DNA from: Bryoerythrophyllum caledonicum
Taxonomy: Eukaryota; Streptophyta; Bryopsida; Pottiales; Pottiaceae
Assembly: GCA_963971425.1 (NCBI GenBank)
Contig: OZ020518.1
Location: 4,538,263 to 4,602,262 of the forward strand
Length of the DNA stretch: 64,000 nt
Direction: 5' to 3'
The position numbers and the translations under genes were made by a program. The notes below the pieces were generated by a model. It had not been told where the DNA came from. It saw only the letters and a program-made list of their open reading frames with translations, and ran no database searches. The first letter of the stretch is position 1, and each line of letters starts with the position of its first letter. Positions 1-64,000 of the stretch are shown here, piece after piece.

Positions 1-1115
1 ACACATAAACAACTTTTTTAGATATCCAACCGTAAGATCTTGTACTAGGATTGTACAATTGTGTGGTTAGAATTTTGGTCAATTTGACCGCAAGGATTGA
101 AAGATATTAGCCTTTGAAATGAGACATAGACCTTGCTTGAGATTGTATTAAACACCTTCAGCAAACTTTGACCACCTTCTATGGCAAATTTTTGCACTAC
201 GGGCGATGATTTCAAAATTTTAACTTAAGAAAGATCATGTTGGGTACATGTGCACCCAATTTTAGGAGAGGGGTAGAAGATGTAGAACTAGAAGAAGGGC
301 AAAAGATGTAGAAGTAGAAGAGGGGTAGAAGATGTCCTTAAAAATTGTGCAATGCAATTATGTGCTGAGAATTAACAACATGCTAACAAGTTTGCATGTA
401 ACATATCCTTCTCATATTTATGAACTCATAAATCTCTATCTTAGATGCAAAGATTTCCATTTCCTTTTTAAGCGGAATTGTTTATTTTCAAATTGAACCA
501 AACTTGAATTTCTATTGAATTTAGATTCAATCAAGTTTTGCTACACTATTTGTTATATGTCGCACTAAACCGCTGCATGATTTGAATATGTTACCAAAAA
601 AAGTTTTAAACTTTTAAATTGTGAGTTGGATTTCTACCCAAAAAATGTCAATAGAAAGCTAATAAAAAGTTGCCCATTCAATTAGAAATTCTCAAAAATT
701 CATACCAAAATTTGACATTCAGGGACTCAATTGGAACTCAATTTGTCTGCCAAGAAGATATTTGTCCTTTAGGGATTAAATGCGATGTTTCACTTAAGAT
801 AGGAATTTGTTTTTGACGGTATCAAAGGAATTAATAATCCTTGATAGTGTTGAAAATCTCACATTTGATGGAGTATCCTAGCAAAAGTTTTTGGAGTTGC
901 CCTATGTGCCTACTCTTGGTACGTTTTTCTTTCAAATGGCGTAATGTTTTCATAAAATGTGGGATTGAGAAATAAATTGTACTCACAAAAAGCTCTTGGT
1001 AATGTCCATCTACGCTAAAAATTTCAAAGAAAAATGTTATAAATTGACACCATAGGGAACCTATCCAAACCTTCAAAAGCCCCGTGAGGGGACTCTTAGA
1101 AATTTAGGGGTTAAA
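1..1115 (-). mobile_element. Family B2-like element entering from the window edge
   Basis: Its right end GACTCTTAGAAATTTAGGGG then TTAA (1112-1115) is the inverse of the left end at 25996. About 1-560 is homologous, inverted, to 6400-6877. A 24-bp AGAAGATGTAGAA-type repeat occurs three times at about 266-340. Confidence 0.55.
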
Positions 1116-1220
1116 AGCATTATAACTATTGTGCATAATGGTGACCATAGAAGGACTATTCACACCATAGTGCCATTTACATCATCCACTTGGATTGAAG
1201 ACATCAATAAGGCTAATACA

Positions 1221-2026
1221 TTAACCCTTTACCGCCCAGGGATGTATATGGAAAAACCAAGATTTCTGTTGATTTTTTTTCTTTGAACCGGATTTGATTG
1301 AAATGCAATGATTGATATTAATATCTAACCTTACAAAATTGAACTTAACCCATGACCTCAACTTTGGGGAAATTTTGCACAACATCCAACGGTTGATGGA
1401 ATAGATTATAGTGTTTCAAGTTACCGTATATTGGTAGTGAAAACTCTTGATTTTGGAGGGTGTACTACTTTAACCATGAATAGATTTTTGCAAGAATTTT
1501 TTTACTTTGAATTAGAGCGGTTCACATGTGCTCTAGGTTGATAGCTTCGCATTGACATATCATGTGTGAAGGAAATATTGGTGATTTTTTGGTGATTTTT
1601 TTGCTTTTTTCTACTTGGTTGTATACAAAAATGTTCCAACCTTATACGAATCAAAACGGAAGTTTTGTATGTGAGGAGAGGGATCAACAATGACAAAAAA
1701 ATGAAGAATGTCTTAAAGACAAAGTTCAATCAAAATTTAAGACCAAAATCAATGTGCATGTGTGTGAAATACAACATAGTATGTGGCATAGTATTCATTG
1801 TATTCACTGTATTTTAGAGTATTTGGTGTATTTTGTGTTGTACTTCTAGCTTTTCCAAGAGTTCTATAAATCCAAATCATGATCTAATTGTTGGAGAGTG
1901 TTCGTGTAATAAGTGCGCAAATCTGAACCTCATATCTCAAAGCCTAATTCCTCATGGATTTCATGCAAATTAAGTTTTAGCACCTCTGGAGTCCCATTTT
2001 GGGCATTGTGGGCGCTAAAGGGTTAA
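1221..2026 (+). mobile_element. TTAA-flanked MITE, family A copy 1
   Basis: Runs TTAACCCTTTACCGCCC to GGGCGCTAAAGGGTTAA-like text, with inverted ends and TTAA duplication. Internal landmarks are CAACGGTTGATGGAATAGAT, TTCACATGTGC and TTGCATGAAATCC-like text. Other copies: 41288-42084 (inverted), 48375-49148, 54406-55193. No transposase frame. TTAA plus CCC ends suggest piggyBac kinship. Confidence 0.85.
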
Positions 2027-2288
2027 TACTGTGTACCTAAAATTTCACATGCAAATGAGATGTTTACATGAATGCAACATTTTTGACTCCATCTCAAGGG
2101 GAATCCATCCTTGTGTACATGGCCTTGGCAGAACAAATTGCCGCTGAGTTCATGAGCAAGTGCATGCGCAGTGACAGGATGCACAATTCTATTGATTATT
2201 TTATGTCCATCTCCTACTTTTAAATTATTGCACATTCAAATCATGTAGTACCACTGGACCACTACACCAAACATAGATTCTAGTTTAA

Positions 2289-2636
<348 letters not shown>

Positions 2637-5160
2637 TGGCTAAGTAGAGCTCCGAGATTTCTGGTTAGGTGGAGGCAAAGGACTTAGTCTCAGAAAGTGG
2701 AGGCACGGACAACGGGAGGTTGTTGGCCCTGTTGTATGTCGCAAGTGTGCTTCAAATCTGTAGGGTAGGAGAGGCATTCAATTGCATGTGTGGGAAAGAG
2801 ACGTTAGAAACACTAGATTTGCAAGAGGTGAACCGTGAAAGAGTTGTTGAAGTTCCATGTTAGTGGTGTTTGATCTGGAGCAAGGGAGCACATGTGTTGG
2901 CACGCAGATCTACACTCTTCATAATCTTCCACAGCGAGATCTGAGTTAGATCTAGTGAAGGTATACCGAATCTGAATGCCTCTTCCGTGAGTCTCAACGC
3001 CCCTCTCCAACCCAGACTTTGATACCAACATTGAGAGCGACAAGAAGCCAAGATGGCACCATTGTTGCCATCACATCAATGCCACTCACCACTTTCAAGC
3101 TACCTCTTACCCTTTCTTCACCTTTCTGCTCTTTCCTCACTTCATCGTTGTTATTTTCACATTGTCACCATGCTCTTTTAGAAACATACACACTTTACAC
3201 AATAGATCTAAAAGCATTTGTTTAAGAAATTTGTATACCAAATCTGGAGGACAATACCGTAGAAGAACCATTGGAGTGAAGATCAACACAACACGCCTCA
3301 CAGATCTGCTCCAAGGCAGCGACGTCACATCAAATCAAGCCATTTCTATCCACCTCCATTTTCTTTCTGCAGTAACACCTTGCACCTCACCACATTCACA
3401 CACACTAGCTGTAGTACACCAAAATCTCACCATGACACCACACACATAAAGATCCACACTAAAATCCTAATAGAGAACTACTTTAAGCTCATATTTGCAG
3501 ATCGCATGCAGAAGCGCTCACAAATTTTTTTAGATCCGGATCTACCTAGGCAGAATCAGCAGGAAAGCACATCATCAGCATCGAAGCAAACAACACCAGG
3601 CTAAGAGTGCACAAGAATACAACGCAGCAGCCAAGAAATCTGCAATAATTCTATTCACATCAAGATTTCAACAAGACCTCACAACAAGGAGACAACAACG
3701 CAAGGTGGCAACAAAAGTGAGCAACAAGAGGAGGGAAGCACTTACAAGCTAAAGAAGACCGAAGAAGGTCCGTCGACCACAACAACACTATACCAGGGAG
3801 AAATGCACGTCAACACAGCAACAAGGAGCAACCCACATCACAACAAGGAGAAACCCATCTTCCACCTCTTCTCTCTCTACCATCTCTCAGACATGTCCTC
3901 CTCCCTCCCTGCTCTTCCCCTCCTCTCAAACCCGCCCTACCAAACCTACTCTCCCCTACCGCCTTCCTCCCCCTCCCTACGCTCTCCCCCTCCGTGATTA
4001 AGTCCCCACTTTCTTCTCAAATTCCTCCCCCCAAACCCCATCCCTCCCCCCTCCCCTCTCCCACCACCTCCCTACCCTTGCTTGCCCTCCCTCCCCTCCC
4101 CGATTACAACCCCAACCCCCCTCGCCCTCTCCGCAGGAATGCTAGAATGTGAGCAGTGAGCAATGAAGAATCATTAGTTCAGGTGCCTATTACCACGTAA
4201 TTTTGTAAATATGTATTTTTGAAAGTGATTGATAAACCTATGGCCGTGTAGAAAATAATGTTTTTAATTGGAATAATGGAAGGTATTATTGTCACATACA
4301 TTATTTTTTTGCGAAACTTTGGTGACTACAAATGGATGATTTTTGTGATGGATGAATGTAAATGAATGTAGATGAGAGTGGATGAATGATTCTATCCAAA
4401 CAATCAGGCTAGACAAGAATAATTAAAAGTCAAAATTCAATTGAATTTGAAGGGAGCTCTTGTATCATTCAAGATGGGAGTGAAAAACATAAAACTCGGA
4501 AGGAGAAATTAGGGACCTTGGTGCCAAGGTGCCCTTTGAGGCGGACTGAAGATCTTGCGATACATTGTGAAAAGGCTCACTGCTACTCACACCTTTCAAG
4601 TTCACAAGAAATGGTAAAACCAAATAGACAAAGGAAACACCTTGAATTCATAATTGCAGGAACTCCGTTCAATTCCATTGAATGACATGAATAAAAAAAC
4701 ATAGACGATATTATGTCAAGACTCTATAAAGGTATTCCTACTTGTAATACAATCGATTGAGGTTGAACTCTCACGGGCACTGTTACCACTATCGCTTGTA
4801 CTTGCCTCCACTGCCTCCTAGTCTAAGTACATCTTGACATTCTTGTTAAAACTTGGAGATTTAGGTTTACGCACATGTGTTTCAAGGCATGCTAGTTCCC
4901 TAGCAACAGGCTCTATGTAACAAGGTAGGGAAAATACCGAGCTTGGAGGAGACGGGAAGAAATTCAGTAACTTGCCATAGAAGGAATCAAACTACTAATT
5001 AGCTTAATCATGTTGGACTTCGCATTGAAGTGCAATAAACAAAGTGAAGGAGAAAACTTTGCTACATTGCCGTGTAAAAAACTTTGAAATAGGCTTAGAC
5101 TTATGTACACATCTTGTTTTGGGGATTTTCTTTAGTGGCCTCTTGTTAGGTATAACTGGA
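2637..5160. other. Intergenic stretch, C/T- and A-rich low complexity in part
   Basis: 3050-3780 is CA-rich (many CACAACAAGG-type words) and 3840-4135 is a CCCTCC-type pyrimidine run. No gene is supported; the short ORFs here have no family features. Confidence 0.4.
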
Positions 5161-5164
5161 GAAG

Positions 5165-5700
5165 TTTGGTGCTTCCGTTTACACTGCAATGATCTTCTGT
5201 TGTTAGGGCATCGAGGGGATTAATAATCCCTTCATAAATTTCGACATCAGCCTCCAATGCCAGAAGGTGGCGGCCAGTTCTTCGACATGCATAAATAGAA
5301 GCTCCTGCATGACAAAATCCCAGCATTAGTGATCAAGAAATGAGTAGAGTATGGAAAGAAAGCAGAAAGTAATGTGGAGAGTACCGGTGGACGCATTGCA
5401 ATAAAAAACGACGTCCCCAGGTTTGGAGAAGCTCTCCACGAGCATCTGAACCAAGACTGGGCTCTTCTCCCAAGCTCCTCTCTAGAGCTTCTGCTCAATT
5501 TTCAAGGCGGTGTTGGCATCTATTAAATTGTGGAGGACTTCTTCATCGACGAGGTTTGTCTCAAGTGCACTTAGGGTCCGATTCTTCTCAATGGAGAACT
5601 TGGAGTCCACCATGTTCTCTTTGAAAGACTCCTTGATGTAGAGGAGTATCAAGAACCTTTTTGTCTACAAAAATAAAAGCATAAGATAAGTATAAAAACA
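5165..5700 (-). pseudogene. DNA methyltransferase-like fragment, spliced structure kept
   Basis: Reading minus, exon-like 5700-5385 encodes KNRTLSALETNLVDEEVLHN, an in-frame stop, then LVQMLVESFSKPGDVVFYCN ASTG and a GT donor; after an intron the next block (5304-5180) continues G-ASIYACRRTGRHLLALEAD VEIYEGIINPL in phase. The pattern GD-VV-x-ASTG, then AC..TGRH..ALEAD, resembles the SAM-binding end of N6/N4 DNA methyltransferases (usually DxFxGSG), with the Asp lost. A basic KRKHQTSPVIPNKRPLKK tail frame follows. Host gene relic or transposon gene; broken either way. Confidence 0.45.
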
Positions 5701-5904
5701 CTGTACTGAGGTAAGTGATAAAACAATTTGCAAATCAGAAAGCGTGCCAATACAAAAAATCAAAGGTAAGTTTGAAACTTACAATGCATTGATGTTTCTT
5801 AGCAGACGCTAGGGGCATTTTGTTTATCCCCCACCAATCTTGATAAGAGACAAAACCATTCGCCTCCGTAAAGGCATCAGTGGATAGACGGACCGCTTGA
5901 TCCA

Positions 5905-6293
5905 CGGGTATTATCGACAGCACCAACAAGGAAACGACGAAGACACGAGCATCCAAATCTACCAAGGAAACAAAAAAGACTAAAGAGACAAAGACTAATG
6001 ATGGCAGCACTTCGAAAGACAAAGGTAAGGGCGTTTCTTCTCCTCCAATTGTTGTGGCCCCCCTTCAAAGTGGTGCAGAGGCGATGACCGTCAGTAATCC
6101 TTCATATTGCCCTCGGGAGGTTTAGTCTGTGTCTACGGAGATATTCTCTATCACAAATCTGAGAACAAACACTCATGGCATTCTGCCAGAGTTGTTGACC
6201 ATTTGCACCTCTATCCCTGCCATGCTCAAGTTTATGGAGGTCAATCACCAACTCCCTCCTGAACTCCATGAACTCCGAACATTTGCACAGAAG
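5905..6293 (+). pseudogene. Coding-like exon, unidentified, next to the methyltransferase-like fragment
   Basis: The plus frame reads KETTKTRASKSTKETKKTKE, then a short Pro/Ala stretch, a TAG at 6122-6124, then GILPELLTICTSIPAMLKFM EVNHQLPPELHEL and a good donor AAG/GTAAAT at 6293. The Lys/Thr-rich head and helical tail look like a real protein, but I do not recognise it. It is divergent from the 5.2-5.7 kb fragment. Confidence 0.3.
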
Positions 6294-6399
6294 GTAAATT
6301 ATTTTCCACCCTCAAATTTATTATCACCACCATGTTTCTTTGTTTCTGATTGTTCTATGTCCTCACACCATGTTTATTGATCTTGCAATAAAACTTTAA

Positions 6400-6877
6400 T
6401 CAACTCTAAATTTTCACACAATAAGAGTTTTAGCTTTTTAGTTTTTTTTCCCAAAAAAATGGTTTTCCCTCTTGGAAAGAGAATGGAAATCTTTGCATTT
6501 ATTGTGGGGATTTTTGAGCTTCTGAAGTATGAGAGGATATGCTACATGCAAAAATTTCATAGTGTATTTTTAATTTTTGGCATATAGTTGCAAAGCAAGA
6601 CTTTTAAGGACATCTTCTTACCCTATTTTACTTTTAAAATTTGGTGCACATGTGCCAAACATGATCTTTGCTCATCTAAATTTACAATATTACGGTCTGT
6701 AGTGCAAAAATATGCTACAAAAGGTGGTCAAATTCTATTAGAATTGTTTAGTTAAACCTTAAAAAGCTGATGTCCCACTTTAAAAGCTAATATCTTTCAA
6801 TTTGTGCAGTTAAATTGACCAAAAAGTTTACTACTCACTCTCGTACAATCCTAGTACAAAAACCTTATGGTTAGATA
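6400..6877 (+). repeat. Fragment related to the 1-560 element, cut by a Helitron
   Basis: Inverted relative to 1-560; both share GGACATCTTCT, GCACATGTGC and TGTACTAGGATTGTAC text (in opposite senses). It breaks off exactly at the Helitron end at 6878. Confidence 0.65.
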
Positions 6878-7235
6878 CTAGAGTGTTACCCATGTCCTCC
6901 GGACACAACATTTTTTTGTGTTGAGTCCCCACCCCCCGTCCCCTAGCCCTTTCCCTCCAATCCATCGTCCCCCCGTCCTTGTCCCCTTGTACCCTTGTCC
7001 CCCGTCCCCGTCCCCATCCCCATCCCCGCCCCGTCCTTTTATCCAAAACCCTTACTTTTAGTTTTTCATTTTATCCAAAACCCTAACTTTTAGCTTTTCA
7101 TCCAAAAGCATTTTTCATCGACGCGTTCATCCATCGACACATTCATCCAAAAGCATTTTTCATCGACGCGTTCATCCATCGACGCATTCATCCAAAAGGA
7201 TCGTTTATCATCATGTATTCTTTTATAGATATAGA
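6878..7235 (-). mobile_element. Short Helitron, copy 1 of a head-to-tail pair
   Basis: On the minus strand it starts TCTATATCTATAAAAG at 7235 and ends CTAG at 6878. A TGTCC-GGA-GGACA hairpin lies 11 nt before CTAG, the classic Helitron 3' end. The body is a G-rich minisatellite (GGGGAC units) plus ATCCAAAA/TTTTGGAT repeats. No Rep/helicase is encoded, so it is non-autonomous. Confidence 0.85.
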
Positions 7236-7625
7236 CTAGAGTGTTACACGTGTCTTCCGGACACAATATTTTTTTTGTGTTGAGTCCCCACCCCCCCGTC
7301 CCCTAGCCCTTTCCCTCCAATCCATCGTCCCCCCCCATCCTTGTCTCCCATCCCCCATCCTCCGTCCCCCGTCCCCGCCCCGTCCTTTTATCCAAAACCC
7401 TAACTTTTAGCCTAACTTGTCCCCCGTCCGTCTTCCCCCGCCCCCATTCCTATCCCTGCCCCGTCCTTTTATCCAAAACCCTAACTTTTAGCTTTTCATT
7501 TTATCCAAAACCCTAACTTTTAGCTTTTACTTTTGCATCACTTTTCATCCAAGCTTGACGTGTTTACATCCGACGCGTCATCCAAAAGGATCGTCCTTCA
7601 TCCTAAATTCTTTTATAATAAGAGA
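7236..7625 (-). mobile_element. Short Helitron, copy 2, directly abutting copy 1
   Basis: On the minus strand it runs from TCTCTTATTATAAAAG at 7625 to CTAG at 7236, with the hairpin TGTCCGGAAGACA before CTAG (one stem mismatch). The 3' CTAG touches the 5' TC of the next element with no spacer. The body is the same GGGGAC-type minisatellite with different repeat counts. Confidence 0.85.
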
Positions 7626-9636
7626 TGTAAAAGGTGTGTCTTTTCTCCATTTTGTCTTGAATGCTTTGAAATGATAGTTTTTAGTGATTTTGGGTGCAGA
7701 ATTGTCAAAGAATCTTGAATTATGTGAATGTATGCCTGGGAGTTAAGCTAGACTGCAAGTTTGGCCATGATTTGGAAATATTAAACAAAGGTTTTATTTC
7801 AAGGATCATCAAAGCTATTTGTAAATATTAGTAATCACCTTGAATATTTTCAAGACATGACCAACAAATACCATTAATATGGAATCAAATTGTAGCCCTT
7901 TGTGGATATTTTTAGATTCTTTTATCTATTATTATTGTACATTTTTCATTCAATTTTACTCATCTCCGTCCCTTCTGATTTCACACCTTGTCAAGTTGGA
8001 AATTTTAAGATATCTCATTGTTGTTTGTCCATTCTCTACTTTACAAGATTATATAGATCTTTTTAACTATACATTTTCAAGGTTCATGGTTCAAAAATGC
8101 CATAAAATCCATTACTCTAATTACAATCCTATTCACAATAGTTAATACTAGTTTAAGACTCGCTAGTTAATTTAAATCCGTAGTATCTTTCACCAAGGCC
8201 CAAGCATCGTACAAAGTAGTTCATGAATAGATCTATCACAAGAACAATACACTCTAGCCTCATCAACACACCTTTGGTTACCGTAAAATATGTGACATTA
8301 TTGATAATATTACATCAACACTACAGTTAAAATGACATGATGTGACAATAATGAGCTAGTTAGAGAAACAATGCAAAAAATAAAATAAAAATGTCAAATG
8401 CACATATATATTAACGTTGCACTTTCTTAGAAGAGTTAAATGATAAACCCATCTTTACTGCATTGTTTATTGTATATAGTGCAATTCATTATTGAGGTGG
8501 GTCACCTACACTAATTTACTTCAAGCACATGCATGTCAAGTTGCAATTGGATATAGTTCTCAAGCAAGTGTGTGTCAGTTGACGATTGCATGCAAATTTT
8601 CAATGTGTGTTAAAACTTAAACTACTTTGATCCACAATTTATATATTCAGAAAACGGTGTATTAGTTAGAAATAAAGGAACTTCAAATGTCACTTTGCTT
8701 ATTAAGAGCCAATTGGGAAGTATGCATCTTTGTAAGTTTGTCACATATTCTATTTATTTGCAAACTCTATGCCATTGACAAATTTAGCTAGCCTTGTGTA
8801 TACATCAACATAATCTATACGCCTTAAAATCAAGACCTTGTTTAGAAAAAACTACAATTTCTTGTAGATTATTTATGGTAGTATTCTAAAAAATTTATAG
8901 AACAAATGATAGCATACAGATGGGAGAGACAAAAGGAGAAGGATCCTAAAATATTCTTTCTCACACCTACTCTATATGTGAATGTCAAACTTACAATATG
9001 CCTTTTTACAAAATAGGTACATAAACAATATAAGCATATTGTGATAAGGATATTAAAAGGGTCATTCACAGTAGCAACATCCATTCTCCACTTTTAGGTG
9101 ATGCAATTGAGGTGTCATAATAACAAGAGTGACATTACAAGGTCACTTTTCAATTTTTATAGCCATTTGATGTGGCGACCTCTATATATGGTAGGTATAA
9201 CAAACAAGGTTGTTGTGAAGGAAGTTGAATGTAGTGGAAATGCTTTTTCTATTTCTTTCTAACGAAGATTGAATAAAATTGGTAATGTCACTTTTTTTCG
9301 TTTTAGTGGGATAGCCACAGTGGCTACAGAGGCCAAGGAACTGTAGCACTTCTCGCTTTCCCCTACAACCATACAAAACCAAATTTTCTCCATAAATATC
9401 CAATTTGGAGAATTCATCTCCATAAACATAGAATCGTACATCTTTCTGGGTGATAGGATGAAATCTCGGCTGTTCATTAGTGGCAACATGGCAATATAGC
9501 AACGGCCATCAATGAAGTTTTGGCGACATGAAATCATAATTTTCCCACAGTTTTCAAGAAAATACTCTTTTTTTGGAGGAAAAAAATTGCAATTTGGCTC
9601 CGGATCGACAAAAATTAAAAAAAATTAAAAATTAAA
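7626..9636. other. AT-rich intergenic DNA, nothing recognised
   Basis: No repeat family from elsewhere in the window and no coding gene is seen. Two overlapping minus-strand frames at 9182-9537 (one with YVYGDEFSKLDIYGENLVLYG) look mildly protein-like but match nothing I know. Confidence 0.4.
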
Positions 9637-9851
9637 TCTATATCTATAAAAGAATACAGGATGACAAATTATCCTTTTGGATGAACACGTCGATGGATGT
9701 CCTTTTGGATAAAAGGACGGGACGGGGACGGGGACGGGGGACGGGGACGGGGGACGGGGACGATGGATTGGAGGGAAAGGGCTAGGGGACGGGGAGGTGG
9801 GGACTCAACACAAAAAAATGTTGTGTCCGGAGGACATGGGTAACACTCTAG
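9637..9851 (+). mobile_element. Short Helitron, plus-strand copy
   Basis: Starts TCTATATCTATAAAAG and ends with hairpin TGTCCGGAGGACA, then TGGGTAACACT and CTAG. It is inserted between A and T (AAA before, TAAA after), the standard Helitron AT target. 215 bp, with a run of GGGGAC/GGGGGAC units at about 9718-9762. Reverse orientation relative to the 6.9-7.6 kb pair. Confidence 0.9.
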
Positions 9852-9882
<31 letters not shown>

Positions 9883-9884
9883 GG
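9852..9884. repeat. (TAAA)n microsatellite beside the Helitron
   Basis: About eight TAAA units follow the CTAG end directly; the Helitron may have landed in this AT-rich tract. Confidence 0.9.
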
Positions 9885-10286
9885 CCTGAAAACTGACTCC
9901 CATCTGACAAGTTCTTAGTTTCCAGCAACAAGAGAATACAGAGACTCGCTTGGTCGATCATACAAGTGCAGGTACTTCCTTAAACCCTAAACCCTAAACC
10001 CTGGCCATTTCGTGAGAGCCAGATGTGAGCTTCTGCTTGAGTTCTAGATATTCATGATGTATCGTTTGCGTGAATTCGTCTTGTTTTAGTTTCCACGAAT
10101 TGGGTCAGTCATGATTTTCCTGTTTCCTGAATCCACTTCCTGTAACCCTAAACTGTAAACCCTGGCTGAATTTACTTCCTGAAACGCGGTTAGATTTAGC
10201 CTCAGTTCTTTGCTTGTCTGAGAGTGTTCTGAATGCTCGTAGATTGATCACAAGGTAGTGCAAGAGAAGGGAAGAGAAAAGGCTTC
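9885..10286 (+). promoter_or_regulatory. 5' flank and probable leader of the NDUFAF6-like gene, with telomere-like boxes
   Basis: Telomere-like CCCTAAA runs occur at about 9981-10002 and, degenerate, at 10143-10162. A candidate 5'UTR donor (GCAG then GTACTT) lies at 9970/9971 and a candidate acceptor (CACAAG) ends near 10254. CCCTAAA motifs (telo-boxes) are known in promoters and leaders of plant growth and organelle-biogenesis genes; a regulatory role here is inference. No TATA box is obvious. Confidence 0.4.
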
Positions 10287-13200
10287 ATGACCACTGCAAT
10301 CTCGTCCACCAAGCTTCGGAATGCGTTCTCCTATTGCGTCAAACAAGTCAGGTACGGGTCCTAAACCCTAAACCCTAGCTCAATTATGAGTTTGCTTGAG
10401 TTCTTAGAATTCCATGAGTCTACAGTGTTCGTATTCTGAGTAACCAGAGTTTTATGTGAGTATCTAACATTGAGGTCTGTAGCAATTCATGTATCACATC
10501 AGAATTCCTGCATCCACTTCCTTGAGCCCTAAACCCTAGCTCAATTTTCCTGTTGGCTGAGGACTACCTATTCCTGAAGCTGCTGTGTTCGTCTTCTGAG
10601 TTTTGATTGGTATCTGATACCTCATCCATTTTCCTCACACCTTATCAGAGTTTTGGATGGGTTTTCTCTGATGATAGAGTTTGAGTGTTCAGGAAGAACG
10701 ACTATGAGAACTACTTGTGTGCCCTGCATTTGCCGCCGGGTCCCCGAGCGGCAGCCTTTGCACTGCGAGCTTTCAACATTGAAACAGCCCAGGTTTGGAT
10801 TGCTCTCTTCCGCTTCTGTTCAAGCCTGCCAAAAAATTAGGGTTTAGTGATCTGTCATCAATTAAATTTTCACAGTTTGCTGTTCAGGGTTTAGGTGGAT
10901 GTCATCAAATCTTGCTTTGTATGAAGATGAGGGTTCAGTGAATTTCACCAACTCTTGCATCGATTTTATCTTTACAGTGTTGCAGCATTTGAAGATGAGG
11001 GTTTAGTGATTCTACTTGGTTTCCACACAGGCCGGCGACATGAAGGAGACAAACTTGGCCATGATGCGGCTCGTCTGGTGGCGTGATGCTGTTGATGGGT
11101 TATACAAGGTTGAGACCTTTCTTTCTCCTCCAATTTCTAGCTGCTAGAGGGATGGCATAGGGTTTAGGGTTTAGAGTTACAGGATTGATGGGTAACAAGG
11201 TGCTTCTGATGAACCTTCAGTTACTGCTCCTTGGAATCATGTATCTAGTTTTGTGGAACTGGGAAATGTGTCTTTAGGGTTTCTCTAATGTGATGACTAC
11301 TAGGTTCACAGTGAGGGAGGGTAACGAATGAAGCGATTCTAAACTTTTTCCTCCAGTGTATAATGTGAGGCTGTTAAAATCTTAAACAGCTGACTTTGAG
11401 ATTTTGCAAAAAGAGAGTCTGTTTTGGGAATTAGTGTGACATGCACTGTTAGCAATAGTTAGTATAGTATCATGTGTTTTGGTGCTTTTAGAAGTGAAAA
11501 CTCATGGTTTGAGTGTTCCTAACAGAATAAGACGTTGGAGCATCCAGTGGTGCAAGCGCTTGGAGCTGTGATCCGCGAGAACCGTTTGAGCAAGCATTGG
11601 TTTACACGGCTGCTAGAGGCCCGAGTATGTTGGATACATGAAGTGCTGCAGTTGAATTTTATGTTGCATTTCTTCAATGCTTGCATTTGCCTGTGAACCA
11701 GGTCCAGGGTTTAGGGTCTGCGGAACTTGAAGTGTTCTAGCTGTGATATCCTGACTATGGTAGTGCAGTTTTTGATGAATACTTTGGAGCAAAAGGAAAA
11801 GGCTGATAATAATTGTTCAAATTGCAACATTTTCATATTAGCTTCGAACGTGGAAAACAGAAATTATGAGAATATAGCAGGGGAAATGATGCTTGAAAAT
11901 GAAGAAAACTGCAAGACCCTCTTCGATCTTTATGGGTTAATTACTGGCTTTGGTTTATTGATGTTATGGTCTTGACATGATGTGGCCCTGTGTAGATGAT
12001 GGATTTGGATGCGACGTCGCCAATAAGTGTAGCAGAAGTTGAACGGTAGGTCCTTATATTCATCATCTGTTGAACGAACTATCAAGATCTTGCTGGTTTA
12101 AAGTTCCAATTATGAGTTCAAGTAGTAGAATTGAAAATCAGCTCTAAACAGCTCAAAGAGGAAAAAGGCGGCGAAGATTCAGGGTACAACATGACCTCTC
12201 ATTCTTCGACTAAAATTACTTCTAACTTTAGTTTAGAGACCACCAAGCGCTTCCATTGATTTATTAGCTATTCAGAGTGAGGAAAGAGTAGTATTAATAG
12301 TTGCGAGAGGAAGTATTCTATGCAAACTTTGAGTGAGTCCACAAATAACTCAAATCTCTCACAAGAAGTGGGGTTTGGTGAAAGGTATACTGAAGACACT
12401 GCGTCCTCTCTCTTGTACCTGACTCTGGAGGCATCCGGGGTACGCAACACGTCAGCTGATCACGCCGCTTCTCACATCGGTCAGTTTTTCAATCTCACTA
12501 TTTTAGATGATGTGCCAATTTCTGTTGAAGAATGCACAGTACTTTCCCTAGAGTTCAATTTGTAAAGTCACCCCAGAGTTAACTGTAACGTCAATAAGAT
12601 AATCCTTCTTTAGACTACTCTTTCCTCACTCTATGAATAGTTGCCACTAAACTCAAGTCAGTCATCTTTAAGAGTGAAGAAAGAGTCTCTACCATATTTA
12701 GAGATGATTTTTTTTTCAATTCAAACAATGCAGGCAAGACAGCAGGGATGGGGCTTCTGTTACGGGCTTCCCCTTATCATGGAGCTCGCCGCCGCTCTTA
12801 CATTCCACTCGAGACCGCGGCCAAGGTGAACAATCACAAACTTAAACCCTAAACCCTAAACCTGGTCTGTTCATTTACAAGAGGTGTTTTTTTCCTCTGA
12901 TGCTGCTTTCTTTGTGGCAGTATGGACTGGCTCAAGAAGAACTGTACCGCGGGCAGAACATGGAAGCTCTAGCAAATGCAGTTCACGAGGTACCACTTTC
13001 AGGCAATCCAATCCAATTATCTCTTGATTGCGCATTTCATCAATATGTATTAACCACTTTCATACTAGTACACACTAGTGAGCTCCCGGATAGCTTGTTC
13101 TCATTTCAGTTTTCTTCAAGGGTAGCCTTTTTCTGCTTCTTGTGCCTTCAAGCAGGCTCTTTTTTCAAATAGACTTTTCTTTTAGATCAATCATACCTCC

Positions 13201-14383
13201 TTAGTTGTAGAGAAGGTTAACTCTTTTGAGTACATGAACAATGTTCATTGAAGAGTTTTTTTTGTAAAATTGTCAAAAAATGTAGGTTAATTTTTTTTTT
13301 AAAATTTATGGACTTCAGATCATAATAGGTTAGTAATTGATGATATAGATGGCTCTAATTCTGGTGAGCATGCAGGTTGCTTCCGTTGCAAATTCGCATT
13401 TGGAGAAAGCCCGTTCACTTGCGTCCACGGTCCCTGCCGCAGCAATTCCTGTGCTTTTACCTGCGGTAATGCCACATGCTTTTAACCCGCATCTTAACAT
13501 TCTAGAATTAGTGCTAGGGTTGTAGAAAACCACACTCTTATCTTAACAACAATAATTAGTTCATTTTCTAACATGTCCATTCCTTCACTGATACACATCT
13601 ATTTCTTCAGCCTCTTCCAAATTTGGTTCTAAGCTCATCTAGGAATCTTTCTCTTTAACCCTTAAACATCAGTCTTTGTAGGCATGTATTGTATTCTGTA
13701 GAATACAAAGTATTAAAGTTTAGCAAGACTTACACCTTTGGATTGAAGATTCTTCAACTAACATCTTTCATTTGGAGGTTGTTTTAATATTTGAACCTCA
13801 TTAAGTTCAAATATGACATCATACATGTAGAGTAGTGTGGCCACCAAAATTCATTTAAGGGTTGATCCTTAAATGTCAAAATGGCCCTCTGGTGGCTACA
13901 AGGTTCTACACATATGATGTCATACTTGAAGGTTCAAATATTGAAATAACCTCCAAATGGAAGATGTTAGTTGAAGAATCTTCAACCCGAAGGTGTAAGT
14001 CTTGCTAAAATTTAATACATTTTGTTTTATATTTTTTAGAGTGAAATACTCGCCGTTTAAGGGTTAAAGATTCCTATATGACCATAGTCGTAATGTTATG
14101 ATGGTGAGCTTATATTTTTTTCTGTCACTGGTATGTATGTGATTGATGTGAGGTTTGGTGGCAGCGTAAGAATAAGGATGGATGTATTAATCCATGGACA
14201 GCGTAACCGTTTTGACGACTTTTTGTTGTTGTTTTTCAGGTACCTGCAGGAGTGTTGCTGCAAACGCTAGAGCGAGTCAACTTTAATGTATTTGATCCAC
14301 AATTAGTGCGTGGTGTTTGTGGCATATCTCCTTTGTGGATGCATTTGAAGATAAAATGGCATGCTTACAAGGGAACTTATTAG
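10287..14383 (+). CDS. NDUFAF6: NDUFAF6-like complex I assembly factor (squalene/phytoene synthase fold), 10 exons
   Basis: Exons 10287-10351, 10693-10792, 11031-11108, 11526-11624, 11996-12045, 12385-12479, 12734-12825, 12921-12989, 13376-13465 and 14240-14383 all have GT-AG borders and matching phases and give 293 residues, the usual length of plant homologues. Family landmarks are [11 protein letters not shown] (residues 12-22), [14 protein letters not shown] (about 42-55), MMRLVWW (66-72), EHPVVQAL (about 86-93), DHAASHIG (156-163), RRRSYIPLE (about 180-188), [13 protein letters not shown] (217-229) and FDPQL (264-268), ending in KWHAYKGTY. Known family role: mitochondrial assembly of respiratory complex I; these proteins resemble phytoene synthase but are not thought to make terpenoids. 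ATG 10287 is the first in frame after a stop at 10245. The N-terminus is short for a presequence, and 9971 looks like a 5'UTR splice donor, so an upstream exon is possible. Intron 9 carries a foldback MITE. Confidence 0.93.
10352..10692 (+). repeat. Direct duplication inside intron 1 of the NDUFAF6-like gene
   Basis: Two related ~120-150 bp copies (about 10362-10500 and 10527-10645) each begin with a CCCTAAACCCTAGCTCAATT block and continue through a GTGTTCGT..TTCTGAGT stretch. Looser copies start at about 9981 and 10143 in the leader, so the 5' end of the gene seems built from repeated units each headed by a telomere-like box. Confidence 0.6.
12841..12862 (+). repeat. Interstitial telomere-like repeat in intron 7
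   Basis: Two full and one partial CCCTAAA units begin 15 bp after the intron 7 donor. Intron 1 and the putative leader intron have the same arrangement, a telomere-like run shortly after the donor. Confidence 0.7.
13655..14067. mobile_element. Foldback MITE with TTAA flanks in intron 9 (family D)
   Basis: 413 bp from TTAA to TTAA, with ends CCCTTAAAC and GTTTAAGGG. Almost the whole body is one long inverted repeat: the left arm from 13700 (GTATTAAAGTTTAGCAAG) to 13860 pairs with 13890-14030 (CTTGCTAAAATTTAATAC). Related copies are at 14560-14720 (right half), 20543-20790 (left half, in a kinase intron) and 50575-50848. TTAA duplication with CCC-starting ends fits the piggyBac superfamily; Kolobok elements also target TTAA. 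Confidence 0.75.
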
Positions 14384-14539
14384 CCTTTCTCCTTCTATCT
14401 TCTGACCAGTATCATTATTCCTCTTGCGTTTAATAATATATGATACTATGCCATCAACTTGATGCTTGATTTGCAATCCTGCATGTCTTGTCATGTGCTT
14501 GACCCTTTTCTATGTGCATAAAAAAAAATGTGGGTTTTT

Positions 14540-14720
14540 GTGAAGGCCGAGCCTTCAATCTCATACTTTATTCTACATGTGGCGTATTTGAACATGATAA
14601 GGTTGAATATTAAATTGACCTCCAAATGAAAGATGTTAGTTGAAGAATCTTCAATCCAAAGGTGTAAGTCTTGCTACATGTTAATATATATTTCGTCTTA
14701 TACATTTCAGGGGTTGAAGA
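14540..14720. repeat. Half copy of foldback MITE family D, just past the NDUFAF6-like gene
   Basis: The stretch CTCCAAATGAAAGATGTTAG through AAGTCTTGCTA matches the right arm of the intron 9 element. No TTAA end survives on the left. It begins about 160 bp after the stop codon and may be part of the 3'UTR. Confidence 0.6.
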
Positions 14721-15487
14721 TCTTATTCATGGAACCCATTACTTAGGAGTACTTGGGTTCATGTCACTCAACCTCTAGATTTTGTTTTTGGGCTTCAAAG
14801 CTTAATTCTTTAGTGACCACGCAACTACTTCTTGGTTAAATCTCAATTTACATGAAATCTGTAAGGAACTAGATTGAGGATTGTGAAGTTCACATTTGCC
14901 CACATTATACACACACCTTTTAAAAATCAGATTATATTTTGGAGTTTTAGAACTTCTCGAATACCTTTAGATATATTGTCAAATACATCCAAATACGACG
15001 AATACCTAGAAAATATGATGTCACATGCTACATTGTATGTTGTGCACATCAAAAAGGATTATGGTCTTAGGTTTTGATTTTAAAATGTCTCCAAGGGAAT
15101 AGGGAATGTTTTGTGAATGTTAAAATGGACAATGTGCAAACATTAGGGTTTTGTAGAGATTCTACCGTCAAATATGCCAATGTTGCCGAGGAAGATGCAA
15201 TGGCCATGGTTGTACACATTTCAAAGGGCTGTAATATATAATAGGAACCCCTATGTTAATTTTCACTAGGAAAATAGCAATTATTCCATCCGTGGAGTAG
15301 AAGACTCTATTCCCAAAGTTTGTTACCGTACAAAAATGTTGGATGGACCAATCTAGTTTTCCTCAATACTTTTAGGGCTTATCAACCAAACATTCATCAC
15401 AACACTAGGTACTTTTGGATAGATAATTGTACGGGGCACAATATCACCCCTACATTAGCTGTAGTTTTACCTCAAACACGAACCATT

Positions 15488-16414
15488 TTAACCCCTAGGA
15501 GCCCAAGTGTATGTGGGGCGTAGATTTTGGATTTTGGGCAGGTTCTTAATACTCGAAAAAAATCTTTTTTTTAAACTCTTATAATAGATTGTCCCTCATA
15601 AGAGCTCCATGGAGGTATTTTTATTATTACTTTTGGATTCAGGGTTTGAAAGTTAGCACCACTCAAAGTTAGAAATGGGGACTCCGGGTAGCTCCAAAAT
15701 TTTGCTAGAAGTCTCTATTGACATTGAGATTTTCCATTCATGTAGAGAATATTGTTTTCTTTGAAGATATAAAAAAAAAATCATGTCTTTAGTGTAGAAA
15801 ACCATTTTAACTCAAGTCAAACATTTCTACACATTTCGGGCAAGCGGGGGAAAAAACTTCATCTTTTCCATATAAAACCTGGAGATCTTCATATTTTTCA
15901 CTTTTTATTTTCTCTACAACAACATGTGGTGTAAACCTTCTCATTAACCGTTTAGATTATCATTCTAAAACATATTAAATTCTCAAAAAAATAAAACGTG
16001 AATTGACAATTTTTGAGCGCCCACTCCTTGGACACTTGTTTTGAATATGCTACACCCCTTCTTTACCTCTAAAAATTGGTGTATACCAAACTCACATCAT
16101 ATTCAACACAATGGTAAAAGATTTAGACCTACTGTAATGCAAAAGTTTAATACCAAATGAAGTCAAAGTTTGTTGATCCACTTAGCGCAGGGAAGAAAAT
16201 GAACCATCTTCTTGACTTCAAACACTATAATCTTTTAATCCGTGCGGTTGAAGTGTATGAAATTTTGTGAGCATGTTATTTAGTAAGCCTTTATGGAGAT
16301 CCTACGGTCAAAAGGATAAAAATAAGTTTTTGTTTCCTTCCTTACTCATTGCACTAGAATCAACAATTTTGAAGTGTTTTTGGTGTGAAATTGTCACGGG
16401 CTTTTAGGCGTTGA
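15488..16414 (+). mobile_element. TTAA-flanked MITE, family B copy 1
   Basis: TTAACCCCTAGGAGCCCAAG to ACGGGCTTTTAGGCGTTGA. About 13-bp inverted ends (consensus CCCCTAAGAGCCC), 927 bp. The body shares GCTAGAAGTCTCTATTGACA and CTCCACTCCTTG-type landmarks with 36729-37646. Confidence 0.85.
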
Positions 16415-17324
16415 AATATCTACGTGCACATGCAACCCACCTTTACTATCTAGTCGACACATTCATCATTTTCAATATCAAGGATGGTGGAGAGAGCGAT
16501 GAGAGGCCAAGAAAACCAAACCTATTTTTTTTTTTAAACACTTGGCAAAACATTTTTTGTAGTGATGCATGATCAATGGTCCGACAAACTTATAAATTAG
16601 AGTAAATGGTTCTTTCTTCAATTAGCACCAAATGTAATTGAAGATGTCAATATGTTAGTCAATTGTAATAATATGTTTTATGCAAGAAAATCTATGCTTT
16701 AGGGATAGTTTGCACTTGGACTATCAATCAATTGTTTCTATACATGTAAGATATTGTTGCAAAACACCACCCATATTCTAAAGGATTGGAAGTGCCAAGT
16801 TTGCCTATGGCAAATTGATGTATATTTATGTATATTCTTTAATTTTATAAAGTTGTGGTTTGTCTTCTTTCCATATCCAAGTCCTTATTTCTTCTACTCT
16901 TTTTTCTTGCAAATTGTTGTTTTCCAGAATGCACTCAAATTCTTCCTCACTTTTAATACTCTACACTAAACAACAAGTAAAACTTTCTCCAATTGGCATT
17001 TAGCATACGGATTTGTCACTACGCCTAATACATAGTTCACAATTAGTATCCATGTTCATATTTAGTGTACACTACACTATACGTCATATTTAGTGTGGTG
17101 GAAAAAGTGTCGTCAACAACACAAATCAATGTTTGATGATTTTAAAGGAAAGGGTGGCATAGAAAAAGAAACCCCTAATAAACAATTCAATATTGTTGCC
17201 CACTAGGTTTGAATGCTACATGCTACATATGATACCTCCATGTACTACACCGTTCACTGAATATAGTGTAGAGGTATAGGTAATGTGGATGAAAATTGAG
17301 GTGGACCACATCAATTTTGGTTAT

Positions 17325-17600
17325 TAATATAGTATTAATATGTTATTATTATATATAGTATTAATATTATAATATATGTTATTATGTTATTATTATATAA
17401 TGTTATTTTATATTATAATATTATGTTAATATTCTTATGTTATATTCTTATGTTATAAAATAATATTATTATGTTATATTCTTATGTTATAAAATAATAA
17501 TATTATGTTATATTATTAAATGATGTTATTATATTATTATGTTATTATTTTAGTATGTTATTGTATTATTATTATGTTATTATGTTATAATTCTGGTTTT
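17325..17600. repeat. AT-only minisatellite (ATTATTATGTTAT type)
   Basis: About 275 bp almost entirely of TTAT/ATAT/GTTAT words with irregular units, in an otherwise unannotated stretch (16415-17880). Confidence 0.9.
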
Positions 17601-17907
17601 GAGTACAACTTGTAAAAACTTATCCACATCAATTCCCGTGTCTTTTATTTTGAAACAGGCCACACTATTTCTAATGGACATGATTTGATGTGGATGGAAA
17701 ATTCAAGTGGACCACTTTAATTTGCGTTTAATGAAAATACTGTAGGAAATTTCAAATAGTCTAGTCAACACTATATTTAGGGAACGGTGTACTGGACATC
17801 AAAAGTTGTGACAACTAAGTTACTTGCACCTTTTGATGCTCTAGGTGTTGTGATTTTTCCCATGATTGGTCGTTGTCGTTTCCACAACAGCTACATCTTG
17901 CAAACTG

Positions 17908-17958
17908 CAGTGAAGTGGGGTTGCAATGAAGTGGGGTTGCAATGAAGTGGGGTTGCAA
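17908..17958. repeat. 16-bp tandem repeat inside a dispersed repeat
   Basis: Three perfect GAAGTGGGGTTGCAAT units. The following text (AAGTGTACCC.CTATGTAGATGATGTTC) belongs to a dispersed family also seen at about 36540-36620, 40740-40840, 41030-41140, 49285-49370, 50935-51040 and 63045-63170. Confidence 0.85.
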
Positions 17959-18373
17959 TGAAGTGTACCCGCTATGTAGATGATGTTCAGCATATCTATC
18001 ACACTCGTAGATTCTACAGAAGTGATAGACATCCTCGACATGAAGAGGAAATCCTCCAGAGTAACCATGTGCACATGATGAGCCAAAAACCTGTTCCTGC
18101 AGAATATTCAATGCTGTCATCAAGCTCACTCCACTTGCGTGTACAGTACAGCGCTTACGAAATAAGTGACGTTGAATTATACCGTCCTCATCCCGAGTAG
18201 AAGTAGTAGTAATAGCTGCGTCTTTTTCACACCAAGACAGACCTGTACACGAAGATGACGCAGCAGAAATAATTTCACAGGCTGCATAATTGCTTGCCTA
18301 AAGCTTATAATGCTCTCTTCCCTTGTAATAATTGGCCTCCAAACGTACGAACCTTGAAAGTCACTCGAGCAAA

Positions 18374-18850
18374 CCAGTTTCTTGCAAGAGAGACCTCCGA
18401 AGAAAACGACGAAAACTTACTGGAAGTGGTAACCTGGAAACTTAGGAAAAAAACAACCTGTTCAGACCAACTTGGGCCTCATGATAAGATCCACTTTCTT
18501 GCAAGAGAGACCTCCAAAGAAAACGATGAAAACTGTCGGGAAGACGAAGAAATGGCAACCTGGAAACTTAAGAAAATAACCTGTTCAGAGACCAACTTGG
18601 ACCTCATGATAAGATCCAGTTTCTTGCGAGAGAGATCTCCAAAGAAAACGAAGAAAACTCTCGAGAAGACGAAGGAATGGCAACCTGGAAACTTAAAAAC
18701 CTGTTCACAGACCAACTTGGACCTCATGATAAGATCAGGAAGAGCATAAAAAGGGTCTCCGCAGAGAAAACTCTCTGAAAAAGGGAGAAGAATTTCACAA
18801 CCTGGAAAATTAAGTAAAAAATAACCTGTTCAGAACTGCAACTTGGGACG
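18374..18850. repeat. ~120-bp tandem repeat just past the 3' end of the kinase gene
   Basis: About 3.5 units start with TTTCTTGC(A/G)AGAGAGA at 18378, 18495 and 18620 and contain ACCTGGAAACTTA and CCAACTTGG..CTCATGATAAGATC. An open frame of 151 codons (18294-18749) runs through it only because the repeat carries few stops; the peptide is a degenerate repeat with no recognisable domain, so I do not call it a gene. It may lie in or near the kinase 3'UTR. Confidence 0.8.
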
Positions 18851-19040
18851 TCAGAGTCCACACCAATCTTCTCCTCCTCCAACGTGATCCAAGCGTGCGT
18901 CCTATAAGTTAAGTACAGTCTAATGGTATATTACTTACATCCACCTCAAACATGATGGATGAGGGGCATGATGAGAATCAGCTCTGCTCCTGCAGCATTG
19001 TACATAGATGACAGACAGGGCCCGTTGGGAAGATGGTGGT

Positions 19041-22000
19041 TTAGCCTTCGTAGCGGCGGGCAGGCGAGTTGGTGGAGGCGAGATTCTCGTACGCGCGCGC
19101 ACGGCGCACGAAGTTGCGATTCGCGGGGCTGTCGTCGACGGAGTTGTCGCTGTCGATGTCGGCCGACTGGCCCTTGGAGAGGCGCTGCAGCAGCCGCTCC
19201 TGGTTCTGCGCCTCCGTGCGGTGGGAGCGGGGGTGACTCGACCCGGCTTTCCGGTCCTGGCAACACAACAAAGGAGTTGGTTGAGTCAATGGAGCAACAA
19301 CGACAATATGCTCTCTCTAGAACTAAAATCAGCTCGAAGGAGAGGAAGGTGGGTGATCTCCCGCAAACACTGAAAGATAGCTAAAACTCGAGTTGAGAAA
19401 CCACCAACTCTTCCATTGACTGAATTGAAGGATAAAGACCACCACGCTCTTCTCTTGATCTCAAAACTATGTTGAGCGAGGCACGAGTAGGGACTATGAC
19501 TTCACAAACAACTCTAAAATTCATCAGGGTTGATCTAGTGTAAACTCTCTCTTCACTCTCACAGAGAGCAAGAACTGCTTTGACTTGAATTCAGAGACCT
19601 CCAAGCTCTTCCATTGACCTACTTGAAGGATAAGAGCACTTGATCTACGAACTATGTAGAGGGAGGAAAGAAGAGTCAAAAGAGGGCGTATCTTACTGAA
19701 ACTTTGGGTGACTTTAGAAGAAGAGTGGGATGGATATAGAAGAAGAGTGGGATGGATATAGAAGAAGAGTGGGATGGATATAGAAGAAGAGTGGGATGGA
19801 TATAGAAGAAGAGTGGGAGGATGATTGTTCACGTACATCGCGGAAAGGAAACTCTTCGGCCTCGAGCATGTGGACGACATGGCCCATTTTGGGGCGTTTG
19901 AGCGCGTCGGGGTCGACGCAGCGCAGAGCCACCAGAAGAGCCCTCTTGAGAGCTCGCGAAGTCGGCTTCACTTCCATGCACGGATCCGCCACTTCCTCTG
20001 AGCGCCTGTTGCCCACCATCTGCTTCAGCCAGTCCACCAAATTGATCTGCACATGTACAACCAAGTCAACAACTTAGCTAGATGATCGCTAGATTACACC
20101 TTCGACAGGGTGATGATAATGCCACAACCTCTCCTGCGGCGCGGTTGTAATCCACAGGGTCCCGGCCTGTGATGATCTCCATGAGCAGCACCCCGAAGCT
20201 GTACACATCACTTCGCTCATTCAACAGCCCAGTATTTGCATACTCTGGCGCCACATATCTGCACAGGACGTCAAACCTCAGAACCTCAATTGTCACAGTT
20301 TACATAAACAAGCTAAAGTTGGTAGCACAAGGAGATGGTATACCCAAATGTTCCCATGACACGAGTGGTGACGTGACTCTTTCCCGAGCCAAGCAGCTTT
20401 GCAAGACCAAAATCCGAGACCTTGGCGTTCCATTGCGCGTCCACCAGGATGTTGCTGGACTTGATATCTCGGTGAACCACCTTCGGCTCCAAAGCCTCGT
20501 GCAAGTACGCCAATCTGAATCCAAAAAAAAACAGAATAAACCGTTAAACGTCAGTCGGAAACCGTGTAGACAGGCACGTATTTTACTCTGTAGCTTATAA
20601 AAAATGTAATAAAGTTTAGCAAGACTTACACTTTTGGATTGAAGATTCTCCGACTAACATCGTTCATTTGGAGGTCATATCAATATCTCAACCTTATCTT
20701 GTTCAAATACGACACCAGACATGGAGAATACTGTGGCCATATCACAAGACCTAGACATTTGAAGGGCAATGAAGGCATTGCAGATGCTTACCCTTTTGCG
20801 GTGCCCATAACGATCCGCATGCGCGCTTCCCAGGGAAGCGTGTTGGTCTGAGACAAGGGCCCGTGCAGCCACTGCTCCAAGTTTCCGTTATCCACGTACT
20901 CATACACGAGCATCCTGGAAAGAAAAGCAACAGAAGTTAGTACAATTACTTTCTTGTTTTGAGTGGAGAGTGGGCTATGTGATGGTTTTTACCGGTGAGC
21001 ACCTTCCGCACAGTATCCCAAGAGGCGCACCAGGTTTTTGTGTCGAACGCGTCCGATGGCCTCCACTTCCACTCTGAACTCTTTCTCAGCTTGGCCCCTG
21101 ACATAATCCATAACCAATGCCTCGGATCAGAACTGATTGCAGAGATAACTTAAAGCAGATTCACAGATCGTACAAACCAACCCATTTCTAGAGGAACCAT
21201 CTACACAGAACGCACAGGTTACAACGATTACGAGGAAGATTGTGAGTCATGGCGACAAAGAGCCTTACAACCAAGATGAGGAAGCATCTTATGACCCATG
21301 CTGTTGAGGAGATTTTCCACGGCAAACCAGAATACATGCAGAGGAGACAACATTTCTGAGGCTGTATACGAACTGACCATCTCTAACGGTATCATATCCA
21401 CACAGAACGGACGCGAAGACGTGGTGATTACGACCAGGAGGACGAGGAAGGAGATTACGATCCATAATATTACCTGTGTTGAAAAAAATTATTTTAATGT
21501 CGGCAGAGATCACTGCAACGACAGTTTTACTGTGATGAGACACGTAACGGACGTGAGGACGTACTGATTACAACTAGGAAGAGGGAGATTACGAGGCATA
21601 AGCGCACCTGTTATTGAGGAGGTTTTTCACGGCAATGAGGGTGGAATCCGGCAGCTGGCCGCGGTACACGATGCCATAGCCGCCCTCCCCAAGCACATTG
21701 GCATCTGCGAAGCTGTCCGTGGCGGCCTCGAGCTCGCGGAGCGTGTACCAGTGGCCCCACCCTAAATGCGAGACCTCGGGAGCGGCCGAGACCGGCGAGT
21801 CGATGCTGCGCGTGGAGCCCGACCCGCCCGACAAGCTCAGGAACGAGACCTTGTCGTAGTTGTTGTTCGCCTCGAATTTCAGGGAGCTTTGCTTCTCCAC
21901 CTGCTGGTGCTTCTCCACCACCTCCACCGCCTCGTCGGCGCTGCTCTTCCAGACGACGGGGTTCTTGAAGCTGGAGCCTTTGGTGTCGCCCACGTGCACG

Positions 22001-22353
22001 ACGCCCTTCTCCATCGCGGTCATGGCCGCATTGTGGTCCTTCTCCTCCGAGATGGTGAGCAGCACGGAGTCCGGCTGCGGCAGGTACGTGTTACCCACGC
22101 GGTCGATCTTCACCTCCTTGATCATCTCCCTGGAGCTGCTGTCCGACAACACCTGCCCATGAAGCGGCAGCTTCTCGTGGCGCGCCTGCTTGTTGGAGCC
22201 CCCCCGCCGCTTCGCCACCACACAAACCCACAGCAAAAGCAGCAGCGTCGCCACTATCACCACCGCCACGCACACCCCGATCACCGCCCACAGCCTCAGC
22301 CCAAACACCCCCGTCCGCTTCGACAACTCACTCGTCATCCCACTCGACGCCAT
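19041..22353 (-). CDS. Receptor-like serine/threonine kinase (At1g01540/At4g01330-type), 7 exons
   Basis: Exons 22353-21608, 21097-20993, 20914-20792, 20514-20344, 20258-20129, 20046-19837 and 19256-19041 have consistent phases and GT-AG borders, giving 566 residues. A short N-terminus ([14 protein letters not shown]) and one membrane span (about 21-47) precede a 150-residue linker, the clade signature [20 protein letters not shown] (192-211) and the kinase: glycine loop GEGGYG 222-227, Lys243, HRD 339-341, DFG 359-361, APE 385-387. All catalytic residues are present and it is an RD kinase, so likely active. There is no LRR or lectin ectodomain. The tail after PFRD (exon 7) is basic and polar, ending NSPARRYEG. 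The GC-rich exon 1 throws off long antisense ORFs. Ligand and targets are unknown. Intron 3 holds half a MITE and intron 6 a 22-bp tandem repeat. Confidence 0.95.
19390..19690. repeat. Two copies of an intron-associated repeat in kinase intron 6
   Basis: Two stretches (about 19399-19490 and 19595-19680) share ACCTCCAAGCTCTTCCATTG-like text, then AAGGATAA, then ACTATGT. Related text occurs in introns of the NDUFAF6-like gene (about 12225-12330), in introns of the SAXO-like gene (about 60890-60970 and 61340-61525) and in intergenic DNA at about 38645-38880. Confidence 0.55.
19716..19819. repeat. 22-bp tandem repeat in the last kinase intron
   Basis: About 4.7 near-identical units (AGAAGAAGAGTGGGATGGAT plus AT) end about 17 bp from the exon 6 donor at 19836/19837. 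The near-perfect identity suggests recent expansion. Confidence 0.9.
20543..20790. repeat. Left half of foldback MITE family D in kinase intron 3
   Basis: Begins near CCGTTAAACGTCAGTC and continues through TAAAGTTTAGCAAGACTTAC and TTCATTTGGAGGTC, matching the left arm of the 13655-14067 element. It reaches the exon 3 donor region and the right arm is absent. Confidence 0.6.
21098..21607. repeat. Kinase intron 1 with internal duplication reaching exon 1
   Basis: Text around 21290-21330 (GTTGAGGAG..TTTTCCACGGCA) repeats the exon 1 end at 21610-21640 (ATTGAGGAGG..TTTTTCACGGCA) about 310 bp away, and the flanking GATTACGA-rich text repeats too. The intron seems to have grown by tandem duplication that included the last ~30 bp of exon 1, leaving a decoy exon end in the intron. 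Confidence 0.55.
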
Positions 22354-22931
22354 CCCTCCCAAAACAAAACAAAACAAAAACAAAACTCCCCAGATCTACC
22401 AACCACTCACTCACGGTGGCCAAGTCACCGAACTAACGCCCGGCATTGCACGCCCCCTACTCCACCATCTCTCCAAACACCAGATCCACCACTCCACACC
22501 ATGTCACTCCCTCCAGCCACCAGCCATGGCCCCCAACAACAGCATTGATCGATACTACAGAGAGAGCTCGCGATTGAGACGTGGTGGCCGAGTCGCGGGC
22601 AAAGCGAGGAGCGTGGGGAGAGCAGCGCTCACGGCCCACTCAGCGCCATGGAAGCGACTGTTAGAGACGCTGTCAGTGCAGCTCAAGAAAGCGGAGCCTG
22701 CTGCTCTGCGAGTCTGCCTCACTCCAGTCCACTCGCTGGGCCCCACTTCCTGCCTGCTCCCATTATTTTCTATTGGCTTTTGCTCATTACGCTCAATTCT
22801 TTCTTTCTTTCTCCTTTTCTTTTCCTTTTTTTTGAAAAAAAAAATTGCACAAAAACTAAACGAGTTTGGATTGCAAAAACGGGGAACTCGACAACAAAAG
22901 CACGCGAGAAGCAAAAGAGTATTGGAGCTCC

Positions 22932-23654
22932 TTAACCCTTAAACTCCGAAGGAGCCAGAAATTGGCTTCTCAGATGACATTGTTGGATGATAATCAACGT
23001 AAACAATTGTTTTTCATCCAATTTTAGTTTTAGGAGAGTTTCTTGTATGTACAAGCATTAGATGATGATGAAACTGGCCTCATTGAGGTAATCATGTTAT
23101 ACGCAAGAAAAGAAATGCTTGTGACACGGATCTCAATACAGTGAAATTGAGAAACTTCTAGCTTTAGCTCTAGATCTGAATTCAAGCCATCAAAATGATA
23201 TTTTTTGAATTTGAGTCCAACGAATGAAATGAAGCTAATGATGTCTAGTTTCCATACGATTTTGAGAATTAAAAAAAATACGTAAAATTGAATAAGTTAT
23301 TGCTATTTGAACTTGGACCTATAACCGTGGTTCTAATTTTAGCCAGACATGGAACTTTCATTTGCACCACAAGTTTTGGCACTATAATGTCCAGCTTTGG
23401 TGAAATATTCATAATTTTTTAGCATAATTTGTATTTTTAATATGAATTTTCTTCACTTTTTCTTCAGAAAATCACAATTAATTCAAATTTACACCAAAAA
23501 ATCTGTGATTTTTGTAACATAATTGAGACATATGATCTCATCTCTGGAAAAAAAAATTAAAAATTCCACTTGTAGTTGATGAGAAACTAGAGCATACAGT
23601 TGATTGAAAATTTAGATTGATGCCACGATCATAGGCTCCGTCGTTTAAGGGTCA
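22932..23654. mobile_element. TTAA-flanked MITE (family C) inside the tandem array
   Basis: Left end TTAACCCTTAAACTCCG, right end GGCTCCGTCGTTTAAGGG followed by a decayed TTAA. It sits in the TTAA of the array motif GGAGCTCCTTAACCC, and the array resumes directly after it. Related internal sequence is at about 27780-27950 and, inverted, 62300-62705. Confidence 0.75.
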
Positions 23655-23948
23655 TGTGCTTGGCTTGCCTCCTACACAACACCTTGTAGTAGCCCATATG
23701 CTAAATTCTTTCACTAAGTAACCATTTCGTTGCGGATGAAACTCTTTCTTGTTGATGGACAATATTTTCATCTGCATACTTCTGGGTCTATTGGCTTTTG
23801 CTCATTATGCTGAATTCTTCATCTCTTTTCCCTTCTTTTTTTTCTATTCTTCTTCTGAGGCAAGAACTAAATCAATTTGGATTGCAAAAACAGGGAACTA
23901 GACAACAAAAGCACGCAAGAGCTGGCGGCGCAAGAAGCAAAAGAGTAA

Positions 23949-24317
23949 GGTAAGCCTCCCATAACCAACCAAAAGCCATAGCCAATGCCTATTAAATTGG
24001 GGTATATCCAACCCTCTTCCATCCCATTACCACCACCTCAGTTCCAAATGGAGGTTTGTTATTAGTCAAGACCCATACTTTTGGTCGTTGGTTATGCGGC
24101 TACCTACTGCTGGCCACCCACTAAACATGGAACACATGTTTAGTGGCTGGCAGAGTTTGAAAATTCATAACTAATTCAACTTTCATTGGAAAAATATGAA
24201 ATCACTTAGGTTGGAATTTGTAATTCTATTGGCTATCACTGAAAAATAATCGTATAATTATCTCTTCTCTCCATATATGCTCATTCCTTAACTTGTCGGT
24301 TTTAGGGGGGCTTACTT
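23949..24317. mobile_element. Tourist-like (PIF/Harbinger-like) MITE, family H, inside the tandem array
   Basis: Ends GGTAAGCCTCCC and GGGGGGCTTACTT lie between TAA duplications (23946-23948, 24318-24320). The uninterrupted array unit reads AGAGTAATGGAGCTCC, which confirms both ends and the 3-bp duplication. Length 369 bp. Other copies: 36025-36256, 38042-38380, 43520-43852, and one running off the window from about 63890. Confidence 0.8.
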
Positions 24318-25264
24318 TAATGGAGCTCCTTAATCCATACCATGTGCTTGCCTTGCCTCCTACACAACACCTTGTAGTAGCCCATATGCTAAATTCATTT
24401 ACTAAGTAACCATTTCGTTGCAGATGAAACTCATTCTCGTCAATGGACGGTAATTTCATCCGTGTACTTATGGGTCTATTGGCTTTTGCTCATTACATTG
24501 AATTCTTTCTCTCTTTTTTCCTTTTTTTTGGGCACAAAACCAAAACAAGTTTGAATTTCAAAAATGGGGAACTAGACAACAAAAGCATGCTTGAACCGGC
24601 AGCACGGGAAGCAAAAGATGAATGGAACTCCCTAACCCACACCACGTGGTTGCATTGCCTCCTACACAGCGCCTTGTAGTAGCCCCAATTGAACATTATG
24701 TTGAATGAATTCTTTCGCTAGGGCCTGAGTTACCATCCTTTTGTGGATGAAATGCATTTTTGTTGATGGACGGTACTTTCATCCATGTACTTCTGGTTCT
24801 ATTGGCTTTTCCTCATTACGCTAAATTCTTTCTTTCTTTCATTTTTGGCACAACACCAAAACGAGTTTTGAATTGCAAAAACAAGGAACTAGACAACAAA
24901 AGCACGCCAGAGCCAGCAGCACAAGAAGCAAAAGACTAATGGAGCTCCCCTAACCCACACTATGTGGTTGCCTTATCTCCAACACAGCGCCTTGTAGCAG
25001 CTACAATTGGACATTACGCTAAATTCTTCCTTTCGCTAGGGCCTCACTAACCATGTTGTGGATGAAACACATTCTCGTCGATGGACGATATTTTCATCCA
25101 TGTACTTCTGGGTCTATTGGCTTTTGCTCAAGACGCTAAATTCTTTTGCTACTACAATAGGGGTTGAGTAACCATAGGGTTGAACATATTGTTACTGAGT
25201 TACTCTAGGTTAATGAGTGACATGATGCAAATGAAGATTGTTCTCATCGATGGACGTCGTTTCC

Positions 25265-25543
25265 GGCGTGGACAGGAAACCCCCCAAGCTCGGGCTTACC
25301 CGAGGTGGGCCCCATCTTAACTACATGGGCTCATTTTTTTGGCCCTCCCATTTTGGGGGGATGAGAGGCTTTTTTGGCTTTTTTAAAGACAAAATTGGGG
25401 CCTAGAGTCCCAATTTAGTCCATAGGTCCCCCTTTGGCTAAATTTAGGGCCCCATCCAAAAACAAAATAAGGGCCAGGTTTTGGCCCCACCACCTCCTCC
25501 CCCACCTGGTAAGTCCGAGCGTGGGGGTTGTCCTATCAAATTG
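25265..25543. mobile_element. GC-rich MITE with 9-bp duplication, Mutator-like
   Basis: The 9-mer GTCGTTTCC occurs at 25256-25264 and again at 25544-25552. Between them is a palindromic 279-bp body: GCTCGGGCTTACC near the left pairs with GGTAAGTCCGAGC near the right. A 9-bp duplication is typical of Mutator elements. Composition (CCCC- and GGCC-rich) is unlike the surroundings. Confidence 0.5.
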
Positions 25544-27333
25544 GTCGTTTCCATCTTTTTTTTCTTCCAAGATTCCTTATATTATTACACCACTATTTTT
25601 TTTTTAACGTCGACTTAGAGGTTGATTGGACCTTTGCTTTTGGAAATTTCTTTTAAATTCTCCACTAAGCTTGGTGAGAATGATGATATGACAAGAACAT
25701 TCTTTTTATTTTGTCGATGATTTGTGGGCTTTTTGTTATATTCTGGTAGGATTCGTTTTTGCATTGATGGGTAACACAGGAGGTCTTCTTTTGTGGGTTT
25801 TTCATTGCGATTTTGCTTTTTGAATTCTCCTTTTCCCATGTATGTGGAGGTTAACACACCAAGAGATCTTCTTTTTCTCTGCTTTTTAATGCTTTTTCAG
25901 TTGCTTTTTTTTTAAAAATATGACTTATGTTTGCTTTCTGAAATATAATAAACTCTCCTGGAATTCATCTTTGGCGCCCACTGAGCTTGTGAGGATTAAC
26001 CCCTAAATTTCCAAGAGGCCCCTCGGGGGACTCTAGAAGGTTTGGGCAAGTTCCTATGGTGTCATTTTAAAACAATTTTCTTCTATATTTTTTATTTAGA
26101 TGGATACTACTAAAAGCTTTGTGTGAGTCCAATTTTTTCCTAAATCCAACATTTAATGAAAAAGTTACAGGGTTTTGAAGTTCACATGGGAAGAGCGGGC
26201 GCGTCACGCAACTCCAAAAACTTCTGCTAGGACACTCTATTGAATGTGACATTTTCAATTCTAGCTGATAATATTTTTCCTTCCATATTGTCAAAAAAAT
26301 CTCTTGTCTTTACTGAAAAAAACATATAAATCCAAGTCAAACATTCACACACATTATCACACATCGTCGGGCAAGGTACCAAAAAAACTTCTTCTTTTCC
26401 ACATAAAACTTTGAGATCATCATATTGTTTACTTTTTCTTTTTTCCGCAGCATTATGTGGTGCAAGTCTTCTTATTGACTATTTGGATTCTCATTCTAAA
26501 ACATACTAAGTTCACAAAAAAATATAACGCGAATTGACAATTTTTGAAACCTCCACTCCTTGCACAATTTTTTGGAATATGCTACACCCTTTCTCGACCT
26601 CTAAAAATTGGAGTACAAGGAGCTAATATCATGCTTAACATGATGGAAGTTAATTTAGACCTTGTGTAGTGCAAAGTTTTGATACCAAGTGAAGTCAAAG
26701 TCTGCTGATCCACTAAACGCAGGAAAGAAAATGGACCGTTTTCTTGACTTCAAACACGATAAACACGCAATTAAGCAATTATGCACTTGGCAAAGTGCGC
26801 TATTTGGCGCTCAATAATAACAAGATTTTGAGCGGAAATGTGTTTTGAAAAAAATTAAATTAGGAAATCCCTATATCTTCTTTGTTATGTTTTTGTAACA
26901 ATTTCATTAAATATTGGTTTCTTGATGTGTACATATTAAGTGAATACTTTTCATTATTATGCATAATATATGATTATAACATTTTGTTCTTATTCCATGT
27001 ACAAAATTACATTGACCATGTATTTATAAGAACCTATTTATACACATTTTGTTTCATGAGATGATTTTCAGTGTCGTGCTACAAATACAATTTGTTTTAG
27101 GAGATATAATGATAATGTACGCAATACAATGATAAAGTGTGTGGTTTAGCACTGTATATTTATTATATATATATACATACAGAATATAAATATTGAATAC
27201 TACAAATATCATATACTATAATTAAACATTCCATCTCTAAAGCGAACATATGAATCACACTATACTAGTCACCTAAACATCATTTATGCCTAGGTACGGT
27301 ATGACTCAAGAGTCTTCATCATCCTGTGGCGAA

Positions 27334-27420
27334 GCGACTCTCGCAACGACTCCCGCAACGACTCCCGCAACGACTCCCGCAACGACTCCCGCAACGACTC
27401 CCACAACGACTCCCATAACG
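27334..27420. repeat. 12-bp tandem repeat (CGACTCCCGCAA)
   Basis: About seven units, the last ones drifting to CCCACAACG and CCCATAACG. Both strands read as ORFs because 12 is a multiple of 3; the (TPAT)n and (ESLR)n peptides they give are not evidence of a gene. Confidence 0.9.
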
Positions 27421-28189
27421 TGTTCCATGGCCACAATACTAGCTTCGACGCCGCGTCCACCGCGCTCCACCAACCGTATTGCTCCCAAGGATAACGTTGA
27501 CTGGAAGCGATGGTGCCATGATGCCATATGCAAGCAACTTCACCATGATCACAACACATATATAATTGTCAATACGGTGTACGCCTCTCTATAATGAAAG
27601 ACAACATCCAACACTTTCTTTCTTAAAATTCACATCGTAAATTGTTTCCTACATGAAATACGTACGGTGGTTGAAAATAGAAATCTTGATGGGGATGAAA
27701 ATAGAAAAAGAGGATGATAACCAACGGATGAAAACAATAGTAGATGGAAAACCACAATGGATGAAAATGAGGATGAAAAAAGAGGATGAAAAAAGAGGAT
27801 GAAATGCCAAAAAAATTCAAATTGGAATGGAAACTAAGCTTCATAAACTTCATTTCATTAGTTGGACTCAATATCAAAAAATATCATTGTAATGACTCAA
27901 ATTCAGATTTGGTGCTGGAGCTAGAATCTAGGAAATCGGAAGAATTTCTGCAAATCTTCACTGCGGTGAATTCAGCAACTTTTGACGATTTTTAGAAAAA
28001 AGAGAAAAAATGAAAAAAATCTGAAAAAAATGTGAATGATACCTCCAAAGTCAATCTACAAGGAAAAAAAAATTTCAAGCTGTTTTGCATTGTCAAAAAT
28101 GAGTTATAGGCGTTTCCGTTTCGCCCAAATCTATGGAAAAAAAACTCTTTTTTTTTTTTTTTTTTTTTTCCCCCCCTTACACCGTAGCA

Positions 28190-28930
28190 ACTCCAGATGA
28201 TTTGCCGGGCAGGGTATCATCACAACAAGGTATCAACAAGGCATGGTACCATCCGGGTATCCTGGTGGTGGACTAAGGTCGTGAGGGGTGTGCGTACGCA
28301 GGGAGTTTTAGAGGGAGAGGGAGAGACAACGAGCGCAAGGGGATGGAGAGAGAGGGTTAGAGTTAGAAGGAGAGGTGAGATTAGAACTAGAAGAGAGAGA
28401 TAGGGTTCTGAGGAGGCGTGAGGTGGCGGCTAGGAGGGAGGGAAGGTGGGTGAAGGCGAGGAAGTCGACGACAGGTGAGGACGGCAAGGAAGACGACCAA
28501 GTGAGGATGGCGAGGAAGACGATCAAGTAAGGACGGCGAGGAGAATGACCAAGTGGAGAGCAAGACGACCACGCGGAGAGCAAGACGACCAAGTGAGGAG
28601 GAAGATTTGGTGCAGGGAGGGGGCGGCTGCTCCAGCTATGCTGCAACAGCCCATGGCTGCTGTTTGGATTTAGGTCGTGCAGGTTTAGCACGAGGAGTAG
28701 AAGCAGCAGCCAATTGCGAGGTGCAGCAGCCTAGTTGCAAGGTGGAGCAGCCTCGTTGCGTGGAGCAACAACCTAACACCCCATGGCGAAACCCTAACAC
28801 CCTAACACCTCATGCTTGAAACCCTAACACACCATGGACACCACTATCCTTGCGCACTTGAAACCCTAACCACCTAAGACACCCCCGCGTACGCACACCC
28901 TCGCGTGCGCACACCCCTGAGGTCAGTTTT
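28190..28930. other. Purine-rich to GC-rich stretch inside the 4.4-kb element
   Basis: A GGAGAGAG- and AGGACGGCGAGGAAGACGACC-type run (28310-28610) is followed by repeated AACCCTAACACC blocks (28770-28870) and GCGTACGCACACCC. No protein is recognised. Composition is sharply different from the AT-rich flanks, so it is either captured DNA or another old insertion. Confidence 0.4.
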
Positions 28931-29035
28931 CCAAACATGGAAACGGCGGCACCGCCAAAATTAGGGTTTTATATATTAGGGTTTCCAGATCTGGAGTCTC
29001 AAGATCTAGGATCTCCAGATCTAGGATTTGGTATA

Positions 29036-30010
29036 AAAGGAACATTTTAAACCAAGTTAGACATTTTCACACATGTTGAGCACTTATATTCTACATAAAA
29101 CCAGAGATCTTCAAATTTTTAAAAAATTAAAATTTAATCAGAATATGTGGTGAAAACCTTATTATCATCCGTTTGGATTATCATACTACAACATACTTTG
29201 TTCACAAAAAAATAAAACGTGTAATCGTAATTTTTCAAAAGATTTTAACTTCCACTCCTTGCACAATTGTTTTGAATATGCTACACTCCGTTTCTATGCC
29301 TAAAAATTGGTGAATATAAAACCAACATCATGCTGAACACAATTGTAAACAAATTAGACCTTGTGTAGTGCAAAGATTTGATACCAAGTGAAGTCAAAGT
29401 CTGTTGACCTACAAAATGCAAGAAAGAAAATTAACCATTTTCTAAATTTCAAATACTATGTTTCTATCTGTGCGGTGGATTGCAGCATAAAAGTATGGTG
29501 ACTTTATATAGATGCATGGTTTGAGATCTTACAGTTGGAAGTCCAAAATGAGACGTCAAAATTTGATGTTTTTGCCACTATTTCGTTGTGGCAATTTTGG
29601 GGTGTTTTCTTGATGAAAAAACGCTTGGGATTTTAGGGGTTAATTCGAGCGGATACTTATGTCAATTGAAATTTCAATATGCCCTTCATAACAGGTTTTT
29701 GGAGGTATCCAATTTATCGTATTTGCAATCATGGTTTGAAAGTTAGTTCATACCTAATAATGGGGGCTTATGAGTTTTGTTAGAAGTCTCTATTGTTGTT
29801 AAGATTTTCCATACACATAAAGGAAAAAATAAAACTTTTAGAATTGACTAGAAAATAATTATTGTCTTTTGTGTGAATTGAAATTCTAAATTAGAGTCAA
29901 ATGTTTTCTAGCAAGGGATTGGAAAAAACTTTACCTTCTCTAGTACAGAAAACTTATAACTCTTCAAAGCATTCCTTTTTGATATATTGGATAACTATGT
30001 TTTGAATAAC
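29036..30010. repeat. Rearranged pieces of family B inside the 4.4-kb element
   Basis: 29036-29646 matches the right half of a family B MITE, ending TTTTAGGGGTTAA. 29650 to about 30000 matches the left half without its end. The order is right half then left half, so these are two truncated copies or one permuted copy. Confidence 0.6.
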
Positions 30011-30048
30011 TATGTTTCGGATACTTTGGTCTTCATAGAGGGAGACCA

Positions 30049-30480
30049 TTGAATCAAGCGGTGCGTGGGGCGCAACAACCGGAACACTACCATGTTCAGG
30101 AACGAGTCGAAGAAGGGACAGGGGATGAAGTTAATCACGACATTTTTCCACCATTCAATCCACAATCTGATAACAATTGTGGACAATTTGTAGCCTTAAG
30201 CGTTGATAGAGCTGAGGTTGAAGGTGGTGTACCGTTCTATGTAGGGAAGGTGATTGAAGATGGGATAAATCAAAGGAGTCATTAGATAAAGGTTTGTTGG
30301 TAGTGGCCCATCATGCGAGGGGAAAATGTTGACAAAACAAGGCGCACCGCACAACGGTATGCAAATTGCATGGATACATTCTAGGAGTCCTCATGTGGAC
30401 CCACAGCTGGATAGAGAATGAGGCATGCAATTTTTTATGGATAGAGAAAGAACGATGACTCGCGCTTTCTGGACAAAAAG
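30049..30480 (+). pseudogene. Decayed coding fragment inside the 4.4-kb element
   Basis: An open stretch (30049-30285) contains CGQFVALSVDRAEVEGGVPF then YVGKVIEDG. After a stop, the same frame goes on with W.WPIMRGENVDKTRRTAQ RYANCMD-type text to about 30400, with several stops. The text looks like a real folded protein under past selection, not chance, but I do not recognise the family. It could be a captured host gene piece or a remnant of the element's own gene. Confidence 0.45.
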
Positions 30481-32019
30481 GCAAAATGTATTCGGATCAC
30501 AAGTTGAAAGCAAGATTTGAATCCTTCGGTCCGCTAAGGCTTACATATCAGAATATATTGCAATGCAAACCAAAGAAATTGACAACTACCAGTTCCAAGC
30601 AGCCTTGAATGATATGTAGTAGAGGAAGATACTACAATGAGTGTATGGTAATTGGTAATTGGCATGTAGGGTATGTGCAAGAGTAGTATATTGTAAGGGT
30701 AATGTAAGACGTTTGGTGACAAATTACTAATAAATCCGAGAGGTTTTTCCCATTGATTAATTACATCACCAAGTACAAGAATATACGCATTATATTAATT
30801 TCCTTCCTCTTATGTATCATGTTCTATATGTAATATATTCATGTCGATTGGCATTTACTGTATAGTGTTCAAGTTTACGTAATTGCATACAGTACTTGAC
30901 AAGCTTCTTTCCAAAAACATAATGTTGAATATGAAACAAATATTCATCAAATTCTAACCAAGTTCCATATTGAATTTGTCAAAAATGCCAGAAAAAAGCT
31001 TGTTAAATTAACATTTCTGGTTATACGGAAAATTGTTCCTAGATCTTAAATTTTATTTCTAAAAACAAGAATTAAAAAAAACCTAATTGGGTTTTTTCAA
31101 CGCATTGGCCGCCATTGTTACTAAGTGCACTTTTAAAAGGCCAAGTGCATAATTGCTTAATTGCGTGTTGATAATATTACAATTTGTGTGGTCAAATTTT
31201 ATGAAATTTGTTATGTACGTTACTTAATAAGTCTTAATTGACATCCTACGGTTAAAAATAGGAGTAAAAGTTTTTGTTTTGTCCATACACATTGCACTAA
31301 AAAAATTAGTTTTTAAGTGTTTTTGGAGCAAATTTGTTAAAGAAATTTAGGGGTTGACATCATTGTAAGAACTGATTGTTACATTATTTTTCCCCCAATA
31401 AACCAATCTTATGGGCATACCCTACATTATGGTCACTTTTGTACATAATTAATTCATAATGGAGAATGTCCAATTTTTTTTTGGAAAACTCAATAGATTT
31501 GTCTAGATGATACCCATGTCAAGGTCATACCCATATAACGTCTAGGTGATATCCGAGTAATACATAGGTGATACCCATGTAATATACAAGTGATATCCAT
31601 GTTATATCCATGATACGTAGGTGATACTCATTGTGTCCAAACCACTGTGATTTGGAAAAGAAATAGTTCGGTAGGATGTGTCGAAACTTACCAATGCTCA
31701 CCTTATTTACATATAAACCACATACTTTTGCCAAAAGGCATTTATTTATGACCTGTTTTTACAATAAATATTCTAGTATCGGATGGTTTGGTGCTTCAAA
31801 TTAAATTGAATGAAGTGTTGCTTTTTATGTATTTTGCGCATTCCACATGGCAATGGAAAAAGTGTGGTTTCTTGTCATGCCAAAAAATTGTTATACTTTT
31901 GTAATTCTTTTATTTCCAAAATGTTCTCTAATTCTGCTTCTCTTGTAGTTGGATTTACAAAAGGAATGTGGTATACACTACATTATTGTAGTTTGGAAGC
32001 AGGGCCTTCAGATATTGAT

Positions 32020-32931
32020 TTAATCCGTAAAGGACCATGACAATTTTACACCAAAAACACTTCAAAATTGTTGATTCTAGTGCAATGAGTAAGGGAGGAA
32101 ACAAAAATATATATTCATATTTTTTACTGTAGGATCTCAATTAAGACTGACTACGTAAAATATTCACAAAATTTCAAAATAATTGACCGCACGGATTGAA
32201 AGATTTTAGTGTTTGAAGTCAAGAAAATTGTTCATTTTTGTCCATGCGTTGAGTGGATCAACAGACTTTAACTTCATTTGGTATCAAATCTTTGCACTAC
32301 ACAAGGTCTAAATCTTTTACCATTGTGTAAAGCATGATGTTAGTTCCCTAAATACCAATTTTTAGATGTAGAGAAGAGGTGTAGCATATTCAAAACAAGT
32401 GTGCAAGGAGTGAAGGTTCAAAAAATTTCTATTCGCGCTATATTTTTTTGTGAACTAAATATGATAATAATTTGTGAACAAGCGGTCAATAAGAAGGCTT
32501 TTACCACATAGTGTTGTCAGAAAAAAAAAACAACAAGTGAAAAACATGAAGATCTCTAGGTTTTATGTGTAAATAATGATTTTTTTCCCCGCATACCCGA
32601 AATGTGTGAAAATATTTGACTAGAGTTAAAATAAATTTTTTTACACAACAGACAAGAATTGTTTTTTGACATCCTCAAAGAATGTAACATTCTTCTTCTT
32701 TTTTTTGAAAAACTCAATGTCAATAGAAACTTCTAGCAAAAATTTAGAGCTACCCAAAGCCCCCATTTCTAACTTTGAGTGATATTAATTTTCAAACCAT
32801 AAATCCTCCCCCCCCAAAATTACCTCCACAAAGCTCTAATCAAGGACAACCTAGTGTAAATTAATCCTTTTCAAGTTTTTTTTTTAAATTTAAGGAACCT
32901 GCCCAAGATTTTTTTTAAATCACCCCCCCCC
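32020..32931 (-). mobile_element. Family B MITE, inverted, right end lost
   Basis: Starts TTAATCCGTAAAGGACC; the body is family B in reverse (CTAGCAAAAATTTAGAGCTA, AAGGTCTAAATCTTTTACCA). It stops at a C-run near 32925 without a terminal repeat. Confidence 0.6.
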
Positions 32932-32999
32932 CCCATAGTGATTCAGCATTAGAATAATGAACCTAACCCTCTAGTAAAATTCTCATTTTGACAAAAGCC

Positions 33000-34860
33000 A
33001 GCAGAGGTCCAGGTCATCAAGGTTATCTTGAGTACTATATATGACATTTATAAACCCAGTTATACACAAGGCTCATATTAATACTTGTTCTTAAATGTTT
33101 GTAGCTAAAGTTCTGTTCTCAATAAACTGAAACACGCACATCATGCTCTCGTTTGCTGTCATAACGGGTTGCCTCTGTCAGTATGTTTCAAGTGACATTT
33201 CCATGAGCGCCTTTGACATTGCCAGTTGCTATACGCTGTGATTTAGGGTACGACCATGTGTGACAACTTTTCCATGATTTGATGAGGTTCACGTATGGAG
33301 ACGAACTTGTAGGTTACATATCATGCACACGTGGTAAGATGTGTGTTTCAACTTTGAGATGTGTGAGGTAGAGGACTCTATTCCCATTTGTTTAACCCCG
33401 AAAGGACCTAATGTTCATTTGGAAATAAAACAATTCACTTTTACTGCAATTATCGTACAAGGTAAGTGTATTTGCAACTAAGTAGTTATCAAGGTCCTTT
33501 CTTGGAGACCACTTTAGGTCTAACATGGATATATTATCTTGCACCTCGTGCATAGCATCATTCTAAAACCTCCTATGCCATGCCCTTTATTTTTCCATCT
33601 TTTTAATTATTTATTTATTTTTATAAAAAATAAATTACCTTTGTTGTTTGGCCTAACATAAACTTAGACACCTCCTATCTCATGCAATTTGTAATATATT
33701 AAGCTATCTTCCTTAACAGAGAATTTTATCACATGGATTGTTTATAAGATCAATTCATTATGTTGAATTATTTTCATTTGATTTTTCTAATCAACAAACT
33801 TCTTTCAAATTGGATGGAGTGTGATGGTGAAGGGCTACAACATTTTTATGAATTAAGTGCAAATATTTCATTTTAGAAGGAACAAACATTTTAATGCAAA
33901 AGGACTCAAAATTAAGTCATCTTCTCTTCAAATGCTAAAATCTTTCAATGTATGTGGTCAAGAATTATGAAATAAGATGTACTATACATATGGTATTTTC
34001 ATCTTTGGATTCTGAAGCTAGGGTACAATGATATCACTTGTTTTTTTTAATTTGGTAAATATACATATTAAAACAATAATTTTAAAGTATTTATCTTAAG
34101 AGATACAAAGAAGAAGCTCTAGGAGTTAAATGTTCTGGTTGACAAATTGTACTACAAAAAATATTTGGGATTCAAGACTACTAAATAAATCAATAAATCG
34201 GATGCGCAAAACAAAAGGTATTGATGTTTTATTTCTTTTAAATGTGCATACAAGTCCAACAATCATTTGCACAATCATTTACACAAATACGGATATGAGT
34301 CCAAGCTCAACTACCACATACACAAATACGGAGACGAGTTCAACAACCATTTATTTATACAAGTTGGGGAGCATTCTGGATTAATGATGTGTTACTTTAA
34401 TAGTTGGCAACTTCACAACCATTATTTTGACCTTTTTCGCTCTCGTGTTTCATATCCTTAGGTGGCATTGTCGGTGATGTGCCCTTATCTGTCTTTACTA
34501 CTTTCCTGCCTTTAGATGTATGATTGTTTTGTGAATCATTCCATGCGTGCCCGGGTGAATATGAAATTGACATTTCAATTGCCGCTACACAATCCATCAC
34601 CAAATGAAATCAAATTGGAAATTCTTTTTCAAAACCCGGATGTTGGACTAAAGTGTAAGCTTGTTGTGACATGTACCATGTCGTACAAGCTTTTAGTGAA
34701 TTGCATGGCAAACCCAAACATGGAGTCATTGTTCAGCTTCTTTGTAGGAAGAAGACAAACCCCTGAGTGAATAACATGTATATATAATTTGTGACACACG
34801 TTAGTGACAAGGTGGACAATATTATTCATGCGTGGGGCATGAAATGGGCACTGCCTTTCT
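33000..34860. other. AT-rich intergenic DNA
   Basis: Only a possible isolated MITE end (TTAACCCCGAAAGGACC near 33394) is seen. ORFs at 34130-34770 have no recognisable features. Confidence 0.35.
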
Positions 34861-34865
34861 CTTCA

Positions 34866-36024
34866 TTAACCCCTAAAGTTCCTTGACAATTTCTGTCCAA
34901 AACTAGTCCAAAACTGCCATAGTCAAACATGGCCGCAATAATCACATTATTTATAAGAATTCTCAACTTTTAACCGTAAGATCTAAAACTAGACTCATGT
35001 ATAATAATCCTGTAAAATATTAGTTGCAATCCACCGCACGGATGTGAAGATTATAGTGTTTGAAGTGCAAGAAGTAGTTTTTTTTCCCTCTTGCCGGACA
35101 AAGTCAGCTCACTTTGACCAAGCATATCTTCTAGTTTTTATAGTACATTGTGTTGGAAACCATTACCAATGTAAAGAATATGATGTTAGCTAAGTGTGGG
35201 CAAAATTTGAGGTCATTTCGAGGGGTACATCATGCTCAAATAAATACTTTAGTGAAAGGCGGTATAAAACAATGCAAATGACTACAAATGAAGTGAGAAA
35301 TTATTTGCTGAATATGAATTTACAAATTTAGAAATCCGTACAGTTGAAATGTGGAATTTAATTTTTTACTTATTTTAGATATTTAAAAAAAAAACAGGTA
35401 AAATCTCTCATTTTAATGAATTTATTGAATTATTCAAATATTATAGGTGAGGGCAGGGCTTCAAAATGGGGACCCTTCAAGAAATGAAGGGCCACATCAT
35501 CACCCACTCCCCTGTGCGGGATCCGCCCAGCTCCTCGGGGATGGCCCGCCACTGCAAGGCGTCGTTTTGTTTTTTTTTTCTTCTTCACACGTGCCGTCTC
35601 TTTCAGTACCCGGGCCCCGCCACAACCCCTGCCATGCACCACTTTATGCTATTTTTTAAAAATTTCTGTTTATCCCTTTTCTTGGAATTTGTGGGATCTT
35701 CCCTTCCACTATTCTTCCCCTTGATTTGGGCTGCCCCACCCTCCCTCCACTCTTTGTGTCCCTACTTATTGCCCCTCTTTCACACTTGTGTTTCATTGGT
35801 TCCCAGGGGTGCCCATGCTGCCGAGCCTCCCCATTTTTGACAATAGGTGGTACTAACTTTCAAACCGTAAATCCAAATAAAAATTTAAAAATACCTCCAC
35901 GAAGCTCTTATCAAGGCCGATCTACAATAAAAGTCTTTTTAAAAAAGGATTTTTTTTCGAATTTTAGGAACCTGCCCAAAATGTGAAATCCCCCTGAAGG
36001 AGACTCTGGTCCTTTAGGGGTTAA
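34866..36024 (-). mobile_element. TTAA-flanked family B-like MITE with a GC-rich insert
   Basis: TTAACCCCTAAAGTTCC to GGTCCTTTAGGGGTTAA, both TTAA present. The flanks are family B in reverse (about 34870-35440 and 35850-36024). 35446-35845 is CT/GC-rich foreign text with no gene recognised. Confidence 0.65.
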
Positions 36025-36256
36025 GGTGACCCCGTGGTTAATGTTAACGCATATGAGGGGTACCTATTGGCAGCCACCGGCTAAACATGGTAGAACACGT
36101 TTGGAAGTTCTTAACTAATTCACCTTTCATCGGAAAAACATGAAATCACTTGGGTTGAAATTGTAGTTGTATTGGCTATCACTCAAAATAAATGTATTAT
36201 TGATTGATCTCTCCATATATGCACATTGCTTAATTGATTGGTTATATGGGGGTATC
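36025..36256 (+). mobile_element. Tourist-like MITE, family H, short copy
   Basis: Starts GGTGACCCC directly after the TTAA at 36021-36024 and ends ATATGGGGGTATCC. It shares AAAACATGAAATCACTT and ATTGGCTATCACT with 23949-24317, and lacks about 130 bp of the left part. Confidence 0.6.
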
Positions 36257-36728
36257 CTAGGGCTTTGCACTATAATGCTCAATTTCTAAATAGTATTAAG
36301 TGCATTTGTGTTCACTGCCTTGGTCGAAGTTCAGGCAAGATGAGAAACACAATTATCATCCCTCACTTACATCCAAGGTGGGACAAGCAAGGGGCTAATT
36401 CTCTGGGGTCATTGGAATGGGAACATGATACAAGAAAAGCTTGATGATTTTGTGGCATAGTATTATGCCATTGTGCACAAAATATATTATCCTTTAAGGC
36501 CTTACAAGCTCACAAGGCCTGGACAATCTATGAGCACTGTAGATTATGCAGAACATCATCTACATAGGGTATACATTTCATTACAACCCCACTTCACAAA
36601 ACCACCATAGTTTGCCACTGCTTGCATAGCTTTTGGCAACGTCGGTCCTAGTCAATGCTCATCTTGCTTCTACAGAGGTGGCCTCAAGGGTTAGTGTACC
36701 CAGATGACCAATATATGGTTGTTAGGCC

Positions 36729-37646
36729 TTAACCCCTAAGAGCCCAAGTGTACGTGGGGTGTACGTTTTGGATTTTGGGCAGATTCCTAAAATTCAATTT
36801 AAAAAAAAAAAAAAACTCTTGTACTAGATTGTCCCTGATAAGAGCTCCATGGAGGTATTTTTATTATTTTTGGATTCATGGTTTCAAAATTAGTACCACT
36901 CAAAGTTAGATATGGGTACTCCGGGCACCTCCAAAATTTTGCTAGAAGTCTCTATTGACATTGAGATTTTCCATTCATGTAGAGAATATTACATTCCTTG
37001 AAGATATCCAAAAAAAAATTGTCCTTAGTGTAAGAAAACATTTTGACACATTTTTACACATTTCGGGCAAGTGGGGAAAAAAACTTCATCTTTTTTACAT
37101 AAAACCTAGAGATCTTCATAGTTTTTGCATTTTATTTTTTCTATGACAACATGTGGTGTTAAACCTTTTAATTGACTGTTTAGATTATCATTCTAAAACG
37201 TATTAAATTCTCAAAAAAATTAACTGTGGATTGATTATTTTTGAACCTCCACTCCTTGCACACTTATTTTGAATATGTTACACCCGTTCTCTACCTCTAA
37301 AAATTGTTGAATACGGAACTAACATCATGCTTGACACAATGGTAAAAGGTTTAGACCTTGTGCAGTGCAGAAATTTAATACCAAGTGAAGTCAAAGTCTG
37401 CTTGCTGGTCCACACAACGCGGGGAAGAAAATGAACCATTTTCTTGACTTCAAACACTATAATCTTTCAATCCGTGCGGTCAAAGTGTAAGAAATTGTGT
37501 GAGTATGGTACTTGGTAAGTCCTCATGGAGATCCTACGGTCAAAAGGATAAATATAAGGTTTTGTTTCCTTCCTTACTCATTGCAAGAGAATCAACAATT
37601 TTGAAGTGTTTTTGGTGTGAAATCGTCACGGGCTCTTAGGGGTTAA
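36729..37646 (+). mobile_element. TTAA-flanked MITE, family B copy 2
   Basis: TTAACCCCTAAGAGCCCAAG to CACGGGCTCTTAGGGGTTAA. Perfect 13-bp inverted ends and perfect TTAA flanks; the best-kept member of the family. It encodes nothing recognisable. Confidence 0.9.
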
Positions 37647-38041
37647 AGGGTTAATGCATGAAATTCTCTCTCCTTGAAAAACAATCATGTCACTTCTTAT
37701 GTCATTAGTTTTTCCCCTCCTTCCATCAATGATCTCTCCACCCGAGGCCTGTTTCATAATCCAGGACCATCATTTGGACCAAACCTGAACATCCATAAAC
37801 GATACTGAAGAGCCCAGACTGTTGTCCTGGGCCTCCAATTAACACCTTATCCAATCATCCAGGACATGCATCAGTGCCTGTGACAACGTAGAAAAAACTC
37901 TGTTTTCAGGTCAACTGCACCCATTTGACCCTCACATCATAGCAACACCTTCGCAGTAAAATTAAATCTGAAAAATAACAATTCAGGTTGACTCCCAAAT
38001 TTTTGAAACTCTACTGTCATCATGGAGTTCAATGAAAGTAA

Positions 38042-38380
38042 ACCGCCCGTAACCGACAAGTTAAGCAATGTGCATACAATGAGAGAAGAAATAATGATAC
38101 ATTTATTTTTCAGCAATAGCCAATACAATTACAATTTCAACCCAGGGTGGTATTTTTCCGATTGAATGTGAATTCGTTTTGAATTTCAAAAGTGTGCTGT
38201 CATGTTTAGCCGGTGGCTGCCAATAGGTACCTTCCGTAAGCGCCAACCAAAAGTAAGGGGTCTTGACTAATAGCAAACTTCCATTTGGAGATGAATGGGT
38301 GGTAATCGGATGAAAGTGGGTTGAATAAACCCCAATTAAATAAGTGTTGGTTTTGGGTTTTGGTTGGTTATTAGGGGAAC
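38042..38380 (-). mobile_element. Tourist-like MITE, family H, inverted copy
   Basis: ACCGCCCGTAACCGACAAG at the left, GGTTGGTTATTAGGGG at the right. Contains ATAGCCAATACAATTACAA and CTTCCATTTGGAGATGAATG, the inverse of the 23949 copy. Confidence 0.65.
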
Positions 38381-38639
38381 AGTGTACAAGGGGAGAAAAA
38401 AGAGAAGTGTCTTACCAAAAGTATTGTGATAAAATGGGGACTTTTATCAAACCAACCCTTCTGCTTGTGTTCAACTTTTATAAAAGATTAATAGCTCTAG
38501 AACAATTGAATAAGAGGAACGACTTAGTTTTGCCCTAGATTTGGCACCATTACAATGGAAGAGGTTTTTCTAGTTGCTAAAATTTCTCAGTTTATAAAGT
38601 CACAATAAGTTGCAATAAGAAACCACTCTTGTGAATTTT

Positions 38640-39000
38640 AATACTACTTGTTTTTCACTCTTGGTAGTTGTTAGATCAATGAAAGAGCTTGGTGGTCACA
38701 AACTCAAGATATTGATAGTTTTAGTTGCCTTTTAGAAGGAAGAAGGAGAGTGCATTTTGTACCCAAGGTGTCTTTGAATTCATTATAGGTTTTTAGAGCT
38801 ACTGAGGACTGATTTCAACGATGAAAAATGAGAAAAAGAGGTCAAAAGTTATGGTATGAGTGCCTCACTCTAGAGATAAGTTCCAAGAAGCTTCACCAAA
38901 GTTGAGGTCTCCCAAGAGTCTTCAACAAGAACAACAACTCTCGTCTCTTTTAAAAAGAGGTCGACATGAGCAAAGCGTATGGTCGTTCCACGGCTAAGTC
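38640..39000. repeat. Intergenic copy of the intron-associated repeat
   Basis: GAAAGAGCTTGGTGGTC and AAGAGGTCAAAA.T.ATGGTA...TGCCTCACT match the SAXO-like intron 1 text at 61370-61520 over about 200 bp with gaps. Confidence 0.55.
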
Positions 39001-39838
39001 TATGACCAAGAATCTTCATCAAATTATTCAACCGAAACAGTTACTTGACAAGCACTTCCACTTGAAAATCCTCGCTGACCATCTGCAATAAAACATCGCA
39101 TTTGTGTGCACTTTGAGGCAGCTGGAAAAAGTTTGCAATCAAACTATCAAAACTTCGATGGAACGTTACAGTGATTTGGACATGTTGACAACACACAAGC
39201 GTTGTTTTGAAGTTCACCCTCCTTGTCATGTATGATCTTGCCTTGTTCATGTGCATGATTGGAGCACATTCTTTAATGTTTCACCTATGTTGGTGGGCAC
39301 ATAATTTCATAGGAGCATTTTAGGTTGCTTGTAGCATCCTCAATGGGCCCGCAACTTGTGCCTCAACCTCATCTTTTGAGGTTGGGCAATCGTCACCTTG
39401 ATCAATGGGGCCTTTAACATTGTCTTCATTGTTCAAGACTCAAAGATTATCTTTCCACGTAGCTCTTTTCTTCTTGAATCTTTGAACAAAACTCATGAAT
39501 TGGAAATGTAAATTGCAACCACATGAACATGCTCAAGATTTGCAAAAGTCCACTTCATGACTTTGTACTTTAGAGGGTTAATATCAGTGTTTCAAATATA
39601 TTATCTTAGATCCAAGGATTTGTGCTACTAAAAGGCAACGTAAAAGAGGTTAGATTTTAATTACTCATTTGTCAATTACAACAAAAATGTATTTCTGTTA
39701 GTAATTTTGACAACTCTAGCGTATAACCGGGTAGAAAATTATGGAAATATATATGACAACCGGATTATTTGTTTATTCATTCCTCAGTTATAGCCTTTGA
39801 TCTTTACAAAATAATGTGTAACGAAATGGATTAACGCT

Positions 39839-40713
39839 TTAACCCCTAAAGGACCATTTGTATTTGTGGGGTACAAACCGATTTTGGGCAAGTTTCTAAA
39901 AATCCATTTTTGGAGATAACTTCTTGAAATTTTTAGTGAGAATAGAAATAGGGGTTATCTTTGGATGAATTGTTCCTTACTTTTTTTGGAATTTTAGGGG
40001 AAAAATTATGGTGCTTCAAATGTAAAAAGCTCTACTCTTTTGGCAGTTGGGCAGAGTAATATAGAGATGAATAGTGCTACTATAGGATTGACAATTGCAC
40101 TTTTTTGAGGCGGGTAGTAGTGAAGGAAAGTTCTTAGCAACCTTCATTTTTTCACTTTAAAATGCATAGAAATTAAGGATTCACTCTTTTTAAAGAATAT
40201 TTATCTTATTGTTAGAATAAATCATAATAATTCTTTTCACCGTTTGGATTTTAGATCCAAAAATTATCTTTCTATTTAAAAACAAAATTGCTTTCCTAAG
40301 TAAAGGGCCACTTCTTATATCCCTAGTCGTTGCAGGTCCATTTTTCTTATCGTAAACACCTCCATTCCTTGTGATTTTTGGTGTGCAATGACCTAACACA
40401 AGGTAGAACAAAGATACATTGAGTTCATGCAATGTGTAGTGCAAGTATGCCATTATCTTGAGTTGAAGTACGCTAAACCTGTTCGGGCACAACAGAAGAA
40501 AAAAATTGCACTCTTCAAATACTTATATCTTTCAATTTGCATGATCAAAGTTTATAAAAAATCTAGGGTGTCTTTTTGTAATAGTTAACTTAAATGATCC
40601 AACGGTTGAGATTAATAAGAAGTTGTTTGAATAAGTCTAATAATATCTCATTTTAAAGTGGTAGTTTTGAGGTGGTTTTGATAAAGCACTACGCCCGGTC
40701 CTTTAGGGCTTAA
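39839..40713 (-). mobile_element. TTAA-flanked MITE, family E copy 1
   Basis: TTAACCCCTAAAGGACC to GGTCCTTTAGGGCTTAA. About 13-bp inverted ends, 875 bp. The body matches 42507-43519 in reverse (GGCCACTTCTTAT vs its inverse near 43055). Confidence 0.85.
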
Positions 40714-41287
40714 CATCTAAGTGGACTACGAGGCCCTAGGAGAATCTACAAGCATAATAGATTATGCATGACTTCATCAACACAATGGATACATTTCATC
40801 GCGACCCCACTTCACGGAAATCACCGTAGTTTGTCAATGCATGCATTGATTAGAGATTAGGGAGATGCGTTAGAAAGCCCTCCTAGCCCAAACTGCGTTC
40901 TAAACAATGAAACAACAACGGCCAATGACGTGTAAACTAAGTGCACTATGAGTACCAAAAATGACCTTCCAAGGCCTCGTAGAACATGACCCTTTAACGA
41001 CGAGGCCTTGCATGGGACCCCGGAAAATCTACAAAGGTAATAGATCAATCGCAAAAGAAAGTGAACAACATCCACTTGGAGGGTACATTTCAATGTTGAC
41101 TTTTTTACATGATTCATTGTAATTTGTAAATGCCTCAACCGATTGGAGATCGAGAAGTGGGCTAGATGGAGGAAAGCAAAGCGCATCACCGCTCCAAACA
41201 GTGCAAATCGATCCAACGGTTCAATCAACAGTGGTTCCCTAACACTCGTCTCATTAACCCCTTTTTGGTCCCTTTGTTGTTAAAGGA

Positions 41288-42084
41288 ATAACCCTTTGCC
41301 GCCTAAGAAGCCCGAAATGGAACTCTGGAGGTGCTAAAACTCAATTTGCATGAAATCCATGAGGAATTAGGCTTCTAAATATGAGGTTCAGATTTGCGCA
41401 CACATTACATGAACACTCTCCAACAATCAAATCATGATTTGGATTTACAGAACTCTTAGAGAAGCTAGGAATACAATACAAACTACATCAAATACACTAA
41501 AATACAGAGAACACAATGAATACCATGCCACATACTATGTTGTATTTCACACATGCACATTGATTTTGGTCTTAAATTTTGATTGAACTTCGTCTTTTAG
41601 ACATTCTTCATTGTTTTGTGATTGATGACCTCTCTCCTCACATACAAAACTCCCGTCATGATTCGTATAAGGTTGGAACATTTTCATATACAATCAAGTA
41701 GACAAAAGCAAAAAATTCACCAGTAATTGTGTAAAACTATTTTCTTCACACATGATATGTCAATGCGAAGCTATCAACCTAGTGCACATGTGGACCGCTC
41801 TTATTCAAAGTAAAAGAAATCCTGCAAGAATCTATTGATGGTTAAAGTAGTACACCCTCCAAAATCCACAGTTCTCACTAGCAATACACAGTAACTTTAA
41901 ACACTATAATCTTTTCCATCAACCGTTGGATGTTGTGCAAAACTTCCCCAAAGTTCACGTCATGGATTAAGTTCAATTTTGTAAGGCTAGGTACTAATAT
42001 TAGGCATTGTATTTTCATCAAATCCAGTCCAAAGAAAAAAAATGTTGGTTTTTCCAGAAACATAGCTGGGCGGTAAAGGGTTAA
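41288..42084 (-). mobile_element. TTAA-flanked MITE, family A copy 2
   Basis: Inverted copy: left end CCCTTTGCCGCC, right end GGGCGGTAAAGGGTTAA. The right TTAA is intact and the left reads ATAA. The body matches 1221-2026 in reverse. Confidence 0.85.
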
Positions 42085-42506
42085 AGGGTGAAAATCAAGA
42101 ATGAGAACCAATGGGAGGCGGCCACGTACACGTCTAAAGTCAACCGCCGGTTATGGACTTAAAACACTGCAAATCTCCAGCTTCGTGGGAAGTTTTGAGT
42201 TAATCCTTTATTAAATGCTTAAAAGGAAAAGATTCCCAGCAGCCATTTTGTTAATTAGGGGTGGGCCCCAATGGACCTTTAGGAGATTAGCAAACATTCT
42301 ACTGTAGTAATATTCTGTCCGTTAAGAAAAAGTACACTCCTCATTTCCTGCTTTAACCCTATAATAGGTTTGGTGGCAAACATGCTTGTGCGTGGGGAAT
42401 ATGAATTGATGGTGGTTGGTGAAGTCAACCTAGCTGTTGTGCTCTGGTGTTATACGATCCAATGTACGGTGTGTCTTTGGTTTTTTAGGTGGTTGTGGTA
42501 TTCTAA

Positions 42507-43519
42507 ATAGCCCCTAAAGGACCAAGACTATGTTTCACCAAAGCCACCCCAAAATTGCCTCTCTATGATGAGACGTTGCAAGACTAATTTGAACTTTCTG
42601 TTCGTACTATTTTCAATCGTAGGATCTTCAATTTCACTATTACAAGTAGGCACTCCAATTTTTTTGTAAACTTTGACCACATGGATTGTAAGATACACAC
42701 ATTTAAAGAATATGATGAGACATCGCAAGACTAATTCGAATTATTTTTTTGACTATTTTCAATTGTAGGATCTTCAATTTCACTACTACAAGCACGCACT
42801 CCAAATTTTTTGTAAACTTTGAACGCATGGATTGTAAGATACACGCATTTGAAGAGTGCAGAATATTTCTTTCTTCTGGGCACGGACATGAGCAGTGTAT
42901 TTTGACTCTAGATAATGGCATGTTTTTACTCTGCACTTTGCATAAGTTTTATAGATTCATGTTCTACCTTGTATTAGGTCATTGCACGCCAAAAATAACA
43001 AGTAATGAAGGTGTTTTGGATATGAAAAATGGAGTTGCAATGACTAGGGGTGTAGAAAGCGGCCCTTTACCTAGGATAGCAATTTTATTTTTTTAATAGA
43101 GAAATAATTGTTGGATCTAAAATATGAACGGTGTATGGAGTTATTATGACTTTTTGTAACTTTAGAAAAAATATTTAGAAAAATTAGTAAAATCCTTAAT
43201 TTCTACACGTTTTTAAGTGAAAACAAAAATGTTTGCCAAGAACTTTTCTTTACTACTATCCACCTAAAAAATGTGCAATAGTCAACTCTACAATACTACT
43301 ATTCATCTCTATAATACCCCGCCTAGGTGCCCAAAAGTTGAGCCTTTATGTTTGAAGCACCACAACTTAGTCCTTGTAAGTCCAAAAAAATCCCTGCAAA
43401 GATAACATATATTCCTATTATCAGTGTAAATTTCAAGAAGTTATCTTAAAAATTGATTTTAAGGAACCTCCCAAAATCAATTTCTATCCCACATGTACAC
43501 TTGGACCTTTACGGGTTAA
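42507..43519 (+). mobile_element. TTAA-flanked MITE, family E copy 2
   Basis: Left end CCCCTAAAGGACCAAG (flank decayed to ATAG), right end CTTGGACCTTTACGGGTTAA. It includes an internal direct duplication: ~120 bp at about 42555-42700 repeats at 42710-42850 (GATGAGAC.TTGCA/CGCAAGACTAATT, TAGGATCTTCAATTTCACTA). Confidence 0.8.
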
Positions 43520-43852
43520 GGTACCCCCCTCCAATAACCAATAACTTAAGCAATGTGCATATATTGAGAAGACAAACAATTATACATTATTTTTTAGTGA
43601 TAGCTAACAGAATTACAATTTCAACCTACGTGATTTCATATTATTCCAATGAAATGTGAGTTAGTTATAAATTTCCAAAGTGTGTTACCATGTTTAATGG
43701 ATGGTCGCCAATAGATACCTTCCGTAAGAGTTTACAGAAAGTAAGGTGTCGCAACAAATAGCAAACATCCATTTGGAAGTAAATGGATGGTAATGGGATG
43801 GATATACCCTAATTTTATAAGTGTTGGTTATGGGTTTTGGTTGGTTAGAAGT
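43520..43852 (-). mobile_element. Tourist-like MITE, family H, inserted at the TTAA end of a family E MITE
   Basis: GGTACCCCCC to GGTTTTGGTTGGTTAG-type end, between TAA trinucleotides. Its left TAA is the TAA of the neighbour's TTAA at 43516-43519. Confidence 0.65.
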
Positions 43853-43859
43853 TAACTTT

Positions 43860-46800
43860 GGACTCTAAACTTTGTCATAGTGTAAGCGGCCCTTACCTAC
43901 TACCAATTGCCACCATATTCTCTATTTTGCAAAGTCTCAGAATTAGGGAGAGTTGAAATGTTCACTGATGTTCATCCATGTATATAGTTGTCATCCATTG
44001 TTTTGACAACAAACTTATCACATACTTTTTGGGGAACGAAAATCTAGAAATTGAGATCATTGAGTGATTATTCCAAGACTTGGGTTGATTATTTTTTATT
44101 ATTTTTGCCATTGTATGAAATTGCACATGATTTTTTTTGGAATGCTCTCCAAGTGCCATTGAGTGACTCTAATACTGCATGTCTAAGCAAAATATACAAA
44201 GAAAGAAAGGTCACCTTTAACCTCCAAACCCCAAGCTTCACATGACACTAATTTAACATTAAAAGGAAATTTAGTATCACCATCACTAAATTCCTTCCCT
44301 TACTATACCCCTTTTGACATTAGGGATAATTAACACACCAAACAAAACAATGAGAGTAAACTACAAGAAAATAAAAAGATTAGGGCCTTACCATAAACAT
44401 GAAATAACAGAGTGCAACTATTTGATTACCATTCCTTATTTTTCTTAGAATCAATTTCTCAAAATTGGTAGATATGCAACAACTTGCACTTTGAAAGAGC
44501 TTGGTAACTATTCAAGCATATAGTATGAGGAGATATCAACAAAATACCCTGCAATATCCTTGATATACCGTTGTGATACCCATGGATATAATCTCATGAG
44601 ATGGTTACATACTTATAGGGTTGGTCAACATTCCGACTAAGTTTCATAATTAATTTTTTCAAATTTGCATAGTGTAGTAGCGGATTTTTCGTATAAGTTT
44701 CAAACTAATTTAGCCATTTTAGGAATCGATGTCTTTTACTCAACATGAGCTACGGTTCTCTTTGTGGTCCTTTTCTCATGCAATTAAATTTCGGTTTAAT
44801 TTGCTCCAAAAAAACCAAAAAAACAAAAGAAAAGATGAGCTATGGTTGACAAAACAACACAACTACTGTACGGTAGAGTACCGATATTCCCTAGATATTC
44901 CTCCAAAAGTACTGTATAGAAGCTTCTGCACAAGTACTACTGTAAACCATTATTGTTGGTTCAAAGTCCATTTAGATACGTTAGCACCTTTTTCAAAAAC
45001 GATTCACTTTTTCCCAACATTATTCTTGGTTCCAAAGTAGTTGTTGTGATTCTCATTATTAGCATCATTATAATAATTATTTGTTTGTTGTTTTTTGACT
45101 AGAAAAAAAAATGGGATGAGAAGGTGTGTGGGTTTTCCTTGGTACCCACATTTTATATATTTTTTTCATAAAGAATAATTTTAGATTGGCAAATGCCTAT
45201 CCATATTTATTTTTCTGAGCTAAACAAAGAGGTTGTGCTCTGGCATGCACTGAGCACCAAACGCACATGAAAACTTTATGACTTGACAGACACCCATTTT
45301 CAGTTTTTGTTCTTCTTGTATTACTATTTTTTTCTACAATTTAAGTTTGAACATTACATTCTTTCGCCCTAAACTACTTTCTTTACTACCGATTTAATTT
45401 CTTGAAGATAGTTTTGATAGAGTTTTTGTAAAGTTAAGCCAAATTGGAAAAAGATATCAGTTCTTTTGATTTCACTTACTTATGAAAACTGTTAATTCGA
45501 AAAAATCTGATGTCTATTAATATTATTAAAAATCATTAAAAAAATCGAGACATCCCTCTATTGAGATTGCAATAAAATATGAAAATCGGTGGATGCATGG
45601 GTGTTTATAGGTTGATATCACTAATTGTTCAAAAGAAGAAGAACTCCAATTACCAAAGGGGGCCGGCGTGAATAAAGTGTATGTTTGTTCCACCACTAAA
45701 TTTATGTCCACATGACATAGGGTAATTATATGGAACTACTTTCGCCTCTCGAGGGTAGACCACTATTTGTTTATACTTGAATAGTTGTTGGGTAAGAAAA
45801 GAAGAAAAACGCCGGTCCCGGGGGGGACCGACGTTAATAAAGTGTCTGTTCGCACCACCACTAAGACCAAGCTCATGTTGTTGGGTACATAAAACTTGGC
45901 GGTGTCTACACTCAAGTTAGACGTACCTTTGAGACTACATAAGAGGAGTCATCTTATAGTTTTAGTTGTATTTTTCTATTGCGTTGATTTATAGCTAAGT
46001 AGTAGAGTCTCCATTGTCTTTAATTACGAATGGGCATTCCCTAATTAAGTCCCTCTTCTCCTCGGAAACGCAACCCGTGATTTTCCAATTGAGCCCCTAA
46101 CCAAGTCCCCGACTAGTATCTACCACGTGGCTTCACTTTGGTCCTTTTTATTGTAAGATATTTTAGTTACTAAAATTGAAAAAAGAAACCAATAGTCGGT
46201 ATATGTTTGCCCAATTCTACAAATAACTCTAGTGTGCAATTTTTCAAATGCAGATTTCCACACACTAATATAGATACAATAGAGCATGGTTGTCATATAT
46301 TTATTTTTTATATAATAAAATGAGAAATGTGTGGATCCCAATACTAATATAGAATATGTCATTTTTGAATACCGTATTTTCAGGTCAGCTTTGGCACCTT
46401 GTTGTTGAAACAATATTTTTCTCTTTTGCAGGCATTCAGACACAATGCGTATTACCTAGGCAATACATGGGTATCACCTTGACAAATCTCTTGAATTTTT
46501 CCAAATAATTTTGACTTCTCCATTGTGAATCAATTTTGTAAGAAAGTGACCTGACGTTGGGTACCTCTTGAAATCTCTAAGACCGACGTGCTTGCTTTGT
46601 GGGTAGAGAGACCAAGGTGGAGGACTTTTAACAGCATTAACAACGTTCACCGCGTTAACAGTATCAATTGTACCCCTATTCCTAACCCTAACATTCTTTT
46701 GACTAACAACTAATTGGGCCCAGGCCTTTACCTGGCCTCGCCGGACCTGGCGGGGTGCTGCCTTGTATTTTTTCCCCCCCTGCAGTAAAAGTGTCCTTTA

Positions 46801-47390
46801 CTTGTGTCAAATTTTTTTTTAAAAAAAAATAAAAAAAATAAAATCTCTAAGACCACTTGAGTAATATCTAATGGTTTTTTTTTTGCTTATTGAAGAAAAA
46901 ATCAAAAAATAAATTTTTGGGGGTGAATGCTCTTCAAAATAATAATAATTAATTCTTCGGTTCAAGCGTGGCAACCCTGCTATGGTGCTTCTTACTTTAT
47001 ATAACTTATTGTAAAATTGGGTGATGAGGAATCTTTGAAGTTTTGTGTCATGGTTCAGAGCTTTGGCAGTTGCAGACCCATGTGTATGGTAGACTGACAT
47101 TTCAGAAGCTCTCTCTGATGCATTTATATGAATTTATCATATTTGTAATTAATCATAAAAAACTGCAATGAAGTTGCAAGGTTTCATGTACGAATCATAA
47201 AAAAAATTAAAGTTTCCTTGTCGTAAAATAAATAATTAAAGAAAAAATAATTAAAACCTTATTTACTGATTTTTGTGTTGTTTTGTAAATGTGTGACTTG
47301 CATCTCAAACAACTAAGGTATCATTGTTTGGACCATTGAACTTTGGAAGCTATTATTCTCCTTCATGATTTTGATGCAATGTGTTAGGGC
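43860..47390. other. AT-rich intergenic DNA
   Basis: No genes are seen. A short repeat (AATAAAGTGT.TGTTC..ACCACTAA) occurs at 45672 and 45837 and again, partly, near 57590. A GC-rich patch at 46715-46790 (CTGGCCTCGCCGGACCTGGC) is unexplained. Confidence 0.35.
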
Positions 47391-47397
47391 ATGTAGT

Positions 47398-47527
47398 TTA
47401 ATCCTTTAATGCCGGGTTAGTTATTGCGCGACCATCATCGACAAGCGTAATAGATTCTGAAATGTATTATCTACTACACTTGTAGCTGGATGGTCACGCC
47501 ATAGCCAACCCAACGTTAAAGGGTTAC
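47398..47527. mobile_element. 130-bp foldback MITE, TTAA target
   Basis: TTAATCCTTTAATGCCGGGT to ACCCAACGTTAAAGGGTTAC. Nearly the whole element is a palindrome (GACCATCATC.ACAAG pairs with CTTGTAG..GATGGTC), so an RNA copy would form one hairpin. Confidence 0.75.
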
Positions 47528-48374
47528 TTATAACAATAACAAGTCTAGTATCATGTCGTTGATCTATGGTGAATAAGAGCATCACAAAGCTTGCAATCTC
47601 TTAAGTCTATCCATTTTTTTTCCCAATCATTTCTGGAATTCCAAAAAATAATTTTACAAAAGAAGAAATTTTGATTAGACGTCAAATTTTCATCCAATTT
47701 TTTTTGGGATAAATAAACTTATTTCACACTAGCAATTTTGTTGTTATCTTGACTTTGCTTACGATAGTGTCATTCTTCAAACTAGAATGTACCATTTGTG
47801 TTGTTGTTTGTGGACCTGTCATCCTAATTTAGGTGGTTGACAAATTTAGCTATCCTAGAAGATAAATAAAAATGTGTACTAATATGCAGTACTACATTGC
47901 TGAGCAAAGAGCTTTTGACATCAGGGTTACCATCAATGTATTGCCATGTACAAGAACGTTAAAAAAATGTGTGTTGATTGCTCTCTAACTGAAAGACGCA
48001 CTCACTTGTACACAGTAACTATGACTAAGACCCATTAACCCACCTTATTATGAGTCTTTCCTTGTTGAGTACATGCACTAGTACCTCAAGTGTGTGGTTA
48101 CAACATGACTAATGTTTACATGAAACCATAAACCCTAAAACTCTAAGTATTGTAGACATAGCCTCAAACGAATACTTTAATTTACATTGTCCTTGATCGG
48201 ATAATCTTTTTAACCCGTGGAGGACCAAGTGTTTGTTTGAGGATAACATTTATCACTTTTACAGCATCTATCTTTCAACATTCACAACATTTTTACCATG
48301 TCATCTCATGTAAGTTTAGAAGAAAACCCTGCGATTACATTCTCACGAAGTTCATCTTGGCAGTTTATAATCTT

Positions 48375-49148
48375 TTAACCCTTTAGTGCCCATGTCATGT
48401 TTCTCCAAACCAAGATATGTGCTGATTTTTTTTCTCCTTTGAACCAACTTTGATGGAAATATAGTGCCTAATTTTAGTATCCAACCTTACAAAATTGAAC
48501 TCAAACCATGACCTAAACTTTTGTGAAAAATTTGCACAACATTCAACGGTTGATGGAATAGATTATAGTGTTTATAGATACCATATATGGGTAATGAAAA
48601 TTGTAGACATTGGAGGGTATACTACTTTATCCATCAATAGATTCTTGCAAGAATTTTTGTGCTTTGAATAAAATTGGTTCACATGTGCACTAGCTTGATA
48701 GCTTCGCATTGGTATGTCATACGTGAAGAAAACATTTCTACATGATTATTGATGAGTTTTAAAACTTTTATCTACTTGATTGTATACAAAAGTTTTGTAT
48801 GGAATGAGAGTAATCAACAATCACAAAACAATGAAGATTCTTTGAAAGACAAATTTCAATCAAAAATTTAAGACCAAAATCATTTTGCAAGTATATGAAA
48901 TACAACATAGTATGCGGCATCATATTCATTGTATTTCAGTGTATTTGATATATTTTGTATTGTATTCCTAGCTTTTCCAGGAGTTATATAACTCCAAATC
49001 ATGATTTAGTTTTTGATAAGTTTTCATTTAATGTGTGCGCAAATCTGAACTTCAAATTTCACAACCAAATTCCTCATGGATTTCATGCAAATTGAGTTTT
49101 AACACCTCCAGAGTCCCATTTTGGGTCTCGTCGGCACTAAAAGGTTTA
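48375..49148 (+). mobile_element. TTAA-flanked MITE, family A copy 3
   Basis: TTAACCCTTTAGTGCCCATG at the left, GGCACTAAAAGG then TTTA at the right. The body matches copies 1 and 4, including CAACGGTTGATGGAATAGAT. Confidence 0.85.
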
Positions 49149-49419
49149 GGACGAGAGGCCCATAGGTGGTCACTTTTGAAGTATTTTGCGAATTTAGAGG
49201 ACAAATATTTCATCTTTTTTTCATCTGCAGCATAAGTTAAGTTCCTTGGATCCGTACACTGCGGTGAGAATGTGCGCCGGAGTCTCATGGACAAACTACA
49301 ATGTTGATTGTAGTGACCAATCAACTATGTAGATGATGTTCTACATGATTTATTACACTTGTGGTCACCCCGTTGTCCTTAAAGAGTTCAGAGATTCCTC
49401 TAAAATGCCTAGCTAGGTC

Positions 49420-49665
49420 CTTCAGGAGCTAAAGCACAATAACTTCTCTTGTAGTACAATGTGTTGTCCGGGGACATACAGTATAACTTCCACTGGTTTT
49501 CTGTTGAGAGATGCAGCAAAAGAAACAGGAAAACTTGAAGGAACAGACACAAGCACGTAATATTCTGAAATTCGTACAAGTTCATGAAATGGGACATCAC
49601 AAGCTCCATAGACATGAGCAATGAAGTGGACTGTACTGTACAGACAAGTATGCAGGTCCACCTCT
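49420..49665 (-). other. Possible orphan exon, unidentified
   Basis: After an acceptor-like CTGTACAG the minus frame reads VHFIAHVYGACDVPFHELVR then ISEYYVLVSVPSSFPVSF..RKPVEVILYVPGQH to a stop near 49425. Residue mix and codon use look protein-like, but there is no known family and no partner exons. Confidence 0.25.
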
Positions 49666-49929
49666 CACTTGATAACTTCAGCCTAACACAAGACAAGACA
49701 AGTACGGTAATCTGCACAGCCAATTGGCAACAATGTGCTAATCACGGCTTGAGAAAGGCTACATTGTATGATTCCTCATGCGAGATGCTCTTATTCATTT
49801 TCACCATCACCTCAAGTCCTTGGATTTTCCTTGGCGATGCATGCATGGTCCATGTCAACGTGTTTTGGTGTCTCGATCTATCAAGCATGGCCACCATTCC
49901 AATTTTCGACCGTCACAAGACACTATGTC

Positions 49930-50105
49930 CACTACAACAAAACAGGGTGTATAGCAACGTTTTGAAGAAAATTTAAGCAATGCCTAAGGGCTTGCTTTGT
50001 ACATAAAACCATGTTACAGTTGTTGCTTCGTTTTAAAAGCAAGCCCCTTGGCGTTGCTTAATTTTTTTTTCAAAATGTTGCTAAACACCCTGTTTTCTTG
50101 AAGTG
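49930..50105. mobile_element. Miniature CACTA (En/Spm) foldback element
   Basis: Starts CACTACAACAAAACAGGGTG and ends CACCCTGTTTTCTTGAAGTG. The classic CACTA end is CACTACAAGAAAA. The arms pair further inwards (TAGCAACGTTTTGAA with TTCAAAATGTTGCTA, AAGGGCTTGCTT with AAGCAAGCCCCTT). 176 bp, no frame; no clear 3-bp duplication remains. Confidence 0.85.
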
Positions 50106-50574
50106 CGGTTCATCAACTCGACGCTTCGTTCTCGCAATGGATTATTCTGTTCAATGATTCAAACGATTTCCGAATCAATATGCCAATTTCTACATTGTCG
50201 TTGCAAATTCTTTTAGTGATCAGCATGAAAATTGAGAGCACATTGATGTGTAGTTTGAATGATTGGTATCACCTTGATGCACGCAATGCAAACCAGAATA
50301 CCAGAATACTGTCTCCTTATTGTCTATCCTATCTATTATACATACAAATGAGGGGCCTGGTAATTGTCTCTTATGAGAGTTTAAAGTGAAAGTCTCTCAA
50401 GATTTGTCAAGAATTGTTAAGTGTAGTATGGACGATAGTGATTTTCATGTGTGTTATAAATATGAATTTCAAGATGTTGTTGAATCCTGCTCGGTTTGGG
50501 TTTTTGGACTTCTAGAATAATTTCAAAAAGTTAAAATTTCTAATAGTTCAAATGCAAATGTTCAAGAGTTCTCT

Positions 50575-50848
50575 TTAACCCTTTAAGGCCTGACAACCAT
50601 TTTGGTTGTTTGAGAACGTTAACTTTTAAACATATATTGGGAACTAAATATACATGAACGTATTTTACTTTGTAGAATACAAAACTTGTATTAAAGTTTA
50701 GCAAGGCATATTTCATTGGATTGAAGATTCTTCATCCAACATCTTTCAATTGGAGGTCTTGTCAGTATCTAAACTTTATCATGTTCATATAGGCCACATG
50801 TAGAATACTGTGGCGACGAGTGACACCTTCTGATGTTTAAGGATTTAC
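50575..50848. mobile_element. Family D MITE, short copy
   Basis: TTAACCCTTTAAGGCCTGAC at the left, CTTCTGATGTTTAAGGATTTA at the right. The middle has AAAGTTTAGCAAG and ATTGAAGATTCTTCA in common with the intron 9 foldback, but only one arm. Confidence 0.65.
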
Positions 50849-51166
50849 CACTGTCGCAAACGCTATAGACCAATTCCATGGAAAATTTGAATTGCCACTT
50901 AGGGACGGAGCACGATGACCATCTATTGAAATGGGCACCACCAAAATTTATGTAGGCATGGACAAACTACAGAGACTTCCTTGAAGTGGGATCGAGATGA
51001 ATGTATCCACTATCTAGGTGTTGTCCGCATAATTTATTTACAAGCAAACGATATATTAAAGTATTGGAGAATCATTGAAATCTCTATATGGAATACATCT
51101 ACAATACATCAATGTATATGTAGTAAAATTATGTGTTAACTGCTAACCTTCTCCAATTTATCCAAT

Positions 51167-52294
51167 CTAATTCACCGCACAAAAAAACCTTGGAAAAATC
51201 TTAGGTGTGGGTGACTTCCAATTTTCAACTTGCTCCGCATGAAATTGCAACATGCCATGGGGCCATTGCAATTGCAGGTGCTTCAATGGAGTACCCTTCT
51301 TGAACACCTTGATCACCCACTCAATCGTCTCTTTTGGTTGCCACTCTTTTGGTTGCCACCATGCAGATATAAAGCCTTAAACAATGCAGATATAAAGCCT
51401 TAAACACTTTCCGATTATCAGCATCCGGATCGTTGTCACTAGAATCAAACTTTGTCAACTCACTCCAATGCATCTTCGTTTTCTCAATCTCTTGCTCCAC
51501 ACTCACCACATCACCCCCACTCGCCATCGCCATCGCCATCGGCACCACATCACTGCCCACATGCCTCCGCGCTGCACGCAATTGCAGGTCCGGAGACGAA
51601 TCGCAAAAGGCATCCGCACCTGCCCTACTTCCTTCGCCAACATCCGCTCCTTCGCCTGATCCTCGCATACTCACACAATTTACGCCTTGCAGGCGAACAC
51701 ACGGGATGGTGTTTCCCATCACTAACACCCAATGCAAGGCGTCACTCGGGGCTCACACCTCTGCTTCTAATCATCACCAACACCACCACAAACTGATGGA
51801 ATCCAAACAACTGGAGACACGCGCACACAGCTCATGCGCTAAACAATCACTTCATCAGTGTGCTTCCGCATCGAAACAGACATCCAACAGCATCCAAGCA
51901 TCGCGGCTGATCAAGGGCAGTGACACTAGTTCACCATCTCTGATCGGTGTGCTTCCATGACACGAAAAGAGTCACCCCACAGCACCGGCCTTCCAAACAG
52001 TCCCGGCCGATCAAGCGCAACAACGCAAGATTACAGACGCACATTCAGAGATACATCACAACTCATACAGAGAAGAAGCGCCATACCTCGCGTTGGGCGA
52101 TGAATACGAATGGCCGCCTCATCTGAAGCAAAGGCAACTCCGGAAGATGAAAACCTCTCGCGATGCTGGGCAACTGGAAGCCGATGGTGGCGCTGTGACA
52201 ACGGCTCCTTCGGATGTGCAGGCAAAGTGTGAGAAGGGAACCCACGAACCCGGTGTTGCAACAGGCTCCGCAGAAGAGTCGGAGAACTGTCCAT
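51167..52294 (-). CDS. Possible small gene, unidentified protein with organelle-type leader
   Basis: Tentative exons 52294-52087, 51685-51408 and 51343-51167 are phase-consistent and encode about 220 residues. The start MDSSPTLLRSLLQHRVRGF is rich in Arg/Ser/Leu and free of acidic residues after Asp2, like a mitochondrial or plastid presequence, and exon 1 ends in a good donor (CGAG/GTATGG). The middle has EQEIEKTKMHWSELTKF and an acidic DSSDNDPDADN stretch; the end has PKETIEWVIKVFKKGTPLKH. I do not recognise the family. The proposed 64-bp intron 2 is very short and contains a perfect 23-bp tandem duplication (TTTAAGGCTTTATATCTGCA core) and a 14-bp one (AAAGAGTGGCAACC), so the frame break may instead be damage; reading straight through ends at 51321. 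Exon GC content is gene-like. Confidence 0.35.
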
Positions 52295-52726
52295 ACGCAA
52301 AATGCAAATGCGAATGCAGATGTAGTTCATTAGGGGGCTGTTTCCACAGTCTTCTTGTAAAAAATGTGTCTAAAACATGTGTGTAGCATGAGATGGTCAA
52401 TTTGGCAGTGTACTACTCTTTGTAGATCATGTGGTGATGCAGCTCTTGAGTTTGAACACTTACACTTGGTGTTTTGTTATTACTGTTCTTTTATATTAAG
52501 TAAACGATGGAGGGTTTTTGTAGAATTGCAGTGAGGATGGTGTGATCGATAAATTGCACCCGAGAAGTGAAGATATGGACCGAGCAATTTCGAGCCTCAA
52601 CCCTGTGAAAACTCTGAAATTTGAAATGTTGTAACCATTTCAGAAATGCATGAAATTGAGAACCGTAAAGTGCAATGGAAAGCGTAGAGAGTATACTTTC
52701 AAGTTGTAGAATATGTCATGTTGGAA

Positions 52727-53940
52727 TGTACAAAATATCCAACAATTTGGATATTTTTTGACATGGTGTCTATCATCTAGTACTATCACCTCAAGCATCA
52801 ATAACAACCTTCATTATGTAACACATTGTCGATATGAGTGTATCAGGCACATCTCTAGAGACTCCTTCCCATTCACGTTGAATGACTGAAGCGTTTTGCT
52901 CCAAAAAATCTGGCCAATACTTGTTATGAACATGGTCCTTTACAACTTTCTATAGATTCTCTACACGGTTCAAATTTGGGGAGTTAAGCGGCCAGTTTAA
53001 TTTTGTCATGCCATAATCTTCTCTCCACTTGTTAGGTAGGGAACTACGATGCACTAGAGCACCATCGTCTTTGAAAATCAAGTCATTTGGATGATCATGG
53101 AGGGAATAAAAGGTAGATAATGCTCCCTTGAATATAGTGTTCACAGAGTCAACAACAATTTTTCTACCTACAAGGATAATGACTACCGGAGACTTATAAT
53201 AGTCACTAAAAACGCCCCATATCATATCGGAAAGGCGACCGAACTTAAAGGTTAAACATAAACAATTCCATAAGTTTCTGTCGTAAACTTGACACCAAAC
53301 TCGTATCGACCGTGAATGCTTGCTGACCTCAAATAGTGATTCGTCCATCCATATGACATTCTTTCAAGTCCTCTTTTCTCCAATGTACATGAGCTTTAAC
53401 GAAAGCAAGCCTTTGTGCCTTGTGTGCATCATTGAGAAAAGGCTTTTTAACTGTAACACGATTGTTGAAGCCAAGAGCCTGAATGTATTGCCTCAATGTA
53501 CAAATGCAAACTTTTGTTGTCATTTAGGCCTAAATTGCAGCAACAGGTGCATGACAATCACCAAACACAAGGCGTTTGAGTCATCGCTTGTCACGGAAAC
53601 CAAGCTTACATCTTTTACATGTAGGCTTTGGAGAAACAACAGTACTACGAAGCTGATATTGCTTCATAAGAACAGAAACAATTTGACGGGCTATGCCTAA
53701 ATCACGTCCAATTTGAGCACCAAAGACCCCCGCTTCGTGCATATCAACAATGCAACCCTTTTCTTTTGTTGTGAGATTCCTCAATTTTATTGCAAACAAA
53801 GAACTAGCTACCAGCTCTCTTTAAAATGACACAATTCTACTTGAAAGAGGACACTCAACTAACCTTCCAATCTCACCTTATCTCTCTTTTGATTTGCCTT
53901 GGAGATATGTCATGGTGCATAAATACAAGAATATTGTACA
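52727..53940 (-). mobile_element. Dead Tc1/mariner-superfamily transposon
   Basis: Reading 53799 to 52791 on the minus strand shows a helix-turn-helix start (LTTKEKGCIVDMHEAG..IGRDLGIAR), then LGFNNRVTVKKPFLN and RLAFVKAHVHW, the first catalytic Asp in IWMDES, the second in FKDDGALVH, and NWPLNSPNLNRVEN with the final Glu, as in Tc1 DDE transposases, then a C-terminal tail. It is broken by about four in-frame stops and one frameshift beside IWMDES, with no complete frame. Ends TGTACAAAATAT and its partial inverse ATATTGTACA give about 1.2 kb, a normal Tc1 length. The right flank is TA and the left TA has decayed. Confidence 0.8.
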
Positions 53941-54405
53941 TATCCAAGTTGAAATGCACACATGTAATATGTTGACATGTGTGTCTCAGATAAGAACAAC
54001 TAAAATTACACATGAACACCAAATAACACATGTTTAGTTAATCCTTGATAGACCATGAAGACATAACAGTTATATAAATGTAACCTTTGCCACTTGGCAA
54101 CAACCACAATTTGTAGGTGCTCCTAAAATCCCATGCAATTTTATGAAAAATATATTTTTTGGCATTCAATTGAAGTTCACCATGTTTTTGGCCTTGATAA
54201 GGTTGTCCATATCTTTGTTGCCGAGTGTAGTACAAGGCGGTGTTTTGTATCAGATTTATGATCCATAGGCTGAATGAATTTGTGGTTAGTCTAGTAGGTT
54301 GCTGCATCAGCTGAGCTGCACTCTAAAACACCTGAGTTGACAACCTGATTATGATATTTAATTATTATGGACTAGTGTAAAGACCCGTTGTGTTATCGGA
54401 CAGTC

Positions 54406-55193
54406 TTAACCTTTTATTGCCCAAGTCATGTATCTCCAAAACCAAGAAATGTGCTAATTTTTCCTTTCAACTAACTTGTATGGAAATAGAATGCCTAATT
54501 TTTATATCCAACCTTCAAAATTGAACTCAAACCATGATCTAAACTTTTGGAATATTTGCACATCATCCAACAGTTGATGAATGAGATTATTATAGTGTTT
54601 AAAGTTATTGTATATTGGTAGACTTTGGAGGGTATATTACTTTATCCACCAATAGATTCTTGCAAGAACTTTTGTGTTTTGAATAAAAGAAGTTCACATG
54701 TGCACTAGGTCAATAGCTTTGCATTGACATATCATACATGAGGAAAACATTTAGACATGATTATTGATGATTTTTTTACTTTTGTCTACTTAATTGTATA
54801 TAGAAATGTTCCAAACTTATACAAATGAAAACAGAAGTTTTGTATGTGATGAGAGAGATCAACAATCACAAACCAATGAAGAATCTCTTAAAGACAAATT
54901 TCAATCAAAATTTAAGACCAAAATCATTTTGCATGTGTACAAAATACAACATAGTATGCGGCATGGTGTTCATTCTAATTTAGTGTATTTGATGTATTTT
55001 GTGTTGTATTCCTGGCTTTTCCATGAGTTCTACAACTCCAAATCATGATTTAGTTTCTGTAGAGTATTCACGTAATGTGTGCGCAAATCTGAACTTCACA
55101 TTTCACAACCAAAGTCCTCATGGATTTCATGCAAAATTGAGTTTTAACACCTCCAAAGTCCCATTTTAGGTCTCATAGGCACTAAAGGATTAA
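54406..55193 (+). mobile_element. TTAA-flanked MITE, family A copy 4
   Basis: TTAACCTTTTATTGCCC at the left, GGCACTAAAGGATTAA at the right. The body is closest to copy 3, sharing TATGCGGCAT and the GTGTGCGCAAATCTGAACTT end region. Confidence 0.85.
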
Positions 55194-56690
55194 CTCCCAA
55201 ATGACGTAGAACTTGTCAAAAAAATTGAAGAGTCATTAGTGAATCATACTGGAAGAGAAATGCCATCCCGGTTGGAAACGACGGGGCAAGGCTCAAGAAA
55301 TTGGGTCAAAGCCCCTGTATTAAAGTTTTTTCTTTACTCACAACTCATATGTCTGCAACTCAATCCACAAATGCCACCCTCACACGGACTTACCATGTTG
55401 ATCAAATACCATGATATGTACAATACAAATTGTCATAAGGACATGTAATCCACACCTCTCATGACCATGATCCCTCTTCATCCCATCAATCAAGAGTTGA
55501 ATAACATCACACCAAGTCAAGAATTTGCACATCAAGTTGTGTGTTTACTCCACAAACTCTCTTGAACTTGAATATCGTGCTTGTTGAAGCCCATGGAGCT
55601 GTCAGAGAAGTACTGTAGCATTGTGCTTTGAGAATCCTCCTGACATTCTACACGTTGTGCGAGAGATCCTTGAACTCACTGCATCCATGTTCCATTGGAA
55701 ATGTGCTGGAGGTGGATGCTCTAAAAACATACCTTAACACATGCTCCAAAGTTTAGTTATTGATTGCAAACCTGAACACATGAATCCTCTATTAAGAAAC
55801 CTTAATCCATATTATGTGCTGTGGTCCACTGGTTGGAAAGCCCAACACATGGTTTGCGCTTCAAGATTTCTCTGGTTGACTACCTTTAACACATGCTCCG
55901 GTGTTTTAATCCTTCGCTAGTAAACTCTAACAAATGCTTTGAAGTATGATTGTCTGATCACGAACTTTGAATTACAAATTCGGCTTAACACATCTAACAA
56001 TCCTCCGTCTAGCTCGGCTAAAAATCCTCTTCTTCCATGCATTGCTCTTCCACTGCGTGATTGGGTTTCATCAAGAGAGGGAGGGAGGTGGACAACACAA
56101 TGTTCTGGAGAGCAAGTTTCTTCCTCTCGTGGGATGTTGCTCCATCACCGTGTTTTTGTGATAGAGTAGAAGAGATTGAATATGTTCTTCTAGTGGTTCA
56201 TATGAAATCCTACAATTAAAATTGGAATGAGATTATTATTCGTGGATGTGTTAAATGGATGCTCTTAACAACAATATTCAACAACATAGTCGTGGTCTTC
56301 TGGGATTTAGAGCCTGGTTCCACGTGAGACCGACCTGTCGAAAATGTTGCAAGTCGGTCGCTTAATGAAAGAAGTAGAGTCATCATTGCTAAGTCGGTTG
56401 TTCACAAAATGTTTAGGGATGCCAACCCCTCTTGGCAACCCCATGGTGTGTTTTTCAATTCCCTACAGACTACTACCTTCAAAGTAAGATTCTGTCTGAG
56501 TGACAAATAAGCCTAAAGGTGACAAATAAGCATCAATGTTTCTTGATGAGAACACGGACCACTTACATGGAAGTGACTTGACATCTTTCAATCCATGCAG
56601 CCACTCGTCGGGAAGCTCCAATGCATTTGGACAGGTTGGGACCACATGGGAGCTCGCTCTTAGTGCTACAGGTAGAAGGAAAACCAGGGT
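55194..56690. other. Intergenic DNA without recognised content
   Basis: Short ORFs only; no element ends found. Confidence 0.35.
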
Positions 56691-56696
56691 GTCTAA

Positions 56697-57174
56697 GAGC
56701 ATCTCCACGGTGAGACAGAGAACCGGGAGAATAGCCCGATTTGGGATTTTTCTGCAACTCTGTGCCACACCGGAGACCAGAAAACGGGGAAACGGTTTAC
56801 AATTTTGGTGCTTTTTTGCCGCAGCCTGTAGAGAAAACGTGTCGGATGCGGGGAGCGCTCCAAATTTTGATGTGGAGAGGGACCCGTCCTCGGACGACAC
56901 GTGCTGTAATATCATCTGTGGCGACTGTGTTAAGTTATTTTCTCCGCACTTTCACCTTGTCGAATTGGAGTTTGTTTTTTGCCCAACACGATGCACGTCA
57001 GTGCACAATAGCTATGTCGCTCGTCATGACTGCGGCATCTTTTTTCTGTTGCAATTCATTGCTCAATGTATTGTCCTGTGCAATCCCATCCCACCATGCA
57101 GTTCCCAGTCCCCGCCTTCTCCCTTCTTTCTCCGCCCTAGCGTGGCTCTTTCCCTGCCAAGGGAGCATATGCTC
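56697..57174. mobile_element. TAA-flanked MITE (GAGCATCTCCA type), copy 1
   Basis: Starts GAGCATCTCCACGG after TAA (56694-56696) and ends GGGAGCATATGCTC before TAA (57175-57177). It shares ACAGAGAACC and AACGGGGAAAC with copy 2. GAGCATCTCCA ends and TAA duplication are typical of plant PIF/Harbinger-type MITEs. The long overlapping ORFs here (56536-57223) are chance frames in GC-rich DNA. Confidence 0.7.
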
Positions 57175-57177
57175 TAA

Positions 57178-57569
57178 GAGCATCTCCACCCAGAGACAGA
57201 GAACCACCAAATTGGAGTTTTGAGAGGTCAAAAAGTTGCACCCAACACCTCAAAACGGGGAAACTTTATAAAATTTTAGAAGTTTTGGTGCATGGCACAC
57301 TAAAATCTCCTTGAATGGGGGGAGTGCGCCATTTTTTGATGTTGGCGACACACCCATACCCTCGCGACACGTGGCGCCATGTCATTTATGGTGACACGTG
57401 GCGCCGTGTCATTGGTGGTGGGAGGTGAAAGGTGAAAGCGTTTTTGTGGGTTGAAAATTTTGGAGCTTTGCGGTGGAGCTCTTATTACTCCAAACCCTTA
57501 ACCACTCCTGGCGTGGAGTAGATTTTCCGATCTAGCGTGGAAAATTCCATGCCAGGAGTGGAGATGCTC
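57178..57569. mobile_element. TAA-flanked MITE (GAGCATCTCCA type), copy 2
   Basis: GAGCATCTCCACCC to GGAGTGGAGATGCTC, with perfect TAA at 57175-57177 and 57570-57572. 392 bp. It abuts copy 1 and shares its TAA. A direct GACACGTGGCGCC..TGTCAT repeat lies inside at about 57365-57410. It ends about 660 bp before the GRXS17 start, so it may affect that promoter. Confidence 0.85.
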
Positions 57570-57572
57570 TAA

Positions 57573-58228
57573 GGGAGGCAGATATAAATTGAGTGTTTGT
57601 TCATTCCACCACTAAACCAACCGGACATCCAAGGGACATGTCACACACAGCTGACGTCACTGGAAACAAACTGCTATGATCAGAACGGTGACGAACAACG
57701 TCACGCATCCGTTGCCGAGGAAGAGGACAAGGGAGAAGCCATGGCGGGAGCGCTGCACCCACAGAGGTGGCGGGGGCACCACTCGCCCACGAGCCACCCG
57801 CGACAGAGCGCGTGCCGGCGCCGCGCCCCCAACACGCCCTGTGCGCAGCGCAATGCGCGCCACCCACCTGGTCGCCCCCAACCCCCACCCCACCTGCCTC
57901 GTCGCCATCGCCACTGCAATCCTCGCCGCGAGAAGAAGCCCCCAAATCCCAATCCCCGTCGGTATATCTACTATGATCGGTCAGTCGCCGACACCCTGCA
58001 ACTCGGGAACGACCATAATAAGAACGGACCAACACTTCGACTGCCAGTGCCACTGCATCCTCTAGCGTCTTGCGGTCTACTCTTCCTCACCCGCGGCGCG
58101 TCAATTCTCACCAACTGACCACGGTGGGTTCCAACTTGCACCTGGGTTTTAGGGTTTAAGATATTTTGGGGTTTTTGGGGTTTCTGATTTTGGAGGGTTT
58201 GGTGCAGAGGTTCGGGGATTTGGGTGAG
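57573..58228 (+). promoter_or_regulatory. GRXS17 upstream region, GC-rich
   Basis: GC-rich from about 57700 to 58110, with several overlapping ORFs on both strands (for example 57676-58065, 58-kb antisense ORFs) that look like composition artefacts: Pro/Arg/Ala-rich, no domain. A first unrecognised small gene cannot be excluded. GCTGACGTCAC at about 57650 contains an ACGT core (bZIP-type site; inference). No clear TATA box. Confidence 0.35.
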
Positions 58229-59482
58229 ATGGCGGGGGTTGTGAGGGACGCGACCGCGAAGGCGGACTTGGATGATGCGGTGAAGAAGCCGGGGAGTTTG
58301 GTGGTGGTGCACTTCTGGGCTTCGTGGTGCGAGCCGTCGCTGGCCATCGAGCCGCTGTTCGCGCAGCTCGCCGCCGAAACGCCTCAAGCGCAGTTCTTCC
58401 GTGTACGCGACGCTCGATTCCCATCGCTCCTTGCGCCGGTCTAGCTCAGGAACCCTGAACCTGTCTCTTCTGTTCGCGCAGGTGGAGGCCGAGGAGCAGT
58501 CCGACATCTCGGACGAGTACGAGATCGCCGCCGTGCCCCTCTTCCTCTGGATCAAGGTACGCCACTTGCACGTCTTCTGTGTTTCAAGTTTGGAGAGCAC
58601 AGTTTGTCAATGCCTTCGTGTTGTCTCTTGTACATTCATGTGTGCAGTCTTTGTGTTGGTTTCTTGTTATCTAGACACGGCCTTGCTTGTTGTCAGGATG
58701 GAGCGGTCGTGGACAAGATGCAAGGCGCGAACGCTCCGGACCTGGCCAAGAAGGTGGCCAAGTGGGCAGAAGAAGCCGCTAGTGGAAAGGACGTTTCCAG
58801 CGGAGCGAAGAAAGAGGCGGCGCCTGTTGCCGCTGCTGCAGCAGCTCCGGCAGCGGAAGTGGAGACAGGGAAGCTGCGCGAGCTCGTGAACTCGCACGAG
58901 GTGATGCTGTTCATGAAGGGGTCTCCGGAGGAGCCGCGCTGCGGGTTCAGCCGCAAGGTGGTGAACGTGCTACAAGACCAGGGCGTGGCGTTCGGCAGCT
59001 TCGACATCCTTAGCGACGAGGCGGTGCGGCAGGGCATGAAAGCCTACTCCAACTGGCCCACGTTCCCGCAGCTCTACGTCGCGGGCGAGCTTCTCGGCGG
59101 CTGCGACATCGTTCTGGAGATGAACGAGAGCGGCGAGCTCAAGGAGGTTTTTGCTGAGAAGGGAATTCTCCCGACAGAGAACCTGGAGACGCGCCTGAAG
59201 AAGGTCATCAACCAGTCCACCACCATGCTGTTCATGAAGGGAACTCCGGACGCGCCGCGCTGCGGCTTCAGCACCAAGGTGGTGAACGCGCTCAAGGAAG
59301 TAGGGGTCGAGTTCGGCAGCTTCAACATCCTGGAGGACGAGGAGGTGCGCCAGGGCCTCAAGACGTTCTCCAACTGGCCCACGTACCCCCAGCTCTACTA
59401 CAAGGGCGAGCTCCTCGGCGGCTGCGACATCGTCTTGGAAATGAAAGCCAATGGAGAGCTCAAGGAGGCTCTCAGCGAGTGA
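58229..59482 (+). CDS. GRXS17: Monothiol glutaredoxin GRXS17/PICOT type (Trx-Grx-Grx), 3 exons
   Basis: Exons 58229-58402, 58482-58556 and 58697-59482 join in phase to give 344 residues. A thioredoxin-like domain (about 1-108) has a WCEPS active site (33-37) in place of WCxxC. A lysine- and alanine-rich linker (about 104-140) leads to two monothiol glutaredoxin domains with CGFS at 165-168 and 272-275, each followed by SNWP(T)xPQLY and GGCDIVLEM. Family role: cytosolic/nuclear iron-sulphur cluster binding as glutathione-bridged dimers, and iron and redox homeostasis. Angiosperm GRXS17 has three Grx domains; two, as here, is the arrangement in animals (GLRX3) and many algae and fungi. ATG 58229 matches the family N-terminus; an in-frame ATG at 58166 would add an unsupported extension. 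It converges on the SAXO-like gene. Confidence 0.96.
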
Positions 59483-59504
59483 ATCACAATTAGAAATCAA
59501 CTTT

Positions 59505-59778
59505 CCTAGGTAGAGCTCTCCACGAACATCTTCTGACGTCGTGAAGCTCATTTTTGGGGGTAAATTGTACTTAACCTTTAGAAATACAAATTGTTCTTCG
59601 AGACTCGTTTTTTGTCGGTGAATTCAAGCCTTTTCGGTGAATTCAGCAGGCATGCCTTCCTAGGTAGAGGTTTAACGATCAGAACATCTTCTGCGTCGTG
59701 GAGCTCATTCTTTATAGTAAACTGCACCTAACTTTAGAAATTCACATTCTACTTCGACACTCGTGTTTTGTCGGTGAA
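59505..59778 (+). repeat. Direct duplication in the GRXS17 3' region
   Basis: Two ~120-bp copies (59505-59622, 59659-59778) share CCTAGGTAGAG, CATCTTCTG.CGTCGTG, TAAA.TGCAC/TACTTAAC and TTTTGTCGGTGAA, spaced 154 bp. They start 22 bp after the stop codon, so are likely in the 3'UTR. Confidence 0.8.
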
Positions 59779-60171
59779 ACTGATCTCCTTACACAGTATC
59801 TTCTGCAGATTGTTGATAGCTTCAAAATACTGACGAAGACGTAGCTGTTCAGATCGTAAGTCAGCAACTGAATCAATTAGTGGTTAAATATCTTCTGTGC
59901 AATTGTCATATCTAAAATGAGTTAGCATTTTCAAGGTCTTTCAGTGGGCAGGTTCACAGCTGTTCACTCCATTTTGTACCTGAGTTTATGACTGTCAAAT
60001 TACCAAGGTCGTGATGGTTTAGCATAACATTCATTACCGTGGTCCTTTCTAATGGACAACATGATTGAGTTGTTCTTGTGATGCTCTTTCTGCTACAGAT
60101 CATCGTTGAGCACAAGAAAGAAGCGGTGGAGTTGGTAGTTTTCTGTAGCTTTTGGTAGAGCCCTTGTCTTG
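59779..60171. other. Convergent intergenic gap between GRXS17 and SAXO-like genes
   Basis: Tail-to-tail spacing of 689 bp from stop to stop, of which this is the unique part. No coding sequence or repeat is recognised; both 3'UTRs and polyadenylation signals should fall here. Confidence 0.5.
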
Positions 60172-61607
60172 TCATGGGTAGCATTGGTGGTGACTGACAG
60201 TGCTGGTAGGCATGGGCCGCTTCATGACGGGGCACATGGTCTTGTCCTTGTTCGGCGGCATCCGGAACTTCTCCCCGTATGTCGTTACGCCCTCCAGCGG
60301 CTCCACCTTAGCGCCCCACCTGATAGGCTTCACCGTCCTCGCACTATCCGACGGCCCCTGATTGTAGTAGTAGTCCCCATACGTCGTCCTGCCGTCGAGG
60401 TCCGCTCCCTTGATGTTCACAACTCTAACATCCTCTTCTTTCGTCTTGTAAGGTTTCATCCCGGGCGTGGTCGGGTCGCAGACCTCGCAGAGGGACTGCT
60501 TGGGCGGGAAGAGCTCCGGCTTCCGCCGCATCTGCTTAGGTTCCTTGAAGTTCGTCGTGTAGGTGGTCCTGTCGTCGAACTCTGCCTTCACTGGGACGAA
60601 CCCCGGGGGCTTGAACGAGGTCCGGGGCTCGGATTGCCACTTCTGGTAGCAGTCCATGTAGACTGTGTGACCGTAGAATGTCGGTCCCACCTTGTGGGAC
60701 GTCTTTGGGTTCCACAGCTTCGCCGGAAACACGGGCTTCTTGTCAAACAACTCGGTGTAGTCTGTGTGGAGAGGCCTATTCTCATGAAACTTAGATCACT
60801 ACATCCCAGATGCACAGCAGCTGAATCTCTTCACAAGGTATGTTTCTTGCTACTAGAGTTATTTGTAGCGTCTCAACGAGATAGCTCCTCTCTTGATTTA
60901 CAATACTACTCTGTCCTCATCCTTGATAGCTATTACATCACTGGAAGAGCTTGGTGGTCTCTCAACTAGATTCCTTCAACTACGTGTGGATAGTTAGTGT
61001 GTCTTGTATGATCGAAGCGGACAAGCTGCATAGTTTGGGAGGGAGCTTACGTGGGATAGTAGTTGCCCATAGGGTAGCACCCGGGGAGACTCGTCATGTC
61101 TTTCATTTTCCTGGCGGTTCCCGAGCGCATCTGATAGAATCTGTCGTTGTACTCGGTGGTGCCTTGCATTCGGATGTCCTTTCCTGTGATGTTGAGCGGC
61201 TGGAACTTGGAGGATCCCCCCGGCACGCACTTGTGCGTTCCACAGGTGCATGTCGTGCACACGCACGGGTGCGCACCCTACATGTAAATTCGGTACAATT
61301 CTCAAACTTTCACCCCCTCTTTTCGTATACTACTTCTCTTTCCTCACTCTTAATAGGTATTAGATCCATAGAAAGAGCTTGGTGGTCTCTAAAGTCAAGG
61401 AGAGGTCATGTTCATGGTAGCCACCTTCTTCCTCTTGGAGCTGATTACAGCTGATTTGGTTTTTTCAGATTTAAAAGAAGAGGTCAAAACTCATGGTACT
61501 CTTGCCTCACTTTGTGAATGATGGTCACTTACCAGGAGATCGAGGCAGCTTGGTGCTGCTGGAGGCTCCGGTTTTGGACATGATCCTGGGTCAAATTTCG
61601 GAGCCAT
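60172..61607 (-). CDS. SAXO: SAXO-like stabiliser of axonemal microtubules, 3 exons
   Basis: Exons 61607-61533, 61277-61051 and 60775-60172 give 301 residues. Exon 2 has the SAXO N-terminal cysteine motif CTTCTCGTHKC (32-42). Spaced repeats of the SAXO Mn type follow: TTEYNDRF, TDYTELF, TTYTTNF, TTYGDYY and TTYGEKF, each with lysine/proline-rich text, as in this microtubule-binding family. Known role: binding and stabilising doublet microtubules in cilia and flagella. In a plant this implies motile sperm. The exon 2 donor (CCCAC/GTAAGC) is good. The exon 3 acceptor (GAATAG/GCC) was chosen because it is the only one restoring the frame, and its pyrimidine tract is weak. Upstream TTTCATGAGAAT would be in frame only without the 2-nt phase. 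Both introns carry the shared intron repeat. Confidence 0.85.
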
Positions 61608-63880
61608 TGTTTGATCACGAACTCAGAAACTCAGGCTAATTTGAGGTTCCGCTTCTATCTTTTCTTGCAGATTGATATGACTATGAATTCCCCGATGAGT
61701 GATGGAAAACGAAAGAGAGAACAGGGTCGTCACATGGTCAAAGATTGGAAGGTGAAGCTCGAACTTGATGCCTGTCTTTCATTGATTCACACGTTCTGAG
61801 TTTTTTACTTTTGTTTGCTGCCTCTTGCATGCCTGTAAAACCTTTTCATGGAAATGTGCTTACTAATACTCAGATCGTATTGGGAAAGTGACCCACTTGT
61901 TCGGCGCCAGAGCACTTGTTCACATCTCGCGACGCAGAAGGTCAGTCTCTTCATATCTTGACCAAATACTAGGTGACTGTTCCTGGCCTTGAGCTCAAGT
62001 TTCAACCTCAAAATTCATCAGCACCATATCGACTCTACTATCTGCAAGATTCATGCCATCTTTAACACCGGCCAAGTTATATCATGTCTTTGGTTTCTTT
62101 GTTTATTTCTCTAATATGTTCAAAGGAATCAGACGTTTGTGTTTCCAGAAAAGACAAGTTTCTCTTCATTTTGGACTGAAGAGTATTCATAACATTCTAG
62201 GGCAGAGCCTATGGCCGTGGCATCAATCCCAACTTCCATACCACTGTGTGCACTATTTCTTTATTAAATATAGGTGGAATTTTTATTTTTATTTTTTTCA
62301 TGTATGAGAGCAAATGTCTTGCTTGTGTCACAAAAATTGCAGAATTTTTGGTGAAAGTTTGTAATTATTGTAGTCTTCTGAAGAAAAAGTGAAGAAAACT
62401 CATATCAAATACAAAATATGCTTTAAAATTCTGAAAGACTTACCAAAGGTGTACATGACAGTGCCAAAACTTGGGGTGCAGAAGAAACTTCCGTGTTCAG
62501 CTAAAATTAGTAAATCGGTCAACCATGGTTATAAGCCCAAAGTTCAAATTGCAATCAATTATTCAATTTCATGTATTTTTCAAATTTTTAAGCTGGGATG
62601 GAAACAAGACTTCATAAGCTTCGTTTCATTAGTTGGAATCACATTAAAAAAGTATCATTTGAATGGCTCAAATTCAGATTTAGAGCTAAATGCTAGAAGT
62701 TTTTGAAATATAGTACATTGGGATGCATGTCACAAAGATTTTCTTCTCTACATAAAACATGACTACCTCAACAAGGCAAGTTTCATCATCATCTACTACT
62801 TATAAATTCAATATACTCTCTAAAAAAGAATTGGATGATAAGATATCATTCACATTGATTATCATTCCCAAATTGTCATCCAAGAAGCCAATTCCCGGCT
62901 CCTCTGACGTTCTAGGGATACAGCCTAACGTCCACTTTTAGGTTGTTCGGGCATGCTAACCTCTGAAGCAAGCACTACAGGCCACCTCCAAGGAAATTTT
63001 GGAGGCGGAGTAAAATGAACATCTGCTAGAAACGGGGCTAACAAAATTGATGCGCCACTGGCAAACTATAGTGGCTTTTGTGAAGTGGGTTCACAATGAA
63101 TGTACCCTCTGTGTAAATGATGTTCTGCATTACCTATTACACTTGTAGATTCTCTTAGACCTTGTGAGCTCGTAGGCCTTACAGACGTAATTTCTCTTCT
63201 AATGGGTCAAGCTCACTTTTTGTTTATTCTTTTGCTCGCCACTTGCTTCAGCCTCTTTGCATTTGGTTCTAATAGTTTTATCTTCATTTAGAAATTATTC
63301 TCATAGAAAGATCTTCAAAGGAAGGCCGCTCTAGCACTACTTCTAAAATGTTAGGTTTGAAATGTCAAGTTTCCTTGTGATTTTATATGAATTGGTTTTT
63401 TGCCCTACATAAGGTATACCCCCATGACCGCCATGTCACGAGATGTGGCATCGAGGACCGCACCACATTGCGTAGTGTTAGCGTAGATTAGATAGTTCTA
63501 ATTTGCGATTGTTAGTGACGTGCGTTTGCCAAATCACATCCCTCAATGGATGTATTTCATCTGTTGGGATTTTGCATATATGTACATAGCGGTGCATATG
63601 CGCTTGACTTGATGTCTTTGTCAAGTCAAGCGTTGTGAGTGCATTTAGAGAGTGACTAGTCAATTCCTTGCTTGTAAGTGATGGTTTATCATTATTAAAG
63701 GCTCCTTATTCACTGTTTTCGCTTGCACTTGTTGACTCTCCCCTTGTAGAGTGCAAGACGCTTACTATTTTAGTGATACACTACATTCTCATTTGAGGGT
63801 GTGCTTAGCATAGTTGTATTTGGCTATGTTTTTTTGTTTATTTACGTTGGTTGTGATTCTTGATCTATTGTGTTTAGCGA
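61608..63880. other. SAXO-like gene 5' flank and repeat DNA
   Basis: 61608-62060 is upstream of the SAXO-like ATG; a plus-strand frame (to 61799) after a TTTCTTGCAG acceptor-like site reads MNSPMSDGKRKREQGRHMVK and could be a short exon, unproven. 62300-62705 is an inverted fragment of MITE family C. 63045-63170 is the dispersed repeat with CTCTGTGTAAATGATGTTCT. Confidence 0.35.
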
Positions 63881-63889
63881 TCTTCCTTT

Positions 63890-64000
63890 ACACAACACCC
63901 ACATTTTTATCACTGCCACTCTACATTTGATCCCAATTCCACCCCATTTCCACCCATTCACTCGTTGTCATCTCCAAATTAAGGCTTATTATTGGTCAAG
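63890..64000 (+). mobile_element. Tourist-like MITE, family H, cut by the window edge
   Basis: CCCATTTCCACCCATTCACT to CTTATTATTGGTCAAG matches positions about 24010-24070 of the complete copy. Confidence 0.5.

Follow-up and report, generated by a model that had tools for sequence, protein, structure and literature searches.

Sola is one of the seven superfamilies of plant DNA transposons with terminal inverted repeats (TIRs) listed in PMC10741241. According to the excerpted description in that source, Sola elements generate 4-bp target-site duplications, possess highly variable ends with TIRs of 11–1124 bp, mostly measure 2–9 kb, and are recorded from the moss Physcomitrella. Excerpts of PMC9033089 place Sola1 in Physcomitrella and Sola elements in two Capsicum species. 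The Sola2-type elements of two amoebozoans, as excerpted in PMC3627910, produce AT-rich 4-bp duplications, and some of them are devoid of most of the transposase region; these relatives have long 5' regions in common, the remainder being different. In Repbase practice, an element would be assigned to Sola if its first 11 bases matched the termini of an established Sola element (PMC4455052). A second kind of described system, the Pack-TYPE elements of plants, consists of non-autonomous elements with TIRs, a target-site duplication and a patchwork interior that includes fragments of host genes; in the excerpted text of PMC8903248 their duplications are 8 nt, 5 nt, TA, or mostly TTA/TAA.

Here we describe an insertion of 4,408 bp (positions 26762–31169) in a 64,000-nucleotide stretch of DNA from the moss Bryoerythrophyllum caledonicum (contig OZ020518.1, positions 4,538,263 to 4,602,262 of the forward strand), hereafter referred to as the window and numbered from its first base. 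The insertion is very probably a non-autonomous DNA transposon of the TIR class that was moved in trans. Its features, and those of the older interspersed repeat that it interrupts (denoted F, about 0.9 kb long), are collected in Table 1.

Table 1. Features of the insertion and of the repeat interrupted by it, in window coordinates
Feature	Position	Strand	Evidence or remarks
Repeat F, left half of split copy	26208–26761	+	75–80% identical to intact F copies elsewhere in the window
Target-site duplication, left copy (GATA)	26758–26761	.	Flank reading and empty-site alignment
Left TIR, 30 bp	26762–26791	+	30/30 exact inverse of 31140–31169
12-bp tandem array, 6.7 copies	27335–27414	+	Inside 105-codon open frame 27277–27594
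Fragment of 110-bp interspersed repeat	27817–27926	.	81% identity; further copies at 23156–23265 and 62594–62698
GC-rich stretch (56% G+C), short tandem arrays	28171–28960	.	Base composition and repeat search
Inner copy of F, diverged, middle to end	29083–29542	+	74–76% identity over 29083–29479; 68% over 29418–29542
Start segment of F, placed after the end of F	29680–29908	+	Pieces of 69–85% identity; permuted or head to tail
Possible protein remnant	30010–30492	+	91 codons without a stop, followed by five TAG stops in frame within 30283–30444
Right TIR, 30 bp	31140–31169	-	Exact inverse of left end
Target-site duplication, right copy (GATA)	31170–31173	.	Flank reading and empty-site alignment
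Repeat F, right half of split copy	31174–31360	+	72–75% identity to three uninterrupted copies; resumes where left half ends

Borders of the insertion

The two ends of the element are perfect inverses of each other and differ inward of base 30. By comparison, when the region 26401–31500 (5.1 kb) was shuffled 100 times under a first-order Markov model, exact inverted repeats never exceeded 16 bases, the longest per shuffle averaging 12.3. Directly outside both ends stands the tetranucleotide GATA. Three uninterrupted copies of repeat F are present in the window (15488–16415, 36729–37647 and, in reversed orientation, 32909–32019), and when the two flanks of the element were joined with a single GATA, the resulting sequence aligned without a gap across the junction to all three. 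Consequently, 4,408 bp were inserted and 4 bp of the target were duplicated. A duplication of 5 bp (GATAA) is also possible, since the first base of the element and the base following the right GATA are both A; under this reading the ends lie one base out of register and mismatch at the last base. The 4-bp duplication with perfect ends is the simpler reading. The initial annotation had reported both the exact inverted ends and the GATA duplication, and the two observations are thus confirmed. It had further held that a split MITE proves the borders; the borders are proven by the three uninterrupted copies, but the identification of this repeat, which is about 0.9 kb long and has no established TIRs, as a MITE is not confirmed.

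The insertion is younger than repeat F, because F is split by it and because perfect ends are improbable at the divergence seen in F. Divergence from the other copies amounts to 20% in the left half of the interrupted copy and to 25–28% in its right half, and the chance that 30 of 30 bases would remain identical in ends diverged by 20% is about 0.1% (0.8^30). Further downstream, a reversed copy of F in pieces (34890–35990) lies head to head with the complete copy at 36729–37647.

A scan of the window for inverted pairs (exact 11-base seed, spacing of at most 9 kb, score of at least 14, duplication sought directly outside the exact outer edge) covered 131 pairs, 12 of which were flanked by a duplication of at least 2 bp and only one, that at 26762–31169, by a duplication of at least 4 bp, the scan being blind to elements whose outermost bases have stopped matching. 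Each end of the element is also adjoined by a GCACTT motif facing AAGTGC; a hairpin beside each end was rejected as a feature, its stability being no better than that of shuffled sequences (z = -0.5 and -0.7).

No second copy of the 30-bp ends was detected within the window, where the next best ungapped match carried 11 mismatches in 30 positions. The exact 30- and 22-base end sequences had no match in viral_contigs, nor did the exact 24-base end sequence in genome_contigs, but these misses say little, since neither is a plant collection. A search for the end sequence as text in the literature did not find it.

Comparison with known superfamilies

By published description, the element resembles Sola in its 4-bp GATA duplication (or 5 bp, on the alternative reading) and in a TIR and a total length that both fall within the Sola ranges given in the excerpts of PMC10741241. 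It differs in that a Sola-type DDD transposase was not found when its six frames were compared with Pfam, as is expected of a non-autonomous copy; being without a transposase, the element is not classifiable as Sola. Among the superfamilies in the excerpted text of PMC10741241 and PMC8903248, a 4-bp duplication combined with these ends fits Sola alone, which makes Sola a lead rather than a classification. We therefore tentatively regard Sola as the best fit to the measured features among the superfamilies reported from plants, an assessment to which we give slightly less than an even chance and which concerns resemblance rather than membership. The proposal in the initial annotation that the element matches no plant superfamily was too strong, in view of the 4-bp duplications, the variable ends and the moss record of Sola in the excerpts of PMC10741241 and PMC9033089.

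The remaining superfamilies agree less well with the element, whose ends begin AACACG. Mutator/MULE elements generate duplications of 7–12 bp and hAT elements duplications of 8 bp, against 4 or 5 bp here, and the ends of CACTA elements start with CACTA or CACTG. Tc1/mariner elements duplicate TA, whereas here GATA accompanies symmetric ends. In PIF/Harbinger, the duplication is TTA or TAA in most elements (PMC8903248, excerpt), unlike GATA. Helitrons, described in the excerpted PMC9033089 as producing no target-site duplication, contrast with the duplicated GATA and the long perfect TIRs of this element, even though exceptions to that rule occur in a Helitron2 group (PMC3627910, excerpt).

Alternatively, the element might belong, with unusual ends, to a different established superfamily whose duplications measure 4 to 5 bp, such as Ginger, Academ or a CACTA/Chapaev-like lineage; Academ and Chapaev-like lineages are counted among the superfamilies with duplications of this length. 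Ginger is likewise a plant TIR transposon, and its 4–6 bp duplications would accommodate the element, but its ends are TG...CA rather than AACACG and its TIRs of 40–270 bp are longer than the 30 bp observed. Were the duplication read as 5 bp, it would equal the 5 nt given for CACTA elements in the excerpts of PMC8903248, but the AACACG start is again not that of CACTA. We consider a placement in one of these superfamilies doubtful, while granting it a real minority share of the probability.

Interior and coding potential

The initial annotation depicted the cargo as a mixture of MITE pieces, a 12-bp tandem repeat, GC-rich foreign DNA and a protein-like fragment. Repeat pieces, the tandem array and a GC-rich stretch are all present, but a foreign origin of the latter is unneeded, because individual 1-kb segments in other parts of the window attain 59% GC. 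A phage blastn search with 26100–32000 returned two records of one phage, with 72% identity across 149 bases that fall within the GC-rich tandem array; the match was read as low complexity. Around the GC-rich stretch lie inverted arms at 28269–28299 and 28903–28933 (31 nt, 74%), perhaps an old nested element. Beyond the portion of the inner F copy listed in Table 1, fainter similarity continues to about position 29618, and the copy has a protein-level match to 34890.

Such an interior could have been gathered by a gene-capturing, Pack-type non-autonomous element, with the inner repeats, the GC-rich stretch and the possible remnant picked up elsewhere. The interior pieces at 27817–27926 and 29083–29908 do recur elsewhere in the window, GC content shifts abruptly from segment to segment (27 to 56%), and Pack-type exon shuffling has been found in all main plant TIR superfamilies (PMC8903248, excerpt). 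Like Pack-TYPE elements, the element is non-autonomous and has TIRs, a duplication and a patchwork interior, but its 4-bp duplication fits none of their reported values; the 5 nt of Pack-TYPE CACTA equals the 5-bp reading, but the ends are unlike those of CACTA. Moreover, no cargo stretch gave a confident match in Pfam or PDB, tblastn of 69 open segments of the element against the rest of the window recovered interspersed repeats only, and later nested insertions followed by decay would yield the same patchwork. Gene capture is thus an unlikely account of this element, and the gene-capturing family suggested in the initial annotation is not borne out by the window, which contains these ends only once.

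When all six frames of the element were scanned against Pfam, which may have no model for the relevant enzyme, no transposase was recognized, in agreement with the initial annotation; the sole row was DUF5957 (E 0.022, under cut-off). For the left open frame at 27277–27594, the Pfam rows were all under cut-off as well (SAP130_C, E 0.011; New_glue, 0.023; TALPID3, 0.26). A Pfam search with the possible remnant at 30010–30492 assigned no family (Njmu-R1, E 0.073, under cut-off), and against PDB it gave rows at E 0.7–0.8 only, or none. Its predicted structure had a mean pLDDT of 46, with no confident fold, and the peptide patterns used to seek relatives in viral_contigs matched 21 stretches and 1 stretch, none of which was confirmed. 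The five stops that follow its 91 codons are all TAG; TGA and TAA occur further downstream. Codon use was scored with a test whose training set was limited to two GC-rich genes, with the frame 60172–60795 left out and 36 intergenic open frames as the comparison. The remnant (30010–30282) scored mid-range, with 17 of the 36 intergenic frames lower. Neither the libraries searched nor codon use therefore lends support to the claimed protein-like fragment. An Rfam scan at the gathering score and an ARAGORN search both returned nothing.

The left open frame and the right-hand remnant could alternatively represent the first and last parts of the element's own transposase gene, interrupted by repeats, in which case the element would be a decayed autonomous copy. 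They share a strand and lie towards opposite ends of the element, whose size is within the Sola range, and the per-codon score of 27277–27591 tops 34 of the 36 intergenic frames. However, two other frames of that same segment outscore its open frame, the remnant scores no better than mid-range, neither stretch contains a transposase domain in Pfam, and no confident fold was predicted. We accordingly assign a low probability to decay from an autonomous copy.

Several further features were observed in the window. At 24423–25146, a 318-bp unit is repeated in tandem 2.3 times, and the arms of a long inverted repeat (41290–42042 and 48429–49146), 80–83% complementary, are separated by about 6–7 kb. 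The open frame at 58445–59482 contains two glutaredoxin stretches (Pfam E 3.5e-39). The frame 21589–22395 may be receptor-kinase-like; its Pfam rows are weak and unrelated. The frame 60172–60795 may be axonemal-protein-like, with no Pfam rows and only weak, unrelated rows in PDB. Such a pair would suit a land plant, perhaps one whose sperm swim. On the minus strand, an open frame at 52950–53363 has a weak DDE_3 match (E 0.0038, under cut-off) and is possibly the remnant of a Tc1-like transposase; Tc1-like elements have been reported in a moss and some angiosperms (PMC4054914, excerpt).

Proposed mode of transposition

On the preferred reading, that of a non-autonomous TIR element moved in trans, a transposase supplied by another genomic locus would recognize the 30-bp ends and excise the element by cut-and-paste chemistry. 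The excised element would then have been joined to a target inside the old repeat, cut with a 4-bp stagger at GATA, and gap filling would have produced the 4-bp duplication. The 30-bp ends could instead define a plant lineage beyond the seven TIR superfamilies listed in the excerpts of PMC10741241, with its own transposase, its own choice of a 4-bp target and non-autonomous members that gather unrelated cargo, but we judge this very unlikely. That no transposition took place, the structure being an inverted duplication or an assembly accident that fell in a repeat, is extremely improbable, since its presence as a single copy in the window is countered by the exact borders, by the duplication and by the three relatives that are uninterrupted at the insertion point.

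Returning to the element as a TIR transposon dependent on a helper, this insertion, seen in one copy within the window, otherwise looks like an ordinary, unremarkable jumping element. Its exact ends and the empty sites offer clean queries with which further family members and their transposase could be sought in the host genome. If the helper were a Sola-type enzyme, the element would add one more family to a superfamily that is seemingly uncommon in flowering plants (PMC10741241, excerpt); if it were an enzyme of another kind, the list of plant transposases would be extended.
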